This document shows, one piece after another, positions 1-64,000 of a stretch of DNA of 64,000 nucleotides. The notes under the pieces were generated by a model. It made no database searches. It saw only the letters and a list, made by a program, of their open reading frames with translations, and had not been told where the DNA came from. Each line of letters begins with the position of its first letter. Within the stretch, counting starts at the first letter, position 1. The stretch is from positions 186,001 to 250,000 of the forward strand of contig NZ_QWGA01000008.1 of assembly GCF_003576245.1 (NCBI RefSeq). The letters are read 5' to 3'. The position numbers were made by a program, and so were the translations under genes. Source of the DNA: Henriciella algicola (GTDB taxonomy: Bacteria; Pseudomonadota; Alphaproteobacteria; Caulobacterales; Hyphomonadaceae).

Positions 1-9
1 GTCAGGCAT
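1..9 (-). CDS. Start of next pst-operon gene, probably phoU (partial)
   Basis: Only three codons (Met-Pro-Asp) are visible before the window ends. An ATG lies 20 bases downstream of the pstB stop, preceded by a purine-rich AGAGAGA stretch. In most Pst operons the gene after pstB is phoU, which represses PhoR signalling. That is context only; the visible residues do not identify it. Confidence 0.3.
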
Positions 10-29
10 ATCGGGTGTCTCTCTGCCGC

Positions 30-851
30 TTAACCGAAGCGGCCAGTGATATAGTCTTGCGTGCGGCCATGCTCAGGATTGGTGAAGATCCGTTCGGTAT
101 CACCGTATTCAATAAGCTTGCCGAGATGGAAGAAGGCCGTCTTCTGCGAGACGCGAGCGGCCTGCTGCATGGAGTGGGTGACGATCACGATGCAGTAGCG
201 CTCACGCAGCTCGTCGATCAGCTCCTCGATCTTGGCGGTCGCAATCGGGTCGAGGGCCGAGCACGGCTCGTCCATCAGAATGACTTCTGGGCTGACAGCG
301 ATGGCGCGCGCAATACAGAGGCGCTGTTGCTGGCCGCCGGAGAGACCGGTGCCCGGTGCCTGCAGGCGGTCTTTCACTTCTTCCCAGAGACCGGCCTTGC
401 GAAGCGAGTTCTCGACGACCTCGTCCATCTCTGCCTTGCCGGAGGCGAGGCCATGGATGCGCGGACCGTAGGCGATATTGTCATAGATCGATTTCGGGAA
501 CGGGTTCGGCTTCTGGAACACCATGCCGACGCGCGAACGCAGCAGGACCGGGTCTATGGCCGGGTCATTGATGTTCGCGCCGTCCATGAAGATCTTGCCG
601 GTGACCTTGGCCGACTCGATCGTGTCATTCATGCGGTTCATGCAGCGCAGGAAGGTCGATTTGCCACAGCCCGATGGGCCGATGAAGGCGGTCACAGACC
701 GGTCTTCGATCTCGAGCGAGATGTCTTCGATGGCCCGCTTGTCGCCGTAATAGACGTCAATGTTCTGGCAATCGACCTTGATTGGCGCAGAGGCGGTGTC
801 TGCACGAGCGGAGGATTTGGTCTGGGTGAAGTGTTCCATATTTCCGTCCAT
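30..851 (-). CDS. pstB: Phosphate ABC transporter ATP-binding protein PstB
   Basis: ATPase of the high-affinity phosphate importer, working as a dimer on the cytoplasmic face of PstC/PstA. Visible motifs are Walker [10 protein letters not shown] near residues 58-66, a Q-loop ([11 protein letters not shown]), the ABC signature LSGGQQQR, Walker B VILMDEP and the SALDP D-loop. The length of 273 residues is normal for PstB. An upstream in-frame ATG at 863 is possible but sits directly against the AAAGGAG ribosome site, so the ATG at 851 is preferred. The gene is packed tightly behind pstA, showing co-transcription. Confidence 0.95.
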
Positions 852-856
852 GGTGA

Positions 857-2458
857 CTACCATCTCCTTTCAAAGCGGCGTCTGAGAATGATCGCGATCA
901 AATTCATGAGAACGAGGAAGACGAGCAGCACGATAATTGCGGCTGCGGTCTGCGGTTCCCATGCGCGCTCTGCACCCGTCGACCACTTATAGATCAAAAC
1001 GGGCAATACCGTCGACTCGTCCATCGGGCCGTCGGGAACTTCTGCAACGAAGGCGACCATGCCGATGAGCAGAAGTGGGGCGGTTTCGCCGAGGGCGCGG
1101 GCCATGCCGATAATGGCGCCCGTCATGATACCTGGCGCTGCTAGCGGCAGCACATGATGGAAGACCGACTGGGTCTTCGATGCACCAACTCCTAGCGCTG
1201 CTGTGCGGATGGAAGGCGGCACAGCGGTAAGCGCTGCGCGCGATGCGATAATCACCGTCGGCAGGACCAGAAGGCCAAGTACAAGACCACCGACCAGCGG
1301 CACAGAGCGGGGCAGCCCCATGAAGTTGATGAAAACAGCTGCGCCAAGCAGGCCGAAGACAATCGACGGTACAGCGGCAAGATTGTTGATATTGACTTCA
1401 ATCAGTGCCGTCAGGCGGTTCTTCGGCGCGAACTCTTCAAGGTAGACCGCTGCAAAGATACCAACTGGGATGGCGAGGAGCGCCGTGACCAGCATGGTCA
1501 GAAGCGAGCCGATAATCGCTGCGGCCGTGCCGGCGAGTTCCGGATAGGTGCTGTCTGAATTGGTGAACAGGCTGGTGTTCAACACCGATTTAACGCGGCC
1601 TTGCGTCTGCAGGATCTTGGTCCAGGCAATCTGACGGTCAGTGACCGTGCGGTTTTCCTGGCTCTGCGCAAGAACGAGGGCCTCCATCTCGGCGCCTTCT
1701 GCAGGCAGCACGCGCGGACCGGCGAGATAGGTCAGCGATAGGTTGCGGCCTTCGGAGCTTTCCATCCGGTACCAGGTGTTGCCAGCCTTGATCAGGGCAA
1801 CGGCCGGAGCATCGTCGACATCGGTACGGGTGAGTTCGGTAAGCGCTGCGCTGAGCTTTTCAGCGTCGTCCTGCGAGGCCAGTGTCAGCGTGACGCCATC
1901 CTCGGTTGAGCCTTCTCCGGCTGCAACAGTGCCAATCTCGACAGATTTACGGGCGCTGACGCCGCCCTTTAGAAACAGATCAATGTCATCGGCAAGCGCG
2001 ACATTGAAAATCTGCTCAGACCCAATGGTCTCTGGGGCATCGGCGGTGGCGCGCGCAATCGGCAGGACGGCGAGCCGGGTGAACACGCCATAGAGTTCGC
2101 GCTGATCGTTGCGATCAGCATCATCCGCGAGGAATTCGTCAGCCAGCTGGTCCTGCAGCATGAGGTTAAAGCCGCTGACATTGCGGGCGATCGCATCCGG
2201 GTCACGCGTGCCTTCCGGATCGACATAGCTCGCCTCAATGTTGAGGTCATAGCTCAGTACATGACGCGAGAACGCGCTGCTGGCCTGTCCAAAGATGGAG
2301 ACCAGCAGGGCGACAAGCGCGACGATCGCGATACCAATTGCAAGTTGGCCGTACAGCTTGAAACGCGCTTCTGCGGCGTGGCGCTTTTTCAGGCGTTGCA
2401 GCGCTTCTTCGGTAACGAAGGAGCCGGTGTTCGCTGGGCCTTCAGTCGGGCTACTCAT
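857..2458 (-). CDS. pstA: Phosphate ABC transporter permease PstA (long alphaproteobacterial form)
   Basis: Inner-membrane permease of the phosphate importer. The C-terminal half carries the transport domain, including the coupling-helix region [21 protein letters not shown] near residue 430. The N-terminal half is one membrane segment plus a roughly 270-residue periplasmic region (DUF3333 type), which makes it 533 residues instead of about 290 in E. coli. This long form is common in alphaproteobacteria. The start ATG has an AGGGA site and overlaps the pstC stop by 8 bases, indicating translational coupling. Confidence 0.93.
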
Positions 2459-3857
2459 ATTTTTCCCTGTACTTCTTGACCACGCGGAGCGCGATTAGAT
2501 TGAAGATCAGCGTGACGATGAAGAGCACGAAGCCGAGCGCGAAAGCGGACAGGGTCTTGGCGCTGTCGAACTCTGTATCGCCGGTCAGCAGGGCGACGAT
2601 CTGGACGGTAATTGTCGTAAGGTCGGCCGTCGGGTCCGGCGTGATCTGGGCGCGCTGACCCGCAGCCATGACAACAATCATCGTCTCACCGATAGCGCGC
2701 GAGACGGCCAGCAGCAGGGCAGCAATCACGCCCGGCAGGGCAGCCGGCATCACGACCTGTTTTACGGTCTCCGACTTGGTAGCACCCATGGCATAGGCAC
2801 CGTCGCGCAAGGTCTGCGGCACCGCATTGATCACATCATCCGAGAGCGACGACACGAATGGGATGATCATAATGCCCATTACGAGACCGGCGGCGAGCGC
2901 GCTGGTCGGCTGCGCAGCCAGGAAGCCGTCCGGAATGAATGGTAGGCCGTTGATCCAGGTGGCGCTTGATCGAACAATTGGCGCCACGAACTGAAGCGCG
3001 AAGAAGCCATAGACCACTGTCGGGATACCAGCGAGCAGTTCGAGGATGGGCTTGACGATGCTGCGGACGCGTGGGCTTGCATATTCCGACAGGTAGATCG
3101 CCGAGAACAGGCCGATCGGCGCGGCGACGAGCATTGCGAGGAATGCGATCAGGAAGGTGCCGAAGAAAAGCGGGATGGCGCCGAAATCTGCGCCCGTCTG
3201 CGCATTCCACTCGGTGCCGAAGAGGAAGCTGAAAACATTTACGCGTGAGAAGAAGCGCAGCGCTTCGAACAGCAGGCTCGCAACGATACCGATCGTGGTC
3301 AGGATGGCGATCGCGGCGCAGAGGAAGAGCAGGAATTTGATGCCGTCTTCGACGCGTGCCCGTGCACGGAAGTCACCGCTGAGACGGCTGCGGCCGAAGA
3401 AGAAGCCACCGGCTGCAGCCAGAACGGCGAGCAGGATGGCGGCGATACGCGAGAGACCTACAAGGTTGGTGTAGCGATCCGATGCCGCGTCGAAGAGGGC
3501 ATTGCCTGTCGCCGTGGCGTCGCGGCGGGTCGCGTGTTCGGAGATGCGGTCAATATACTGGCCAAGCTCCAGATCGCCGAGCGCGCGGATGCGTTCCGGA
3601 AGTTCACTGGCGAACTGCGCGCGAACAAGGGATTCGCCGAACAGCATGTAGAGGAACAGAATGATCGCCGCCGGCGCGATCGTCGCCATTGCGACAAAGT
3701 AGCCATGATAGTTTGGCTGTGAGTTCAGCTGGGATGTGTAGCCACGAGCGATGCCCACGGCCTGCGTGCGACCTACATAGAAGGCCATGAAAGCAGCCGC
3801 GGCGAGCACTGCAAAGAGCAGCCAAGCGACGGGCAGATGTCCGAAAGTTTCCAGCAT
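2451..3857 (-). CDS. pstC: Phosphate ABC transporter permease PstC (long form)
   Basis: Second permease subunit of the phosphate importer. The C-terminal transport domain has the family features LSEYASPRVRSIVKPILELL and the coupling segment DGAYAMGATKSETVKQVVMPAALPG. The N-terminal half adds two membrane segments with a periplasmic loop between them, giving about 468 residues, longer than the roughly 320 of E. coli. An in-frame GTG at 3869 with a distant AAAGG is an alternative start. The gene is first in the pstCAB unit and lies just downstream of a Pho-box-like site at 3905-3925. Confidence 0.92.
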   Translation of the reverse strand: MLETFGHLPVAWLLFAVLAAAAFMAFYVGRTQAVGIARGYTSQLNSQPNYHGYFVAMATIAPAAIILFLYMLFGESLVRAQFASELPERIRALGDLELGQYIDRISEHATRRDATATGNALFDAASDRYTNLVGLSRIAAILLAVLAAAGGFFFGRSRLSGDFRARARVEDGIKFLLFLCAAIAILTTIGIVASLLFEALRFFSRVNVFSFLFGTEWNAQTGADFGAIPLFFGTFLIAFLAMLVAAPIGLFSAIYLSEYASPRVRSIVKPILELLAGIPTVVYGFFALQFVAPIVRSSATWINGLPFIPDGFLAAQPTSALAAGLVMGIMIIPFVSSLSDDVINAVPQTLRDGAYAMGATKSETVKQVVMPAALPGVIAALLLAVSRAIGETMIVVMAAGQRAQITPDPTADLTTITVQIVALLTGDTEFDSAKTLSAFALGFVLFIVTLIFNLIALRVVKKYREKYE

Positions 3858-3904
3858 TCCGCTGCGCACCCAATAGAAGCCTTTGGGGCCTCATAACGGC
3901 GCTG

Positions 3905-3925
3905 ATTGACACATATGTGACACAT
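3905..3925 (-). promoter_or_regulatory. Pho box upstream of pstC
   Basis: On the minus strand two TGTCA half-sites lie exactly 11 bases apart (minus-strand TGTCA at 3922-3918 and 3911-3907). This is the spacing of the PhoB-binding direct repeats typified by CTGTCAT-N4-CTGTCAC. The site is 48 bases ahead of the pstC start, so the transporter genes probably have a PhoB-activated promoter of their own, separate from phoR. Confidence 0.7.
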
Positions 3926-3957
3926 ACTGATCACAAGCGTGTGTTGGTGCTGCTCTC

Positions 3958-4620
3958 CTAAAGGTGGAACGACGCAGTGCTCAGAAATTTCAACGGTTTT
4001 CCAGTTTCTGGATGTGTGAAATCAAGCTGGCTTGCATGCAGGCAGAGCCGTCCCGAGCGACATGCGCTGTCATAAAGTCGATCACCGAGAATCGGGTGAC
4101 CGATTGAGGCGAGATGAAGCCTCAATTGGTGGGTTCGTCCGGTCACCGGCTGGAGCTTCAGATGCGCGATGTTTTCTGCCTGCACTTCTAGCGACCAACG
4201 TGTCCGCGCTGGCTTGCCGGACTCAAGATCGATGCGCCGGCGCGGACGGTCCTGCCAGTCTCGCCCGATTGGAAGGTCAATCTGACCCCTATCACTTTCC
4301 ATCTGGCCCTTCACGAGGGCGTCATAGGTTTTTGAAACCGTCCGGTCTGCAAACTGCTTCGCCAGGCTGGATTGGGCTGTCCGATGGCGAGCGACGACAA
4401 TCAGTCCTGACGTGTCGAGATCCAGCCGGTGAATATCGAGCGCTGAACCATACCGGTCGGCAAGATAGGTAAGCACGCTGGCATGCTTGTGGCCTCCGCG
4501 TCCCGGAACTGAGAGGAGCCCGGCAGGCTTATCGGCGACGATGAAGCTCTCGTCAGCATGGATGATGTCGAGCGCCTCTGGTGGGGGCGGGCAATAGTCC
4601 GGCTCCGGTGGGACAGGCAT
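3958..4620 (-). CDS. RluA-family pseudouridine synthase
   Basis: Converts specific uridines in rRNA or tRNA to pseudouridine in the cytoplasm. The catalytic motif HRLDLDTSGLIVVA holds the nucleophilic aspartate of the RluA family, and VTGRTHQLRLHLASIGHPILGD is the other conserved block. At 220 residues it is a short member with no S4 domain, closest in outline to RluA/RluE-sized enzymes; which target it modifies cannot be read. The ATG at 4620 begins 4 bases after the phoR stop. A longer reading frame upstream only reads through phoR in another frame. Its place between phoR and pstC is odd. Confidence 0.88.
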   Translation of the reverse strand: MPVPPEPDYCPPPPEALDIIHADESFIVADKPAGLLSVPGRGGHKHASVLTYLADRYGSALDIHRLDLDTSGLIVVARHRTAQSSLAKQFADRTVSKTYDALVKGQMESDRGQIDLPIGRDWQDRPRRRIDLESGKPARTRWSLEVQAENIAHLKLQPVTGRTHQLRLHLASIGHPILGDRLYDSACRSGRLCLHASQLDFTHPETGKPLKFLSTASFHL

Positions 4621-4624
4621 GGCT

Positions 4625-5998
4625 TCAGCGGTTGGTGGCCGCGCTGCCTTCAAGGCATGGCAGCCAGACACCAAAGCAGGCGCCTTCACCTTCTTCACTC
4701 GCAACAGCAAGGCCGCCGCGGTGACGCGCCATGATGTGCTTGACGATGGCCAGCCCCAGCCCGGTGCCTTCAATGTCGCCGCCGCGGCTTTCATCGACGC
4801 GGTAGAAGCGCTCACCCAGCCGGGAGAGGTGCTGGCGCGCGATGCCAACCCCTTTGTCGGTGACGCTGATCCAGGCGGCAGCAGCTTCAGACGACGCGCG
4901 CGGCTGTAGCAGCACCGAACGAATAGCGTCTTCGTTCGTCCCGGTCGCGAGTTTGGCCGCATCAGCCATGCTGCGCGCTGTCCCGATGTAAACGGTGACC
5001 CGCCCGCCTTTGGGCGAATACTTCATGGCGTTGCTGATCAGGTTCTGGACGACCTGCGCAAGTTCGTCCCACTTTGCGGTGACCCGGATTTCCCGTCCAA
5101 GACCCTCAAGAGACAACTCGATTGCCCGTTCGGCAGCGAGTGGCTGAAGCGCCAGCACCGTCTGGCTCAGGACGTCACCCAGATCGATGACGGTGTCAGG
5201 AGCGCGATGTTCGCTAAACTCGATCCGGGACAGCGAAAGCAGATCAGAAACGAGGTGGCGCATCCGGTCGGTCTGCTTATGCATGATCTCCAGAAAGCCG
5301 TCCCACGACTCCCTGTCGTCGCGGGCGGGGCCGCGCATGGTTTCGATAAAACCGGCAAGGGCGGTCAGCGGTGTGCGCAGTTCATGGCTCGCATTGGCCA
5401 GAAAGTCGGCGCGGGCCCGCTCCGCGCGGTGCACGGCCGTGCGGTCTTCAAAGACAACGAAGACGCTGGAGGCTTCGGGGCCTGGGGTGAGGTGAGCCAG
5501 CCAGAGCTCATCGCCGTCAATGGCCATGAATTCCACTCGCTCGCCCGCACTGCTGCGCGAAACCCTGTCAGTGGCTGCAAGAACATCCGGCTGGCGGATG
5601 ATGACGGATTTGAGCGCGCCCTCAATGTGCTTGATGCGAAAGAGGTCAGAGATCTTCTTGTTGGCGGACTCGATACGCCCTTCGCCAGAGATGTAGCAGG
5701 CCGGAAATGGCAGCGCGTGAATGAGTGAACGCACGGACGACTTCATCGCCTCATCACTCGCCTGCAAATCATCGACGGGGGCGATATCTATGGTCGGCGG
5801 TGCAGAACCAACGAAGTAGGCTAGCGCGCCCAGCGAAAGCACAATGATCGCCGTCACGCCTTCGAAGATACCAAGGGCGCCCGTGATCATCATGAAGGCA
5901 AGCAGGCCGCTTCCCGCTATGCCGAGCACGAAGAAATCGCGGATCCTCTCTGCCCGGCGCAAAGCTGATTGATTGGGGTGCTGACGAATGCTTGCCAT
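4625..5998 (-). CDS. phoR: Phosphate regulon sensor histidine kinase PhoR
   Basis: Membrane kinase that senses phosphate status through the Pst system and phosphorylates PhoB. Order of parts: two membrane segments near residues 20-65, a PAS-like region (about 95-190), a HisKA box SHELRTPLTALAGF with His205, and a HATPase domain with N box NLISNAMKYSP and G boxes DKGVGIA and GTGLGLAIVKH. The start at 5998 has a GGAG site 4 bases ahead and is preferred over a longer reading frame from 6052. Identification as PhoR rests on this architecture plus adjacency to pstCAB; phoB is not in the window. Confidence 0.88.
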   Translation of the reverse strand: MASIRQHPNQSALRRAERIRDFFVLGIAGSGLLAFMMITGALGIFEGVTAIIVLSLGALAYFVGSAPPTIDIAPVDDLQASDEAMKSSVRSLIHALPFPACYISGEGRIESANKKISDLFRIKHIEGALKSVIIRQPDVLAATDRVSRSSAGERVEFMAIDGDELWLAHLTPGPEASSVFVVFEDRTAVHRAERARADFLANASHELRTPLTALAGFIETMRGPARDDRESWDGFLEIMHKQTDRMRHLVSDLLSLSRIEFSEHRAPDTVIDLGDVLSQTVLALQPLAAERAIELSLEGLGREIRVTAKWDELAQVVQNLISNAMKYSPKGGRVTVYIGTARSMADAAKLATGTNEDAIRSVLLQPRASSEAAAAWISVTDKGVGIARQHLSRLGERFYRVDESRGGDIEGTGLGLAIVKHIMARHRGGLAVASEEGEGACFGVWLPCLEGSAATNR

Positions 5999-6126
5999 AT
6001 CACTCCAAACCAAGAAAACGGGCGCTCGGCAAGTCGGGCGGGCTGCCCACACGCTTGAAAAGGCAGCTAATTACAACTGACTGCCTTCCGACGCCCGATG
6101 ATTATTGAAAATCGATAATTGTTTGT

Positions 6127-6155
6127 TGACAGTCGAGTAATCGCTGCTTAGAGCT
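6127..6155 (+). promoter_or_regulatory. Possible sigma70-type promoter for the RND efflux operon
   Basis: A perfect TTGACA at 6127-6132 is followed after 17 bases by TAGAGC at 6150-6155, 25 bases before the efflux operon start. The -10 is a weak match. Just upstream, ATTATTG and CGATAAT form an imperfect dyad that could be an operator. The divergent phoR promoter must lie in the same roughly 180-base space. Confidence 0.4.
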
Positions 6156-6179
6156 GCGATCACATCAAGAGAGGGTGGA

Positions 6180-7604
6180 ATGAAGTTCGAAGGCCTTATT
6201 ATCGCTGTAGCCGCACTGACCGGATGTAGCAGCTTGCCGGACATGCAGAGCCTGGCTGGCGAGCCAGTTGCAGTCTTCCCTGCTGCGCCTGATGCACCAA
6301 AAACCTGGGCCAAAAGCGGTGTCTCCGGAGAACTGCCGACGGGGGACTGGATTTCGCAATTTGGCGACCCGGTGATGGCGACGCTGGTGGCTGAAGCGCT
6401 GGCTGCAAATCCCGATCTTCAATCGCAGCTTGCCATCGTCCGCGCGAGCCGCGCGCAGGCGCGCTCAGTCTATGGCCGCTCGCTTCCAAACGTATCCGTT
6501 TCCGGTTCTGTGGGGGTTAACTCAACCTATAGCGCCGCCCTCGATGAGCGCTTTACCGACCCGACATATGGCATCGGCGTCGATGCAGGCTGGACCGCTG
6601 ATCTGTGGGGCCGGGTACAGGCCGCGATTGACGCAGCAGAGGCAGACCTCGTCGCGAGCGAAGCTGATCTTGCTGCTCTTCGACTTGCACTTGCCGCTCA
6701 GACCGCAATTGCCTGGACTGACCTTAACGAGGCGTTAGCCCAGGAACGTCTCGCGATCGCGACTTTCGAGGCGCGCGACCGGATCGTGACGCTGACCGAA
6801 CGTCGCTTCTCACGTGGACTGTCGACTGCGCTTGATGTTCGCCTTGCCCGCAGTGCTCGCGCGACCGCTGAGGCCGCCATTGCTGCGCGTCAGCAAGCGC
6901 TGGGCAATGCCACGCGCCGACTGGAGATCCTCCTCGGTCGCTATCCTGCAAATGAGATCGAAGCCCCCGCGGCCCTGCCAGAGCTTGCCCCGATCGAAGC
7001 GGCAGGCACGCCAATGCTGCTTCTGGCCCGGCGCCCGGACATTGCCGCTTCAGAAGCGCGCCTTACAGCAGCAGGACTTCGCGCAGAACAGGCGCGTCTC
7101 GCGCTCCTTCCGACGCTGAATCTCAGCGCTTCACTCGGCACGAACCAGACTGATCTTGCTGACCTGTTCGACCCTGTCCGGATTGCCGCAAATGCGATCG
7201 CAAGTCTTTCCCAGCCTGTATTCAATGGCGGCGCGCTCCGCGCCGACCGTGATGCGGCCATCGCTTTCGCTGAAAGCGCTCTGGCGAACTATGCAGGCGA
7301 TGTGCTGACCGCCTGGCGCGAAGTTGAAGATGCGCTCGCCGCTGACGAATTTCTGGCCATGCAGGTCGACGCACAGCGCCGCGCGCTTGAGGAAGCCGTT
7401 GAGGCTGAAAACCTCGCCACCCGCCAGTATTCGAATGGCCTCGTTTCGATTTTCAATCTGATCGATGCCCAGACACGTAAGCTTAACGCAGAGAGTAACC
7501 TGATCGCAGCCCGGTCAGCCCGCGTTTCCAACCGCATCTCCTTCCACCTTGCCATTGGTGGTGCGGTCACCGAGGGGCCAGCGGCCCCGGATTCTGATAT
7601 ATAG
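6180..7604 (+). CDS. RND efflux outer-membrane lipoprotein (NodT/OprM family)
   Basis: TolC-like outer-membrane channel of a tripartite efflux pump. The N-terminus is a lipoprotein signal with lipobox LTGC (Cys16). The body has two outer-membrane-efflux-protein repeats rich in alanine-leucine helices; GWTADLWGRVQAAIDAAEADL in the first and RRPDIAASEARLTAAGLRAEQA in the second are characteristic. Length 474 residues is usual. A GAGGG site sits immediately ahead of the ATG. It opens a three-gene operon with the adaptor and the pump. Confidence 0.92.
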   Translation: MKFEGLIIAVAALTGCSSLPDMQSLAGEPVAVFPAAPDAPKTWAKSGVSGELPTGDWISQFGDPVMATLVAEALAANPDLQSQLAIVRASRAQARSVYGRSLPNVSVSGSVGVNSTYSAALDERFTDPTYGIGVDAGWTADLWGRVQAAIDAAEADLVASEADLAALRLALAAQTAIAWTDLNEALAQERLAIATFEARDRIVTLTERRFSRGLSTALDVRLARSARATAEAAIAARQQALGNATRRLEILLGRYPANEIEAPAALPELAPIEAAGTPMLLLARRPDIAASEARLTAAGLRAEQARLALLPTLNLSASLGTNQTDLADLFDPVRIAANAIASLSQPVFNGGALRADRDAAIAFAESALANYAGDVLTAWREVEDALAADEFLAMQVDAQRRALEEAVEAENLATRQYSNGLVSIFNLIDAQTRKLNAESNLIAARSARVSNRISFHLAIGGAVTEGPAAPDSDI

Positions 7605-7629
7605 AAGAAGTCGAGAACAGAGACCTCCC

Positions 7630-8907
7630 ATGAAGCGTATCATCACAATCCTGCTGCCAGTCCTCGTGCTCGTCGTGCTGATCGGCGGCGGCGCCGTGGT
7701 CACCAATCTCCTCAAGCCGCCGGTAGAGCGCGCTGAAGAGCAACCGCGTGGCCTCTCTGTCTTCGCTGAAGCCGCCGAAGAGACCGATCTCGACCTCAAG
7801 GTCCGTGCCCAGGGTGAAGTTCGTCCCAAGCGGCAGATCATCGTCGCGCCCCAGATCGCAGGGCGCATCTCTTACGTGTCCCCAGACTTCGTCGATGGTG
7901 GCTTCATCCGCCAGGGGCAGGTGCTCGTCCGCCTCGAGGCCGCTGACTATGAGCTTGCCGTGACGCGGGCCCGGTCTGGCGTCGCGTCCGCCCAGCAGGC
8001 GCTGGCCCGTGAGCGCGCCGAGGCCGACCTTGCAGAGCAGGACCTTGCAGACCTTGGTATCGAGGATGCGAGCCCTCTTGCCCGCCGTGAGCCACAGCTG
8101 GCCGAAGCGCAGGCAAATCTCGATTCCGCGAAAGCCCTGCTCGCTGACGCCCAGCTCGCGCTTAATCGCACGGCTGTCACGGCGCCATTCTCTGGCCGTG
8201 TGCGTGAACGCAGCGCCGACCTTGGCCAGTTCGTGAGCCCGGGCCAGACGCTGGGTACCATCTTCGCAACCGATGTTGTCGAAGTCTCCCTGCCGCTTTC
8301 GGATGATGAGCTTGGCCGGACCGGTCTTCCGCTCGCCTTTGCCGAAACGGCTGAAACTCCGGGGCCGCGCGTCATCTTCACGACGAATGTGGCCGGTGAG
8401 CCGCGCGAATGGGTTGGCCGCGTAAAGCGCACCGCCGCAGCTCTCAACCCGCAAACCCGTCTCATCAACGTCATCGCAGAACTCGAAGACCCATACGGCA
8501 CCGGCTCTGATGATGGCGTGCCGATGGCGCCGGGCCTCTTTGTCGATGCAGAGATCGATGGTCGCCGGATGGAGAATGTCGTGCGGATTCCGCGCTCGGC
8601 TCTCCGCGGCGTGGATCAGGTCTTCATCGGCGACGGTCCTGAAGGCAAGCTCCACATCCGTACCGTGAATGTCGTCTACAGCACTGATGATGGGGCCTAC
8701 GTCGCAAGCGGTGTCGAAGATGGTGAGCTGGCAGTCGTGTCTCCGATCCAGGCTGCGTTTGACGGGATGAGCATCCAGGTCGTCGAGCGTATGCCTGATG
8801 GTGAGCTCGTTCCGCGCACGCCTCGGAAAACGCCGTCTGAAGAAGCCGATGAAGAGGAAACCGCTGCAGCGCAGATTGCCGGTGAAACCGAAGGAGCTAC
8901 CCAATGA
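7630..8907 (+). CDS. RND efflux periplasmic adaptor (HlyD/MFP family)
   Basis: Membrane-fusion protein that bridges the inner-membrane pump and the outer-membrane channel. It has an N-terminal membrane anchor (about residues 5-25), a lipoyl half-motif GRISYVSPDFVDGGFIRQGQ, an alpha-helical hairpin rich in Ala/Glu (about 100-165), a second lipoyl half NRTAVTAPFSGRVRERSADLG, then beta-barrel regions and an acidic C-terminal tail. Length 425 residues. The start MKRIITI at 7630 is preferred because the upstream extension has no membrane-signal character. The stop overlaps the pump start as ATGA. Confidence 0.92.
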   Translation: MKRIITILLPVLVLVVLIGGGAVVTNLLKPPVERAEEQPRGLSVFAEAAEETDLDLKVRAQGEVRPKRQIIVAPQIAGRISYVSPDFVDGGFIRQGQVLVRLEAADYELAVTRARSGVASAQQALARERAEADLAEQDLADLGIEDASPLARREPQLAEAQANLDSAKALLADAQLALNRTAVTAPFSGRVRERSADLGQFVSPGQTLGTIFATDVVEVSLPLSDDELGRTGLPLAFAETAETPGPRVIFTTNVAGEPREWVGRVKRTAAALNPQTRLINVIAELEDPYGTGSDDGVPMAPGLFVDAEIDGRRMENVVRIPRSALRGVDQVFIGDGPEGKLHIRTVNVVYSTDDGAYVASGVEDGELAVVSPIQAAFDGMSIQVVERMPDGELVPRTPRKTPSEEADEEETAAAQIAGETEGATQ

Positions 8908-11900
8908 GCGGTCTTGTCGCCTGGTGGGCCAGAAATGGCATTGCTGCCAACCTTCTGATGGTCGTCGCCTTTATCGGCGGGACGTTCGGCTTCCTTAGCC
9001 TCGAGAAAGAGGCGTTTCCGTCGGCTGACTTCAATGGCGCGAGCGTTTCCATCGCCTGGCCAGGGGCGTCTCCGCAGGATGTCGAGGACCAGATTGTCGT
9101 CCGCCTCGAAGAGGTCGTGGCTGATATTGACGGTCTCAAACGCCTGACCGGTGTTGCCCGTGAAGGGGTCGGCTATGTGAACCTTCAGACTGAACTCGAC
9201 GTCAACGTCGATGAGTTTGTCGATGAGGTGAAGCGCCGTGTCGACACAATCTCTAACCTGCCGCAGTCATCATTCCCGCCGCAGGTCACCCGCTGGCGTA
9301 ATGACCAGTCATATATGGGACTTGCCCTTCACGGTAATGTCGACCCGGCGACACTGGACTACTATGCGGACGAGACCCGCGACCGTATCGCGTTGCTCGA
9401 AGGCGGTGAGCTTGCCAATGTGCAGGCGACGCTGGGCGAAGAAGTCTCCATCGAAGTCTCGGAAGAAGCGCTTCGACGCTACAACATGACCTTTGCGGAA
9501 GTCGCCAGCGCTGTCCGTAGCTCGTCGCTGAACTCTTCTGGTGGCACCGTGCGCACCGAAACGGGCACCGTTGCGATCCAGGCGCGGCAACTTGCCGATA
9601 CGCGCGAGGATTTTGAGAATATCGTCATCCGCCAAAGTGCTGAATTCGGCACCATCCGTATTCGTGACGTCGCAAACGTTGTTGACGGTTTCGTCGATGG
9701 CGAACTCGACGCCACCTACAATGGTGAGCCAACGGCCTTCATCATGGTCAATCAGCCTGAAAAGATGGACATCGTCCTCTACTCCGACAACCTCAAGGAC
9801 TTCATCGAACGCGCTAATAGCGGACGTGGCCAGGATGCACTTCCAGAGGGGCTCCGCCTCGACCTGCTTTTCGATATGTCCGAGGTCTATAGAGGCCGTA
9901 TGGACACGATCAGCTCTGCAGCTCTGCAGGGTATGGCGTTGGTTCTCATCATCCTTATCCTGTTCCTGCGGCCGATCGTGGCGTTCTGGGTAACCATCGG
10001 TATCGGTACCGCCTTTGCGGGCGGCATCATGATCCTGCCGCTTTTTGGCGTGTCGCTGAACTTCCTCTCTCTCTTCGCGGTCCTCCTCGTGATCGGTGTG
10101 GTCGTCGACGACGCGATTGTTGTGGGCGAAAATATCCACAAGGAGGTCGAAAGTGGCCGGCGAGAAGGCTTGGGCGCGGCAACTGTCGGTACACAGCTCG
10201 TTCTGAAACCGGTCATCTTCGGCGTTCTGACAACGATGATCATGTTTGCGCCCTGGGCCTTCATTCCAGGGCCTGAGCGCCAATTCACGGCACAGATCAC
10301 CTATGTTGTCGTCGCAGCGCTCGCATTCTCATTGATCGAGTCCATGCTGATCCTGCCATCGCACCTTGGTCATATGAAACCGCAGAAGTTTGATGGCCCG
10401 GTCGGCGGCCTGATGCGCTTTCAGCAGCGTATCGCCGATAGCCTGATCACCTTTGCAAACCGGGTCTACAAGCCGCTTCTCGAATACGCCGTGAAGTTCC
10501 GCTATGTCACGGTCGCAGTCTTTACGTCGCTGTTCGTAATCGCGATCCTGCTCGTCCAGTCGAACATCGTGCCGTTCCGCTTCATGCCGCAGATTGAAGA
10601 CGATCTGGTGCAAGTTCGTATCGACCTGCCGGACGGCTCACCGCAATCGCGTTCCATTCAAGTGCGTGACCAGCTGCGCCTTGCAGTAGAGCAGTCGCGG
10701 CAGACCTTCGATGAGCGCTACCCGGAGCTTGGCGATGATCACATGATCCGCGACATCTCCATCGTCGCGACAGAAGGCGACGTCCAATCGTGGATTGGCC
10801 TTATTCCGCCACAGGACCGCCCGGACGGTGTCTCCACGAAGGAGATCGCAGACGAAATCCGCGCGAATTTCGGCGAAGTGCCGGACGCCGAGGAGGTGAA
10901 CTTCCAGTTCACGATCAACAACTCGGATAACTCCATTCGTTATGCGCTGAACAATGACGACCTCGATGTGCTGCGTCAGGCCGCCGATGACGTGAAAGCC
11001 CAACTCGCGACCTATGAGCAGGCCTTCGATATCGGCGATAACCTGTCATCGGCTGCGCAGGAAATCCGGATTGACCTGAAGCCTGGCGCAACCTCACTTG
11101 GCATCACGCTGGGCGATATCACCTCTCAGGTTCGCGCAGCCTATTATGGCATCGAAGCCCAGCGCCTGCCGCGCGATGGCGACGATGTGCGCGTCATGGT
11201 CCGCTATCCAAAAGAAACCCGCGAGTCGGTAGACAGCCTGCGAGATCTGCGCATCCGGACCAATGACGGCCGCGAAATCCCGCTTGAGCAGGTCGCAGAG
11301 ATTTCCTTTGCACCTGGTATCGACCGAATCCAAAGACGTGAACGCATGCGCTCGGTGACCGTCTTCGCTGACCTCGTCGGCGACAGTACTCGAGCCACGA
11401 TCTTCGCGGACATGGAGCAGAATTTCTGGCCAGACTTCGCGAAGAAGTACCCGACGGTGACACGCGGCGCAGTTGGTGACATTGAGAGCGAGCAGGAATT
11501 TCTGCAGGACATCACGACGCTCTACATCATTGCGTTCGTGGCGATGTACATTCTGCTGGCGATCGCCTTCCAGTCCTATTCGCAACCACTCCTTCTCATG
11601 CTGGCCATCCCGTTTGGCTATGCGGGCGCCGTGTTCGGCCACTTCGGGTTCAATACCCCGATGGCGCTCTTCTCGATGTTCGGCATCGGGGCCGCAGCTG
11701 GTGTTGTGATCAACGATAACCTTGTCCTCGTCGACTATATCAACCGGCGGCGCGAGGAGGGGGCTGGCGCCCTTCAGGCCATCGTCGATGCAGGCGTGTC
11801 CCGCTTCCGCCCAGTGCTGCTGACATCGGTAACGACCTTTGTCGGTATCCTGCCGATGATCGCGCAGAAATCGGTACAGGCGCAGTTCCTGAAGCCAATG

Positions 11901-12122
11901 GTAGTCTCGCTCGGTTCGGCGGTGGCGTTCGCACTCTTCGTGTCGCTACTTCTGGTCCCGGCTTTCTATGCGGTTGGCTGTGAGGTTGGCCGGATCTTCC
12001 GCTGGACGTGGGGCGGTCGGCCATACCGCCAGATCGGGGAGTCGTATGAAGGCGAAGCCCATATCGACGAGGAAGAACTGATCGGAACGAGCCGAGGGGC
12101 TCGTCCGCACCCCGCAGAATAA
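8904..12122 (+). CDS. RND efflux pump permease (AcrB-type superfamily)
   Basis: Proton-driven inner-membrane pump, 1072 residues with the usual layout of twelve membrane helices and two large periplasmic loops. The central acidic pair of helix 4 is present in VIGVVVDDAIVVGENIHKE, and the helix 10-11 region VLVDYINRRREEGAG...RFRPVLLTSVTTFVG is conserved. Sequence style (MSGLVAWWARNGIAANLLMV) suits the generic efflux RND permease group and not the E. coli AcrB subgroup proper, so substrates cannot be inferred. It is translationally coupled to the adaptor by a 4-base overlap. No regulator gene adjoins the operon. Confidence 0.94.
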   Translation: MSGLVAWWARNGIAANLLMVVAFIGGTFGFLSLEKEAFPSADFNGASVSIAWPGASPQDVEDQIVVRLEEVVADIDGLKRLTGVAREGVGYVNLQTELDVNVDEFVDEVKRRVDTISNLPQSSFPPQVTRWRNDQSYMGLALHGNVDPATLDYYADETRDRIALLEGGELANVQATLGEEVSIEVSEEALRRYNMTFAEVASAVRSSSLNSSGGTVRTETGTVAIQARQLADTREDFENIVIRQSAEFGTIRIRDVANVVDGFVDGELDATYNGEPTAFIMVNQPEKMDIVLYSDNLKDFIERANSGRGQDALPEGLRLDLLFDMSEVYRGRMDTISSAALQGMALVLIILILFLRPIVAFWVTIGIGTAFAGGIMILPLFGVSLNFLSLFAVLLVIGVVVDDAIVVGENIHKEVESGRREGLGAATVGTQLVLKPVIFGVLTTMIMFAPWAFIPGPERQFTAQITYVVVAALAFSLIESMLILPSHLGHMKPQKFDGPVGGLMRFQQRIADSLITFANRVYKPLLEYAVKFRYVTVAVFTSLFVIAILLVQSNIVPFRFMPQIEDDLVQVRIDLPDGSPQSRSIQVRDQLRLAVEQSRQTFDERYPELGDDHMIRDISIVATEGDVQSWIGLIPPQDRPDGVSTKEIADEIRANFGEVPDAEEVNFQFTINNSDNSIRYALNNDDLDVLRQAADDVKAQLATYEQAFDIGDNLSSAAQEIRIDLKPGATSLGITLGDITSQVRAAYYGIEAQRLPRDGDDVRVMVRYPKETRESVDSLRDLRIRTNDGREIPLEQVAEISFAPGIDRIQRRERMRSVTVFADLVGDSTRATIFADMEQNFWPDFAKKYPTVTRGAVGDIESEQEFLQDITTLYIIAFVAMYILLAIAFQSYSQPLLLMLAIPFGYAGAVFGHFGFNTPMALFSMFGIGAAAGVVINDNLVLVDYINRRREEGAGALQAIVDAGVSRFRPVLLTSVTTFVGILPMIAQKSVQAQFLKPMVVSLGSAVAFALFVSLLLVPAFYAVGCEVGRIFRWTWGGRPYRQIGESYEGEAHIDEEELIGTSRGARPHPAE

Positions 12123-12206
12123 TATTTCCAAGGCGCGGCAGATTGCGGGGTGGATTTACCGCAAACTGCCGCGCTATCTAGAATAAAACTGATGGAGAAT
12201 CCCTGA

Positions 12207-14393
12207 ATGAGATATCTGATGTCTGGCGTTGCCGCTGCAGCGCTCCTCGGCGCCTGTACGACCACTGATCAAACCGCAGACGCGCCGACGCCGCCGTCAT
12301 CCAGCGAAGCGAGCAGTGCATCGCAGCGTGTCGTTGAAACCACTTCGCCTGACTATTGGGGAAGCTGGGGCATCGATACCGGCCTGATGGATTCTGAAGT
12401 TCGTCCGGGCGACAACTTCTTCATGCATGTCAGCGGCGACTGGTTCGACGAGTTCGAGCTGCCTGCAGACAAGACCCGCTACGGCGCGTTCGACCTGCTT
12501 CGCGAGAAGTCAGAACAGCAGACCCGCTTCATCATCGAAGACCTCGCTGCTGAAGAGCCGCCAATCGACACCGCTGAAGGCAAGGTTGCCGCGTTCTACA
12601 ACGCCTACATGGCGACCGATGCCATTGAGGCCGCAGGCATGGCGCCAGCCCAGCCCTATCTTGACCAGATTGCAGCCATCGACAGCCGTGAAGCCCTCGC
12701 AAGCGTCTTCATGTCGCCTGGCTTCTCTTCGCCGATCAACGGCTTCGTCTGGGTCGATGACAAGAACCCTGACGACTACATCTTCCAGATGTCCATGGGC
12801 GGCCTCGGTCTTCCGGACCGCGAGTACTACCTCAAGGACGACGAGAAATCCGTCGAGATCCGCGCCAAATACGAAGAGCTGCTGACCTTCCTGCTTGGTA
12901 AGGCCGGTTATGAAGATGCCGCCGCAAAGGCAGCGGACGTACTGGCGCTGGAAACCGAGCTTGCTCAGGCCGACTGGGACCGCGCCGTCAGCCGTAACCC
13001 GGAGATCACCTACAACAAGGTGACCCGCGATGAGCTGATCGCGATCGCCGGTGACTTCCCGCTCGCCGCCGCACTGGAGCAGCTGGGTGTCAGCGGCGAG
13101 GAAGAGTTCCTCGTTACCGAAATTCCACCGACCGCAGAGGAAATCGCTTCCGCAGGCCTGTCGCAGGAAGACGTAAACAAGCTCGGCGGCGGTATGCCTG
13201 TCGCGTTCGAGCTTGCGAACACCGCTGATCTCGACACGTGGAAAGCCTATCTCGCCGCGCACATGCTCTCGAACTTCTCGTCGGTCCTTCCTTCGGACAT
13301 CGATGACGCGAACTTCGCATTCTACGGCACGGCGCTCAGCGGTCAGCCAGAGCAGCGCCCGCGCTGGAAGCGTGCCGTCTCGGCCGTCTCCGGCACGCTC
13401 GGTGAGGCAATTGGCGAGGTCTATGTCGACCGTCACTTCCCGGCCGAGAACAAGGAGCGGATGGACGAGCTCGTCGCGAACCTGCGCACAGCCATGCACG
13501 CCAACCTCGAAGACCTCGAATGGATGGGCGAAGAAACGCGTGAGCGCGCCCGTGAGAAGCTCGACAAGTTCAATCCGAAGATTGGCTATCCGGTAGAGTT
13601 CGAGGGTTATGAGACACTCGAGATCACCGACAACGCGTTCCAGAACTCAGTGAATTCGGCTGTCTGGCAGATGGAAGACAACCTCTCCCGCCTGAATGAG
13701 CAGCCTGACCGCAACGAGTGGTTCATGACCCCGCAGACGGTCAACGCCTACTACAATCCAGGCTATAACGAGATCGTCTTCCCGGCTGCGATCCTTCAGC
13801 CGCCATTCTTCAACATCAGCGCTGATCCAGCTGTCAATTACGGCGCCATCGGCGGTGTGATCGGCCATGAAATGGGCCACGGTTTTGATGACCAGGGCTC
13901 GAAGTACAATGGTGATGGCGTCCTCGCCAACTGGTGGACTGAAAGCGACCGTAGCGCGTTTGATGAGCTGACGACGGCTCTCGTTGCCCAGTACAACCAG
14001 TACTGCCCCCTCGGTGAAGGCGATCCATGCGTAAATGGCCGCCTGACGCTCGGCGAGAACATTGGTGACCTCGGCGGTCTTTCGCTGGCTTACCGCGCTT
14101 ATCAGATCAGCCTCGACGCGAATGGCGACGGCGTCGTCAGCGAAGATGAGCGGGCTCGGGTGATCGATGGTTACACGGGCGATCAGCGCTTCTTCATGGC
14201 GTGGGCGCAGGTCTGGCGTGCGAAATATCGCGATGAAGCGAAACGCAATCAGCTCCTGACGGACCCACACTCGCCGCCAGAGTACCGCGTCAACGGCATC
14301 GTCCGTAACTTTGACGAGTGGTATGAGGCGTTCGACGTGGCAGAGACCGATGCGCTCTACCTGCCGCCGGAAGAGCGTATCCGCATCTGGTAA
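12207..14393 (+). CDS. M13 family zinc metallopeptidase lipoprotein (neprilysin/PepO-like)
   Basis: Zinc oligoendopeptidase of the M13 family, probably anchored in the envelope: lipobox LGAC near residue 17 followed by a Ser/Pro/Ala-rich linker. The zinc motif HEMGH (about residues 555-559) and the third-ligand motif ENIGDLGG (about 618) are intact, as is NAYYNP, the substrate-binding block. Residues 637-648 form a canonical EF-hand loop (DANGDGVVSEDE) between the ENIGD helix and the VIDGYTGDQRFF block, an insertion not usual in this family. A GGAG site precedes the ATG. The gene appears monocistronic and ends in a strong terminator. Confidence 0.93.
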   Translation: MRYLMSGVAAAALLGACTTTDQTADAPTPPSSSEASSASQRVVETTSPDYWGSWGIDTGLMDSEVRPGDNFFMHVSGDWFDEFELPADKTRYGAFDLLREKSEQQTRFIIEDLAAEEPPIDTAEGKVAAFYNAYMATDAIEAAGMAPAQPYLDQIAAIDSREALASVFMSPGFSSPINGFVWVDDKNPDDYIFQMSMGGLGLPDREYYLKDDEKSVEIRAKYEELLTFLLGKAGYEDAAAKAADVLALETELAQADWDRAVSRNPEITYNKVTRDELIAIAGDFPLAAALEQLGVSGEEEFLVTEIPPTAEEIASAGLSQEDVNKLGGGMPVAFELANTADLDTWKAYLAAHMLSNFSSVLPSDIDDANFAFYGTALSGQPEQRPRWKRAVSAVSGTLGEAIGEVYVDRHFPAENKERMDELVANLRTAMHANLEDLEWMGEETRERAREKLDKFNPKIGYPVEFEGYETLEITDNAFQNSVNSAVWQMEDNLSRLNEQPDRNEWFMTPQTVNAYYNPGYNEIVFPAAILQPPFFNISADPAVNYGAIGGVIGHEMGHGFDDQGSKYNGDGVLANWWTESDRSAFDELTTALVAQYNQYCPLGEGDPCVNGRLTLGENIGDLGGLSLAYRAYQISLDANGDGVVSEDERARVIDGYTGDQRFFMAWAQVWRAKYRDEAKRNQLLTDPHSPPEYRVNGIVRNFDEWYEAFDVAETDALYLPPEERIRIW

Positions 14394-14417
14394 CACGCAG
14401 CAAACCTCGCTGACGGG

Positions 14418-14446
14418 AAGGGCAGGCCGCAAGGTCTGCCCTTTTT
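14418..14446 (+). terminator. Rho-independent terminator after the M13 peptidase
   Basis: AAGGGCAGGCC and GGTCTGCCCTT pair over 11 positions (one G-T wobble) around a GCAA loop and run into TTTTT. It lies 25 bases after the peptidase stop. Confidence 0.85.
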
Positions 14447-14567
14447 CCATTCCGACTGCGATTATACAGGCGTTTCCTGCATCATAACCCTTTCCTGTTC
14501 GCTGCAGGTCTGGCTTCTAGGTTCCCTTCTTGCCTCAGGGGCAAGTGGGGTGATGCTGGAGGGTAGA

Positions 14568-14918
14568 ATGCCTTTACCGATGGCGGTCAGTGCCTATTTC
14601 GACAGGCTTTCCGGGCCGGTGAAAGAGATCGCGCTTGAGCTGTCGCGCGTCATCCCTTCGCGTGGGCCGCGCCTTATCGCGACCATGGCCCACGCAGCGC
14701 CTTGCTGGACCGGGCATGACCGGGTGGTCTCCGTGGTGGCACACGCCAGGCACTGCAATCTTCAGCTCTGGCAGGGGGCGCAATTGGAGTCAGGCTTCTA
14801 TGGACGCATTGAGGGCAGCGGTAAGGCGCTGCGCCATGTGAAGGTTCGGAGCCTTGATGAGATTGACGACGAATTGCTCGACATAATCGACCGGGCCATC
14901 GCGCTCGACGCAGCCTGA
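14568..14918 (+). CDS. DUF1801 domain protein
   Basis: Small cytoplasmic protein of 116 residues with the DUF1801 (YdhG-like) outline: an N-terminal helix (YFDRLSGPVKEIALELSRVIP), a central HAAPCW segment, and the ending LRHVKVRSLDEIDDELLDIIDRA. Function of the family is unknown. The ATG at 14568 is chosen because GGAGG lies 5 bases ahead; GTG and ATG codons further upstream have no site. It stands alone between two terminator/promoter spaces. Confidence 0.75.
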   Translation: MPLPMAVSAYFDRLSGPVKEIALELSRVIPSRGPRLIATMAHAAPCWTGHDRVVSVVAHARHCNLQLWQGAQLESGFYGRIEGSGKALRHVKVRSLDEIDDELLDIIDRAIALDAA

Positions 14919-15002
14919 GCCTGGCTGTCACCGCTAATAACGCCGTTGGATTTGCGTCGACGCGTGCTAGCCTTCGCGCATCGATCAGACAGGAGCGCGA
15001 AG

Positions 15003-15416
15003 TTGCGCCAATATTTGTTTCCCGCCGCCATCTCTCTCGTCGCCGCTCAGGCCGCAGTCGCTCAGACGGCAACGGTTCAGGCGGCACCTCCCATAGACAC
15101 GCTATATTTCGTGGTTCGCGATGGCATCGTGATGTCCACGCAGGGGCACACCATGGTCATCGACTATAATGACGATGGCACATTCACTGGCGATGTGAGC
15201 GGGTCGGCTTTCCAGGGAACTTACCGGCTGGACGGTGCGCGGCTTTGCGCCACGTCGAGCCTTGCAGCGTCCGAAACCTGCACGACCTATCCGGAAGGCA
15301 TGGCGTCGGGCGACACGTTTGATGTTACGAGCCCGGCTCTAGGGGGCGTGCGCATTCACATACGCACGCCCGAAGAGAACCGCGCTGCAGCTGCCGCCGC
15401 TCAGGCGGGCAACTGA
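15003..15416 (+). CDS. Small exported protein of unknown function
   Basis: I do not recognise the family. The TTG at 15003 is chosen as start because AGGAG lies 7 bases ahead and it gives a clean signal peptide (LRQYLFPAAISLVAAQAAVAQ) cleaved after AVA-Q. The mature part of about 115 residues has short beta-type stretches (LYFVVRDGIVMSTQGHTMVIDYNDDGTFTGDVSG) and three cysteines, which suggests a small secreted beta-rich domain. It ends just before the convergent dehydrogenase gene. Confidence 0.65.
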   Translation: MRQYLFPAAISLVAAQAAVAQTATVQAAPPIDTLYFVVRDGIVMSTQGHTMVIDYNDDGTFTGDVSGSAFQGTYRLDGARLCATSSLAASETCTTYPEGMASGDTFDVTSPALGGVRIHIRTPEENRAAAAAAQAGN

Positions 15417-15420
15417 TCGC

Positions 15421-16557
15421 TTAAAGCGTCGGGTTGATGAGGAATTTCTCGCCCGTGCGCTTCGCATTGTAGTTCTGCAGCGTTTCCGGGTCGAGCGCTT
15501 CGGCCAGCGAGATCTCGTCGGTATAGTGGCTTGCGAACGTAGTCTTCAGCTCAGCCATGACGCGCTTGCGAAGCTTCTCTCGGCCTTCAGCGCCGATCTT
15601 CTGGAGGAAGTAGGTCAGCAGATAGCCGCCTGCGCTCCACGCCATGCCAACGCCCGGCGGGATGGTGGTCGGCGACAGGTCGAGACGTCCATAGATGTAA
15701 ACATGCTTCGGATCAGCTGAGCCATAACGGCTATACTCAGCGCCAATGTTCGCCGCCGCTTCCATTGCCGTGAGAAGCTGGCCTGCGAGCGGGCCGCCGC
15801 CAACAGCATCAAAGGCCAGCGTTGCCTTGGTTTCTGCGATCGCCTTGATGAGGTCTTCCATGAAGGTGTCGCTCGACGAGTTCACGACATGCTGCGCGCC
15901 GAGGTCACGGAGGATCTTTTCCTGCTCTGGCTTGCGCACGACGTTCACCAGCGGCACGCCGTCAGCGATACAGATCTTGTTGAGCATCTGGCCGAGGTTG
16001 GACGCAGCGGCGGTATGGATGAGGCCTTTGTGGCCTTCCATGCGCATGGTTTCGGGGAAGGACAGCGCCGTCAGCGGATTGACGAAGCATGACGCGCCGT
16101 CGCGGGCTGTTGCGCCCTCTGGCAGTTCCATGACCTGCGCGACGTTCAGCATGCGGTATTCGCCGTAGAACTCGCCGCCAAGGCCGGTCACTGTCTTGCC
16201 CATCAGCGCCTGAGCTGCATCGGACGAGCCAGCGGCGACGACCGTGCCTGCGCCTTCGTTGCCGACAGCGAGCGACTGGCCAAGGCGGGCCTGCATGGCG
16301 CGCATGCCGGCGCCCGGAATGTCTGCAACGAGCTTCGGATTGTCCTTGGTGCCCTCATTGCGCAGCGTCGACAGATTGCCTGCACCGACCAGCAGGCCGA
16401 GGTCAGAAGGGTTGATAGGTGTGGCCTCGACGCGGATGACGATATCAGTGTCGCCCGGCGTCGGCATTTTCACGTCGGCAAGGGAAAGCTCAAGCTTGCT
16501 ATCCTCTGTCACGAGCGTGCGAAGCTGTTTAAATGTGTCTGGAAGTCCTGAAGCCAT
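15421..16557 (-). CDS. Zinc-binding-dehydrogenase (MDR) family oxidoreductase
   Basis: Medium-chain dehydrogenase/reductase, 378 residues, in the quinone-oxidoreductase part of the superfamily. The N-terminal GroES-like fold is indicated by VIRVEATPINPSDLGLLVGAG and the Rossmann region by LIHTAAASNLGQMLNKICIADGVPLVNVVR. Catalytic-zinc cysteines typical of alcohol dehydrogenases are not evident, so a zinc-independent NAD(P)H reductase is more likely. Substrate unknown. An upstream GGAGG gives a good start. It lies downstream of a two-component pair on the same strand with an 82-base gap. Confidence 0.85.
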   Translation of the reverse strand: MASGLPDTFKQLRTLVTEDSKLELSLADVKMPTPGDTDIVIRVEATPINPSDLGLLVGAGNLSTLRNEGTKDNPKLVADIPGAGMRAMQARLGQSLAVGNEGAGTVVAAGSSDAAQALMGKTVTGLGGEFYGEYRMLNVAQVMELPEGATARDGASCFVNPLTALSFPETMRMEGHKGLIHTAAASNLGQMLNKICIADGVPLVNVVRKPEQEKILRDLGAQHVVNSSSDTFMEDLIKAIAETKATLAFDAVGGGPLAGQLLTAMEAAANIGAEYSRYGSADPKHVYIYGRLDLSPTTIPPGVGMAWSAGGYLLTYFLQKIGAEGREKLRKRVMAELKTTFASHYTDEISLAEALDPETLQNYNAKRTGEKFLINPTL

Positions 16558-16639
16558 TTCGCTTTCCTCCTTGCGGGCTCATTTTCGTTCGCACCGACAT
16601 GGAGGCAGCCGATGGCGGACGCAAGGCAAAGACGAAAAC

Positions 16640-17971
16640 TTAAGCTGGCCTTGGAAACAGGCAGCGCACTTCCAGACCCGGCTCCAGCTTCGTGAGGTGG
16701 AGCTCGGCGCCGTGATGGCGAGCAATGCTGGCTGCAAGACTGAGGCCGAGCCCGGAGCCAGTTGTGGTGCGGCTCCGGTCCAGCCGGTGAAACGGCTTGA
16801 TTGCGTTCTCTAGTTCACCTTCCGGTATGCCAACACCATCATCGCGTACGAGCAGCTGCGCCGCGCCTTCATCCCTGCTGACACTCACTTCGACATGCAC
16901 ACCCGCCTGATTATGGCGAAGGGCGTTCTCGACCAGATTGACCAGCATCTGGGTGATCAGCTGCGCGTCTCCGACAACGTACACCGGCTCTGCGCTCACC
17001 AGCGAAATCGACTTATTTTCCGCTTCTGCAACGGCAGCGAAGGTCGAAACGACGCGCCCGGCAATTTCGGAAAGATCGATCGTTTCAGTAGCAACGGGTG
17101 TTGAGCGACTTTCAAGCTCAGCGATTTTCAACAGGGCTGCGAACGTGGCGAGGACATCGTCGAGGAGGGCGGTCGTTTCCGCCAGCTCATCGCGCTGGGC
17201 CGGTGTGTCTGCGGTGTCCACGAGGCGTTCGAGGCGCTGGCGCAAATGTCCAAGCGGGGTCCTCAGATCATGCGCAATACTGGCAGAGACATAGCGCACG
17301 TCCCGCACCAGCGCCTCGATGCGGTCGAGCATCTGGTTGATCGTGCCTGCGAGGCTGTCGAACTCATCGCCCGAGGGCGAGACGGGCATCCGGGCGCTCA
17401 GCGATTTCCGTCCGACAGCCTCCGCGGTCGATTTCATATTCTCTACGCGGGCCAGGAAGCGGCGGCTCACAAGCAGGCCTGCGACGAGGCTGAGCAGGAG
17501 GGCCGGGATCACTACGACCAGCATGGCGTGGCGCAGCGCCCTTGCAGCCTCGCCAACGATCCGCGTATCGGCGCCGATACCAAGCCTGTACCCGTCATCA
17601 AGGGGCGTCGTCAGGACGATGAGGTCGCTCGCGCCTTCCTGCTTCAGCCTGCTCCAGCCGCCCCTCTCGGGCAGGTCAATGCGGTCAAAGATGGATATGC
17701 CGCCTGGACTCGTCAGCGTATATCGCAGCCGGTTTCCGGGATGGCGTTCGAGCCGTTCACTAATGTCGTGGCGCAGCTCTTCCAATCCGTCATCATTATA
17801 GTCGCCGATAAGCTGACTGGTTTCATTGCGGATCTGCGCGCGCAGCTGGTCTTCCATATCGTCGCGCAGGCCAAGATAGATGAGGATGCAGAGCGCCAGC
17901 GTGCAGGCCGCAAAAAGCCCTGCGGCCATGGCCGTCAGCCTGACGCCTGATGAGCGCAGCAGCCTATCCAT
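16640..17971 (-). CDS. Sensor histidine kinase, OmpR-partner type
   Basis: Membrane histidine kinase of 444 residues: first membrane helix near residues 11-35, periplasmic sensor of about 110 residues, second helix near 145-170, HAMP linker, HisKA box with His234 in AHDLRTPLGHLRQRLE, and HATPase domain with NLVENALRHN and DDGVGIP / GSGLGLSLAASIARHHG. The start at 17971 overlaps the response regulator stop by 8 bases, so the two are co-translated. Ligand unknown. Linked PepSY protein upstream suggests an envelope signal. Confidence 0.92.
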   Translation of the reverse strand: MDRLLRSSGVRLTAMAAGLFAACTLALCILIYLGLRDDMEDQLRAQIRNETSQLIGDYNDDGLEELRHDISERLERHPGNRLRYTLTSPGGISIFDRIDLPERGGWSRLKQEGASDLIVLTTPLDDGYRLGIGADTRIVGEAARALRHAMLVVVIPALLLSLVAGLLVSRRFLARVENMKSTAEAVGRKSLSARMPVSPSGDEFDSLAGTINQMLDRIEALVRDVRYVSASIAHDLRTPLGHLRQRLERLVDTADTPAQRDELAETTALLDDVLATFAALLKIAELESRSTPVATETIDLSEIAGRVVSTFAAVAEAENKSISLVSAEPVYVVGDAQLITQMLVNLVENALRHNQAGVHVEVSVSRDEGAAQLLVRDDGVGIPEGELENAIKPFHRLDRSRTTTGSGLGLSLAASIARHHGAELHLTKLEPGLEVRCLFPRPA

Positions 17972-18641
17972 CGTCTGACAGCCTGTAGCCGGCCCCGCGA
18001 ACCGTATGAATGAGCGGGCGATCGAACCCCTTGTCGACCTTCGAGCGAAGCCGGCTGATATGTGTTTCGACGATGTTGGTGCGCGGGTCGAAATTGAAAT
18101 CCCACACATTCTCCAGCAGCATGGTTCGGGTCACGACGCGGCCTTCATGGCGCATCAGATACTCAAGCAGCCGGAATTCCACGGGCTGTAGGCTGATCAC
18201 TTCTCCGTCGCGTTCTACGGTGCGCTTGAGCCGATCGAGGCAGAGACCGGCCAGTGAGTAAGTTGTCTGCGGTGCATCGCTCGGGGCGGCTGATCTCACC
18301 AGTACGCCGACGCGGGCGTGAAGTTCTGCGAAGGCGAACGGTTTGACCAGGTAATCCTCTGCGACCTGAAGGCCTTCTACACGGTCTTCGATCCCGCCAA
18401 TGGCAGTCAGGAAGATAGCCGGTGTCTGGTTGCCGCCTGCGCGCAACATATTGAGCAGTTTCAGGCCATCGATACCGGGCAGCATGCGGTCGATGATGAG
18501 CGCATCATAGCGTGTATCGGTCGCCATCATCAGGCCGTCCTGGCCATTGGCGGCGTGATCGACGACATCACCGTGCTCACGAAAGCCGCGGCTCACATAG
18601 TCGGCCGTTTCCCTGTCATCTTCTACCAGCAGGTATCGCAA
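17964..18641 (-). CDS. OmpR/PhoB-family response regulator
   Basis: Cytoplasmic DNA-binding response regulator, 225 residues: receiver domain with acidic residues Asp8/Asp9, phospho-acceptor Asp51 (IIDRMLPG) and the Lys of LVKPFAF, then a winged-helix output domain (QPVEFRLLEYLMRHEGRVVTRTMLLENVW). The start is a TTG with GGAGAG 7 bases ahead. Compared with the usual EGLEAGADDYLVKP block, this protein reads EGLQVAEDYLVKP, one residue shorter in the alpha4-beta5 region. It pairs with the overlapping kinase downstream. Confidence 0.92.
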   Translation of the reverse strand: MRYLLVEDDRETADYVSRGFREHGDVVDHAANGQDGLMMATDTRYDALIIDRMLPGIDGLKLLNMLRAGGNQTPAIFLTAIGGIEDRVEGLQVAEDYLVKPFAFAELHARVGVLVRSAAPSDAPQTTYSLAGLCLDRLKRTVERDGEVISLQPVEFRLLEYLMRHEGRVVTRTMLLENVWDFNFDPRTNIVETHISRLRSKVDKGFDRPLIHTVRGAGYRLSDDG

Positions 18642-18663
18642 GCGTGTTCTCTCCAGAAGAAAT

Positions 18664-18690
18664 GCCCTGCCGCAGGATATGCGGCAGGGC
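18664..18690 (-). terminator. Hairpin between the PepSY gene and the response regulator
   Basis: GCCCTGCCGCA and TGCGGCAGGGC pair perfectly over 11 positions around a 5-base loop. Read on the minus strand it is followed by ATTTCTTCT. It can act as a terminator or attenuator that sets a lower level for the response regulator and kinase than for the PepSY gene upstream. Confidence 0.7.
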
Positions 18691-18714
18691 GGGGGAATTT
18701 ACAGGGGGCGTACC

Positions 18715-19017
18715 CTAGTCATCGCGGTCTTCGCGCGTGCTGGTCACTTCGCCCGTGACGCCATCGACGATGACGTCATAGATCTTGCCGTCTGCAACCA
18801 CGGAGACTTCAAACTCCGGCGAGAAGGAATCATCCTCGATCTGGGCGTCAAAAGCCTTGCCCTGTGTTGCGCCTTCAGCTGCGACGATTGCATCGACGAG
18901 CGAAATGTCGGCGTCGCTAAGTGCGCGGGCATCTTCGACGTCGGCGATGGCGACGCCTGCGGTGGCTGCACCACCAATGACAGCGGCGGCGGCGAGGGTA
19001 CGAATTGGAAGTTTCAT
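18715..19017 (-). CDS. Periplasmic PepSY-domain protein
   Basis: Exported 100-residue protein with a signal peptide ending in AIA-D near residue 25 and a single PepSY domain (FDAQIEDDSFSPEFEVSVVADGKIYDVIVDGVTGEV pattern). PepSY modules are thought to act as inhibitors or ligand-binding units in the periplasm. AGGAG lies 7 bases ahead of the ATG. It is the first gene of a unit with the OmpR-type regulator and kinase, so a role as an accessory sensor or repressor of that kinase is a reasonable inference, not shown by the sequence. Confidence 0.82.
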   Translation of the reverse strand: MKLPIRTLAAAAVIGGAATAGVAIADVEDARALSDADISLVDAIVAAEGATQGKAFDAQIEDDSFSPEFEVSVVADGKIYDVIVDGVTGEVTSTREDRDD

Positions 19018-19236
19018 CTGGTTTCTCCTAAGCATTTTCAGTGTTCCAGAACTTTCTGGATGACTGGACCTTCGCACACGGCACCTGAAAAGGATTTTGC
19101 CGGAACTATACAGTTTCCCAATGTTGCACTGCACGCATGGAGGCGTGGCAGAGGCCGGTTAAGGGCTTGACGCTGCGTCGCCTGAGGCGCATCTCTTCGC
19201 ACACGCAAAAGACGATAGAACAGCCCGGAGGAAAAG

Positions 19237-20415
19237 ATGGCTCATGATCCCGTAGTAATCGTAGGTATGTCCCGCACGCCCATGGGCGGTCTGCTGGGCG
19301 ACCTCGCCGGCATGTCCGCAAATGAGCTTGGCGCCATTGCCGTGAAAGCCGCCTCGGACGAGGCGAAGCTCTCTGAGACGGACGTCAACGAGATCATCAT
19401 GGGCAACTGCCTGCCTGCAGGTCAGGGCCAGGCCCCGGCGCGTCAGGCAGCCATCAAGGCCGGTCTCGACAAGGGCACCGAAGCCACCACGATCAACAAG
19501 ATGTGCGGCTCCGGCCTTCAGGCGGCCGTCATGGGCGCAAACGCTATTGCAGCAGGCAATGCGAACATCGTGGTCGCAGGCGGCATGGAGTCGATGACCA
19601 ACGCGCCGCACCTCGTTGACCTTCGTAAGGGCCACAAATACGGCGCCTCTGGCATGAAGGACCATATGGCGACCGACGGTCTTGAGGACGCCTATGAAGG
19701 CGGCCCGATGGGCAACTTCGCCGACATGATCGCCCGCGAATACCAGTTCACGCGGGAGCAGCAGGATGCCTATGCGCTTGAAACGCTCGCGCGCGCCCAG
19801 AAGGCGACGAAGGAAGGCAAGTTCAAGCGCGAGATCGTTCCGGTCACGATGAAGACCCGCAAGGGCGATGTGACGGTCGACACGGACGAGCTTCCACGCA
19901 CCGCGATGCCGGACAAGATCCCGAGCCTTCGCCCGGCCTTCAACAAGGACGGCACGGTGACCGCTGCCAACGCATCTGCCATCTCTGACGGCGCGGCGGC
20001 TCTGGTCCTGATGAAACAGTCTGAAGCTGAGAAGCGCGGCCTGAAGCCGATCGCCAAGATCGTGTCTTCCTCCAGCCATGCGCATGAGCCGAAATACTTC
20101 ACCACAGCGCCCGTGCCTGCGATGAAGAAGGCGCTGGAAAAAGCTGGCTGGTCCAAGGACGATGTCGGCCTCTGGGAAATCAACGAAGCCTTTGCTGTCG
20201 TTCCGATGATCGCCATGAAAGAGCTCGGCCTCTCGCATGACATCGTCAACGTCAATGGCGGCGCCTGCGCCATGGGCCACCCGATCGGTGCATCCGGCGC
20301 GCGTATTCTCGTCACGCTGCTCGCCGCGATGGAGGACCGCGATGTGAAGAAGGGCGTTGCTTCGCTCTGCATCGGCGGCGGCGAAGGCATCGCCATGTGC
20401 GTTGAGCGCGTCTAG
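19237..20415 (+). CDS. Acetyl-CoA C-acyltransferase (thiolase)
   Basis: Thiolase, 392 residues, condensing or cleaving acyl-CoAs in the cytoplasm. The nucleophile Cys90 (NKMCGSGLQA), the His348 block GHPIGASGAR and the second Cys378 (CIGGGEG) are all present. The single-domain length and motifs fit the acetoacetyl-CoA thiolase class, though a degradative thiolase is not excluded. AGGA precedes the ATG. A DUF2332 gene follows 9 bases later and is probably co-transcribed. Confidence 0.93.
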   Translation: MAHDPVVIVGMSRTPMGGLLGDLAGMSANELGAIAVKAASDEAKLSETDVNEIIMGNCLPAGQGQAPARQAAIKAGLDKGTEATTINKMCGSGLQAAVMGANAIAAGNANIVVAGGMESMTNAPHLVDLRKGHKYGASGMKDHMATDGLEDAYEGGPMGNFADMIAREYQFTREQQDAYALETLARAQKATKEGKFKREIVPVTMKTRKGDVTVDTDELPRTAMPDKIPSLRPAFNKDGTVTAANASAISDGAAALVLMKQSEAEKRGLKPIAKIVSSSSHAHEPKYFTTAPVPAMKKALEKAGWSKDDVGLWEINEAFAVVPMIAMKELGLSHDIVNVNGGACAMGHPIGASGARILVTLLAAMEDRDVKKGVASLCIGGGEGIAMCVERV

Positions 20416-20424
20416 GCGCCAGGC

Positions 20425-21501
20425 TTGCTAGGCGAGACAATTATCCCGGCCCATTTCCGCGAACAGGCGGAATGGTGCCGGACTTTGGGCTCGTCATTCA
20501 CGGCAGACCTCTGTCTTGCCTTTGCAGAAGATTTCGAGGCCGGCGGTATTATCGCCGGCCTTGTTTCTGACTGGCCGACCAATCCCCGCAAGGACGCGCT
20601 TGCGCTCCGGCTAGCCGGTTGCCTACATCATGCGGTGCTGACAGGCCGTGCGCCGGAACTGGCGCGCACCTATCCAGCGTCCGATCCCCACTGGAAGATG
20701 AGCAAGGTCTGGCCACTGGCCCGAGACTGGCTATCGGGACACCGCGACTGGGTCATAGCTTTCCTAGAAAGCCCGCCGCAGACCAATGAAACACGGCGCT
20801 GCATTGCGCTGCTGCCGGGGTTTCTGGAGCTGGCGCACCGTTTCGATATGCCTATGCACCTTCTGGAACTGGGGGCCAGCGCGGGTCTCAACCAGAACTG
20901 GGATCGCTACAGCTATTCGACCTCCAGCTGGCAGCGCCTGCAGCGGCCCAAAAGCGGCGTCACGATCACCACCGACTGGCAGATTGATCCGCCCCGTTAC
21001 CTAGATGCCCAGCCGCGCGTCGACAGCAGGGCCGCCTGCGACCTCTCGCCCTTCGATCTCAGTGATCCTGAGCAGGTCATGCGCCTGAAGTGCTACACTT
21101 GGCCCGATCAGGAAGAGCGCCTGTCACGCCTCGATGCGGCAGTCAGGCTGGCCCAGCAGACGGGCATAAGCGTGGACAAGGCGGACGCTGCCGACTGGCT
21201 CACCCGAAAGCTTGAGGCGCGCCCGGCGAAGGGGCTCACCGTCGTCTTTCACTCCGTCTTCCTGATCTATCCGCCGCGCGAGGTCATAGGCCAGATCATG
21301 AGCACGATCGCCGCGCATGGCGAACGCGCGACGCCGGACGCGCCGCTCGCCTGGCTATCCTATGAATCCGAGGCCCTTTTCGGCGGCAGCACCGATACGC
21401 CGCTGATGGAAACCCGCATGCAAGTCTGGCCGGGCGGTAAGGCACGCACGCTCAACCGCTCAAACGGACACGTCACGCAGGTGATCGCACCGCCCGCGTG
21501 A
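20425..21501 (+). CDS. DUF2332 family protein
   Basis: Cytoplasmic protein of 358 residues matching the DUF2332 family, which has no known function. Recognisable blocks are the N-terminal FREQAEWC, the segment LLELGASAGLNQNWDRY (resembling a methyltransferase-like GxSxG nucleotide loop) and FHSVFLIYPP. The start is a TTG 9 bases after the thiolase stop; no strong ribosome site is visible, so it may depend on coupling. Its stop codon directly abuts the stop codon of the convergent serine hydrolase. Confidence 0.75.
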   Translation: MLGETIIPAHFREQAEWCRTLGSSFTADLCLAFAEDFEAGGIIAGLVSDWPTNPRKDALALRLAGCLHHAVLTGRAPELARTYPASDPHWKMSKVWPLARDWLSGHRDWVIAFLESPPQTNETRRCIALLPGFLELAHRFDMPMHLLELGASAGLNQNWDRYSYSTSSWQRLQRPKSGVTITTDWQIDPPRYLDAQPRVDSRAACDLSPFDLSDPEQVMRLKCYTWPDQEERLSRLDAAVRLAQQTGISVDKADAADWLTRKLEARPAKGLTVVFHSVFLIYPPREVIGQIMSTIAAHGERATPDAPLAWLSYESEALFGGSTDTPLMETRMQVWPGGKARTLNRSNGHVTQVIAPPA

Positions 21502-22641
21502 TTATTCGTTATCTTCGGCCAGTCGGGCTTCGATCGCAGACACAAGAGCGCCAACGGCCTCACTGGAGGCATCCGTGTACAAATTCGTATTCACGATCAG
21601 GACCGTGTCTTCCTGCGGCACCAGCTCAACATGCGACAGCCACATCGTGTTCGAACCGCGATGGGCATAGATCCGGCCAAGCTCGTCGCGGCTGCCGATG
21701 CCCCAGCCCATGGCGTAGTCGGCGTCGTCATCTGGCCACGGCGCTAGCAGCTTCCGGCGCGTGCCCTCTGTCATGAGGTCGCTTTCCTCGTCGATGAACG
21801 AGGCAAGCAGTCGAAGATGGCTGTCTATCGTGGCGTGCGCCGTGCCCGCAGGTCCAAGCGCCGGCGGATTGTCTGCCCCGCTGCCCCGGCCGGCGGAGAC
21901 CTTGAAGCCGAACACGGTGTTATGCCCAAGCGGCCCCGACCGCGGGGCACCGAAGCCCCAGCCATCCGTCCAGTCGCTGCCGTCAGCCTCAAAGACCATC
22001 TCGCGGATCGCGTCTTCCCAGCTTTGGCCGGTGATCACTTCGATAGCGGACCCGGCAACGATGTAATTGAGATTGCTGTATTCGAACGCGCCAATCTCTC
22101 CGGGAGGAGGTTCGACAAGCCTAGAGAGCACCGTTTCCAGTCGCTGCTCTGTCATCGGGCTGTCATCGCTGGCGCGCGACAATAGCCAGACCGGGCCGAC
22201 CTGACCGGCGCCAGAGCGGTGCGCGAAGAGGTCTTCAATTGTGACGTCGGTCCATGCCGGATCAATCGAGCTCGCCTGACCCTCAAACAGCGAAGCGACA
22301 GATGCTCCCCATTCGGCATGTCCGTGTTCCACAAGCCGCGCGTAGAGAAGGGCTGTCAGCGCCTTGGTGTTGGAGCCTATGTGCCAAGCCGCATCTTTCG
22401 TTACCGGCGTGTCTGACTTTGAGCTTTCCGTTCCTGCGACGGCAATAACCGGCTCATCGCCAACCTCAAGGACGCCCGCGCCGAGGGCGATGAGGCCGTA
22501 CTCCTCGTGGATCTGTGCGACCTGCTCATCCAGCCAGTCTTGCGTAACTGGCGCGGCCAGGGCCGAGGCGGACAAAAGGCTGAGCGCGCCAGCTATGGCT
22601 GCGAGCTTGCGGAACGGAAAGGGCAGGGTGCGCCCTGCCAT
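21502..22641 (-). CDS. Serine hydrolase, beta-lactamase class C / penicillin-binding-protein-like
   Basis: Exported serine hydrolase of 379 residues: signal peptide cleaved near ALA-A (residues 29-30), the Ser90-x-x-Lys93 catalytic motif in GSNTKALTALLY, a Tyr-Ser-Asn motif in FEYSNLNYIV and a His-Arg-Gly in place of the KTG box (YAHRGSNTMW). This group includes esterases, D-amino-acid peptidases and penicillin-binding-protein-like enzymes; a true AmpC beta-lactamase is not implied. The ATG at 22641 shares its A with the TGA stop of the Lrp gene, so translation is coupled. A much longer upstream reading runs through that gene out of frame. Confidence 0.87.
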   Translation of the reverse strand: MAGRTLPFPFRKLAAIAGALSLLSASALAAPVTQDWLDEQVAQIHEEYGLIALGAGVLEVGDEPVIAVAGTESSKSDTPVTKDAAWHIGSNTKALTALLYARLVEHGHAEWGASVASLFEGQASSIDPAWTDVTIEDLFAHRSGAGQVGPVWLLSRASDDSPMTEQRLETVLSRLVEPPPGEIGAFEYSNLNYIVAGSAIEVITGQSWEDAIREMVFEADGSDWTDGWGFGAPRSGPLGHNTVFGFKVSAGRGSGADNPPALGPAGTAHATIDSHLRLLASFIDEESDLMTEGTRRKLLAPWPDDDADYAMGWGIGSRDELGRIYAHRGSNTMWLSHVELVPQEDTVLIVNTNLYTDASSEAVGALVSAIEARLAEDNE

Positions 22642-23135
22642 CAGCTTGCCGGAACGTAGTCGCTGACGAGGCCGAGCGGCAGCGCGGTCGTGCGCTTGGC
22701 GATATTGATCACGATGCGCGATTGCACGTCCGAAACAAGGCCCGAGCCAAGCAGCTTCTCGCGCAGGAAGGTATCGTAGGCGTGCATGTCTGTCGTTGTG
22801 ATGCGGATCACATAGTCGACAGCGCCCGTCACCGTCATACATTCAAGGACCTCGGCCCATTTGAGGACGAGGGCTTCGAACTTGGCGAGGTTTTCCTTGC
22901 TCGGCAGCGCCAGCTTCACGCTCGCGACGACTTCGAAGCCAAGACCCAGAGCGTCGCGGTCGAGCAGGGTGACGCGGCCACGGATGATGCCCGCTTCTTC
23001 CATGCGCTTGATGCGGCGCCAGCAGGGCGACGACGACAGACCCACACGGTCTGCGATCTCGGCGACAGAGAGGGCGGCGTCTTTCTGAATCAGGTCCAGA
23101 ATCTTTGCGTCGATGGCGTCAAGTGATTGGGGCAA
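22641..23135 (-). CDS. Lrp/AsnC family transcriptional regulator
   Basis: Amino-acid-responsive regulator, 164 residues: N-terminal helix-turn-helix (IAEIADRVGLSSSPCWRRIKRMEEAGII) and a C-terminal RAM ligand domain (VTGAVDYVIRITTTDMHAYDTFLREKLL). The SSSPCWRRIKR recognition segment is typical of Lrp-type proteins. It is divergent from the indolepyruvate oxidoreductase gene with 129 bases between, the usual layout for a regulator of a neighbouring amino-acid catabolic gene, and is coupled to the serine hydrolase downstream. Confidence 0.92.
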   Translation of the reverse strand: MPQSLDAIDAKILDLIQKDAALSVAEIADRVGLSSSPCWRRIKRMEEAGIIRGRVTLLDRDALGLGFEVVASVKLALPSKENLAKFEALVLKWAEVLECMTVTGAVDYVIRITTTDMHAYDTFLREKLLGSGLVSDVQSRIVINIAKRTTALPLGLVSDYVPAS

Positions 23136-23264
23136 TTTTTCTCCCTATGCGCGCTCTAAAATGGAACAACTTGCCTGTTCTTACGCTATATACGGCAATA
23201 TGGGCAAGCATTTTCGGCGAAAAATGCAAATAATATAGCTTCAAAGCTTTATGGGAGCCGTTCC
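23136..23264. promoter_or_regulatory. Divergent control region between lrp-like gene and oxidoreductase
   Basis: This 129-base AT-richer space holds three short dyads: GAACA-N7-TGTTC near 23164-23180, an imperfect CATTTTC / GAAAAATG dyad at 23209-23226, and AGCTT-CA-AAGCT at 23237-23248. Lrp proteins bind short AT-rich dyads, often several in a row, so these are candidate sites. Which of them is used cannot be decided here. Confidence 0.45.
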
Positions 23265-26200
23265 TTGGAACACCGCGAAGTCACGCTGAACGATAAATAC
23301 GATCTTGTCGAGGGTCATGCCTACATGACGGGTATCCAGGCGCTGGTGCGCCTGCCGCTTGATCAGAAGCGCCTCGACCTTGAGGCCGGGCATAATACGG
23401 CCGGCTTTATTTCCGGCTATCGCGGCTCGCCGCTGGGTGGTTATGACCAGCAGCTTCGCGCCGCCGGCAAGTGGCTCGACCAGTATGAGATCGAATTCTG
23501 GGAAGGCCTCAATGAGGACCTAGGCGCAACGGCGGTCTGGGGCTCGCAGCAGCTCGGCCTCTTCCCGGGTGCAAAGCGCGACGGCCTGTTCGGCATCTGG
23601 TACGGCAAGGCGCCGGGCGTTGACCGCACCGGTGACGCCTTCAAGCACGCCAACGCAGCCGGCACCTCCCGGCTTGGCGGCGTCCTCGCCATCTGCGGCG
23701 ACGACCACACCTGCAAATCCTCGACGCTGCCATCGCAGTCTGAATACGCGATGCGCGACGCGGAAATTCCGGTCCTGAACCCGGCTTCCATTCAGGATGT
23801 ACTGGATTACGGCATTCATGGCTGGGCGATGAGCCGCTTCTCAGGCGCTTGGACCTCGCTGATCGCGCTCGCCGACACGATGGACTCCGGCGCAGTTGTC
23901 GATGTCACGCTGAACCGCCTCAACCTCATCAAGCCGGACTTCGAATTCCCCGAAAGCGGCGTTCACATGCGCCGCGGCGACAATCCGATCGAGAAAGAGC
24001 GCCGCCTTCGCGAGGTAAAGCTGCCAGCCGCCCAGGCCTGGGTCCGCGCAAACCAGCTCGACCATGTTCTCGTCCCGTCGCCAAAGCCGCGCGTCGGCAT
24101 TATCACGACCGGTCAGGCTGCCCGCGACATCTTCGAGGCGCTTGCAGCAATCGGCATCACGCCAGAGGAAGCTGGCCGCCTCGGCATCAGCGTCTTCAAG
24201 GTCGCCATGCCGTGGCCGCTCGAGCCGACCCGCATCCGTGAATTCTGTAAGGGCCTCGAGCGCGTTCTCGTGATCGAGCACAAGCGCCCACTGATCGAAG
24301 AGCAGCTTCGCTCCGTCCTCTACAGCCTGCCCGACAATGAGCGCCCTTTCATCGAAGGCAAGCAGGACCGTTTCGGCAAGCCGCTGCTCAGCCAGGTGTC
24401 TTCCATTCCAGTCCCGGAAATGGCGCACGCGCTCGTTGGCGCCGTGCCGGGCGAGTGGGACAAGTCCGCCGCAGACCGCTACTTCCAGCGCGTCGGCGCC
24501 GCTGGTCAGGCCGCGCAGTCGAATGCGTCCCCGACCGTCCGCACTCCGCACTATTGTTCGGGCTGCCCGCACAATACATCGACCACTGTACCTGAAGGCT
24601 CGCGCGCGCTTGCCGGTATCGGCTGCCACTACATGGCGAACTTCATGCCGGACCGTAAGACCGACATGACCAGCCAGATGGGCGGCGAAGGCGTTGCCTG
24701 GATCGGCCAGTATTTCGCGACCGACGAGGACCACATGTTCGTCAATCTCGGCGACGGCACGTATTCGCACTCAGGCTCGCTCGCCATTCGCGCTGCGGTC
24801 ACCTCCGGCGCGAACATGACCTACAAGATCCTCTACAATGACGCCGTCGCGATGACGGGTGGCCAGACCGTCGAGTCCGGCCAGACCCCGGTCGATATTG
24901 CCCAGCAGGTCGAGGCCGAAGGCGTGAAGACGATCGTCGTCGTGACCGAGGACCCGACCCGTTATGCAGGCGTCAAAGGCCTGCCGCGTTCGGTGAAGAT
25001 CTATGACCGCGAAGAGCTCGATGACGTGCAGAAGATGCTACGCGACACCAAGGGCGTCTCCGTCATGATCTATGACCAGGTCTGCGCCACTGAGAAGCGC
25101 CGCCGCTCCAAGCGCGGCCTTCGCGAGCCGGATCGTGTACGCGTGATGATCAACCAGGAAGTCTGCGAAGGCTGCGGCGACTGCTCGATCAAGTCGAACT
25201 GTCTCTCTGTTGAGCCGGTCGAGACCGAACTTGGCCGCAAGCGCCGCATCAATCAGTCGACCTGTAACACCGACCTTTCCTGTCTGCGCGGCTTTTGCCC
25301 GAGCTTTGTGACCATCAAGGACGCGCACTTCGCAGCAGAGGACGCACCGGTTCTCGACGTAGATGCATCGAACCTGCCGCTGCCGGACCTGCCACCTGTC
25401 GCCCAGCCATGGAACATCCTGTTCACGGGCGTCGGCGGCACGGGCGTTACGACCGTGGCGGCTGTGCTCGCCATGGCGGCGCATGTTGACGGCAATGCAG
25501 CCTCATCGCTCGACATGACCGGCCTTGCCCAGAAGGGCGGCCCTGTGCTCTCGCACCTTCGCTTTGCGCGTGAGCCGGACATGATCTCGACGGGCCGCGT
25601 GCCACCGGCGTCGGCTGACGCCATCATTGGCTGTGACCTTGTCGTGGCGGCTGGCGGCGATGCTATCTCGCTGATGGATGTCAGCCGTACGCATGTGACG
25701 GCAAACGCTGACGTGACACCGACCAGCGAGTTCATTCGCGACCGGTCCAAGACCTTTGAAAGCCAGCTTCTCGCCGCCCGCGTGAAGCGCCAGGCCAAGG
25801 ATTTCGGCTCCATCGACGCTGAGTCGCTTGCACTCGGCTATATGAACGACGCGATCTACACGAACATGATCATGGTCGGTTACGCCTGGCAGAAGGGCCT
25901 CGTGCCCGTCTCGCTTCGCGGTCTCTACCGCGCCATCAAGCTCAATGGCGTGAAGATCGAAGAGAACATGAAGGCCTTTGATGTTGGCCGGATTGCAGCC
26001 GTCGACCCGGACCGTCTTGAACAGACCTCAGATCCACGCGGCGACGTCGCCCCGATGACGCTGGACCAGATCATTGAGAACCGCGCCGAGCGTCTCACGG
26101 CTTACCAGAACGAAGCCTATGCGCAGAAGTACCGCGATCTCGTCGCAAAGGTGCGCAAGGACGAAGAGGCTGCGGGTCTTGGCGAAGGCTTCACCACGGC

Positions 26201-26723
26201 TGTCGCGAAGTTTGCTTTCAAGCTCATGGCCTATAAGGATGAGTATGAAGTCGCGCGCCTCTACACAGACGGCTCTTTCGAGAAGAAACTTCGCGAAACC
26301 TTCCACGGTGGCAAGATCAGCTATCTGATGGCGCCGCCTTTGATCGCGAAGAAGGACTCCAACGGTCATCTCAAGAAGAAGCCATTCGGCCCATGGATGA
26401 AGACTGTCTTCAGCATGATGCGCCGCTTCAAGGGTCTGCGCGGCACCGCCTTCGACCCATTCGGCTATACCGAAGAGCGCAAGATGGAGCGCGGTCTCCG
26501 CGACACCTATCTTGAGCGCGTCGCCGACATGTCAGGCAAGCTGACCAAGAAGAACCATGAGCTTGCCATCGCGATTGCGTCCATCCCGGACGAGATCCGC
26601 GGCTATGGCCACGTCAAGGAAGCGTCCGTCGAAGCGGCAAAAGGCCATGAGGCAGAGCTGATGCAGAACTGGCCGGAAGGCGGCATGCCGAAGCAGAAGA
26701 AGACGCTGATCGCGGCTGAATAA
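23265..26723 (+). CDS. Indolepyruvate:ferredoxin oxidoreductase family protein (fused)
   Basis: Large cytoplasmic 2-oxoacid oxidoreductase, 1152 residues, that decarboxylates aryl- or branched-chain 2-oxoacids to acyl-CoA with ferredoxin as acceptor. Order: thiamine-pyrophosphate domains including SGCPHNTST near residue 430 and GDGTYSHSGSLA near 500; a cysteine cluster CEGCGDCSIKSNC (about 632) and CNTDLSCLRGFC for iron-sulfur centres; and a C-terminal gamma domain GVGGTGVTTVAAVLA (about 720-900). The three parts, separate in archaea, are fused, as in other alpha- and betaproteobacteria. The start is a TTG with GGGAG 6 bases ahead. A terminator follows. Confidence 0.93.
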   Translation: MEHREVTLNDKYDLVEGHAYMTGIQALVRLPLDQKRLDLEAGHNTAGFISGYRGSPLGGYDQQLRAAGKWLDQYEIEFWEGLNEDLGATAVWGSQQLGLFPGAKRDGLFGIWYGKAPGVDRTGDAFKHANAAGTSRLGGVLAICGDDHTCKSSTLPSQSEYAMRDAEIPVLNPASIQDVLDYGIHGWAMSRFSGAWTSLIALADTMDSGAVVDVTLNRLNLIKPDFEFPESGVHMRRGDNPIEKERRLREVKLPAAQAWVRANQLDHVLVPSPKPRVGIITTGQAARDIFEALAAIGITPEEAGRLGISVFKVAMPWPLEPTRIREFCKGLERVLVIEHKRPLIEEQLRSVLYSLPDNERPFIEGKQDRFGKPLLSQVSSIPVPEMAHALVGAVPGEWDKSAADRYFQRVGAAGQAAQSNASPTVRTPHYCSGCPHNTSTTVPEGSRALAGIGCHYMANFMPDRKTDMTSQMGGEGVAWIGQYFATDEDHMFVNLGDGTYSHSGSLAIRAAVTSGANMTYKILYNDAVAMTGGQTVESGQTPVDIAQQVEAEGVKTIVVVTEDPTRYAGVKGLPRSVKIYDREELDDVQKMLRDTKGVSVMIYDQVCATEKRRRSKRGLREPDRVRVMINQEVCEGCGDCSIKSNCLSVEPVETELGRKRRINQSTCNTDLSCLRGFCPSFVTIKDAHFAAEDAPVLDVDASNLPLPDLPPVAQPWNILFTGVGGTGVTTVAAVLAMAAHVDGNAASSLDMTGLAQKGGPVLSHLRFAREPDMISTGRVPPASADAIIGCDLVVAAGGDAISLMDVSRTHVTANADVTPTSEFIRDRSKTFESQLLAARVKRQAKDFGSIDAESLALGYMNDAIYTNMIMVGYAWQKGLVPVSLRGLYRAIKLNGVKIEENMKAFDVGRIAAVDPDRLEQTSDPRGDVAPMTLDQIIENRAERLTAYQNEAYAQKYRDLVAKVRKDEEAAGLGEGFTTAVAKFAFKLMAYKDEYEVARLYTDGSFEKKLRETFHGGKISYLMAPPLIAKKDSNGHLKKKPFGPWMKTVFSMMRRFKGLRGTAFDPFGYTEERKMERGLRDTYLERVADMSGKLTKKNHELAIAIASIPDEIRGYGHVKEASVEAAKGHEAELMQNWPEGGMPKQKKTLIAAE

Positions 26724-26748
26724 GCCCGACCAGTCAAACCAATATGAG

Positions 26749-26782
26749 AAGGCCGCTTCCGGCAGAAGGAGGCGGCCTTTTT
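26749..26782 (+). terminator. Rho-independent terminator after the oxidoreductase
   Basis: AAGGCCGCTTCC pairs with GGAGGCGGCCTT (one G-T wobble) around a 7-base loop and ends in TTTTT. It lies just before the stop of the convergent lipoprotein gene and may serve both strands weakly. Confidence 0.85.
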
Positions 26783-26789
26783 CTTTGTG

Positions 26790-27179
26790 TCAGCTCGCGA
26801 CGCTGACGATGACTTCGAGCACACTCGCGCTGCTCTCCAGCGCCGCAAGTTCTGCGTAGAGCGACGCTGCAGCGATGTCCTTGCTGATCGCGCTAACCTG
26901 CCCGGCCGCGTTCAGTGTCATGATGGTGAGTGTCAGCACCCGCGCGGATGTATCGAGAACGCCGTCAGCTACCTCGATTGGAAACTTGCCGACATGGTAG
27001 GCACCCTTGCCGACGGCGTAGGCGCCGCGTCCTGTATAGTAGAGGCCTGTGCCAGCCGCGCGCGTCCCGTGATAGGCCCCCTTGAAGGGTAGGGCGGCGG
27101 CTTCGCCTGTTACCTTGGCCACCGTGCAGCCTGATGTCAGTCCTGCGCCGACCAATACCGATGCGATCAGTCCCCTCAT
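26790..27179 (-). CDS. Small lipoprotein of unknown function
   Basis: Lipoprotein of 129 residues with lipobox TSGC (Cys18). A glycine-tyrosine-rich stretch (YHGTRAAGTGLYYTGRGAYAVGKGAYHVGK) precedes a helix- and strand-forming C-terminal half. It shares a pattern with the lipoprotein encoded just upstream: YYTG(R/K)GA, then VAD-V-D, then LT and an EL-AL block, suggesting tandem duplication followed by divergence. It is last in a minus-strand unit with lysS; 95 bases separate it from the preceding gene. Confidence 0.7.
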   Translation of the reverse strand: MRGLIASVLVGAGLTSGCTVAKVTGEAAALPFKGAYHGTRAAGTGLYYTGRGAYAVGKGAYHVGKFPIEVADGVLDTSARVLTLTIMTLNAAGQVSAISKDIAAASLYAELAALESSASVLEVIVSVAS

Positions 27180-27274
27180 GCGCTTGCCCCCTCATTGCCC
27201 GCATGAAAGCTGGCAGAAAGGTCTTAAGGCAGGCCTTGGAGATAGGCAGGTTTTATTGGTTAACCGGTGAGGGA

Positions 27275-27634
27275 TCAGGGCCTGTCGACATAGACGTCGA
27301 CGACATCGTCGCGCTCCGACAGGGCATCGAGTTCGTCCTCGAGGGCGCGCGCCGGGATGATCCGGTCGCTGACATACATGTCGCCGCGATCGCGAAACCG
27401 CACGGTTAGTTTCAAGCGCCCGCGCTCCATATCACCAACATCATCGGCGACAGTGACGGGCACGCCATCGCCGCCCGAGACGAGGCCGACGGCGCCCTTG
27501 CCCGTATAGTAAACCGTCTTGCCGGCCAGTTCGACACCGGACCCGATCGCGCCCACCGTTGCGCCAGCCACGCTGGCAGCGAGGCAGCCAGACAGGGCAA
27601 GAACGGCGAGCGGAGCAAGGATGAGCGCTTTCAT
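27275..27634 (-). CDS. Small lipoprotein of unknown function, lysS-linked
   Basis: Lipoprotein of 119 residues with lipobox LSGC (Cys17). After a glycine-rich segment with YYTGKGAVG it has a charged C-terminal half (DRGDMYVSDRIIPARALEDELDALSERDDVVDVYVD) of alpha/beta character. The start MKALILAP at 27634 is 10 bases after the lysS stop, so it is probably co-transcribed with lysS. It appears to be a distant paralogue of the next lipoprotein. Function unknown. Confidence 0.72.
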   Translation of the reverse strand: MKALILAPLAVLALSGCLAASVAGATVGAIGSGVELAGKTVYYTGKGAVGLVSGGDGVPVTVADDVGDMERGRLKLTVRFRDRGDMYVSDRIIPARALEDELDALSERDDVVDVYVDRP

Positions 27635-27644
27635 GCGCTCAGTC

Positions 27645-29246
27645 TCAAGCCGATTCCGTGTCGCGCGCCAGCGCACCCTTGATGAGCCGTGCCGTCTCGT
27701 GGACGCCGTAGAGGGCTGCAAAGCCGCCAAAGCGCGGACCTTGGCTCTGGCCGAGTAGGACTTCGTAGAGCGCCTTGAACCAATCGCGAAGATTCTCGAA
27801 CTCGTGGGCCTTGCCGATTTCGAAGGTCAGGTTCTGGAGCGTCTCGGCATCGGCTTCGCCCTCAAGGGACGACAGGCGATTGGCGAGGTCCTCCATCGCG
27901 GCGCGCTCTTTCTCGTCTGGTGCACGGTACACCTTTGTCGGCTTCACGAAGTCCTCGTAATAGCGGATGGCGTAGCCAGCGAGCTTGTCGAGGAAGGGGT
28001 GGCTCTCAGGGCTGGCCTCAGGCGCATAGCGCGAGATGAAGTCCCAGAGCTGTTCCTTGGTCTCAGTGTTTGCGGCGCTGACGAGGTTGAGCAGCAGCGC
28101 GAAGGACACAGGCGTATCGCCTTGCGGCGGATTGCCGGAATGGATATGCCAGACAGGGTTCTCGATCTGGCGCGCTGCCTCTTCTTCCGGGTATTTCGAC
28201 AGGAAGGTCAGATACTCATCGACCGCCTTCGGAATGACGTCGAAATAGAGCTTCTTCGCAACGCGTGGCTTCTGGAACTGGAAGAGTGACAGGCTCTCCT
28301 GCGGCGCATAGGCCAGCCAGTCTTCGACCGAGATGCCATTGCCCTTGGTCTTGGAAATCTTCTCGCCTTTTTCGTCGAGGAAGAGCTCATAGACATATTG
28401 CTGCGGCGGCTGGCTGCCGAGGATCTTGCAGATCTTAGAGTAGATCGGCGCATTGTCCTGGTGGTCCTTGCCGAACATCTCGAAGTCGACGCCGAGTGCG
28501 GCCCAGCGCATGCCGAAATCCGGCTTCCACTGAAGCTTGGTGTTGCCGCCCGTGACGGGAATGGTGACGTCCGTGCCGTCTTCATCCTCGAAGGTGATCG
28601 TGCCAGCCTTCGCGTCCGTTGCCTTCATCGGCACATAGAGCACGCGGCCTGTCGATGGTGAGATCGGCAGGAAGGGCGAATAAGTCGCCTGACGCTCAGC
28701 GCCGAGCGTCGGCAGCATGACCGCCATGATCTCATCGAACTTTTTGAGGGCGCGCAGCAGCGCCTCGTCGAATACGCCGGTCTTGTAGAGTTGCGTGGCG
28801 GACTTGAACTCATAGTCAAAACCGAAGCTGTCGAGGAAGGCGCAGAGGCGCGCGCCCATATGCGCGCCATAGCTTTCATGCGTGCCGAACGGGTCCGGCA
28901 CCGCGGTCAGCGGCATCTGCATGTAGGCTTCAAGGTCCTTCGGGTTCGGCACCGTCGGCGGCACCTTGCGCATGCCGTCCATATCGTCTGACACGCAGAT
29001 CATGCGGGTTTCGTACTTGCCGTCTGTCAGGGTCTCGAAAGCCGTGCGCACCATCGTCGTGCGGACGACTTCACCGAACGTGCCGATATGGGGAAGGCCG
29101 GACGGGCCATAACCGGTCTCGAAGGTGACCGGGCCCTCTTTGGGTTTGCCCGCACGCTCCATATTCTCGAGCCGTTTCAGCAGCGCACGTGCCTGTTCAA
29201 AAGGCCATGCCTTTGCCGTGTCTGCAAGCTCTGGAAGCGTGCTCAT
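27645..29246 (-). CDS. lysS: Lysyl-tRNA synthetase, class I
   Basis: Charges tRNA-Lys with lysine in the cytoplasm. This is the class I type (archaeal-like, found in many alphaproteobacteria), not the class II enzyme of E. coli: it has the Rossmann signature PHIG (residues 52-55, in [15 protein letters not shown]) and KISKTKG near residue 295 in place of KMSKS. Length 533 residues is normal. The ATG at 29246 has GGAG 5 bases ahead; a TTG at 29261 is a weaker choice. Two small lipoprotein genes follow on the same strand. Confidence 0.95.
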
Positions 29247-29370
29247 GATATCTCCACTCAAACCGGGGTTAAACTGTGGCGGAGGTAGAAGGGCAGGGGC
29301 GTGCGGTCAAGCTGGGGCGGGCGGATGCTGCTGCATGATCGGCGTACTCCTCAGATGCACCTCTTTTGAT

Positions 29371-29385
29371 TGACAATCATTCTCA
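29371..29385 (+). promoter_or_regulatory. Fur box upstream of bfd
   Basis: TGACAAT-C-ATTCTCA is a 7-1-7 dyad that matches 12 of 14 informative positions of the TGATAAT-N-ATTATCA Fur-box form. It lies 19 bases before the bfd start and 125 bases before the divergent lysS start. Iron-regulated expression of bfd, and perhaps bfr, follows as inference. An Irr-type regulator is an alternative in this class. Confidence 0.7.
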
Positions 29386-29404
29386 AACCCGCTAGTTGAG
29401 AACC

Positions 29405-29605
29405 ATGATCATTTGCATTTGCAGACGCATTAATGATTCCGGCATCCGCGACGCCGTCGATGCCGGTGCACGCAGCCCAGAAGCGGTTCAGGCCCACCAT
29501 GGCTGCGCCTTCAATTGCGGCAAGTGCAGAACGACGATCGGTGAGATGATTTCCGAGCGAGTCGAAGCAACGGCACTTGAGCCACTACAAGCTGCTGCAG
29601 AATAA
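29405..29605 (+). CDS. bfd: Bacterioferritin-associated ferredoxin
   Basis: Small [2Fe-2S] protein, 66 residues, that reduces the haem of bacterioferritin to release stored iron. The four cysteines are placed as in Bfd: CICRRIND (Cys4, Cys6) and CAFNCGKC (Cys38/Cys41 region) in the BFD-type fold. The ATG at 29405 gives the family's usual MIICICRRIND start. It has a Fur-box-like site directly upstream and the bacterioferritin gene 185 bases downstream on the same strand, a standard functional pair. Confidence 0.9.
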   Translation: MIICICRRINDSGIRDAVDAGARSPEAVQAHHGCAFNCGKCRTTIGEMISERVEATALEPLQAAAE

Positions 29606-29790
29606 TCATCCGGCGTCGTCAGCGCTGTCCAAGACAAATTCAAATTAAAACAGCCGCTTCCGGCAATGCATCTGTGCAATTGCTTCTCACTATCATAAGC
29701 ATCTGATTTTATACAACTTTTTTGCTTGAAACGCCGCTTTTCGGTGATATTTCGGACATTAGACGAAACCTTCGACCTCAGGAGTGCACC

Positions 29791-30285
29791 ATGAAGGGCG
29801 ACCCGAAAGTCATCGAATTCCTGAACGCCTGTCTCAAGAATGAGCTGACGGCGATTAATCAGTACTTCCTCCATTCGCGCATGCTCATGGACTGGGGTGT
29901 CTCCATCCTGGGCGAGCATGAGTACAAGGAATCAATCGAGGAGATGGAGCATGCCGACTGGCTCATCCAGCGCATCCTCTTCCTTGGCGGCCTGCCAAAT
30001 CTGCAGGACCTCGGCAAACTGAAAATTGGCGAGACGGTCGAGGAAATCCTCGCCAGCGATCTTGAGCTTGAGCGTGAAGCCTGTCCGGTCCTCCGCGATG
30101 GTATGGAGCACGCGGAGAGCTGCCGCGACTATGTCACACGCGATCTCTTCCTCAAGATCCTCGCGAGCGAAGAAGAGCACATCGACTATCTGGAAACCCA
30201 GATGGAGCTCGTCGAGCGGATCGGTATCCAGAACTACATCCAGCTCCAATCGGAGCCGAACAAGACGCTCGACGCTGCCCCATAA
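29791..30285 (+). CDS. bfr: Bacterioferritin
   Basis: Haem-containing iron-storage protein forming a 24-subunit shell in the cytoplasm. Length 164 residues. The ferroxidase ligands are present (Glu18, Glu51, His54, Glu94, Glu127, His130 by alignment to the E. coli protein), as is the haem-ligand methionine in SIEEMEHAD (Met52). The start MKGDPKVI has AGGAG 6 bases ahead. A 185-base gap after bfd leaves room for its own promoter. It ends in a hairpin shared with the convergent GST gene. Confidence 0.96.
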   Translation: MKGDPKVIEFLNACLKNELTAINQYFLHSRMLMDWGVSILGEHEYKESIEEMEHADWLIQRILFLGGLPNLQDLGKLKIGETVEEILASDLELEREACPVLRDGMEHAESCRDYVTRDLFLKILASEEEHIDYLETQMELVERIGIQNYIQLQSEPNKTLDAAP

Positions 30286-30307
30286 GCCTTACGCGTAGGC
30301 GTAAGGC
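30286..30307. terminator. Bidirectional hairpin between bfr and the GST gene
   Basis: GCCTTACGC-GTAG-GCGTAAGGC is a perfect 9-base-pair stem with a 4-base loop starting right after the bfr stop and covering the last codons and stop of the convergent GST gene. There is no clear T-run on either side, so it may be a weak terminator or an RNA 3'-end stabiliser. Confidence 0.6.
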
Positions 30308-30951
30308 CCACCGCGTTCCAGCGCCCGCTTATAAGCGGGCCGCTCATGGATGCGGGTCAGGAAGCCTGAGATGTTCGGGTATTGCCCGGCATCGCTCCGG
30401 CTCGCAGCGGCCTCCAGCGGAAAACTCATGATAAGGTCGGCAGCGGTAAAATCGCTGCCGGCAAACCATCCTGTCGGGGCGAGCGAGCTCTCCCAGAACT
30501 CGATATGCTCCTTCAGGCGCGGGTCAATAAAGCCATTCTCCGCCTTGGACGTAATGGCCTTCACCATCGGCCGCACCAGCGGGTTGGCATTCTGCGGCAG
30601 CATCTGAAAGACCAGCTTCATCAAGAGCGGCGGCATCGCAGACCCTTCGGCATAGTGCATCCAGTAGGTCCAGGCGCGCTGTTCGGCTGTGCCGGCGGCG
30701 GGCTTCAGGCGCCCCGCGCCATGCGTGTCGATGACGTACTCGATGATGGCGCCCGTCTCTGCGACGATGACATCGCCTTCTTCCAGCACAGGCGATTTGC
30801 CGAGCGGGTGGATAGCGCGCAGCGCGTCCGGCGCGAGCCTTGTCTGCGGATCGCGCTCATAGCGGATGACCTCATAGTCCAGGCCAAGTTCTTCCAGCAG
30901 CCAAAGGATACGCTGTGAGCGGCTGTCTTCGAGATGGTGGATCTTGATCAT
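30289..30951 (-). CDS. Glutathione S-transferase family protein
   Basis: Cytoplasmic transferase-like protein, 220 residues: thioredoxin-like N-terminal domain (IKIHHLEDSRSQRILWLLEELGLDYEVIRYERD) with the glutathione-binding ETGAIIEYV segment near residue 65, and an all-helical C-terminal domain (ENGFIDPRLKEHIEFWES, GSDFTAADLIMSFPLEAA). The SRSQRI motif holds the likely catalytic serine. Substrate unknown. Its 3' end overlaps the hairpin after bfr. Confidence 0.9.
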   Translation of the reverse strand: MIKIHHLEDSRSQRILWLLEELGLDYEVIRYERDPQTRLAPDALRAIHPLGKSPVLEEGDVIVAETGAIIEYVIDTHGAGRLKPAAGTAEQRAWTYWMHYAEGSAMPPLLMKLVFQMLPQNANPLVRPMVKAITSKAENGFIDPRLKEHIEFWESSLAPTGWFAGSDFTAADLIMSFPLEAAASRSDAGQYPNISGFLTRIHERPAYKRALERGGPYAYA

Positions 30952-31029
30952 GTCGCGGCCCCCTGCCGTCCGGCAGCTGCGCAGGATGCGTCTGGCCGGT
31001 GCGAGTGATCTGGAGCGCGAGGGCGCTGT

Positions 31030-31977
31030 TTAAAGGCCTGACGTCGCGAGCAGCTGATCGAACCCGTACCAGAACTGCTGGCGGTAGACGTCCTGCTCCA
31101 TCAGGATCTCATGACGCGCGCCCTCGATCGTGATGTGCGTACAGCTTGGAATATGCTTTGCGACCTTCGTATGCGCCTTGTTGTCGACGAGCTGTTCGTC
31201 GCCAGCACTCGCAACAAAGACGGGGCAGTCCACACCGCGCAGAAGGGCAGGCTTCCGCGTCTCGTTCAGAATGTCGAGTGACGCGCCCAGCCAGCCCCAT
31301 GTCATCGGGCCGACTTCCAGTTCCGGCACGGCGGCGATCAGGTCGCGCTGCAGCTGCCAACGATCGCGGTCATGCGTGACGATATTATTCTCGAAGGTTT
31401 CAGGCGGTCCGGGCTGGCGCGCATAATCGCCGTCGCGGCCAACAGCGCGCATCGCCCAGATGATATAACGCACCGCCAGATTGACCGGCAGGCCCCACAT
31501 CGGCGCAGAGAATGCCGCGGCGTCGACCCGAACCAGCTTTCGCGCCATCGCCGCGAGCGCGATCGCCCCGCCCATGGAGTGCGCCACACAGACATAAGGC
31601 CGGGGCAGGTCCCCCGGCATGGCGTCGAGGCCATTGCGAAGGGCGCTCATGAAGGTTTCGAACCGGTCGATATGGCCTTTTTTGGGGTCTTCCAGCAGCC
31701 GGTCTGAAAGGCCCTGACCCGGCCAGTCCAGAATGACGATGGCGAAGCCGCGCGCCTGCAGGTCGCGGGCGGTCTCGAAATACTTCTCGATGAATTCGGT
31801 ACGGCCGGGACAGATAATGGCCGTCCCGCGCGGACTGGCCTGCGTTGACGGGGCGAGACAGGCCCGCAGGCTGCGCCCGGCCATGCCTTCAAACCAGACA
31901 AGCTCTGCGCCCTCGGGCGGAGGGTTCTTGTCCAGCAGGACAAAGCTGCTTCGGTGGTCTCTGTCTTCCTGGTCCAT
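31030..31977 (-). CDS. Alpha/beta hydrolase, lysophospholipase-like
   Basis: Serine hydrolase of 315 residues in the PldB/monoacylglycerol-lipase-like group (Hydrolase_4). The nucleophile elbow is AHSMGGAIA, the oxyanion region ICPGRTEFIEKYFETARDLQARGF, and the catalytic histidine is likely in TIEGARHEILMEQD near the C-terminus. No signal peptide is evident. The ATG at 31977 has AGG 7 bases ahead and is preferred over a TTG at 31992. Upstream on the same strand a terminator separates it from the SCP2 gene. Confidence 0.87.
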   Translation of the reverse strand: MDQEDRDHRSSFVLLDKNPPPEGAELVWFEGMAGRSLRACLAPSTQASPRGTAIICPGRTEFIEKYFETARDLQARGFAIVILDWPGQGLSDRLLEDPKKGHIDRFETFMSALRNGLDAMPGDLPRPYVCVAHSMGGAIALAAMARKLVRVDAAAFSAPMWGLPVNLAVRYIIWAMRAVGRDGDYARQPGPPETFENNIVTHDRDRWQLQRDLIAAVPELEVGPMTWGWLGASLDILNETRKPALLRGVDCPVFVASAGDEQLVDNKAHTKVAKHIPSCTHITIEGARHEILMEQDVYRQQFWYGFDQLLATSGL

Positions 31978-31997
31978 ATGCTTGCCTAGCAAAGAAA

Positions 31998-32034
31998 AAA
32001 GGCGCTGGCAGCAAACTTGCCGCTCAGCGCCTTT
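31998..32034 (-). terminator. Rho-independent terminator after the SCP2 gene
   Basis: AAAGGCGCTG and CAGCGCCTTT form a 10-base-pair stem around a 17-base loop; on the minus strand it is followed by TTTTTT. It lies 48 bases after the SCP2 stop and just before the hydrolase start. Confidence 0.82.
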
Positions 32035-32082
32035 AAACTGGTTTTGCAGAAGGCCGTGGCCAGTCTGCCTGACCGCTAGAGC

Positions 32083-32385
32083 CTAGCTGAATTTCTTCAT
32101 CAGGCTTTGCAGCTGCATGGCGACCGACATGTCGCCGAGCACTTTCAGCTTGCCCTGCATGAAGGCCATCGTCGGGTCGAGCTGACCGGCGACGAGTTTC
32201 TGGAAATCGTCCCAGTCGACCTTCACCGTCGCATCTGCCTCGCTGTCGGAATTGTCGGCCTTGCCATTGGCGCCGTCGATGAACAGCTTGCCGGCGTCGC
32301 CGAAGTCGAATTTCACCTTCTTGGTGAAATCACCGCCAGCAGACACTGCTTCATTTGCTTTTGCAGTGAGAGTTGCGAGATCCAT
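32083..32385 (-). CDS. SCP2 sterol-binding domain protein
   Basis: Cytoplasmic lipid-carrier-like protein of exactly one SCP2 domain, 100 residues (KKVKFDFGDAGKLFIDG, ADATVKVDWDDFQKLVAGQLDPTMAFMQGKLKVLGDMSVAMQL). These bind acyl-CoAs or other hydrophobic ligands; the true ligand here is unknown. AGGAGG lies 5 bases ahead of the ATG at 32385. It sits alone between a terminator and the VOC gene. Confidence 0.88.
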   Translation of the reverse strand: MDLATLTAKANEAVSAGGDFTKKVKFDFGDAGKLFIDGANGKADNSDSEADATVKVDWDDFQKLVAGQLDPTMAFMQGKLKVLGDMSVAMQLQSLMKKFS

Positions 32386-32515
32386 GAAAGCCTCCTCGAA
32401 TTGGACTCGGGAGGGATAAAGCAATGCCAGTGCGGCGAAGGCAAGAGGCAATGTCGAAAGAATGACGACTGTGTCATGATGGTCGCTGAAGGCACGCCTA
32501 TATCGGGCTCGGCGG

Positions 32516-32983
32516 CTAACCGCTGAAAGCAGCTTCCAGTGCTGAGATATCGAACTTTCTCATTTTCATCATCGCCGCACGGGCTCGCCCAGCCGCTGCC
32601 TTGTCGTCACTCTCCATCATGGTTGGAAGGACCGACGGCACGACCTGCCAGGAGACGCCAAACCGGTCGACGACCCAGCCGCACATGCTCTCCTTGCCGC
32701 CGTCTTTTGTGAGCGCGTCCCAGAGCCGGTCAATTTCTGTCTGATCGTCGGCTAGCACGGAAATTGAAGCGGCGGGCGAATGCTCGAACATCGGGCCGCC
32801 ATTCAGCACCATATAGGGGGCACCCGCGAGGGTGAACTCGACCACGAGCGCAGGCTTTCCCGGTTCGGGATAGGACCGGCTCTCGATATGACTGTCTGGC
32901 AGGAGTGTCGTGTAGAACTCGGCGGCTTCTTCGCCGCGACCATCGAACCAGAGGCAAGTGCGCACTTTTGATGTGTAGGCCAT
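32516..32983 (-). CDS. VOC family protein (PhnB-like / 3-demethylubiquinone-9 methyltransferase fold)
   Basis: 155-residue protein of the vicinal-oxygen-chelate fold in the PhnB-like subgroup: TCLWFDGRGEEAAEFYTTLLPDSHI, then MVLNGGPMF and CGWVVDRFGVSWQVVPSVL. The older database name (methyltransferase) is not supported by function. Last gene of a TetR-SRPBCC-VOC operon, 11 bases behind the SRPBCC gene. Likely a small enzyme or ligand-binding protein under the TetR repressor. Confidence 0.87.
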   Translation of the reverse strand: MAYTSKVRTCLWFDGRGEEAAEFYTTLLPDSHIESRSYPEPGKPALVVEFTLAGAPYMVLNGGPMFEHSPAASISVLADDQTEIDRLWDALTKDGGKESMCGWVVDRFGVSWQVVPSVLPTMMESDDKAAAGRARAAMMKMRKFDISALEAAFSG

Positions 32984-32994
32984 GTCTGCCCCGT

Positions 32995-33501
32995 TCAGTC
33001 CTTTAGCGGCGCGGACGCGATCGCCTTGGCCGTTTCCTCAAGCTGCTCAGCTGCAGCGCCCCAACCGGCCTCGAAGCCCATCTCTTCATGTTGCTTCAAG
33101 CCAGCTTCAGTTCGGTGGCGCGCACCCCAGACAAATCGTGTGCCGCCGCCGGGGGCGTCCGAAAGCTCGACATAGCCCGTCATGAAGCCTTCGCCCTGTG
33201 GCACGAAGCCTTCAGTAAAAAAGTCAGTGAAGACGAGGCGTGTCTCAGGGACGACTTCAAGCCAGATGCCCTCATTTTCTATCCGCTCGCCGTCGGGGCC
33301 TGCGAAGACGGTATTGAAGCGTCCGCCAGCCCGCACATCGAGATCCGCCTCAGGTACGGACCACGGCTTTGGGCAGTGCCATTGCTTCAGCAGCTCGGCC
33401 TCGGTCCAGCACCGCCAGACAGCATGGCGGGGCGCGTCAATGATCCTGCCAATGACAAGCTCAAGCGGGGCCGAAGGTTTAACGTCTATAGGGGTTGCCA
33501 T
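32995..33501 (-). CDS. SRPBCC (AHSA1-type) family protein
   Basis: 168-residue START-like domain: RIIDAPRHAVWRCWTEAELLKQWHCPKPWSVPEADLDVRAGGRF is the family signature, and the ending HEEMGFEAGWGAAAEQLEE is also typical. These proteins form hydrophobic pockets; AHSA1-type relatives include Hsp90 activators and many uncharacterised bacterial proteins. Its ribosome site AGGAGG overlaps the TetR stop, 5 bases before. It belongs to the operon of the TetR regulator. Confidence 0.88.
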   Translation of the reverse strand: MATPIDVKPSAPLELVIGRIIDAPRHAVWRCWTEAELLKQWHCPKPWSVPEADLDVRAGGRFNTVFAGPDGERIENEGIWLEVVPETRLVFTDFFTEGFVPQGEGFMTGYVELSDAPGGGTRFVWGARHRTEAGLKQHEEMGFEAGWGAAAEQLEETAKAIASAPLKD

Positions 33502-33506
33502 CGGCT

Positions 33507-34127
33507 TTATGCCTCCTGTGCTGGCGGGCGGTGAAAGAGAGAGCGGACATAGCGTGACAGGTGGTCGACCATGTCGCGCGCCACCTCCCTGTCAGAGCTG
33601 GCCTTAGCCAGGATGAAGGCGCCCTGAAGCACAGCCTGGCTGTGCAGGGCGAGGCTTTTGGCGGTCCAGTCCGGTGAGAGGCCGTAGGCGGCAAGTGCCG
33701 CGCTGATATCTGCTTCAAGCGTGGCGGCATGGCCGAATATGGAATCGCGGCAGGCCGTCCGGATATCTTCGCTCGCGCCAAACTGTTCCTGAACCATGGT
33801 TCCGGCGACGCAGGTGAACTCAGCCGGCTCACCTTCGAGTAGCGATTTGCGGAGCTCAATATATCCCAGCACCCGGGCCAGCGGGTCGGCCTCGTGATGG
33901 TAATCAGCCGCGGCGAACATTGCGCCGGTAACCTCGCTCCAGTGGTTGGCGGCGGCTGCGCCCAGCGCTTCCTTGCTCTCGAAATGGTGGAAGAAAGCCC
34001 CCTTGGTAACACCGGCGGCCTGGCAAAGCTCATCGACGCTGGTCGCGCTGAAGCCCTTCTCCCGGATCAGGTTGAGCGCGGCATCGAGGAGTTTGGTGCG
34101 GGCAGGAGCGGGTCTGGTTGAAGGCAT
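33507..34127 (-). CDS. TetR/AcrR family repressor
   Basis: 206-residue repressor with N-terminal helix-turn-helix (ALNLIREKGFSATSVDELCQAAGVTKGAFFHHFESKEALG) and a ligand-binding helical C-terminus with two cysteines. The GAFFHHFESKEAL box is standard. A 24-base perfect palindrome begins 6 bases before its start codon, so it very likely represses its own operon (TetR, SRPBCC, VOC). Ligand unknown. Confidence 0.93.
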   Translation of the reverse strand: MPSTRPAPARTKLLDAALNLIREKGFSATSVDELCQAAGVTKGAFFHHFESKEALGAAAANHWSEVTGAMFAAADYHHEADPLARVLGYIELRKSLLEGEPAEFTCVAGTMVQEQFGASEDIRTACRDSIFGHAATLEADISAALAAYGLSPDWTAKSLALHSQAVLQGAFILAKASSDREVARDMVDHLSRYVRSLFHRPPAQEA

Positions 34128-34133
34128 CCATTG

Positions 34134-34157
34134 AACATACCAACTGGTTGGTATGTT
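34134..34157. promoter_or_regulatory. TetR operator palindrome
   Basis: AACATACCAAC-TG-GTTGGTATGTT: two 11-base arms, perfectly inverted, 2-base centre. The centre-to-start distance and symmetry fit a TetR-family operator; the core ACCAAC/GTTGGT is the type bound by several AcrR-like repressors. It lies 6 bases upstream of the tetR-like gene. Confidence 0.85.
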
Positions 34158-34217
34158 GTCGAGTCAAATGAGATTGCGCCTCCTGACAGGGTGCGATCGT
34201 CGTCTTCTCAGAAGTGG

Positions 34218-35090
34218 CTAGTAGCGCTTGCCGACGGGCGGGGAGGCCGTGATCGGGCCGATATTCCAGATGCCATCATAGCGGGAATCGCGGTCCGTCA
34301 GCATGAGGCCGTCTTCATAGGGGCGCGACTTGTCATCGACCGGCATAGGGCCGCAGCCTTCGGCGCCGCACATATGCGACGTGCCGCCTGTATGGGCGAT
34401 ATTGAAGCTCAGCACTTCGCCGTCTGGCAAGTGCATGGCCATCGGGTCGAAGCCCGGCCGGTCACCAAGTTCCGGATAGGGCTCCAGGCGGGCGTGAAGA
34501 TTGCCGACCAGCACCATGATGCGGGCATCCGGGTTACGTGCGCTGGCGCGCTGTAGCTCACCGGCGAGCGCCTTCTCATAAGGTGTCTGGCTGCCCTCGC
34601 CGACAATACGGGTTGATGTGAAGCCGATCATGCGGATGTCGGCGCCTTGTGATTTCAGTTCCTGCATCCGCACGAAAAGGTCGAGGAATGCCTGGCTCGA
34701 CAGGCCCCAATCGGTGCCATCGAAAAAGCCCCGGAGCAGATTGAAGCGGGCATCATCACTGCCATCGCTGTCGACAAAGGTCTGCATCGCGCGGGTCAGG
34801 TTTGCCGGGCGTTCGATGCCAACGACGACCGGGCCCTGTTTTGCGGCTTCACAGATAATCTCGCCAAATGCGCGGGGCGCTTCGCGTGTGCCGTGAACCT
34901 CGCCAAAGATCAGATAGGTCTCGTCATTCTCGGAGAGGACCTGCTCTGTGCCCGCAAGCGCCTTGCAATTGAGGCCCTCAAGGCCGCCTTCTGCAGCGCT
35001 GTCCTGTGCACAGGCCATGAAAGAGGCAGCCGACATGCAGGCTGCGCCAAGAAACGATTTGCGAAGCAAGGATCTCATCATCATGGCCAT
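34218..35090 (-). CDS. ChaN-like (EreA/ChaN superfamily) exported protein
   Basis: Exported protein of about 290 residues. The core LIFGEVHGTREAPRAFGEIIC and VVVGIERPANLTRAMQTFVD fits the ChaN/EreA-like superfamily (haem-binding lipoproteins, erythromycin-esterase relatives). The N-terminus is a signal sequence ending ASFMACAQ; the cysteine could be lipidated, but the lipobox is poor. The C-terminal third has MCGAEGCGPMP. Several in-frame ATGs (35090, 35084, 35081, 35078) leave the exact start open. Function unknown; divergent from the carboxylase gene. Confidence 0.72.
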   Translation of the reverse strand: MAMMMRSLLRKSFLGAACMSAASFMACAQDSAAEGGLEGLNCKALAGTEQVLSENDETYLIFGEVHGTREAPRAFGEIICEAAKQGPVVVGIERPANLTRAMQTFVDSDGSDDARFNLLRGFFDGTDWGLSSQAFLDLFVRMQELKSQGADIRMIGFTSTRIVGEGSQTPYEKALAGELQRASARNPDARIMVLVGNLHARLEPYPELGDRPGFDPMAMHLPDGEVLSFNIAHTGGTSHMCGAEGCGPMPVDDKSRPYEDGLMLTDRDSRYDGIWNIGPITASPPVGKRY

Positions 35091-35176
35091 CTGGTTGCAA
35101 AATTCGAGCCAGCACGAGCGCCCATTTCGATATCGGCTCTTGACCTGACACTGGGGCACATCGTCTAGCTGTACCC

Positions 35177-36724
35177 ATGTCTTGGGAGAAGTCGATAGAA
35201 GAGCTTCGCCGGCGGGAACGCATGGCGGAAAAGATGGGCGGCGAAGAGCCGGTCTCGCGGCAACGCGGCCGGGGAAAGCTCACCGTCCGCGAGCGCGTGT
35301 CCTTTCTGGTCGATCCGGGAAGCTTTCACGAGATTGGCAAGATCGCCGGCGTCGCGACCTATGATGAGGATGAGAAGCTAGACAGCTTCATGGCGTCCAA
35401 TTCTGTCGTTGGCCGGGCGACACTGGATGGCCGCCCGACCATGGTGCTGGGTGACGATTTCACCGTGCGCGGCGGCGCGGCCGATGCTTCGATCAGGGGC
35501 AAGACTGTCATCGCGCTGAAGCAGGCCGTCGAATACCGGATGCCGCTGGTCCAGCTCATCGATGGCACGGGCGGCGGCGGCTCCATCAAGATGTTCCTGA
35601 AGGATCCGCGCACCTACATTCCAGAGACACCAAGCTGGGAACTGATCGTCGATGGCATGGGCGAGATCCCGATGGTCTCGCTCGCGCTAGGGCCTTGTGC
35701 GGGCCTCGGCGCAGGACGTGTTGGCGCCAGCCATTATTCGGTGATGGTGAAAGAGCTGTCTCAGGTCTTCGTGGCAGGCCCGCCCGTGGCGATTGCCATT
35801 GGCGAAGATGTCTCGAAGGAAGAGCTGGGCGGCTGGGAAATTCAGGCCAAGAACGGGACAGTCGACGATGTTGTCGCGACAGAGGCCGACGCCTTCAAGG
35901 CGGCCAAGCGCTTCCTCTCCTATCTGCCGTCTTCGGTGCATGAGCTACCGCCGGTCACCGAGCCGACGGACGATCCGGATCGCCGCGACGAAAGCCTCAT
36001 CTCCATCGTGCCCGAAGACGGCAAGACACCGTACAAGCCACAAAAGATCATCGAAGCGTCTGTCGACAAGGGCAGCTTCTTCGAGATCGGACGCAACTGG
36101 GGCAGGGGAATCGTCACGGGTCTTGCCCGCATTGACGGTCACCCCGTCGGCATCATGGCCGGTAACCCGTTCTTCCTCGATGGGGCCTGGACGGCAGATG
36201 TGTGCGACAAGGTCATGCGCCACATGGACCTCTGTTCGACCTTCCATCTTCCGGTGGTTCACTTTGTCGATTGCGCAGGCTTTGCTGTTGGCGTGCGCCA
36301 TGAAACAGCAGGCGTGACCCGCAAGGGCGTGCGTGCCATGGCGGCGGTGTATCAGGCCACCGTGCCAGTCTGCGCGGTCGTGATCCGCAAGGCTTACGGG
36401 CTTGCAGGCTCTGCGATGATGAACCCGACCAAGGCGAAATGGCGCTATTGCTGGCCATCCGGCAATTGGGGCTCACTGCCCATGGCAGGCGGCATCGAGG
36501 CGGCATTCCGCAAGGAATTGTCCGAGACCGACGACAAGGAAGCGCTGCTTGCCAGCCTCTACAAGAAGTTCGAGGCGATGGAGGATCCGTTCCGCACCGC
36601 TGAAGCCTTCTTTGCCGAAGAGATTATCGACCCGCGCGATACGAGGCCGCTCCTCGTCGACTTCGTGCACCATGCGCGCAGGCGTCTGGAGCCTGGAAAG
36701 ACGGTTTTCGGACCAAGGCCCTGA
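35177..36724 (+). CDS. Acyl-CoA carboxylase beta subunit (carboxyltransferase)
   Basis: Biotin-dependent carboxyltransferase beta chain, 515 residues, of the propionyl/methylcrotonyl-CoA carboxylase class. N-terminal half: RGKLTVRERVSFLVDPGSFHEIG, then LIDGTGGGGSIK and GPCAGLGAGRVGASHYSVMV; C-terminal half: VGIMAGNPFFLDGAWTADVCDKVMRHMDLC and VVIRKAYGLAGSAMMNPTKAKWRYCWPSGNWGSLP. Substrate cannot be assigned. No biotin-carboxylase alpha subunit lies next to it, so its partner must be encoded elsewhere. No clear ribosome site precedes the ATG. Confidence 0.9.
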   Translation: MSWEKSIEELRRRERMAEKMGGEEPVSRQRGRGKLTVRERVSFLVDPGSFHEIGKIAGVATYDEDEKLDSFMASNSVVGRATLDGRPTMVLGDDFTVRGGAADASIRGKTVIALKQAVEYRMPLVQLIDGTGGGGSIKMFLKDPRTYIPETPSWELIVDGMGEIPMVSLALGPCAGLGAGRVGASHYSVMVKELSQVFVAGPPVAIAIGEDVSKEELGGWEIQAKNGTVDDVVATEADAFKAAKRFLSYLPSSVHELPPVTEPTDDPDRRDESLISIVPEDGKTPYKPQKIIEASVDKGSFFEIGRNWGRGIVTGLARIDGHPVGIMAGNPFFLDGAWTADVCDKVMRHMDLCSTFHLPVVHFVDCAGFAVGVRHETAGVTRKGVRAMAAVYQATVPVCAVVIRKAYGLAGSAMMNPTKAKWRYCWPSGNWGSLPMAGGIEAAFRKELSETDDKEALLASLYKKFEAMEDPFRTAEAFFAEEIIDPRDTRPLLVDFVHHARRRLEPGKTVFGPRP

Positions 36725-36788
36725 TCCCGCCTTATTTTCGCCGTGAGTAAACGCTCACATATGCATTCCTTATCGTGGAGGGATGCAA

Positions 36789-37718
36789 ATGTTGAAGAAG
36801 ATTAGTCCAGCCTTTATCGCGCTGGCACTCGTCGCGGGTTGTGGTGGTTCGGGCGGCGAAAGCGCTGCTGAATATGACCATGCGATGGAGGCGCCGGTTC
36901 AGGAGGTCGCCGTCAGCGGCAGCCGCATGGCGATGTCTGACGAGAGCTATGCAGAGCCATCGCCAGCGCCGGACCGCCCGGACGTCGAACCAGGCGTGCA
37001 GCAATATATCGCCTATAGCCACTCGCTCGGCCTGCGCCTGCCAAAGGGCAGCGTGGAGCCGATGCTGCAGGGCCATGTCGAGGATTGCCGGACCGCAGGC
37101 ACCGAAACCTGCATCGTGATCAATTCGAACGTCTACAGTTCGAATGAGGACTATGTTTCTGGCAATGTCTCCATCCGGGCGACGCCTGACTGGATCGCGA
37201 CCTTTCTGGGCGGTGTCGAGGCGGAAACCGAAGCGGCGGATGGCGAAATCACATCACGCTCTACCCGGGCAGAAGACCTGACCCGTTCGATCATCGACAC
37301 GGGCGCGCGTCTCGATGCGCAGCGGACATTGCGCTCACGGCTGGAGGGCCTTCTGGAGCGGCGGGATGGGACGCTTGGTGACCTACTCCAGATCGAGCGC
37401 GAGCTGGCGCGGGTGATTGGTGAGATCGAGTCGACGGAAGCCCAGCTTCGTGCGCTTCGGCTGCGGGTGTCGATGTCGTCGCTGGATGTCTCATACGAGA
37501 CAAAAGTCCCTGCCTTCTCCAGCTCAAGTTCGAACCCGCTGGGCGAGGCGATTGGCGACTTTTTCTATAATCTTTCCAGCGCAATAGCTGCGGTCATCAC
37601 GGCTTTCGCCGTGGGGCTGCCCTGGCTGGTCCTGATCGGGATTTTCCTCTGGATCTGGCTGAAGCTTTTCTGGCCCTGGATCCGCCGGAAGCGCCCGACA
37701 AAGGCTTCGAAGCCTTGA
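36789..37718 (+). CDS. DUF4349 lipoprotein with C-terminal membrane helix
   Basis: 309-residue envelope protein: lipobox VAGC (Cys17), a DUF4349 region with a long coiled coil (about residues 165-230, LRSRLEGLLERRDGTLGDLLQIERELARVIGEIESTEAQLRALRLRV), and a C-terminal hydrophobic helix pair followed by a basic tail. The ATG at 36789 has GGAGG 6 bases ahead; the ATG at 36783 abuts that site and is unlikely. Function of DUF4349 is unknown. The last 122 bases overlap the 3' end of the convergent pseudouridine synthase gene. Confidence 0.83.
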   Translation: MLKKISPAFIALALVAGCGGSGGESAAEYDHAMEAPVQEVAVSGSRMAMSDESYAEPSPAPDRPDVEPGVQQYIAYSHSLGLRLPKGSVEPMLQGHVEDCRTAGTETCIVINSNVYSSNEDYVSGNVSIRATPDWIATFLGGVEAETEAADGEITSRSTRAEDLTRSIIDTGARLDAQRTLRSRLEGLLERRDGTLGDLLQIERELARVIGEIESTEAQLRALRLRVSMSSLDVSYETKVPAFSSSSSNPLGEAIGDFFYNLSSAIAAVITAFAVGLPWLVLIGIFLWIWLKLFWPWIRRKRPTKASKP

Positions 37719-38469
37719 TCAAGGCGGCGCGCTCTTCACTGGTAAGGGCGCGCCATTTGCCTTCTGGCAGTTTGTCCAGCTGAAGCGGGCCGATGCGCGT
37801 GCGGAAAAGGTCAATGACTACAAGGCCAACCAGTTCGCACATCCGGCGGATCTGGCGGTTGCGTCCCTCACGCAGGACAAAGCGCAGGCGACCGGGCGAG
37901 ACGAGGTCGACCTTTGCAGCTTTCAGTCTTCGACCATCGAGAGAGAGGCCGTGGCGGAGCTTTCCGATGATTGGGTCCGTAATCTGGCCCTGAACAGTGA
38001 CGATATATTCCTTGTCGAGGGCGGAATCCGGGCCGATCACGGCCTTGGCGAGGACGCCATCTTCGGAGAGAAGCAAGAGGCCGCGCGAGTCCATATCCAG
38101 CCTCCCCAAGGGCGCAAAGTTTGGGTTACGGCCTGGAATCTTCGGTGCTTTTCCAAGTAAATTGTCCTTGCTTGCCAGGCGGATTGCCGGGATTTGCTCG
38201 CCTTCTGGCTGGGCAGAGACATAGCCGACAGGCTTGTGCAGGACGATGGTGAGCTGGTCGTCGAGGGCCTTGGTCGCCTTACCTGCAAGGGTCATGGTCT
38301 GGCCGGGCTCTATCTTGTGGCCCGGTTCGCTCACCTTCGCGCCCTCGACCGACACAGAGCCTTGAGAAATAAGCGTTTCTGCCTCACGGCGCGAACAGAT
38401 GCCGAGGCTGGCCATCCATTTGTTGAGCCTGACAGGCTCTGTTCCGTCATAGGTATAGGTGTTCGACAT
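37597..38469 (-). CDS. RsuA/RluB-family pseudouridine synthase
   Basis: rRNA pseudouridine synthase of 290 residues: N-terminal S4 RNA-binding domain (RLNKWMASLGICSRREAETLISQGSVSVEG), catalytic motif GRLDMDSRGLLLLSEDG with the nucleophile Asp, and REGRNRQIRRMCELVG near the end. The C-terminus is a basic, low-complexity tail (about 30 residues, Arg/Ser/Lys/Ala). The start MSNTYTYDG at 38469 is preferred over long upstream extensions. It could modify 23S (RluB/RluF) or 16S (RsuA) rRNA; the sequence alone does not decide. Its tail is antisense to the membrane helix of the DUF4349 protein. Confidence 0.9.
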   Translation of the reverse strand: MSNTYTYDGTEPVRLNKWMASLGICSRREAETLISQGSVSVEGAKVSEPGHKIEPGQTMTLAGKATKALDDQLTIVLHKPVGYVSAQPEGEQIPAIRLASKDNLLGKAPKIPGRNPNFAPLGRLDMDSRGLLLLSEDGVLAKAVIGPDSALDKEYIVTVQGQITDPIIGKLRHGLSLDGRRLKAAKVDLVSPGRLRFVLREGRNRQIRRMCELVGLVVIDLFRTRIGPLQLDKLPEGKWRALTSEERAALIKASKPLSGASGGSRARKASARSRGKSRSGPARAAPRRKP

Positions 38470-38727
38470 CGCGCTTGTGCCTAGCAGACCGCGCCCGGTC
38501 TGGCGATGTGGGAAGGCTGGCGAATTTCCATGAAAACTGGGGTGCACTGACGGTGTAGTGGCGGTGTTTCTGCCGTTTTCCACAGAAAAGAAAGTTTCCA
38601 ACCGGATGGGCCGTGCGATGAAGATGTTCGGTGTGCGCGAGCTGTGCCCGGTGCCTGGCGAGCGGATCAAAACGTGAAGATGGACGTTAGCCGAGACGAC
38701 AGAATGGTTCAGGATCAAGGATACGCA

Positions 38728-39360
38728 ATGAAACCGAACGTGCCAAAATCAGGCTTCTTCTCGCGCATCATCATTGCCGCAGCCCTGTCGCTCATGGCCG
38801 CCTGCAGCCCACAAAGCGCCGAGCCGGAGTCCACGGCCGAGCAGGGTGGAGCACCGGCAAACCAAGTGAATGGTGCTGTTGATGCTCCGGTGGCAGATTC
38901 AACTGCCAAGACGAGTGAGCGGCAAGCCGATAGCGAACCTGTAGAGACCGTCGATGCCGCCGACCTGCGGCCCGCAGAAGCGCTTTCAGAACTCGCGCTG
39001 ACAGATGGCGACTGGTTCATGAATAGCGGCGAAGCCATGTTCGGCCCGCCAGAGTCCGAAGCTGTTTTCACGATCGGCTGCGAACCCCAGGCTGGCGAAG
39101 TCGTCATGACCCGATCAATTGATGTGACGAGCGCGCGCGTGCGTCTGGGTCTTTTCACCGACAGTCAGATGGCGAGCGGCTATTGGCGTGATGCAGGTGA
39201 CGTCATGCCAATCGCGATTGCGCGGTTGACGGCAGATGAGCCCGGTCTGGAAGACATCGTCTATTCCGAGCGGTTTGCCATTGCTGCTGAGGGGCACCCC
39301 CTGCTGGTTCTGCCCGTGAATGAAGCCGTCCGCGCCGTCATTGATGAGTGCGTCGCCTAG
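38728..39360 (+). CDS. Lipoprotein of unknown function
   Basis: 210-residue protein with an N-terminal signal and a likely lipidated cysteine (LMAACS near residue 25), then a Glu/Ala/Ser-rich linker of about 50 residues, then a compact globular region (LTDGDWFMNSGEAMFGPPESEAVFTIGCEPQAGEVVMTRSIDVTSARVRLGLFTD pattern) that I do not recognise. The start at 38728 has AAGGA 7 bases ahead. Divergent from the pseudouridine synthase gene; no clear partner. Confidence 0.68.
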   Translation: MKPNVPKSGFFSRIIIAAALSLMAACSPQSAEPESTAEQGGAPANQVNGAVDAPVADSTAKTSERQADSEPVETVDAADLRPAEALSELALTDGDWFMNSGEAMFGPPESEAVFTIGCEPQAGEVVMTRSIDVTSARVRLGLFTDSQMASGYWRDAGDVMPIAIARLTADEPGLEDIVYSERFAIAAEGHPLLVLPVNEAVRAVIDECVA

Positions 39361-39583
39361 GTCCGCGTCAGACTAGACTAAACCGGTGAAGCTGAGAATC
39401 GCGATCGCCTGACTACCTCGTGGATCGTTTTGCTCATCGGAACCGCGTCAGTTCAGACCCGTTTCAAAAGCGACCACCTGCTGTGACAATTTGCATGCAA
39501 TAGGCGGCCATTAAGGGCTTGGAAAGCAGCCGCCGATTACTTATTTCGCAGGTGCAGCATAAATTATTGAGCAGGTGCAGCAA
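39361..39583. other. Intergenic region with a 12-base direct repeat
   Basis: No gene is visible between the lipoprotein stop and the GNAT gene. The only clear structure is GCAGGTGCAGCA twice, at 39548-39559 and 39571-39582, 23 bases apart and directly before the next start codon. The second copy overlaps the ribosome site of the GNAT gene, so a regulatory role is possible. Confidence 0.4.
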
Positions 39584-40192
39584 ATGGCACGAGACATCTT
39601 GATCGAGACACTGGACGGCGACCCTGTGCGCCTGCGTCCAATGGTGCCCGCAGATGAGGATGCGCTGCGCCACGCGATCAGCCAGCTGTCGAACCGCTCG
39701 CGCTATCTGCGCTTCTTCAATGGCGCGGCAACCCTGCCGGACCATGTCGTGCATCGCCTCTCAGATGTTGACGGCGTCAAGCACATCGCGTGGGTCGCCA
39801 TCGATGAAACCAAGGCCGAGAAGCCGATCATTGGCGCGGTTCATGCCCAGCGCGGCAATGAAACCGACAAGCGCGGCGATTTCTCGATCGGCCTGCTGGA
39901 CGCCTGGCATAGCAAGGGCCTCGCCCGTCTTCTGATTGCGCTTCTGGCCGCCGACTCCAAGAAAGCCGGTTTCGACGAACTGATTGCCGACGTCCTGTGG
40001 GAGAACAAGAAAGGCCGCGCGCTTTTCGGCTCCATCGGTGCGAAGAGCATGGGCAGCGATGGCTCTACCATCCAGTTCCGCATGGTGCTGGATGAAGTAA
40101 TCGCCAGGATTGGTGAGAAGAAACTCGGCAGCGCCATGGACACAGTCCTCGCCGCCATCGAGGGCGAAGATTTTTTTGAAAGCGCCGCCTGA
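39584..40192 (+). CDS. GNAT family N-acetyltransferase
   Basis: 202-residue acetyltransferase-like protein. The GNAT core is VRLRPMVPADEDALRHAISQLSNRSRYLRFF, then the acetyl-CoA loop region in DFSIGLLDAWHSKGLARLLIALLAADSKKAGFDELIADVLWENKKGRALF. It matches the group often linked to CoA-binding or protein-acetylation proteins, but no fused domain is present. The ATG at 39584 is preferred over a GTG at 39575. Substrate unknown. Confidence 0.87.
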   Translation: MARDILIETLDGDPVRLRPMVPADEDALRHAISQLSNRSRYLRFFNGAATLPDHVVHRLSDVDGVKHIAWVAIDETKAEKPIIGAVHAQRGNETDKRGDFSIGLLDAWHSKGLARLLIALLAADSKKAGFDELIADVLWENKKGRALFGSIGAKSMGSDGSTIQFRMVLDEVIARIGEKKLGSAMDTVLAAIEGEDFFESAA

Positions 40193-40214
40193 GCGTGCAA
40201 GCCCTGTCGGCTGG

Positions 40215-40709
40215 CTAGATGTCTCGCGCGTAAAACCGGACGGCATAGTCCGCGCGGTAGCGATGGTCGCCAATCGCTTTGAAGCCCAGCCGCTGATGAA
40301 AGCGGTGTGACCCCGGATTGTCGGGGTCGGTGTTTACTTCACAGCAGAGATACGCATTTGGTTTCGCCGCCTCGAAGGCGGCGCGATAGAGCGCTTCGCC
40401 GACACCCTGTCCGCGCGCGATTTTGCCGATCGCGATCCGGTCGACATAATGGGCGCTGACCTGCTCACGGGTGATCCAGTCCTCAATCCATCGCAGATTG
40501 TCGCTGTTGTAAGCGGCGGTGCCAGGCGAGACCAGGTTGATGAAGCCGATCCGTTCGTCGTCGCCCCCGATGGCCACAAGGCAGGTGCCGATCGCGATCA
40601 GGGCGCCAAGGTCGTCTACCGTTTCAGCATGCCCAACGCCGGGCACACCGGCCTGATTGATCTTGTGGAGCGCGGCGAGGTCTTCAGGCTGGAATAGGCG
40701 TATCTGCAT
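40215..40709 (-). CDS. GNAT family N-acetyltransferase
   Basis: 164-residue acetyltransferase: MQIRLFQPEDLAALHKINQA at the N-terminus, acetyl-CoA motif IAIGKIARGQGVGEALYRAAFEAAKPN, and the closing block GSHRFHQRLGFKAIGDHRY. Convergent with the GNAT gene on the other strand, 22 bases apart; the two are not close relatives. No strong ribosome site precedes the ATG. Substrate unknown. Confidence 0.87.
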   Translation of the reverse strand: MQIRLFQPEDLAALHKINQAGVPGVGHAETVDDLGALIAIGTCLVAIGGDDERIGFINLVSPGTAAYNSDNLRWIEDWITREQVSAHYVDRIAIGKIARGQGVGEALYRAAFEAAKPNAYLCCEVNTDPDNPGSHRFHQRLGFKAIGDHRYRADYAVRFYARDI

Positions 40710-40788
40710 GGGCGGCTAGATGCGCCGGTTGGTTGGGGGCGTCAATGTGGTGGAGGAGGGGCTGCGACCTGTAAGACGGTGCGCGCCG

Positions 40789-40820
40789 CCCGCGTGGTTC
40801 GACTTCGCTCACCATGCGGG
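40789..40820. repeat. Imperfect palindrome, intergenic
   Basis: CCCGCGTGGT and ACCATGCGGG pair over 10 positions (one G-T wobble) around a 12-base loop containing TTCG. It resembles the small palindromic repeats common between genes in alphaproteobacteria. A shorter look-alike (GCGGT ... ACCGC with CGTCGCTC between) is at 43003-43022. A 39-codon open frame across it is not considered a gene. Confidence 0.45.
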
Positions 40821-40883
40821 CTCATTGCTGGGGCCATGAGGTATAATTTTCAGGATGCGGGCTGTTGTGGGCCGGCCAATATG

Positions 40884-40905
40884 GATACCTGCCTGCGCAG
40901 GTATC
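40884..40905. repeat. REP-like palindrome, copy 1
   Basis: GATACCTGC-CTGC-GCAGGTATC, a perfect 9-base stem with a 4-base loop, followed by TTCGGA. The same palindrome with one changed loop base recurs at 42917-42938 with the same flank. The two copies lie 2 kb apart in non-coding DNA. Confidence 0.7.
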
Positions 40906-40965
40906 TTCGGAAGCGGTGAGCGGTCTAGGTGACCGGGCCTATGGCGTTCTCATGGCTGGCGGAGG

Positions 40966-41391
40966 CTACTCACCCTCATATTCGGTCCAGATCTGTGTCT
41001 GGCAGATTGGGCCGACACAGCCTTTCAGCTCCAGATCGCCATCTGCGAGTCGTTTGATGCGCGCAGCATAGGTCTTGTCGTTCTCAGGGTCATAGATGGT
41101 GCCGCCGCGCCAGTCGCTACGCTTCTGTTCGAAGCCTTCGAGGATAAGAAGGCCGAGCACGGGGTCGCCCGCCTTGGTGCGAAGGTCTTCAGCTGTTGTG
41201 CCGGGCTCCAGCACGTTCGGATTGATGGCGCTGACGCGGCCGCACGGGCTGCCATCGCCGCAATCTTCAATCGTCACGCGTGAGGTGCCAGCCTGTGTGT
41301 AGAATGTGCCGAACACGTTGTGATTGGCAGGCTCTGCGGCGGCTGGCAGGGACAGGGCGAGGATAGCGACAGAGGTAGCTATGAGGCGCAT
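40966..41391 (-). CDS. DUF2147 family exported protein
   Basis: 141-residue protein with a signal peptide (MRLIATSVAILALSLPAAAE, cut after AAA-E) and a DUF2147 domain: VFGTFYTQAGTSRVTIEDCGDGSPCGRV, GLLILEGFEQKRSDWRGGTIYDPENDKTYAARI and the ending LKGCVGPICQTQIWTE. Family function is unknown; most members are secreted. The ATG at 41391 has GGAG 6 bases ahead. Confidence 0.85.
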   Translation of the reverse strand: MRLIATSVAILALSLPAAAEPANHNVFGTFYTQAGTSRVTIEDCGDGSPCGRVSAINPNVLEPGTTAEDLRTKAGDPVLGLLILEGFEQKRSDWRGGTIYDPENDKTYAARIKRLADGDLELKGCVGPICQTQIWTEYEGE

Positions 41392-41479
41392 GGCAGGCTC
41401 CAGATCAGATGACGGGAATATGCGCGCCTTGCCTGCGTTTTGTCGATTGGTGATTTTGCGGGGGCGCCGTCCGGCCTGC

Positions 41480-42340
41480 CTATTCGGCTGCCAGATATCC
41501 TGATCGCATCGCTTCAATATGGCTCTCGCCTTCAGCGAGGACGATATCTGGCAGGGTGATCCGGTCTTTCTGGTCCAGCATGTTCTGGACGAGGCCGATG
41601 CTCCATTCGGCGTATTGTTGCTGCGCCTCAGTGTTGCCGTCTGCCAGCGCCGCTTCGGCATATTCGGACAGGGTTAGCGCATAGATCCAGGCGATGTCTG
41701 GCGCGACGCTCCGGCAGGTTTTGTAGAGACCCTCCAGCCGATACGTGACGGATTTGACGGGGGCCGCATCAATGTCCGCTTTGACGGCGTTGAGCAGCCC
41801 TTGTGCCTCGGCGACCGCGCGGGACCTGTCTGCTGGCCGGTCCACCCATGGACACGTGGTTGAGAAGATGTTCTCCGCCTCGCCTTCATAGGGCAGGCTG
41901 ACATAGCCATTTGTGTAGAGGCGCGTCAGTTCCTTCATGATGTATTCGCGCATAAGGAAATTGACCTGCGAGCCCATCCGGCGCTGTGCCTCATCTTCCT
42001 CGTCGATCAGCTGGTCCTGCTGGGCGGCAAGATAGAAGGACTGGTCCAGCATGAGGCCGCGTGCCTCCTGCGAGGCCATGATGCTGCCCATGGTCGCGTA
42101 ATTGAAGGCCACCCGCCCCAGGATGACCGGATCATTGGCGCAGCTTTCTTCAAACGCGCCGAGTGTGTCGAAATGCTGCGAGATTTCAGACGCTTCCGGC
42201 GTGCCGCGCAGATAGTCATACATGTCGCTGAGGACCTGTTCGGCATTCTCCGGACAGGCGGCCGGGGCGGGCGTATCCTCCGCCATGGCTGGCAAAGCGA
42301 TGGCAATTGCGGAGAGCCCCGCAGCGATGGACCTGACCAT
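41480..42340 (-). CDS. Exported protein of unknown function
   Basis: 286-residue protein; a signal peptide (IAAGLSAIAIALPAMAED) is clear, followed by a mostly helical body with three or four cysteines and acidic patches (QLIDEEDEAQRRMG). I do not recognise the family. The start at 42340 has GGAGGG ahead; upstream reading in the same frame runs across a small membrane gene out of register. The 42-residue membrane protein gene lies just upstream on the same strand. Confidence 0.7.
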   Translation of the reverse strand: MVRSIAAGLSAIAIALPAMAEDTPAPAACPENAEQVLSDMYDYLRGTPEASEISQHFDTLGAFEESCANDPVILGRVAFNYATMGSIMASQEARGLMLDQSFYLAAQQDQLIDEEDEAQRRMGSQVNFLMREYIMKELTRLYTNGYVSLPYEGEAENIFSTTCPWVDRPADRSRAVAEAQGLLNAVKADIDAAPVKSVTYRLEGLYKTCRSVAPDIAWIYALTLSEYAEAALADGNTEAQQQYAEWSIGLVQNMLDQKDRITLPDIVLAEGESHIEAMRSGYLAAE

Positions 42341-42408
42341 GCAGCCCTCCCCCTTCAGATCGTCTGACCAGAAGGCTAGGCGGGTGCGCCGCGCATGTGA
42401 AGAGCGGT

Positions 42409-42537
42409 CTAGAGCTCGCCCGGTTTCTTTGTCGATTGGCGAATAAACCAGATCGTGATGCCAAGGACGATGGCGACGAGGGCGCCAAAGCCTGCGAGCG
42501 CGGCAATGGCCAGCGGATCGACTGTCAGTTTGCCCAT
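42409..42537 (-). CDS. Small single-pass membrane protein (42 aa)
   Basis: An ATG at 42537 opens 42 codons: a short N-terminus (MGKLTVDPLA), one hydrophobic helix (about residues 10-31, ending in TIW and FIR) and a positively charged tail (QSTKKPGEL). GGGAGG stands 11 bases ahead, somewhat distant. The helix and basic tail fit an inner-membrane microprotein with the tail in the cytoplasm. Function unknown; probably co-transcribed with the exported protein downstream. Confidence 0.55.
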   Translation of the reverse strand: MGKLTVDPLAIAALAGFGALVAIVLGITIWFIRQSTKKPGEL

Positions 42538-42641
42538 GAGATTGTGCGCCTCCCACCCGCGCCCGCTGTCTGTTGTGCAGGATGCGGCGGCGGTGGCATG
42601 CGGGCTATACGGGCGATTGCGTATTGGGCGGGTCAGGAAGA

Positions 42642-42732
42642 TGGACGGCCGCCGGGGAATTGAACCCCATTACCCTGCCACTCCACTTTGGATAGGGACC
42701 GCGTTTGCAGCGCGGCATGGAGTCTGTGGCCG
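42642..42732 (-). tRNA. tRNA-Cys(GCA)-like element, non-canonical
   Basis: Read on the minus strand: acceptor CGGCCAC / GCGGCCG (six pairs, one A-C mismatch), a 10-base segment where a D arm should be, a perfect anticodon arm CCGCG-CTGCAAA-CGCGG with anticodon GCA, a 29-base variable region able to fold (CCCT/AGGG and TCCA/TGGA), a T arm GGGG-TTCAATT-CCCC with consensus GTTCAATTC, discriminator U and an encoded CCA. GCA plus U73 are the cysteine identity elements. The missing D arm and long variable region make a working tRNA doubtful: a degenerate or rearranged tRNA, or a novel tRNA-like RNA. An alternative stem pairs ACTCCA (42717-42722) with TGGAGT (42681-42686). Confidence 0.45.
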
Positions 42733-42835
42733 GTATTGGTCAGGCCCGCTCTCAACCGCGTTAATCCGCGCTTTTGTTGGGAGGGCGGATAGGAGGTGAC
42801 CGGTCTGGCTCTGATGATCGCTTCAGTTACCGAAA

Positions 42836-42855
42836 GTCCCTGCGCAGGCAGGGAC
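42836..42855. repeat. REP-like palindrome, variant copy 3
   Basis: GTCCCTGC-GCAG-GCAGGGAC, a perfect 8-base stem, preceded by CCGAAA. Read in the opposite sense, copies 1 and 2 have CCGAAG then ATACCTGC and GCAGGTAT, so this is a diverged member of the same family, inverted relative to copy 2 and only 61 bases from it. Confidence 0.6.
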
Positions 42856-42916
42856 CCATGGTGCGACCGGTGCCAAGCCAACCCGTCGTCACGAGAATGG
42901 CGGGCGGTGCACTCTC

Positions 42917-42938
42917 GATACCTGCCTCCGCAGGTATC
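42917..42938. repeat. REP-like palindrome, copy 2
   Basis: GATACCTGC-CTCC-GCAGGTATC followed by TTCGGA, matching copy 1 at 40884-40905 except in one loop base. With copy 3 it makes an inverted pair resembling a bacterial interspersed mosaic element. Confidence 0.7.
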
Positions 42939-43065
42939 TTCGGACACAATTGCCCGTTGGCGGGGTCTACGGAAGCTTTTTGGAATTGAAGAAAAAGTCT
43001 CGGCGGTCTCGTCGCTCACCGCAGGCGCTTCAGGTCGATACCCCCCGACCGGGGCTGAGCGGCCC

Positions 43066-43530
43066 TTATTTCTGCCGGGAAAACTTGAAGTAGGGCTTGT
43101 AGGCTTCATTCGCGCGTTCGGCGGCGGCGACGAGCCTCAGGGTCAGGCGCTTTTCGGTGTTAAGGGCCGTCAACCGTTCCTCTTCGGTCAGGTTCTCAAC
43201 GTCCTGAAGCGTGTCCTGGACCGTCATGTATTCGACAGCCATGTCGATGATCTCCTGGTTCAGCTCGACGATTTTCTTGCCGAACAGGATGTCTGCGCCG
43301 AGCACTCTGCGGCGCATCTCCCGAAGCTGTTCGAAATCGACCTTGAGGTCCCTCTGATAGGAGAGGAGGAAGTCCCTGACCGGGTAGTAGACGGCGATCC
43401 GCTTCTCGAACAGGGCGAGGTTGAACCTGTGCTTGTTCGTCAGGTGCTGCTGATAGGCGATATAGATCGCGGCAATGGCGATCAGGAAGATGAGGATTGT
43501 CTGGAAGTGTTGGCCGATAAACTCCAGCAT
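43066..43530 (-). CDS. Membrane-anchored coiled-coil protein of unknown function
   Basis: 154-residue protein: one N-terminal membrane helix (FQTILIFLIAIAAIYIAYQQ, about residues 9-28) then about 120 charged, mainly helical residues with heptad character (LREMRRRVLGADILFGKKIVELNQEIIDMAVEYM). Family not recognised. It starts 2 bases after the argG stop, so it is probably translated from the argG message, though no functional link to arginine synthesis is evident. Confidence 0.72.
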   Translation of the reverse strand: MLEFIGQHFQTILIFLIAIAAIYIAYQQHLTNKHRFNLALFEKRIAVYYPVRDFLLSYQRDLKVDFEQLREMRRRVLGADILFGKKIVELNQEIIDMAVEYMTVQDTLQDVENLTEEERLTALNTEKRLTLRLVAAAERANEAYKPYFKFSRQK

Positions 43531-43532
43531 TC

Positions 43533-44771
43533 CTAGTTCTTCCCCGCCTTCTTGTCGCGGCCAGCCAGAAGGCGCAGGCGCAGCGCGTTCAGCTTGATGA
43601 AGCCTTCGGCGTCTTTCTGATCATAGGCGCCGTGGTCGTCCTCGAAGGTGACGATCTTCTCGCTGTAGAGCGAGTAAGGCGATGAGCGGCCGACGAGAAT
43701 GACATTGCCCTTGTAGAGCTTGAGGCGAACCTCTCCTTCGACATAGCGCTGGGAGTGGTCAATGGCGGCCTGAAGCATTTCTCGCTCCGGGCTCCACCAG
43801 AAGCCATTATAGATCAGCTCTGCATATTTCGGCATCAGCTCATCCTTGAGGTGGGCCGAGCCCTTGTCGAGGCAGGCCTGTTCGATGCCGCGATGGGCCG
43901 TCAGCAGGATGGTGCCGCCCGGGGTCTCGTACATGCCGCGCGACTTCATGCCGACAAAGCGGTTTTCCAGAAGGTCGAGGCGGCCAATGCCGTGCTTGCG
44001 GCCATACTCGTTGAGGGCGGTGAGAAGCGTGGCGGGGCTCATTGCCTCGCCATTGATGGCGATGGGGTCGCCCTTCTCGAACTGGACGGTGATGTATTCC
44101 GGCTGGTCCGGCGCGTCTTCCGGGCTGACGGTGCGCTGGTAGACAAAATCCGGCGTCTCAACGGCTGGATCCTCGAGCGCCTTGCCCTCTGAGGAGGTGT
44201 GCAAGAGGTTCGCGTCGACCGAGAAAGGCGCTTCGCCGCGCTTGTCCTTGGCGATCGGAATGTCGTGCTCTTCAGCGAAGGCGATAAGGTCGGAGCGGGA
44301 CTTGAAGCTCCAGTCGCGCCACGGGGCGATCACCTTGATGTCCGGGTTGAGGCCGTAATAGCCAAGCTCGAAGCGGACCTGGTCATTGCCCTTGCCGGTC
44401 GCGCCATGACAGACGGCGTCGGCGCCCGTGATGTCCGCGATCTCAATCTGGCGCTTGGCGATCAGCGGGCGGGCGATCGAGGTACCTAGCAGGTAGACGC
44501 CTTCATAGACGGCATTGGCGCGGAACATCGGGAAGACATAGTCGCGCACGAAGTCCTCGCGCACATCCTCAATGAAGATGTTTTCTGGCTTGATACCAAG
44601 CTTCAGCGCCTTTTCGCGGGCCGGTTCCAGCTCTTCGCCCTGGCCAAGGTCTGCGGTGAAGGTCACGACTTCTGCGCCAAACTCGGTCTGCAGCCATTTC
44701 AGGATGATCGAGGTGTCGAGGCCGCCGGAATAGGCGAGGACGACTTTCTTCGGCGCGTGCTTGGTAGCCAT
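43533..44771 (-). CDS. argG: Argininosuccinate synthase
   Basis: Cytoplasmic enzyme of arginine synthesis joining citrulline and aspartate with ATP. 412 residues. The ATP-binding P-loop YSGGLDTS is at residues 14-21; [35 protein letters not shown] and other family blocks are intact. The ATG at 44771 has GGAG 9 bases ahead and is preferred over the ATG at 44786. No other arg genes lie nearby. A terminator of the upstream gene separates it from the GlsB-type gene. Confidence 0.96.
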
Positions 44772-44863
44772 GGCTGTTTGCTCCATTGGGGCAGGGGGTC
44801 GGTCTGGCGCGCAACATATTCAAGTGCGCCTGCGGAGCAAGTGGATTGGGCTGAAGCCACAAA

Positions 44864-44891
44864 AAAGCCCCGGCGTCCGTGCCGGGGCTTT
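44864..44891 (-). terminator. Rho-independent terminator after the GlsB-type gene
   Basis: AAAGCCCCGGC and GCCGGGGCTTT form a perfect 11-base-pair stem around a 6-base loop; the minus strand continues into a T-run. It is 24 bases after the GlsB-type stop and upstream of argG. Confidence 0.85.
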
Positions 44892-44915
44892 GTCGGTTTG
44901 TGTCTGCTGGCCTGA

Positions 44916-45167
44916 TCAGGCGCGTTTCACGAGGCTGATCAGGAAGAGCAGGATACAGGCGCCGAGGAAGGCACCGATCAGATTTCCGATTATGCCGCTA
45001 AAGCCAATGCCAAGCAGGCCGAAGATCAGGCCGCCGAGCACCGCGCCGACGATGCCGACAATGATGTTGCCGAGGAGGCCGAAGCCGCCGCCGCGCATCA
45101 CCTTGCCAGCGAGCCAGCCAGCAATTGCGCCGATGATGAGCCAGACGAGAATTCCAACAATATCCAT
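44916..45167 (-). CDS. GlsB/YeaQ/YmgE family stress-response membrane protein
   Basis: Very hydrophobic 83-residue protein with three membrane helices, the glycine-rich core IGAIAGWLAGKVMRGGGFGLLGNIIVGIVGAVLGG and a final basic KRA. This family (transglycosylase-associated by an old name) is linked to stress tolerance; mechanism unknown. The start MDIVGILVWL has AAAGGA 8 bases ahead. Monocistronic, with its own terminator. Confidence 0.9.
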   Translation of the reverse strand: MDIVGILVWLIIGAIAGWLAGKVMRGGGFGLLGNIIVGIVGAVLGGLIFGLLGIGFSGIIGNLIGAFLGACILLFLISLVKRA

Positions 45168-45376
45168 TTCGCGTATCCTTTGTTGCCAGTTGTTCATCAA
45201 GAACACGCTGCAACCGGGGCGAGTTCCGGCCGCCTCGAATTTGTCGGACGCCCGGCCTGCCCGAAGATCACCCCCTGATCACCGCGAAGCCGCCGCGTCA
45301 TGGCCGCATTTGGCGGTGAGCTTCTGCCCCACCGGACTCCGGGGTGGGGTCCAAGGTCACTGGAGGAGATGATCCC

Positions 45377-46138
45377 ATGTTGAGAAAAGCGTTCCTGAGC
45401 GCGGCCCTGGTCGCAGGTTTTGCATTCGCGGCGTGCGCTGCACGTCCAGCCCCCGCGCCAGATACACCGCCAGAGCCAGAAGCGCCGAAGGCGGTCCATT
45501 CTTACATTTTGCTCGACCGGACAGGCTCGATGTCAAACCTCTGGGATGAGGCGCTCACCTCAGTCAACGCCTATGCCGCCGCTGTTGGCGAGGCAGGTGA
45601 GGGTGAGACGGCGCCGCTGGAAACATCGGTCACGCTGGCGGTCTTCGATGCGCAGGACGGACTTCAGTATGATGTGCTGCGCGAAAACGTGGCGCCAGAC
45701 GACTGGCAGGCTGTCACCTCTGATGAGGTGTCGCCGCGCGGGATGACGCCGCTTTTCGATGCCATCGGGCGCATCATTTCGACGGCTGAAAGCGACAATC
45801 CGGAGAAGGCCGTGATCGTGATCATGACGGACGGTCTGGAGAACTCCTCGCGTGAGATCACTCATGAAGGCGCGAAAGCCGCGCTGGACCGCGTTGAGGC
45901 AAAGGGGTGGGAAGTTGTTTTCCTCGGTGCTGATTTCGGCAAGTTCGACGATGCCGAAGCTGTCGGCGTGTCTGCCGCGCAGACAATGGCGGTCGGCAAG
46001 GGCACGATGGAAGAGTCGATGAACCGGCTGGCGGCGAAGTCACGCTCTTACGGCAGCGGCGCAGCCCCAAGCGTGAAGTTCGATGCTGAAGACCGCGCGA
46101 TTGCCAATGAGGCCGAGGTGAAGGACCGCGACAACTAG
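45377..46138 (+). CDS. VWA-domain lipoprotein
   Basis: 253-residue envelope protein: lipobox AAC (Cys20), Pro/Glu/Ala linker (about 22-40), then a von Willebrand A domain with a MIDAS-like motif DRTGSMS (Asp47, Thr49, Ser51) and a downstream MTDGLENSS. Metal-dependent adhesion or scaffolding is the family theme; partner unknown. GGAGGAG precedes the ATG at 45377 by about 10 bases. Single gene between divergent units. Confidence 0.83.
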   Translation: MLRKAFLSAALVAGFAFAACAARPAPAPDTPPEPEAPKAVHSYILLDRTGSMSNLWDEALTSVNAYAAAVGEAGEGETAPLETSVTLAVFDAQDGLQYDVLRENVAPDDWQAVTSDEVSPRGMTPLFDAIGRIISTAESDNPEKAVIVIMTDGLENSSREITHEGAKAALDRVEAKGWEVVFLGADFGKFDDAEAVGVSAAQTMAVGKGTMEESMNRLAAKSRSYGSGAAPSVKFDAEDRAIANEAEVKDRDN

Positions 46139-46154
46139 GCTTCGCGACCAGACT

Positions 46155-46376
46155 TTAATGCGAAGTGGGGCCCTTGCCGAGCAGACGCGCGGTGAGGGCC
46201 CCTGCCATTGGGACGATGAGAAAGCTGATCGTAGGCACCAGGATAAGCGTCAGGATGAGCGTGCTGAGAGCGAGCGGCAGGCCCGGCGAGATGGCGCGCA
46301 GCAATGTCAGCCCCGCCAGCACCAGCACATAGATCGACAGCCACAGGATGAAGAGGCGGAGGAGGGTCGCTTTCAT
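46155..46376 (-). CDS. Small two-helix membrane protein
   Basis: 73-residue hydrophobic protein with helices near residues 4-26 and 37-62 (LLRLFILWLSIYVLVLAGLTLL; LALSTLILTLILVPTISFLIVPMAGAL). Family not recognised, though it resembles many uncharacterised alphaproteobacterial membrane proteins. The ATG at 46376 lacks a strong ribosome site. It follows the sdpI-like gene on the same strand behind a terminator. Confidence 0.6.
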   Translation of the reverse strand: MKATLLRLFILWLSIYVLVLAGLTLLRAISPGLPLALSTLILTLILVPTISFLIVPMAGALTARLLGKGPTSH

Positions 46377-46445
46377 GTGGCGGGTCTTTCTGCGCGCTTT
46401 CAGCTGGAGGGCCCCATCTAGGTTGCGGCTTTGAGGTATAAAAGA

Positions 46446-46477
46446 AGCGGGCGCAGAGAAGTCCCCGCGCCCGCTTT
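46446..46477 (-). terminator. Rho-independent terminator after the sdpI-like gene
   Basis: AAGCGGGCGC and GCGCCCGCTT pair perfectly over 10 positions around a 12-base loop, and the minus strand continues CTTTT. It lies 23 bases after the stop of the SdpI-like gene. Confidence 0.8.
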
Positions 46478-46500
46478 TGGCTTTCAAGCTAGTCCTCGTC

Positions 46501-47205
46501 TCAGACCACGTAGTCTGCGCCTTCATTACGGTCATTCGCATTGCGCCATACCCACCAGGAATAGGCGACGCCGAACAGGCTGACCCCGAGAATGACGCCG
46601 GTGAAGCTGAGCGCGAGCCAGATGCCGGTCATGGTGAAGGCGAGCACGATGCCGATAAGACCTGCAGCGATATAGAGCGGGCCCACAAGGCGGTGGGTCT
46701 TCTCCCAGGTATAGTCGCTGGTCAGCGTCCAGGGCGTGCGGATGCCCAGGAAGAAGGACTTGCGGGTCTTTGGCAGGTAGTTGCCGATGATGACAAACAA
46801 CACGCCGCATCCAGCCATGACGAAGCGGACAAATTCATTGGAATCCGTCGCGCCATTCGCGCCGCGGGTCATCATGAGGGCGATGCCTGCGGTCAGTGCC
46901 GCGAGCAGCACCATGCTGCCGGCCCAGATCGCCGTATAGGCCTGCCTACTGCGCTGGAGGTTGGCCTTGAACGGGTCAAGATAGGGCGCCGCGGCGAGCA
47001 GAAATGAGGTGAAGATCGCGCTTGCGGGCAGGATAGCGAGAATGAGCAATGCTTTATCGCGCGTGGCAAAGCCGTCCGCCTCTCCGCTTGGTCCCCAATG
47101 TACGGGGATGTTCACCCCCGTTGGGAGGGCGCTCCACGCCCAGATGAGGGTTCCCAGCATGGCGGCGATCGCCAACCCCGACCATATCAAACCTGTCCTG
47201 ATCAT
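46501..47205 (-). CDS. SdpI/DUF1648-type membrane protein
   Basis: 234-residue integral membrane protein with about six helices. An N-terminal DUF1648-like part (SALPTGVNIPVHWGPSGEADGFATRDKALLILAILP) is followed by the SdpI-type block (GNYLPKTRKSFFLGIRTPWTLTSDYTWEKTHRLVG). In Bacillus subtilis, SdpI gives immunity to the SdpC killing peptide and relays signal to SdpR. No sdpC-like gene is near, so an immunity role here is unproven. The start overlaps the ArsR-type gene stop by 4 bases. Confidence 0.87.
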   Translation of the reverse strand: MIRTGLIWSGLAIAAMLGTLIWAWSALPTGVNIPVHWGPSGEADGFATRDKALLILAILPASAIFTSFLLAAAPYLDPFKANLQRSRQAYTAIWAGSMVLLAALTAGIALMMTRGANGATDSNEFVRFVMAGCGVLFVIIGNYLPKTRKSFFLGIRTPWTLTSDYTWEKTHRLVGPLYIAAGLIGIVLAFTMTGIWLALSFTGVILGVSLFGVAYSWWVWRNANDRNEGADYVV

Positions 47206-47498
47206 TCTGCGGCCTCCTTCATGTCGTCGTCGCCATTGTCTTTGCCGATAAGTGCCAGAAGGGCGGCGGCAGCATCTTCGATCACGCTGGTATTGGCGCG
47301 GTAGATGATGCTGGTGCCATGTCTTTCGGCGGTGATGAGATCGGCGTCTTTCAGCACAGCCAGATGCCGGCTGACCGTTGGCCAGCTGGCGTCGAATGCG
47401 TCGGCAAGTTCGCCGGACGTCCGCGGGCCCTTTCGCAGCAGATCCATGACCTGCCGACGGAGGGGATGTCCCAGCGCGCTGAATACATTATTTGTCAT
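47202..47498 (-). CDS. ArsR-family repressor, SdpR-like
   Basis: 98-residue winged-helix repressor: FSALGHPLRRQVMDLLRKGPRTSGELADAFDASWPTVSRHLAVLKDADLITAERHG. No metal-binding cysteines, as in SdpR-type members. It is translationally coupled to the SdpI-like gene. Two dyads (ATGCTAATTAGCAT at 47501-47514 and ATTAGC-N6-GCTAAT at 47523-47540) lie immediately upstream, so self-repression is likely. No Shine-Dalgarno is visible; the first dyad occupies that place. Confidence 0.9.
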   Translation of the reverse strand: MTNNVFSALGHPLRRQVMDLLRKGPRTSGELADAFDASWPTVSRHLAVLKDADLITAERHGTSIIYRANTSVIEDAAAALLALIGKDNGDDDMKEAAE

Positions 47499-47500
47499 AA

Positions 47501-47540
47501 ATGCTAATTAGCATAACCAGTAATTAGCGGTCAAGCTAAT
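47501..47540. promoter_or_regulatory. Two operator dyads upstream of the sdpR-like gene
   Basis: ATGCTAATTAGCAT (47501-47514) is a perfect 14-base palindrome. ATTAGC-N6-GCTAAT (47523-47540) carries the same half-sites spread apart. The two centres are 24 bases apart, near two helix turns, so two dimers could bind on one face. The first palindrome begins 3 bases before the start codon. Confidence 0.75.
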
Positions 47541-47666
47541 ATTAGGCTCGTTTGTTCGCAGGGACTGTCCTGCTTCATTCTGGCGGCGGCGTTGGGTTGA
47601 GACTGAGAGGACGTGATGGACACCCACTGCGGCTGAGACCTGGTCGGCAACAATCGCACAAAAAAA

Positions 47667-47695
47667 GAAGCGCCCCCTGAAATAGGGGACGCTTC
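47667..47695 (-). terminator. Rho-independent terminator after the PfpI/DJ-1 gene
   Basis: GAAGCG then CCCCCT pairs with AGGGGAC then GCTTC (an imperfect stem) and the minus strand continues into a run of seven T. It lies 27 bases after the stop of the PfpI-type gene. Confidence 0.8.
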
Positions 47696-47722
47696 CATAC
47701 GGTCATTGAGCGAGGGGATGAG

Positions 47723-48298
47723 TTACGCTGCGACCGATTTCTTCTGAGCTTCGTGCTTACCTTCGCAAAGCTCTTCGACAATCTTGTCGTTGAACGCGGG
47801 AAGGTCGTCCGGGTTGCGTGACGTCACGAGACCTTTGTCGACCACGACCTTTTCATCGCGAACGACGGCGCCTGCATTCTTCAGATCCTGCTGAATGGCG
47901 GTAAAGCCGGTCATCTCGCGGCCGTTCACCAGGCCTGCCGAAATAAGAACTTGTGGGCCGTGGCAGATCGAGAAGACCGGCTTGGCTTGTTCAAAGAATT
48001 TCGACGTGAAATCGAGCGCCTTCTGGCTCTGGCGCAGCGTGTCCGGATTGAACAGGCCGCCCGGGATGAGAAGAGCGTCAAAATCGTCGGCCTTCACATC
48101 GTCCAGCGTCTTGTCGACACTGACCATAATTCCTTTGTCGCGGTGCTGATTGGCCTGGATCTCGCCGCTCTCGAGCGAGACGACCACAGTCTTGGCGCCT
48201 GCATTCTCAAGCGCTTCTTTTGGGGAGGTCAGCTCCACTTCCTCAAAGCCGTCTGCGGCGAGGATGGCGACCGTTTTACCTTCTGCTCTCTTGGACAT
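47723..48298 (-). CDS. PfpI/DJ-1 family protein (YhbO-like)
   Basis: 191-residue protein of the DJ-1/PfpI superfamily, type-1 glutamine-amidotransferase-like. Nucleophile elbow SICHGPQ with the catalytic cysteine, AILAADGFEEVELTSPKEALENAGA at the N-terminus and DFDALLIPGG in the middle. Members include YhbO-type stress proteins and proposed deglycases; activity here is inferred. GGAG lies before the ATG. Monocistronic with its own terminator. Confidence 0.9.
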   Translation of the reverse strand: MSKRAEGKTVAILAADGFEEVELTSPKEALENAGAKTVVVSLESGEIQANQHRDKGIMVSVDKTLDDVKADDFDALLIPGGLFNPDTLRQSQKALDFTSKFFEQAKPVFSICHGPQVLISAGLVNGREMTGFTAIQQDLKNAGAVVRDEKVVVDKGLVTSRNPDDLPAFNDKIVEELCEGKHEAQKKSVAA

Positions 48299-48426
48299 AT
48301 TCTATCTCCTCAAATTTAAAATCATTGCTAGGGCAGCCTTTCTGACTGCGTGCCCAATCAACGAAGCGACTTCTCAAGCGTTCCGGGCGAGGCCATGCTT
48401 TAATGCCGCAGGGGCAGGCCAGCCGA

Positions 48427-48876
48427 TTATCTGTGACTGATGTCTTCGGCGAGCCGGTCAACGGCGGCCCGTTCGGCGGCGCTTCGGGCTTCATTGACGG
48501 CTTTCAGAAACTTCGCTGGTGCGGCCATGATAGGGAAGTCGACCTCGCCTTCGCCGCGCCCGTCAATGTCGAGATTGCCAAAGCCGAAAATGCGGCCGAT
48601 GACGCCTTGCCTTAGGCTCGCGCCCTCAATGGCCTCGAGGGACATCTGGTCGACATTGGCGGCAATAAAGCCGGTCTTCCTGATGAGGCGTCTGTCAGTG
48701 ACGGCAAACTCGGTCGTGATGAGGCGGATCATCTCATAGATGAAATAGATGAGGCCAACGATCAGCCAGCCGAAGATGATCAACGCGGCCCAGGCGCGTG
48801 CATACCAGAGCCAGTGAAAGCGCCCGACGCGGACTATGGTCTCGCCCTGATTCAGGTGCTTTTCTATATAGGTCAT
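48427..48876 (-). CDS. PH-domain (bPH2/YdbS-type) membrane protein
   Basis: 149-residue protein: two membrane helices near residues 25-50 (YARAWAALIIFGWLIVGLIYFIYEMI) followed by a bacterial PH-like domain (TEFAVTDRRLIRKTGFIAANVDQMSLEAIEGASLRQGVIGRIFGFGNLDI) and a short Ala/Glu helix at the C-terminus. Function of these proteins is unknown; they may organise membrane complexes. The ATG at 48876 is preferred; a longer frame overlaps the divergent gene upstream. Confidence 0.85.
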   Translation of the reverse strand: MTYIEKHLNQGETIVRVGRFHWLWYARAWAALIIFGWLIVGLIYFIYEMIRLITTEFAVTDRRLIRKTGFIAANVDQMSLEAIEGASLRQGVIGRIFGFGNLDIDGRGEGEVDFPIMAAPAKFLKAVNEARSAAERAAVDRLAEDISHR

Positions 48877-48978
48877 GAGGGCATCTTCTCTGGATTGTCT
48901 GGGTGTCTGGACCAACGACAGGCGGACGCGGGCGTTCCCCATCTTGGCAGGGGTGAGGGTTTCGGTCAGAATCCTGCG

Positions 48979-50652
48979 GTGAACATTTCCAGATATCTGC
49001 TCGCGTTTCTCGCTCTGACGCTCTTCGCCGGTCTCGCTGTCAGTCAGACCGGCGAAGACGTAGAGACCCCGCGCGCGGACGTAGTATTGGAGCGCCAGGG
49101 CGATGAGCTGGCGGCGGTATGGACCCTGTCAGAGCCTGTAGAGAGCGTGAGCTTTCAAGGGTGGGTGGAGGCCGATGAGCGTATCCGGCTCTGGGTGCCG
49201 CAGGGCGATGACTGGCAGTTCGACGGTGTGGTTCTGGCGCGGGTGGGTGGCTCTGCCTTTGACAGTTTCGAGCTGCGGATGAAACCGTCTGACCAATTCT
49301 ATGATCGCAGATATGTCCCGGTGCTCCGGATTGGTGAGGCGGGCTGGACAGTTTTGAGCGAGGGGCTGTCGCTGAGCGGCTATGAGACCTTCATGGCCGC
49401 CAGCAGGATGGCGGATGGAGAGGTCTTCCTCGCCGCAAATGAGCGCCGCGCGAGCGGCGAAAGCGTCGCCGCGGCAACGGGCGGTTTCGTCTATATCGGC
49501 CCGGAAGATCATGTCACCGACGACCATGCCACCGTGATCGCGGGTCCGGATATTCCGGGCTGGCTGCGCGGGAAGTTCGTGGCGGATATCGACGCGATCA
49601 GCGAGACACTGACAGACCGGTTTACTGAGCCGCCACCCGCGCCGCCTGTGCTCATTATGACCTACCGCGAAGGTGACGGGGCGAGCTTCAAGGGGAGCTC
49701 CCTTGGCCGTTTCATCACGCTGCATGTGCGTGGTTTCGACCTTGATCCATCGGATGATGACTTCATGGGCCGGATGAAGAGCCTCGCCCTTCATGAGACG
49801 GTGCATGTGTGGGTCGGGCAGCTCTATAGCTCCAGCGAGAATGCAGAGCAGTCCTGGGTGCATGAGGGGGCGGCCGAGTACATCTCCATGCGCGCCGGGA
49901 TGGATGAGGCGCATTTGCGTGCCGACATCGAAGAGAAGATCAATCAGTGTCAGCGCGCGCTGGTGCGCCGGCCCCTGACCACGACACGCTATGGCAGCCG
50001 GGGGCGCGCGCCTTATGACTGCGGCGCACTGGTCCAGCTTATCGCCGAGGCAGCCTCGCTTCAGCATGGCGGCGGCGATATTCTGACCATCTGGAAAGAC
50101 GTGTTCGCTCGCGCCGGAGAGGACCGCACCTTCGATTCAGCCACCTTCAAGGCGGCGGCGAGTGAGGCTGGCGGAGAGGCCTTTGCGCGCCGGATGGACA
50201 TGTTTGCTCAAGGTATGAACGCTGAAGAGTGGAGCGCTTTCCTGATTGGTCTTTCGGAGATCGGGGTTGAGGTGGAGCTGTTGGCGCCCACCGCCCCTCA
50301 TCCCGATGATTTCCAGCTGGCAGGTACCGCGCTCGGTGCGCTGCAGCGGGATGTCTGCCAGAACCAGGTCAGCCTCTATCAGCGTGAAGACCATTACTGG
50401 ACCGATATCAGCGAGCATTGCGGCGGCCAGCTGCCCGGCAACCCGCAGCTGAGGCAGCTGAACGGGATCGATCTCGTCGACGCGCCGGGGGCGGCCTATG
50501 CCGAGATGCGGCGCGCATGTAGTGCCGGTGAAGCCATTGTTCTCGGCCAGCTGAATGGCGAGGAGCTGGCGCCAATATCCTGCGGGGAATGGATGACCAA
50601 CCTTCCAGCACTGGCGGTCGTTCGCGCGCTTCCTGAGCTACCTCCGCTCTGA
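48979..50652 (+). CDS. Exported gluzincin-like metallopeptidase
   Basis: 557-residue protein with a signal peptide (LLAFLALTLFAGLAVSQ) and a zinc motif HETVH (His272, Glu273, His276) followed by a likely third ligand Glu296 in SWVHEGAAEY, the pattern of the M1-like clan. The rest does not match a known peptidase family in detail, and the N-terminal region shows repeated short strands. The start GTG at 48979 gives the signal sequence; no strong ribosome site is visible. Substrate and partners unknown. Confidence 0.72.
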   Translation: MNISRYLLAFLALTLFAGLAVSQTGEDVETPRADVVLERQGDELAAVWTLSEPVESVSFQGWVEADERIRLWVPQGDDWQFDGVVLARVGGSAFDSFELRMKPSDQFYDRRYVPVLRIGEAGWTVLSEGLSLSGYETFMAASRMADGEVFLAANERRASGESVAAATGGFVYIGPEDHVTDDHATVIAGPDIPGWLRGKFVADIDAISETLTDRFTEPPPAPPVLIMTYREGDGASFKGSSLGRFITLHVRGFDLDPSDDDFMGRMKSLALHETVHVWVGQLYSSSENAEQSWVHEGAAEYISMRAGMDEAHLRADIEEKINQCQRALVRRPLTTTRYGSRGRAPYDCGALVQLIAEAASLQHGGGDILTIWKDVFARAGEDRTFDSATFKAAASEAGGEAFARRMDMFAQGMNAEEWSAFLIGLSEIGVEVELLAPTAPHPDDFQLAGTALGALQRDVCQNQVSLYQREDHYWTDISEHCGGQLPGNPQLRQLNGIDLVDAPGAAYAEMRRACSAGEAIVLGQLNGEELAPISCGEWMTNLPALAVVRALPELPPL

Positions 50653-50741
50653 GACCGCGCCGCCTGTGGGCAGGCACTCGCTTTTATGGGCCAAGGCGTG
50701 TAAAGCGCGCCCCATACAAGACTTGAAAGCCTTATCCTCCC

Positions 50742-52571
50742 ATGACCGAGCCTACTTCGCTTCGCAATATCGCGATCATCGCCCACGTTGACCACGGCAA
50801 GACCACGCTGGTCGACTGCCTTCTCAAACAGTCCGGCACCTTCCGCGAGAATGAAGAGACTGCCGACCGGATGATGGACTCCAACGATCTGGAGCGCGAG
50901 CGCGGCATCACGATCCTCGCCAAGACAACATCGGTCGTCTGGGGCGATACGCGCGTTAACATCGTCGACACGCCGGGCCACGCCGACTTTGGCGGTGAGG
51001 TGGAGCGTATCCTGAACATGGTGGATGGCGCGATCGTGCTGGTCGACGCGGCTGAAGGCCCGATGCCGCAGACCAAGTTCGTTGTGTCGAAGGCGCTGAA
51101 AGTGGGCCTCAAGCCGATCGTCTGCGTCAACAAGATCGACAAGCCGGACAGCCGTCCTGACTATGTCATCAACGAAGTGTTCGACCTCTTCGCTGACCTC
51201 GGCGCCGATGACGAACAGCTCGACTTCCCGATCCTCTACGGCTCAGCGAAGAATGGCTGGATGAGCATGGATCACGAGAAGCCGGAAACCGATATGGCGG
51301 CTCTGTTCGAGCTGGTCATCAAGCATGTACCAGAGCCGCGCACCGAGGAAGGTCCGTTCCGGATGCTCGCGACGACCATCTCGTCCGACAACTTCCTTGG
51401 CCGCATCCTGACCGGTCGCATCACCTCCGGCACCATCAAGCCGAACCAGACGGTGAAAGTTCTCTCGCGCGATGGCGAGCTGGTTGAGCAGGGCCGCGTC
51501 TCCAAGGTGCTGGCTTTCCGCGGTCTTGGCCGTGAGCCGATCGAGGAAGGTGTCGCTGGCGACATCGTCTCACTGTCGGGCCTCACCAAAGCGAACGTGG
51601 CCGATACTTTCGTCGATCCTTCGGTCAGTGAGCCTATCCAGGCCCAGCCAATCGACCCGCCAACGCTCTCCATGACCTTCCGCGTCAATGACAGCCCGCT
51701 GGCCGGTACCGAAGGCAAGAAGGTGACCTCGCGCCTGATCTGGGACCGTCTGGTCAAGGAAGCGGAAGGCAACGTCGCGCTTCAGGTGGAACGCTCGACC
51801 GAAGCCGAAGCCTTTACCGTGTCCGGCCGGGGCGAACTTCAGCTGGCCGTTCTTATCGAGACCATGCGCCGCGAAGGCTTCGAGCTTGGCGTGATGCGCC
51901 CAAAGGTCGTTATGAAGGAAGACCCGGATACGGGCGAAAAGCTCGAGCCGATAGAGGAAGTGGTCATCGACGTCGATGATGAGCACACCGGCGTGATCGT
52001 GCAGAAGCTGCAGGAGCGCAAAGCCGACATGATGGAGATGAAGCCATCGGGCGCAGGGCGCACGCGGCTCGTCTTCCACGCGCCGACGCGCGGCCTGATC
52101 GGTTATCAGGGTGAGCTTCTGTCCGATACGCGCGGCACGGCTATCATGAACCGCGTCTTCCTTGAATACGCACCCTACAAGGGCGCGATCAAAGGCCGTC
52201 ACACCGGTGTTCTCGTGTCGATGGAGCAGGGCGAGGCTGTGGCCTTCGCACTCTTCAACCTCGAAGACCGCGGTCCGATGATGATCCACCCTGGTGACAA
52301 GGTCTATCAGGGCATGATTATCGGCGAGCACACGCGCGACAATGACCTTGAGGTCAATGTCATGAAGGGCAAGAAGCTGACCAACGTCCGCGCGTCGGGT
52401 ACCGACGAGGCCGTGCGCCTGACCCCGCCGCTGCAAATGACGCTCGAGCGTTCGCTGGCCTATATCGCCGAAGATGAGCTGGTTGAAGTCACGCCGCAGT
52501 CCATCCGCCTGCGCAAGATCCACCTCGACCCGCATGAGCGCAAGAAAGCGGCGAAGGCGGCCAGCGCGTAA
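50742..52571 (+). CDS. typA: Translational GTPase TypA/BipA
   Basis: Ribosome-associated GTPase of 609 residues involved in ribosome assembly and stress adaptation. G1 motif AHVDHGKT (residues 14-21), G3 [16 protein letters not shown] and G4 NKIDKPD are intact, and the C-terminal half keeps [21 protein letters not shown] and [10 protein letters not shown] ribosome site is not obvious. It is followed after 149 bases by the DUF5694 gene. Length is standard. Confidence 0.95.
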
Positions 52572-52602
52572 GCACGCCGGATTCTAGGAAATTCTGTTAT
52601 GG

Positions 52603-52624
52603 TGGTCTCTTTTACAGGAGACCA
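52603..52624 (+). promoter_or_regulatory. Hairpin covering a ribosome site after typA
   Basis: TGGTCTC and GAGACCA form a 7-base stem around an 8-base loop. The right arm contains part of the AGGAG that precedes the small open frame at 52627. No T-run follows, so it is more like a translation-control stem than a terminator. Confidence 0.45.
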
Positions 52625-52626
52625 TC

Positions 52627-52731
52627 ATGACCGGACCATTCGCTAGTAAAAAATCTGAGCTTGCCTATCGTGGCGGGCTGGGGGCACGCGGCCTTCGATC
52701 GCCATTCGGAGGTCGCGCTGATGTGGCGTGA
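52627..52731 (+). CDS. Possible leader peptide (34 aa)
   Basis: An ATG with AGGAG 6 bases ahead opens 34 codons (begins MTGPFASKKSELAYRG, ends GGRADVA) and stops 8 bases beyond the ATG of the next gene, so translation of it would deliver ribosomes to that start. No similarity is recognised. Alternatively it is chance. The gene it overlaps has its own GGAGG site. Confidence 0.35.
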   Translation: MTGPFASKKSELAYRGGLGARGLRSPFGGRADVA

Positions 52732-53569
52732 ACTGGCATGCGTTCTAGCGCTCGCGGCGATGACCGGCGGGCCCGTGTCCGCGCAAGACGCCGTCAAAGG
52801 CGAGTCCGAACCAGTTCAGGTCATGGTACTCGGCGTCTATCACTTCGATAATCCGGGTCTGGATGTGAATAACATCGAGACCGACAACATTCTCTCTCCC
52901 AATCGTCAGGAAGAGCTGCAGGTTCTTGGCGAAGCATTGGCGAGCTTCGAGCCGACGGCCATCGCGCTAGAGATCGTTTCGCAGCCGCCTTATCTGGACG
53001 CGGGGTTCCAGAGTTTCGAAGCTGATGACCTGCTGAACGAAGCGAGCGAGGATGTTCAGATCGGCTACCGCGTTGCCCGGATTGCCGGTGTGGACCGTGT
53101 CTATGCGATCAATGAGCAGCCATCTGGCGACGAGCCGGACTATTTCCCGTTTGATCGGGTTTCGGCATTCGCCGAGCGCGCAGGCAGGCAGCAGGAATTC
53201 ACGGCACTGGCTGACATGTCCGATATGGTTTCGCAGTTCGAGGCCCTTCAGGCCACATCGACGATACCGGAACTTCTGAAGCTCCATAATTCCGACTGGG
53301 TGCCGGACCATTTCTATTGGGAGATCATCGGCTATGGCGAAGGCGAGGAGCAGCCGGGCGCAGAGCTTGCCGCCTACTGGTTCATGCGCAACGCAAAGAT
53401 ATTCAACAAGCTTCAACAGGTGACTGAGCCAGGTGACCGTGTCCTTGTGGTTTACGGCTCGGGGCACAAGGCCTGGCTCGATGAGCTGGTAGAAAAGACG
53501 CCAGGATACCAGAGTGTGGATCCGCTACCGTATCTTGATCTGGCAAGCACGACCCTGGAAGGGCGTTAG
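52721..53569 (+). CDS. DUF5694 exported protein
   Basis: 282-residue protein with a signal peptide (MWRELACVLALAAMTGGPVSA-QD). The body has the DUF5694 outline: VQVMVLGVYHFDNPGLDVNN, then FEPTAIALE, and the C-terminal VVYGSGHKAWLDELVEKTPG. The VYHFDNPG block with a conserved His recalls the ChaN/Tiki-like superfamily. Function unknown. Start at 52721 has GGAGG 9 bases ahead. It ends in a bidirectional terminator. Confidence 0.8.
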   Translation: MWRELACVLALAAMTGGPVSAQDAVKGESEPVQVMVLGVYHFDNPGLDVNNIETDNILSPNRQEELQVLGEALASFEPTAIALEIVSQPPYLDAGFQSFEADDLLNEASEDVQIGYRVARIAGVDRVYAINEQPSGDEPDYFPFDRVSAFAERAGRQQEFTALADMSDMVSQFEALQATSTIPELLKLHNSDWVPDHFYWEIIGYGEGEEQPGAELAAYWFMRNAKIFNKLQQVTEPGDRVLVVYGSGHKAWLDELVEKTPGYQSVDPLPYLDLASTTLEGR

Positions 53570-53582
53570 GGCGCCGACAATA

Positions 53583-53610
53583 AAAAGGGCAGCCCATCGG
53601 CTGCCCTTTT
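53583..53610. terminator. Bidirectional terminator
   Basis: AAAAGGGCAGCC-CATC-GGCTGCCCTTTT is a perfect 12-base-pair stem with A- and T-runs on both sides, lying between the convergent DUF5694 and acidic lipoprotein genes. It should stop transcription from both. Confidence 0.9.
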
Positions 53611-53664
53611 CAGACTGTATTTCACATGGCGCGCGCATTCAGGATGCGCGAGCCGAAGCATGCC

Positions 53665-53988
53665 TTAGTCTTCTTCGAAGTCTGGATCTTCGCTGTCAGC
53701 GACGCCGTCGCCGTCATCGTCGGTGTCGACTTCGTCTGCGATGCCGTCACCGTCGGTATCGGTCATGGCTTCATCGACAGCAGCTTCGGTGTCTTCTGCG
53801 AGCTCTTCAGCTTCAGCAGCGACTTCGTCTGCAGCTTCTTCGAGGTCTTCGCCAACAGTGTCTTCCTCGACCACGACTTCTTCTTCAGCCGGTGGGGTTT
53901 CGATTTCGACTTCTGTGGTGTCACCCTCGCAACCGGCGAGGACAGCGGCGAACGCGCCAGCGGCAGCAACATAGAAAAGTTTTTTCAT
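53665..53988 (-). CDS. Acidic lipoprotein with calcium-binding-type repeats
   Basis: 107-residue lipoprotein (lipobox LAGC, Cys20) with a very acidic helical middle (long Glu/Ala runs) and a C-terminal stretch of thrombospondin-type-3-like repeats (DTDGDGIADEVD, DTDDDGDGVADSED). Such Asp-rich repeats bind calcium in known proteins; here it is inference. Single gene with the bidirectional terminator behind it. Confidence 0.75.
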   Translation of the reverse strand: MKKLFYVAAAGAFAAVLAGCEGDTTEVEIETPPAEEEVVVEEDTVGEDLEEAADEVAAEAEELAEDTEAAVDEAMTDTDGDGIADEVDTDDDGDGVADSEDPDFEED

Positions 53989-54219
53989 TTCCGGACCCTT
54001 TCATCAACGGAACTTGAGCGATGTGACGAAAAAGTGATTTGCGCAAGGAGGTTAGGCCGAAAAATTTTCATTTTGCGTTCGTGCGCCCCTTTGATGGGCA
54101 GGCTCAGATGCCGAATGAAAACAGAGGCGCCACGGCTGAAATCGTAAAACTTGTTGCAGTCGGCATCGAACCAAAAGTGTTTAACCTAAGTTATGTCAGG
54201 AACAGATAGGGGTGGTGCC

Positions 54220-54741
54220 ATGGCGATTTCTGTAAGTCCTGTTGAAACTGCTGATGTCGGGCTGAACCGTGACCTGTTTCTGAGGTCCCTTCTGCGCGAA
54301 CTGGCAGGCACGCTGGAATCTGTCGTCGGGCTAGAGGATGCTTCCGGTTACATCTCGGTCGTTGGCGGGGCCATCGGCAATCAGATTAACCAGGCTTACA
54401 AGAAAGAGATTGCGGTCCAGAAGCTCAGCCGCGAAGAAATCGGCCAGGTACTGGTCGATCTCAAACGTCGTATTGAAGGCGACTTTTACATCATCGAAGC
54501 CGATGAGACGAAAATTGTGCTGGGCAACAAGGCGTGTCCTTTTGGCAAATTTGTCGAAGGTCGTCCCTCGCTCTGCATGATGACGTCTAATGTGTTCGGG
54601 ACGATCACGGCGGATAATCTTGGATATGCCAATGTGGTAATCGAGGAAGCCATCGCGCGCGGTGACAAGGGATGCCGCGTGGTGGTCAATCTGGTTCAGC
54701 CGGACGAGGCGCCCGAAGGGCGGGAATATTTTGGCGGCTGA
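54220..54741 (+). CDS. Methanogen output domain 1 (metOD1) protein
   Basis: 173-residue soluble protein. The C-terminal half, with cysteine-containing [55 protein letters not shown], matches the metOD1 domain found as an output or sensor unit in signal-transduction proteins. The N-terminal helices may mediate pairing. The start at 54220 has GGGGTGG ahead; 54193 is an alternative. Its stop overlaps the start of a histidine kinase by 11 bases, so the two form a co-translated signalling pair. Confidence 0.78.
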
Positions 54742-55765
54742 TCCCTCGCCTTTCGCGCAATGGACAGACATTTTCGACGTTTCGCGCGAAGCGCTGATGC
54801 TTGTTGGGGATGACGGAAGCGTCCATGCGAGCAATCATGCCATGCGCCGTCTCATTGAACAGGCCAGACCGGGGCAGCAACTCGACGCCTTGCTCGTTGG
54901 CGATGAGCGCGCGCGAAGCGCCTTGACCGCCGACCTGAGAAAAAGCGCAGATCCGCGCCCTTTCAGCCTCATCTTCAAGGATGGAAGTCCGTCGGGCCTC
55001 CGGCTGCGCGGCGTCGGGAAACGTCTGCGCCGGGGCGGAGCCAGCGTCTATTTCATGCTCCGTTTTGACGTTGACGATACTGATCGGTTCGCAGCGCTGA
55101 GCCTGCAGGTCGCCGATCTGGACCGCGAGGTGCGTGCCCGCCGCGAAGCCCAGCAGTCGGCCGAAGCTGCGCTGGAAATCAATCGGCTGTTGACCAAAGA
55201 GCTTCACCACCGGGTGAACAACAATCTGCAATTGCAGATTTCCCTGCTTCGCCGCGCGTCTCGCCTGACTCAAAATCCGGAAGTGAAACTGTTTGTGGGA
55301 CACGCGATCGGCCGCCTTCGCGCCATGTCGGCCGGTCTCGACCTTACCTATCAGAGCGGGGAAACAGGGGTCGAAGTCGCCGATCTGATTCAAAAGCTGG
55401 CCGGACAGGCGGCGGAGACTCTCTCTCCTGACCTCGAGATCGAGCTTTCGCTCAGTGTTGGCTTCGCAGTTTCAGTGCCACAGGTCACGCCCCTTGCGCT
55501 CATCATCCACGAAACGATGACGCGGCTTTACGCCAACAAGGACGGGTCTGACCAACGCCGGATATTACTCCAGGCGGGGGAAGACGAAGAAGGCCCGTGG
55601 CTCGACCTTGTGGACGACGGAAATTGGGCTGATGTCGCGATTTATGGGGAGTCTGCTGAAGCTGACAGGCTGGTCGACACGCTCGCCAGACAGGCTGGCG
55701 TGACAGTAATACGCAGCGATGAAGGTGGCCGCCGGTTGCGCTTGCGGTTCGTGACCCTAGCCTAA
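54731..55765 (+). CDS. HisKA_2-type sensor histidine kinase (soluble)
   Basis: 344-residue cytoplasmic kinase: an N-terminal PAS-like region ([28 protein letters not shown]), a coiled linker ([32 protein letters not shown]) and the HisKA_2 dimer block [18 protein letters not shown] with His159/His160, then a shortened ATPase domain ([18 protein letters not shown]). The ATPase part lacks clear G boxes (only LDLVDDGN is visible), so activity may be weak or altered. The start is TTG at 54731 behind AAGGGCGGG. Paired with the metOD1 protein. Confidence 0.78.
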
Positions 55766-56280
55766 CCAGTTAGCGAGGGGTCGGCGAGCCGTGTGATCGC
55801 TTGTTGCTTGACCATGTCTACGGCAGGCGCGATCTGGGCGAGGCCGCTCTGGCTTGAGCCATTCGCCACTTCGTCGAAAACGATCTTCGTGCCGCCTGTC
55901 TCGGGATCCTCTTCCAAGGTGATAGTCCAGGTGACCTGTACGCCCATGCCCTGCAGCGGGCCGAAGGGGGCGTCCAGCCGCAGCATCTTGTTCTCAAGGA
56001 TTGAGAGGACACGGCCGTGCTCAACGGCGTTGCCTTCCCAGCTTTCCATCCATGGCCCGCCCGCATTCGGGTTTAGCCAGAGATGTTCGGTCTTGCCGGA
56101 ATAGGTGTGATCTGCGTGCCACCAAGTGTCGGGCTGGATGAGGCGCTCCCATGTCTCTTCGACACTCAGCTCCGACACCGCTTCATGGCGCAGCGTGTAA
56201 TGGTCAGCGGTCGCAGTGACGACTTCAGCGCTCGCGGGCAGGCCCACAAGTGCGGCGGCTATCAGACAGGCTGATCTCAT
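55762..56280 (-). CDS. Exported SRPBCC-domain protein
   Basis: 172-residue protein with a signal peptide (LIAAALVGLPASAE) and a START/Bet-v1-like region: RHEAVSELSVEETWERLIQPDTWWHADHTYSG, MLRLDAPFGPLQGMGVQVTWTI. Export of this fold is less common than cytoplasmic placement. Ligand unknown. Its stop overlaps the end of the convergent kinase gene by 4 bases. Confidence 0.8.
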   Translation of the reverse strand: MRSACLIAAALVGLPASAEVVTATADHYTLRHEAVSELSVEETWERLIQPDTWWHADHTYSGKTEHLWLNPNAGGPWMESWEGNAVEHGRVLSILENKMLRLDAPFGPLQGMGVQVTWTITLEEDPETGGTKIVFDEVANGSSQSGLAQIAPAVDMVKQQAITRLADPSLTG

Positions 56281-56437
56281 GAACTCCCTCCATCATGTGG
56301 CGCTGACTATTTGCGGTGATGGGCCATTTGGCAAGTTGTGGCCCGTTTGCATCGGCTGGCCCGGAAAGCGGCCCGCCACGTTACCGAAACGTCATAAAAT
56401 ACTTTGCAGCGAAGCCCGCCTCTTTAAAAGTGTGGGC

Positions 56438-56884
56438 ATGGCGCTTTTGCTTCATCAAGGTGCAGGCTGGAAGATCAGGCCTTACGCACGAGCTGACAAT
56501 GTCAGCGTGGAAACGCTTTTTCTCGACTGTCTTGATGCATTTCCCTGGCGCAGTGGCCCCGTCGATGAGCTCATCCGCCTTCGCCAGACGCTCCGCCTTT
56601 CACGCTGTATCGTTGCCGAAGAACCGCACGCCGGCGTCATCGGCTTCCTGACTCTGGAGCGGAAAAGCTCTTACGTGCCGCATCTGTTCGTCGCAGAGGA
56701 CTGGCGTCTTTGCGGGGTCGGGTCAGGCCTGCTGGAAGTCGCGCGAGATCTGGCGCGTGCGCCGCTTTCGCTCGACGTCGATGACCAGAATGCGCTGGCT
56801 ATGAAAGCCTACCTCGCAATGGGCTGGACCGAGAAGGTCGACACATCGACCCGGCCAGGTCAGCGACGGCTCACAGGGCCTTAG
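56438..56884 (+). CDS. GNAT family N-acetyltransferase
   Basis: 148-residue acetyltransferase-like protein. KIRPYARADNVSVETLFLDCLDAFPW opens the fold, and YVPHLFVAEDWRLCGVGSGLLEVARDLARAPLSLDVDDQNALAMKAYLAMGW carries the acetyl-CoA region and C-terminal block. The ATG at 56438 is chosen for where the fold begins; no good ribosome site is visible and a GTG at 56432 is possible. Substrate unknown. Confidence 0.75.
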   Translation: MALLLHQGAGWKIRPYARADNVSVETLFLDCLDAFPWRSGPVDELIRLRQTLRLSRCIVAEEPHAGVIGFLTLERKSSYVPHLFVAEDWRLCGVGSGLLEVARDLARAPLSLDVDDQNALAMKAYLAMGWTEKVDTSTRPGQRRLTGP

Positions 56885-56909
56885 GGCGTTTTTATCAATA
56901 TTCGCCGCC

Positions 56910-57770
56910 CTAGTGTAAGGCGGGCAGCCAGAAGATCTGAGCGGCCATGAAGATACCGAGTGCTGTGGCCGCGCTGACGGCAACCATTCCACCTGCCATG
57001 GCGTAGCGCGCGGGGGCTGAGCCTCTGTCGCGGACGAGGAGGTAGAGCTCTAGGACAAGCAGGGGAATGACCGCGTGTCCGATGCCAAGGAACCGGTCAA
57101 ACGGTCCGGTCAGGTCCATGGCGCTGCCGGGCATTGTCCCGCCCGTGATACCGGCCCAGAATCCGAAGCCGAGCCGGAAGAACCAGACGCCGCTCGCCGC
57201 AATGAAGAGTCGCATCGCCCAGCGATAGTGATCTGCAAACCGGCGCTTGAGCGCAAATCTCAGCGTCATCGCGGAAAATACGAGAATGCAGATTGCATTG
57301 ATCGTGTTTCCGGTCGCAACAAAGGCGCCGCCGACAACGCCGCGATGATAGACGAGAACAAGTGCGCCGACGCTCATCACGACGGCCACGAGGAGGAAGA
57401 GGCGGCCATTCCAACGGTGGAAGGTGCGGAAGTTGTTGCGGATCTGTGGGACAAGCTGAAACGGGGCGCCGAACGTGATAATAAAGGCCAGCAGCACATG
57501 GCTCAGGAACAGGCTGTTGCCCAGCAGGTCCCCATCGATGAAGCCGTGAAATACGCGGCCATCCATCCGCTCGAAATCACCTTGGGCGGTCGATACACCG
57601 TAGAAGCCCAGGATATAGGCGGCGAAGGCGGCCTGTCCGATCACGGCGATGACGAACCAGAGTGCGCCTGAGAGTTTCAGGACGCGCAAGGCATCAAGTT
57701 GCGGGAGGATTGCGGGGCGGGAAGTGAGCGCTGTCATTTTCTTGGTCTTTTCAGTGCGATTTGGCTGCAT
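56910..57770 (-). CDS. DUF2306 membrane protein
   Basis: 286-residue integral membrane protein with about seven helices. The block FHRWNGRLFLLVAVVMSVGALVL and the histidine-rich FADHYRWAMRLFIAASGVWFFRLGFGFWAGI fit DUF2306, a family related to haem-type or cytochrome-like membrane proteins but without known function. The start at 57770 or an internal ATG at 57737 are both possible; neither has a good ribosome site. Divergent from the AraC-type regulator (103 bases), which may control it. Confidence 0.82.
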   Translation of the reverse strand: MQPNRTEKTKKMTALTSRPAILPQLDALRVLKLSGALWFVIAVIGQAAFAAYILGFYGVSTAQGDFERMDGRVFHGFIDGDLLGNSLFLSHVLLAFIITFGAPFQLVPQIRNNFRTFHRWNGRLFLLVAVVMSVGALVLVYHRGVVGGAFVATGNTINAICILVFSAMTLRFALKRRFADHYRWAMRLFIAASGVWFFRLGFGFWAGITGGTMPGSAMDLTGPFDRFLGIGHAVIPLLVLELYLLVRDRGSAPARYAMAGGMVAVSAATALGIFMAAQIFWLPALH

Positions 57771-57873
57771 TTTATCGGCGCAGCGCGGCTGACCCCATGA
57801 CGGCGGGTTCCAATTTCATGACCTGTGGTAACAATAGGGCGGACGCGAATGGGCGACGCCCGAGGGGAGGATA

Positions 57874-58926
57874 ATGGCTGGAGCCTCAGTATCAGCTGGT
57901 TATACGAAAGCTCTGCTCGACCTTGCCGTCAGCCTCGGCGCCGACCGCGCTGAACTGCTGTCAGCCGCCGGTTTGAGCGCAGACGATCTCAAGCAAAGTG
58001 AGGCGCGTATCCCGTTCGAGCGGTTCAAACGTCTTATGCGCGAAGGCAAGCGATTGTCCGAAGACCCCGCGCTCGCGCTGCGCTTTGGCACCGATATCAG
58101 GTTCAACGTGCTGTCCATTGTGGGCCTGATCTGTTTTGCGGCGCCGACCATGGACGAGGCCTTCCGGCAGATGAACCGGTATGGCCGATTGGTTATCGAA
58201 GTAGAAGGCGTGGGACGCGAGGATCGCTTTGTTATCGAGGAACATGGCGGGCGCACTTACATTGTCGACAAGCGGGCCAATCCCAACAGTTTTCCTGAAC
58301 TGACTGAATCGACGCTCGGCCGGTTCATCTGCGGATTTACACGCGTCTTTCCCAAGGTGCCGCTCTACCTGTCTGCCGAGGTTACGCATGCGCGTCCTGA
58401 CTATGGCGATCTCTATGAGGAGCTGCTGGGTGTGCCGGTAAAGTTCGGCCAGGAGCGGAACACGATGGAAATCGACCCTGCTTATTTCACGATGACGATA
58501 TCGGACTCGCCCGGCTATGTCTTTGGCATGCTGAACGCGCATGCCGACGAGCTCCTGAAGCAGCTTGAAGCTTCAGACACAGTCGCGTCCGAGGTCGAGC
58601 GACGCGTGATGGCAGATCTGCATACGGGCAATGTCAGCATGAAGACGATTGCCTCGCAGATGGGGATGAGCCGTCAGACGCTGTACCGGCAGCTGAAGCA
58701 GGAAGGCACGAGCTTTGACGAGTTGCTGGACCGCTTACGCCATCGCCTCGCGATTGATTATCTTGAAGGCGAAAAAGTCTCGGTCAACGAAACCGCCTAT
58801 CTGGTTGGTTTTTCAGACCCAAGCGCGTTTTCCCGGGCCTTCAAGAGATGGACGGGACATCGTCCAAGCGCGGGCGCTGGCCATTTGCTTCGACAGAATG
58901 ACCAGCGGGTCGGCCATGGCGATTAG
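57874..58926 (+). CDS. AraC-family transcriptional regulator (Arabinose_bd type)
   Basis: 350-residue regulator: N-terminal ligand domain with the LLSAAGL...RIPFERFKRLM and ALRFGTDIRFNVLSIVGLICFAAPTMDEAFRQMNRYGRL signatures, and C-terminal double helix-turn-helix (SMKTIASQMGMSRQTLYRQLKQEGTSFDELLDRLRHRLAIDYLEGEKVSVNETAYLVGFSDPSAFSRAFKRWTGHRPS). This type often responds to amino acids or fatty-acid derivatives. A GGGGAGGATA site precedes the ATG. Divergent from the DUF2306 gene. Confidence 0.92.
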   Translation: MAGASVSAGYTKALLDLAVSLGADRAELLSAAGLSADDLKQSEARIPFERFKRLMREGKRLSEDPALALRFGTDIRFNVLSIVGLICFAAPTMDEAFRQMNRYGRLVIEVEGVGREDRFVIEEHGGRTYIVDKRANPNSFPELTESTLGRFICGFTRVFPKVPLYLSAEVTHARPDYGDLYEELLGVPVKFGQERNTMEIDPAYFTMTISDSPGYVFGMLNAHADELLKQLEASDTVASEVERRVMADLHTGNVSMKTIASQMGMSRQTLYRQLKQEGTSFDELLDRLRHRLAIDYLEGEKVSVNETAYLVGFSDPSAFSRAFKRWTGHRPSAGAGHLLRQNDQRVGHGD

Positions 58927-59007
58927 CGCGTAGGCAAGCTTGCTTTCGAACGGAAGTTTTGCGTGCTTCAGCGGCGCGCCTTCAACGATGTCGAACCTAT
59001 CTCGCTA

Positions 59008-60021
59008 TCAGTGAGATGCCGCTACGCGATCAATCGCTTCAAGATGCGGTGCTTGCTCATCGGCGGAGAGGAATGACCCGGTAAAGCTGTTCTTCGCCAG
59101 CGTGATGATGTCATCGCGGGTCAGGCCGACGGCCTTGGCCGTCTCGCGGAAGTTCTGGCTCACATAGCCGCCGAAATAGGCCGGATCGTCAGAGTTCACC
59201 GTCGCCCTAAGGCCAAGCTCCAGCATCTTTTTCATGGGGTGCTGGGTGAGGTCATCGACGACACAAAGCGAGAGGTTCGAAAGCGGGCACACTGTCAGCG
59301 TCATACCGCTCTCGGCCAGCCGGGCGACAAGCTTTTCATCTTCCAACGAGCGATTGCCGTGATCGATGCGGTCGACCTTCAGCTCGTCCAGCGCCTCATA
59401 GACATAGGCGGGCGGGCCTTCCTCGCCTGCATGGGCGACGAGCTTCAGCCCCTCCTTGCGGGCCTCTTCATAGATGCGCGCAAACTTGGAAGGCGGGTGG
59501 CCGTTCTCTGAGCTGTCGAGGCCGATGCCATGGATCCTTGAGAGCCAGGGCTTTGCCTGATCCCAGGTCTTGAAGGCTTCCTCTTCGGAGAGGTGGCGCA
59601 GGAAGCACATGATGAGGCGATAGGTGATGCCATACTTTGCCTTCGCAGCATCGAGCGCCTTCAGGATACCGCTGATCGGCACGTCGAACGGGACGCCGCG
59701 TTCGGTGTGGCCCTGCGGGTCGAAGAAAACCTCGACATGGCGGACATTATCGGCGGCGACGCGCTGCAGATAGGCATCGGTCAGGTCGTGGAAGTCGGCC
59801 TCTGTCTGCAAGACCGACATGCCCTGATAGTAGATGTCGAGGAAGTCCTGCAGGTTGGAGAACTCATACGCTGCGCGGACTTCCTCGAGCGTCTTGAAGG
59901 GGATGTCGACCTTGTTGCGGGCGGCAAATTCGAGGAGCTGCTCAGGCTCGAGGCTGCCTTCGAGGTGAAGGTGCAGCTCGGCCTTGGGCAGAGCGTCGAT
60001 CAGGGCATCAAGGTCTGACAT
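59008..60021 (-). CDS. Adenine/adenosine deaminase family protein
   Basis: 337-residue amidohydrolase: zinc ligands in ELHLHLEG (His17, His19), VAHAGEEGPP, DHGNRS and NSDDPAYFGG. The HTERGVPFDVPISGILKAL, GLDSSENGHPPSKFARIYEEA and EEGPPAYVYEALDELKVDRIDHG blocks resemble the Pseudomonas/yeast adenine deaminase (AAH1-like) group more than classical adenosine deaminase, so adenine to hypoxanthine conversion is likely. The start is 8 bases downstream of the S9 peptidase stop on the same strand, so they share a transcript. Confidence 0.9.
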   Translation of the reverse strand: MSDLDALIDALPKAELHLHLEGSLEPEQLLEFAARNKVDIPFKTLEEVRAAYEFSNLQDFLDIYYQGMSVLQTEADFHDLTDAYLQRVAADNVRHVEVFFDPQGHTERGVPFDVPISGILKALDAAKAKYGITYRLIMCFLRHLSEEEAFKTWDQAKPWLSRIHGIGLDSSENGHPPSKFARIYEEARKEGLKLVAHAGEEGPPAYVYEALDELKVDRIDHGNRSLEDEKLVARLAESGMTLTVCPLSNLSLCVVDDLTQHPMKKMLELGLRATVNSDDPAYFGGYVSQNFRETAKAVGLTRDDIITLAKNSFTGSFLSADEQAPHLEAIDRVAASH

Positions 60022-60029
60022 TCTGGGTC

Positions 60030-62111
60030 CTACTCCTCGCCTTCTCCGTCCTGCTTTGCAGGGTCATATTTCGCGAACCAGCCCATGATGTTGTCCGTCT
60101 TGGCGATGAGGCGGCTTGGGCGACCGGCGATATAGTGCGGGGAGCCCGGAATGCGGATCAGGGCCGTGTCGACGCCCTGAAGTTTCAAAGCGGTGTAGAA
60201 CTGCTCAGCTTCCCAGGTTGGCGTGCGCCAGTCTTCTTCGCCCACCATGACAAGCGTCGGTGTCGTCACATTGCCGACGAGCGAGATTGGCGAGAGGTCG
60301 AAATAGGCTTGCGGGTTTTCCCACGGATCCTCGCGGATCCAGTGGCGCCAGACGAAGGGTGCAATGTCGCCGGCAAGTGCCATGGTGAACCAGTTGATGA
60401 CCGGCTTGATCGTGGCGGCTGCCGCAAAGCGGTCTGTCTTGCCGACGGCCCATGCGGTGAGCACGCCGCCGCCAGACCCGCCAGTGATGAAGAGGCGTTC
60501 CGGGTCGACATAGTTGCGGGCCACCATCTCATCGACGACGGTCATCAGGTCGTCATGGTCGGTGGACGGATAGGCCTTGTCGATCAGCTGGGCGAACTCC
60601 TCACCATAGCCGGTCGAACCGCGCGGGTTCGCCCAGACGGTCACATAGCCTTCGGCGGCATAGCGCTGGATCTCGCTCGCGAAGAACGGGCCGTACATGG
60701 AGAACGGGCCGCCATGGATCTCGAGGATCATCGGGAAACTGCCATCGGCGGTGAAGTCTGGCGGCAGGGCCACCCAGGCTTCGATTTCCCGGCCATCGGC
60801 GCTGGAAGAAACTTTGACTTCCTCAACGCGGGCCATGTCGAGATAGGGCAGGACATCAGCATTGAGCGAGGTCAGCGTACGTGCATTCACGCCGCGCCCG
60901 GCGATCGCCACCTCTGCTGGGGCGTCAGCGGTGCCAGCAGTATAGGCGATGACCGGGTTGCGCGTCTTTGAAACAGAGAAGTCTGCGCCCGCATAAGGCC
61001 GGCCGATGGATGTGCCACCAAGGCCTGAGACGGCGACAGAGGTGTCCCCGCCCGTCGTGATCTGGAAGAGGTCCATATTGCCGGCATTCTCAATGGCGCT
61101 GTAGAGCGAACGGCCATCGGGCGCCCATTGCAGGGCGCCGATCTCACGGTCGAAGTCGGCGGCGATTTCGCGGACGTTCGAGCCGTCGGCATCCATCAGA
61201 TAGAGGTTGGCCTGCTCATAGGCTTTGAGATTGTCGTCATGGCCGCGGAACGCGATGGTGCGCCCGTCGGGAGAGACGACCGGGCCGAAGTCAGGTCCAT
61301 CGCGGCTGGTCAGCGCGCGCATGGAAAGATCGGAGAGCTCTACGGCGTAAATCTCGCTCTCGATCGGGTCGAGGTCGGCGTCTTCGGCCGTGTTGCCGGT
61401 GACAAGCAGCGTATCATTGTCGAGCCAGACAGGCCCGCCAAGGTCAGCGTCGCCCTTTGTGACCTGACGCGGTGAACCGCCGTCGGCAGAGAGCACGAAT
61501 GTGTGCGTAGTGCCTTCCTCAAGATAACCCTGGCCGTCAAAGCGGAAGGTCAGGTCATCAAAGACGCGGACGGGCTCGCTCCACTGGGCGCCTGCGCGCT
61601 GACTTGGCGGCGTCGCAAAGCTCGGCTTCTCGCCTTTTACGAACATCGAGAAGGCGATCTTCGAGCCGTCAGGCGACCACTTCGCACCGCCAGCGCCATA
61701 TTCGAGCTGGGCGAGGGAGAAGCTTTGGCCGGTGTCGAGATAGTGGAGGCGAAGCTCCGGCTTACCGTCGGCCGAGGCAGTTGAGTAGAGAAGCTTCGAA
61801 CCATCGGGCGACCATGATGGGCCACCCGCTGATGCGCCGCCCGTAACAAGGGGGCGCTGCTCGCCAGAGGCGACGTCGATGATCCAGAGATCGCCGCGGT
61901 CGCGGTCGGTCAGCTGGTCCATGGAATGGCGGACATAGACGATCTTGGAGCCATCAGGCGAAATCTGAGGTGAGGTCGCGTATTCAATGTCGAAGACGCG
62001 TTCAGCGGTGAAACGGCGGCTTTCCTCATCGCTGCCTGCGTCCTGCGCGCCTGCGCCCATCGCGCACAACCCGGTCAGGCAGACGCCCGCAAGAAATGCC
62101 CACTTTTTCAT
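60030..62111 (-). CDS. S9 family serine peptidase (acylaminoacyl/dipeptidyl-peptidase-like)
   Basis: 693-residue exported peptidase: signal peptide (WAFLAGVCLTGLCAMGAGAQ), a seven-bladed beta-propeller N-terminal part with TolB-like repeats (ISPDGSKIVYV, WSPDGSKLLYS, VSPDGRTIAF), then an alpha/beta hydrolase domain with GGSGGG nucleophile near residue 545 and the His in GSPHYI close to the C-terminus. S9C-type dipeptidyl or acylaminoacyl peptidase. GGGAGG lies 7 bases before the ATG at 62111. It leads an operon with the deaminase. Confidence 0.92.
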   Translation of the reverse strand: MKKWAFLAGVCLTGLCAMGAGAQDAGSDEESRRFTAERVFDIEYATSPQISPDGSKIVYVRHSMDQLTDRDRGDLWIIDVASGEQRPLVTGGASAGGPSWSPDGSKLLYSTASADGKPELRLHYLDTGQSFSLAQLEYGAGGAKWSPDGSKIAFSMFVKGEKPSFATPPSQRAGAQWSEPVRVFDDLTFRFDGQGYLEEGTTHTFVLSADGGSPRQVTKGDADLGGPVWLDNDTLLVTGNTAEDADLDPIESEIYAVELSDLSMRALTSRDGPDFGPVVSPDGRTIAFRGHDDNLKAYEQANLYLMDADGSNVREIAADFDREIGALQWAPDGRSLYSAIENAGNMDLFQITTGGDTSVAVSGLGGTSIGRPYAGADFSVSKTRNPVIAYTAGTADAPAEVAIAGRGVNARTLTSLNADVLPYLDMARVEEVKVSSSADGREIEAWVALPPDFTADGSFPMILEIHGGPFSMYGPFFASEIQRYAAEGYVTVWANPRGSTGYGEEFAQLIDKAYPSTDHDDLMTVVDEMVARNYVDPERLFITGGSGGGVLTAWAVGKTDRFAAAATIKPVINWFTMALAGDIAPFVWRHWIREDPWENPQAYFDLSPISLVGNVTTPTLVMVGEEDWRTPTWEAEQFYTALKLQGVDTALIRIPGSPHYIAGRPSRLIAKTDNIMGWFAKYDPAKQDGEGEE

Positions 62112-62267
62112 CTGAAATCCTCCCGCAGCTTTTGACTTTCGCTGAATGTCTAGCATGCACGTTCCGCAATGACAGGGTTAAGCAGGCGTTATTTTGGTGA
62201 CATGCTGCCCTGATAAGCTAGGGTCTTGCTGGAAATACCGCCTTTGGGGGGCGATGGAGATGAGAAA

Positions 62268-62969
62268 ATGGATCTGATCTGGTGGATATTGCCCGCGCTG
62301 TCGGGTGTTGTTGGCCTCATGCTGACCTTTGCTGGGCTTGGGCGCCTGTTCAAGCTGCGGGTCATGACGGGCGCGCTTCGCTTCCTTTTTGGTATCGGCT
62401 TTCTGGGGATCGCGGGCATCGGCACCTTCCTCGGCCTGAACCTGCAGACCTATGAGCGCCTGACCTATGAGCGGCCGGTCGCGCGAGTGACCTTCGCAGC
62501 GGTCAGCGGTGAAGAGAATGCCTATCGCGTAAATGTCGATCTTGCAGGCGGCGGCGAGGTTACCTGTTTCGACCCGGGCGCCGAGGGTGAGCCTTGTGTT
62601 CTTAGCGGAGATGAGTTCTCGCTCGGGGCGCGCGTCATCACCTTTGAGCCAATGGCAAACATGCTGGGCTATGACAGCGTCTACCGGCTTGAATACATGG
62701 AAGGCCGTATGAACCGCCGGTACAATACAAGCTCTGTCAGTGAGGCGACCAGCAATGGTCTCGCCCTGTCAGAGAACCCCGGCCTCGACGTGTTCGCCCT
62801 TGCCCGTGAGCAGGGCGAGCGTGTCGGCGTGAAGGGCAGCCAGTTCGGCTCTGCTGTTTACGCCCCCATGGCAGATGGCCTCGCTTATGACATTGTCATC
62901 ACACAGCAGGCGCTGCGACTTGAGCCAGCCAACGCCGCCGCGCGCCAGCAACTCGAAACAGGGGGCTGA
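62268..62969 (+). CDS. Membrane protein of unknown function
   Basis: 233-residue protein with two N-terminal membrane helices (about residues 3-26 and 40-60, ALSGVVGLMLTFAGL and FLFGIGFLGIAGIGTFLGL) and a soluble domain that contains two cysteines (TCFDPGAEGEPCVLSGDEF). Similar proteins are sometimes named cation/multidrug efflux pumps without evidence. GGAG lies 8 bases ahead of the ATG at 62268. It is 2 bases from the methyltransferase gene, so co-transcription is likely. Confidence 0.72.
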   Translation: MDLIWWILPALSGVVGLMLTFAGLGRLFKLRVMTGALRFLFGIGFLGIAGIGTFLGLNLQTYERLTYERPVARVTFAAVSGEENAYRVNVDLAGGGEVTCFDPGAEGEPCVLSGDEFSLGARVITFEPMANMLGYDSVYRLEYMEGRMNRRYNTSSVSEATSNGLALSENPGLDVFALAREQGERVGVKGSQFGSAVYAPMADGLAYDIVITQQALRLEPANAAARQQLETGG

Positions 62970-62971
62970 CT

Positions 62972-63598
62972 TTGGGGTTCTGGGACAAATTCGTTGTACC
63001 ACCACTGATCTCGTGCGCCTGCGCGACCAAGCCGATCATGAAGCAGCGCGAAAAGGTCGTGCCGCTCGCCACCGGCAAGGTGCTGGAGCTTGGCTGTGGG
63101 TCAGGCACGAATTTCGGCTTCTATGATGCTTCAAAGCTGGAAAAGCTCTACGCCCTAGAGCCTTCGCCGGAAATGATGGCGCGCGCTCGCAAGGCGGCGA
63201 ACGAGTATGGCTGGGCCAGCCGGATCGAATTTCTGGAAACCGGCGCCGAAAACGTGCCGCTGCCGGATGGTAGTATCGACACGGTCGTGATCACGTTCGT
63301 ACTTTGCACCATTCCTGACTGGGCCGGGTCGCTGGCAGAGGTGCGCCGGGTCCTGAAGCCGGGCGGCAAGGTCCTCTTTTCCGAACACGGCCTCGCCCCC
63401 GATCAGGGCGTCGCCAAATGGCAGCGCCGGGTTGAGCGCTTCTGGAAACCGCTTGCAGGTGGATGCCACCTGACGCGCGATGCCAATGCGATGCTGGCTG
63501 ATGCAGGCTTCGTCATGGAAGACGTGCACACCATGTACCTGCCGAGCACGCCAAAGATTGCAGGTTTCGTCAGCTGGGGGCAGGCACGTGCCGCTTAG
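62972..63598 (+). CDS. Class I SAM-dependent methyltransferase
   Basis: 208-residue methyltransferase of the UbiE/METTL7-like type: motif I LELGCGSGTNFGFYD, acidic LYALEPSPEMM, motif with ENVPLPDGSIDTVV, and the LKPGGKVLFSEHG post-motif. The C-terminal part is long for this size and contains CHLTRDANAMLADAGF. Start is TTG at 62972 behind AGGGGG. The substrate is unknown; a lipid or quinone target is plausible. Its stop overlaps the next gene by 11 bases. Confidence 0.88.
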   Translation: MGFWDKFVVPPLISCACATKPIMKQREKVVPLATGKVLELGCGSGTNFGFYDASKLEKLYALEPSPEMMARARKAANEYGWASRIEFLETGAENVPLPDGSIDTVVITFVLCTIPDWAGSLAEVRRVLKPGGKVLFSEHGLAPDQGVAKWQRRVERFWKPLAGGCHLTRDANAMLADAGFVMEDVHTMYLPSTPKIAGFVSWGQARAA

Positions 63599-64000
63599 GA
63601 CGCCGCCTTATCTGCCTTTCCTGCATGGCCCGCCTGCAGTCGCCCCGGCGCTGAACCCCATTCCAGAGCGCAGCTGGCTCCTGCCGGATATGGAAATGGA
63701 TGGCTGCGAGCTGGACCGGCTCATGCTGCTCGAGGAGCAGCCGGAAGAGACGCTGCTTGGTGAGTTGAACGGCCCTGCCGCGCGCGAACTGCTCGCCATG
63801 ATTGGCGAGGCCGTGAATACCTCATCGCAAAGCTCGTTCGAGAACGCACTCGCACGGGCGGCGACGCTTGTGTCCGATGATCTCTGCCTGCTGGAGCCTG
63901 ACGATGATGGCGTCTGGCGCCTTGTCGCGGCGGCGGTGACCGCGCCGACCTATTGGTCCTTGCCTGAAGTAATGGGCGGCACACTCCATGACCTGCACGG
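63588..64000 (+). CDS. DUF3445 / haem-dependent oxidative N-demethylase-like protein (partial)
   Basis: The frame opens with GTG at 63588, GGGG(G)CAGG a few bases ahead, and runs off the window after about 137 codons. TPPYLPFLHGPP, MLLEEQPEE and the block DDLCLLEPDDDGVWRLVAAAVTAPTYWSLPEVMG match the DUF3445 family of haem-dependent demethylase subunits. The full enzyme would have about 280-300 residues. Its start lies inside the methyltransferase gene, an arrangement that suggests the two are co-translated. Confidence 0.78.
   Translation, partial: MPLRTPPYLPFLHGPPAVAPALNPIPERSWLLPDMEMDGCELDRLMLLEEQPEETLLGELNGPAARELLAMIGEAVNTSSQSSFENALARAATLVSDDLCLLEPDDDGVWRLVAAAVTAPTYWSLPEVMGGTLHDLH

Follow-up and report, generated by a model that had tools for sequence, protein, structure and literature searches.

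Canonical bacterial tRNA-Tyr is a class II tRNA with a long variable arm, a D-arm hairpin, and a 7-bp acceptor stem with a 5-bp T stem. Other tRNAs, namely, 8/4 and 9/3 tRNAs, allo-tRNAs and the selC* tRNA-Cys, were reportedly presented by Mukai and colleagues in 2017, and all of these are said to have retained an ordinary D-arm. Amino-acid biosynthesis attenuators of the trp, his and phe type have leader peptides; the system reported below resembles them in having, right after a promoter-like motif, a short leader open reading frame (ORF) in which codons for a single amino acid stand in tandem, and differs in that control would fall on a tRNA, accompanied or not by a 125-aa protein. In the portions of PMC11551756 drawn on here, all known bacterial tRNAs are stated to be cloverleaves. 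According to the sections of PMC11555353 considered, retron-Eco7, which depletes tRNA-Tyr, can be overcome by a tRNA-Tyr of phage origin. The words pseudoknot, phage and permuted are absent from the main text of the review PMC7609411, and the "tRNA pseudoknot" in the relevant part of PMC10570016 is a SerRS-bound region, different from the fold reported here, for which no description was found in the titles and abstract openings listed by searches of the open-licence PMC literature.

Here, we describe a 91-nt tRNA-like gene in the window, the whole 64,000-nucleotide stretch of Henriciella algicola DNA that was analyzed. The element is real and is one of a conserved RNA family missed by ARAGORN and Rfam. 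Its Tyr-type relatives share with canonical tRNA-Tyr the anticodon GUA, A73, a variable-region helix and the T loop, as well as G1-C72 in nearly all copies and a mostly encoded CCA, and they sit in phage tRNA arrays that are mostly without an ordinary tRNA-Tyr. Unlike canonical tRNA-Tyr, they have no D-arm hairpin, their 5' D-stem strand and GG lie in the variable arm and produce a pseudoknot, and their acceptor/T-stem division is 8/4 rather than 7/5. The 8/4 acceptor branch (8-bp acceptor, 4-bp T stem) and the long variable arm are shared with 8/4 tRNAs and selC*, the latter also in its cysteine identity; however, the element does not have the otherwise ordinary cloverleaf with a D-arm, and it is pseudoknotted, which is not described for those tRNAs in the parts of that literature considered. 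As far as the excerpted text of PMC11551756 goes, D-arm-less mitochondrial tRNAs and the artificial mini HisT likewise have no D hairpin between the acceptor and anticodon arms, whereas the D-stem of the present element is rebuilt from the variable region, not lost, and the element occurs in bacteria and phages. The phage tRNA-Tyr that defeats retron-Eco7 is similarly phage-supplied and offers a reason for an extra tRNA-Tyr, but in the excerpts of PMC11555353 it is aligned with Escherichia coli tRNA-Tyr, and no rewired core is described there.

Architecture of the element in the window

The element is read on the minus strand (42732..42642), with the anticodon GCA, U73 and an encoded CCA, as CGGCCACA-GA-CTCCAT-G-CCGCG-CTGCAAA-CGCGG-T-CCCT...GTGGAG-TGG-C-AGGG-TAAT-GGGG-TTCAATT-CCCC-GGCGGCCG-T-CCA (Table 1). 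All of the parts listed in the initial annotation, which named no strand, i.e., a consensus T arm, a 5-bp anticodon arm, GCA in a CTGCAAA loop, U73, CCA, a 10-base D region and a 29-base variable region, are present on this strand; the acceptor also pairs, as had been noted, but the single mismatch assigned to it does not hold, the stem being better drawn as 8 bp beside a 4-bp T stem, with two mismatches. The D-arm hairpin of the canonical cloverleaf is absent, and a strand of the 10-nt D region pairs with the variable region instead. In canonical terms, the 3' strand of the D-stem (nucleotides 22 to 25) is in place, while the 5' strand and TGG have moved into the variable arm; since the variable-arm helix encloses the D-stem strand, the two helices form a pseudoknot. 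The TGG, invariant in nine aligned sequences, may replace G18-G19. An anticodon stem-loop with U33, a T arm with TTCRATT, an acceptor and N73-CCA give the element the structural features of a tRNA in the wide sense, and GCA with U73 gives it those of a tRNA-Cys. The elements are tRNAs in every respect tested other than core topology. The window copy occupies the same site as that of its relative G020, after a 154-aa gene that itself follows another gene, which in the window we take to be argG.

Table 1 Features of the tRNA-Cys-type element and its neighbor in the window
Feature	Positions	Strand	Basis or remark
Whole pseudoknotted tRNA-Cys-type element, including encoded CCA	42642..42732	-	Model match 109.4 bits (belongs to training set); BLAST homologues
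Acceptor stem 5' strand, 8 nt; A6 and A8 mispaired in window copy	42725..42732	-	
D-stem strand CTCCAT, immediately before the anticodon arm on its 5' side; corresponds to canonical nucleotides 22-25	42717..42722	-	Pairs with 42681-42686; covariation
Anticodon stem-loop CCGCG-CTGCAAA-CGCGG; anticodon GCA at 42706-42708	42699..42715	-	
Variable-arm helix 5' strand CCCT	42694..42697	-	Pairs with 42673-42676
Relocated D-stem strand GTGGAG, within loop of variable-arm helix	42681..42686	-	Covariation
TGG adjoining the moved D-stem strand; may take the place of D-loop G18-G19	42678..42680	-	Role putative
Variable-arm helix 3' strand AGGG	42673..42676	-	
T arm GGGG-TTCAATT-CCCC, 4 bp	42654..42668	-	Alignment, covariation
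Acceptor stem 3' strand	42646..42653	-	Alignment, covariation
Discriminator U73 and encoded CCA	42642..42645	-	Read from sequence
Upstream neighbor gene, 154 aa	43066..43530	-	End of a similar gene also upstream in relative G020

Standard tools did not recover the element. ARAGORN called no tRNAs in the window, and the window element had no Rfam match at the gathering score; a better-scoring conventional tRNA on the same bases, against which the first description was to be checked, was found by neither program. In a permissive Rfam search, tRNA-Sec was the best match (19.2 bits against a gathering score of 47), with others weaker, and this assignment was rejected given the anticodon GCA rather than UCA, the lack of a D hairpin with a 6-bp stem and the score itself. 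More broadly, the Rfam gathering search called none of nine elements in eight loci while yielding 80 other tRNA matches, and ARAGORN recognized none of the 80 phage elements in the first 80 loci among the matches listed. The single-sequence fold energy of the window copy was ordinary (z = -0.5) under a program that scores no pseudoknots, so single-sequence folding lends no support because pseudoknots lie outside the folding model. Among four other copies folded in this way, the minimum-energy fold was the nested part of the proposed structure in one (L404) and differed in three.

Covariation supports a rearranged core

The aligned copies share an 8-bp acceptor, a 5-bp anticodon stem, a 4-bp T stem and a 6-bp helix that joins the D region to the variable region and encloses the anticodon arm. 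This last helix corresponds to what had been put forward as an alternative fold, with ACTCCA pairing with TGGAGT across the anticodon arm, and it proved to be the conserved one, with covariation both in 17 bacterial copies and in 93 Tyr elements. In the bacterial copies, for which kinship among the sequences inflates all five measures used, 96.9% of the cells were paired against 85.4% in shuffled alignments, both sides had changed in 39 cells against 10.4, and the covariation score was 0.376 against 0.155, with none of 500 shuffles as high in each case; the number of pair types, another of the five measures, was unexceptional (78/500 shuffles as high).

The Tyr set consisted of 93 distinct elements, 86 viral (among the matches listed) and 7 bacterial, with the anticodon loop and T arm belonging to the search pattern and TGG to its anchor. 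The D-stem pair D7-X3 held in 92 of the 93 with six standard pair types (maximum in 1,000 shuffles, 60), and D8-X2 held in all 93 with five (maximum, 56). Including D5, the pairs D5, D7 and D8 held in 93, 92 and 93 elements, against shuffle means of 76.7, 47.6 and 44.8. D4 and D6 were uninformative because one side is invariant, and D9, holding in 88 of 93, did not exceed the shuffles. A complete 8-bp acceptor was found in 89 of 93 elements (the window copy itself has 6 of 8 pairs), A73 in all 93 and ACCA in 86. Thus, it is the variable region that contains the 5' half of the D-stem, with TGG after it; its partner, the D-stem 3' strand, stands just before the anticodon stem, and the acceptor and T stem have 8 and 4 bp. 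Support for the variable-arm helix enclosing the relocated strand is less strong: at least four consecutive pairs were present in 88 of 93 elements, compared with ∼65 after shuffling, and the unconstrained register weakens this result. In individual copies, this second variable-region helix is CCCT/AGGG (window), CCTT/AAGG (G022) or GCTGT/ACAGC (G624), with the register set by hand. Homologues with compensatory stem changes, the absence of which would have counted against the element, were therefore found, and a chance origin was ruled out by these homologues and the covariation.

Distribution among bacteria

A DNA search detected the element in 8 of 101 genomes, its own included, the other seven being in the same genus. 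One match (L008) carried the anticodon GUA with A73, and genome G009 held a second copy, also GUA with A73, located 28 nt upstream of its Cys-type copy. A covariance model built from nine copies (R1) gave 14 matches at 70 to 115 bits in 12 of 105 family genomes, 9 of the 14 being training copies; the remaining 23 family matches listed scored 26 to 33 bits, and all nine of those checked with ARAGORN were ordinary tRNAs. Order and class samples added G251, G290 and G624, together with seven weak order-sample matches at 37 to 39 bits that were ordinary tRNAs by ARAGORN. Overall, R1 recovered eight further copies at 70 to 86 bits, with the other matches listed at 39 bits or less, and ARAGORN identified all 16 low-scoring loci submitted to it as ordinary tRNAs. 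The bacterial total was 17 copies in 15 genomes, comprising seven Cys-type, nine Tyr-type and one decayed copy (G124, L062), the last with a Tyr-type RNA that looks decayed (loop CCGCAAA, tail TCA) beside an intact leader and protein. The identity elements were consistent throughout, with GCA and U73 in 7/7 Cys-type copies and GUA and A73 in 9/9 bacterial Tyr-type copies. The initial annotation was right in naming an unusual tRNA-like RNA with cysteine identity.

The bacterial carriers appear to be Alphaproteobacteria, several of them Hyphomonadaceae, and the element is rare, being detected in 2 of 349 genomes of a phylum sample (its own and G017), 2 of 385 of a class sample (its own and G624) and 2 of 62 in the family of G251, samples that overlap. 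BLAST of the window element against plasmids returned no match. The Rfam tRNA model matches the window genome at 42 sites, including an ordinary tRNA-Cys (L035) and an ordinary tRNA-Tyr (L033), and therefore the window element is an extra; the second, normal tRNA-Cys that the first description suggested looking for is as compatible with a supplementary tRNA as with a remnant. Among the 15 carrier genomes, an ordinary tRNA-Tyr match was present in 14 (the miss being G290), and a full-length ordinary tRNA-Cys match was present in 13 (misses, G290 and G251).

Tyr-type elements in phage tRNA arrays

The viral pattern CTGTAAA-N-GRGTGG-N-GRTTCRATTCC was scanned in IMG/VR and occurred in at least 120 stretches. 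A model built from the 17 bacterial copies (R2) supported 119 of the 120 Tyr-pattern phage loci listed (80/80 at 40 to 74 bits and 39/40 at 41 to 68 bits), the exception being L362, whose contig ends inside or just after the T arm. Among the first 80 loci listed, 79 had other tRNAs by ARAGORN; 51 of the elements lay within 30 nt of an ordinary tRNA, and none was overlapped by an ARAGORN tRNA. An ordinary tRNA-Tyr was present in only 3 of these 79 loci, compared with 31 to 58 loci for each other amino acid. BLAST of one phage copy against named phages gave no match.

As controls, we used 102 phage loci from a looser first viral pattern that were negative by both pattern and model, leaving out L262, which carries the element; the looser pattern served solely for these controls and for 11 further model matches. 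In loci with at least 10 ordinary tRNAs, tRNA-Tyr was found in 8/74 element loci and 15/26 controls (Fisher p = 5e-6); with at least 15, in 7/56 and 8/11 (p = 0.0001); and with at least 20, in 6/31 and 6/8 (p = 0.006), all among the matches listed, with the p values to be read as guides because the loci are contig pieces and mutually related. Each other amino acid was served in 26 to 31 of the 31 listed element loci with at least 20 tRNAs. The Tyr-type thus occurs mostly where an ordinary tRNA-Tyr is missing in tRNA-rich phage loci, and it is therefore probably the tRNA-Tyr of most of these phages, although 7 of the 56 listed element loci with at least 15 tRNAs carry an ordinary tRNA-Tyr too. 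One phage contig with a knotted tRNA-Tyr also contains a tRNA-Pyl-like gene called by ARAGORN (anticodon CTA; L323:3631-3702).

Other identities occur in phages as well. The 11 further model matches among the looser-pattern loci comprised seven UCU (Arg), one UAU (Ile) and three GUA copies, as read from the loop, and a scan for non-G34 anticodons yielded 16 stretches (8 UCU, 7 UAU and 1 ACG). By inspection, Arg and Ile versions of the rearranged core exist in phages; position 73 of the Arg-type copies is A, G or U, and six UAU copies score 29 bits with R2, a score also reached by ordinary tRNAs, their helices being judged by eye. Exact-pattern scans of phage contigs for other G34 anticodons, GCA included, returned nothing, and the presumed use of the Cys-type as a tRNA therefore rests on analogy. 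Among named phages, the Tyr type was found at 53 to 66 bits in Pseudomonas phages Lyrsu02 and Rembedalsseter and Rhizobium phage RHph_N3_2. Aeromonas phage AhSzw-1 (Demerecviridae) has two copies (45 and 41 bits), which are tandem, unannotated Arg-type knotted tRNAs, apparently CCU and UCU (L407:1992-2170), and Nitrincola phage 1M3-16 has a weak UCU match (28 bits). No annotation covers the element in the five named-phage regions.

Leader peptides and an adjoining protein in bacteria

An ATG leader of 9 to 12 codons with two or three tandem Tyr codons precedes the RNA in all 10 bacterial Tyr-type loci (G124 included), with 74 to 83 nt between the leader end and the RNA; dinucleotide shuffles of the same stretches produced a tandem-Tyr leader in 3 of 5,000 cases. 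The leaders are MINMTLYYCCCS, MIHMTLYYCCS, MRNRTLHHYYCT, MFNMQLYYCS, MMNSTLFYYCCT, MFNMTLYYCSCS, MFNKPLYYCT, MTLTLYYYS, MNNQLYYLS and MHALIYYYCS. Two of the five Cys-only loci have a leader: MTLMTLYYCCC in G019, where a remnant of the start of a Tyr-type RNA is also present, and MTKPLHTCCCL, without Tyr, in G020, which has the Cys-type RNA only. In G021, likewise Cys-only, the leader looks degenerate, and no leader with tandem Tyr or Cys was found at the G022 and window loci. In 12 of 14 leaders, two from Hellea included, TTGAC stands 36 to 39 nt upstream of the ATG. A terminator scan of two leaders called none on the proper strand, T-run hairpins were seen by eye in the G290 and G251 leaders, and crude folds of six leaders gave no clean alternative switch, that of G290 being identical with the ribosome at the first Tyr codon or at the stop. 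The tandem-Tyr leaders suggest attenuation control of a putative back-up tRNA.

A 120-126-aa protein is encoded downstream in 8 of 10 Tyr-type loci, and within the family, its six close homologues are all at Tyr-type loci, with two distant ones elsewhere. Members share RAICWFK..AHEP...YEDGWQVAA.P (e.g., L052:1601-1975, L057:1693-2058 and L081:1608-1985). The 125-aa protein had no significant match in Pfam, NCBIfam or PHROGs, none among PDB sequences (best E, 0.15), and none in named phages or IMG/VR; its structural model, a confident one (mean pLDDT, 89), had no PDB fold match at E < 0.5. Distant matches were found in 11 plasmids, and distant family members occur in Planctomycetes, Clostridia, and Streptomyces and Vibrio plasmids. 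In 6 of 52 loci without a knotted RNA (L103, L105, L106, L110, L111 and L136), a distant member of this protein family lies within 500 nt of a tRNA cluster, tRNA-Sec gene or tmRNA gene. The parts of the locus also occur separately: leader and RNA without the 125-aa protein in the G624 locus and G009, and leader and protein without an RNA-model match in two Hellea genomes (L095 and L096), where the leader MFMYFFYNT lies ∼120 nt upstream of the 125-aa gene.

Role of the family and fate of the window copy

Taken jointly, these results are best explained by a pseudoknotted tRNA class, of cysteine identity in the window, that would act as tRNA-Tyr in phages and as leader-controlled back-up tRNAs in bacteria, of which the window copy is a descendant, and we regard this explanation as quite likely to be correct. 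The element RNAs would be charged by the host synthetase matching their anticodon and discriminator (TyrRS or CysRS) and would decode in translation, for which the missing tRNA-Tyr of the phage arrays is indirect support. Bacterial copies, probably phage-derived, are found in a few Alphaproteobacteria downstream of a promoter-like motif and of a leader that contains tandem Tyr codons and in many cases Cys codons too, and ribosome stalling on this leader for lack of charged tRNA could raise expression of the element. Such copies would serve as back-up tRNAs, and their altered core may let them evade the agent by which the ordinary tRNA was removed; the benefit might be escape from tRNA-cutting nucleases. 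The window copy would be a Cys-type descendant without a leader, Tyr-type partner or protein gene.

Whether the window copy still works is nearly evenly balanced, and we lean slightly against the idea that it is a non-functional relic of the class, its operon lost and its RNA decaying. Compared with the G017, G019, G020, G021 and G009 copies, its acceptor has the mismatches A6/C67 and A8/G65; the former is shared with G022, which has its own A3/C70 in addition, and the latter is found in the window copy only. The Tyr/Cys-rich leader is missing, the only candidate being MGPCLRRDFR (one Cys), which ends 94 nt upstream; TTGAC does not occur within 400 nt upstream, the nearest distance being 441 nt; the window genome has no match to a Tyr-type copy or the 125-aa gene; and an ordinary tRNA-Cys is available. 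Standing alone, without a leader and with two acceptor mismatches, the copy may therefore be decaying. However, it is identical to the G017 copy at 88 of 91 positions, while alignment of the 91-base flanks gave matches in just 62 of 92 columns downstream and 31 of 117 upstream, and therefore it was under constraint until recently. The anticodon loop, D-stem, V helix, U73 and CCA are also intact, and readthrough from same-strand upstream genes could transcribe it. We hold that the window copy was recently orphaned.

It is unlikely that the bacterial element is a regulatory tRNA mimic in the switch of the leader rather than a tRNA used in translation. The fixed spacing of 74 to 83 nt after the leader stop codon, the conserved ORF that follows at 8 of 10 Tyr-type loci and the Hellea loci, with leader and ORF and no RNA-model match, would suit a mimic, but in the 3-kb locus of G624 the RNA comes after the leader and no such ORF was found, the element shares its fold with members of phage tRNA arrays, and U33, A37, CCA and a matched discriminator and anticodon are retained. 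The origin first suggested for the shape, a decayed or rearranged copy of an ordinary tRNA-Cys, is highly improbable: the anticodon and U73 are common to the ordinary tRNA-Cys of the genome, but the same core recurs with compensatory changes in phage and bacterial Tyr versions and, by inspection, in phage Arg and Ile versions, and the covariation contradicts it.

Returning to a tRNA class with a back-up role in bacteria, a more specific reading is only tentatively advanced, as we consider it somewhat doubtful: phages would have evolved, and some bacteria adopted, a second tRNA topology with a knotted core, run in bacteria as a self-sensing emergency supply. The leader would sense that charged tRNA-Tyr (and tRNA-Cys) had become scarce, for instance through the action of a tRNA-cutting defense or toxin, and look-alike tRNAs would be switched on whose altered core goes unrecognized by the nuclease. 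The retron-Eco7 case, as far as the sections of PMC11555353 considered describe it, supports the plausibility of nuclease escape by analogy, not the case itself.

Implications

The element family would be a natural exception to the bacterial cloverleaf, backed by strong covariation, and hidden because tRNA finders assume a cloverleaf. With it, the demands that the ribosome, EF-Tu, RNase P and the synthetases place on a tRNA core become testable, and it offers a new chassis for genetic-code engineering. Moreover, it suggests a disguise against tRNA-targeting defense, retron-Eco7 depleting tRNA-Tyr in the described portion of PMC11555353. For the phages themselves, the family would account for the apparent tRNA-Tyr gap in many tRNA-rich loci.
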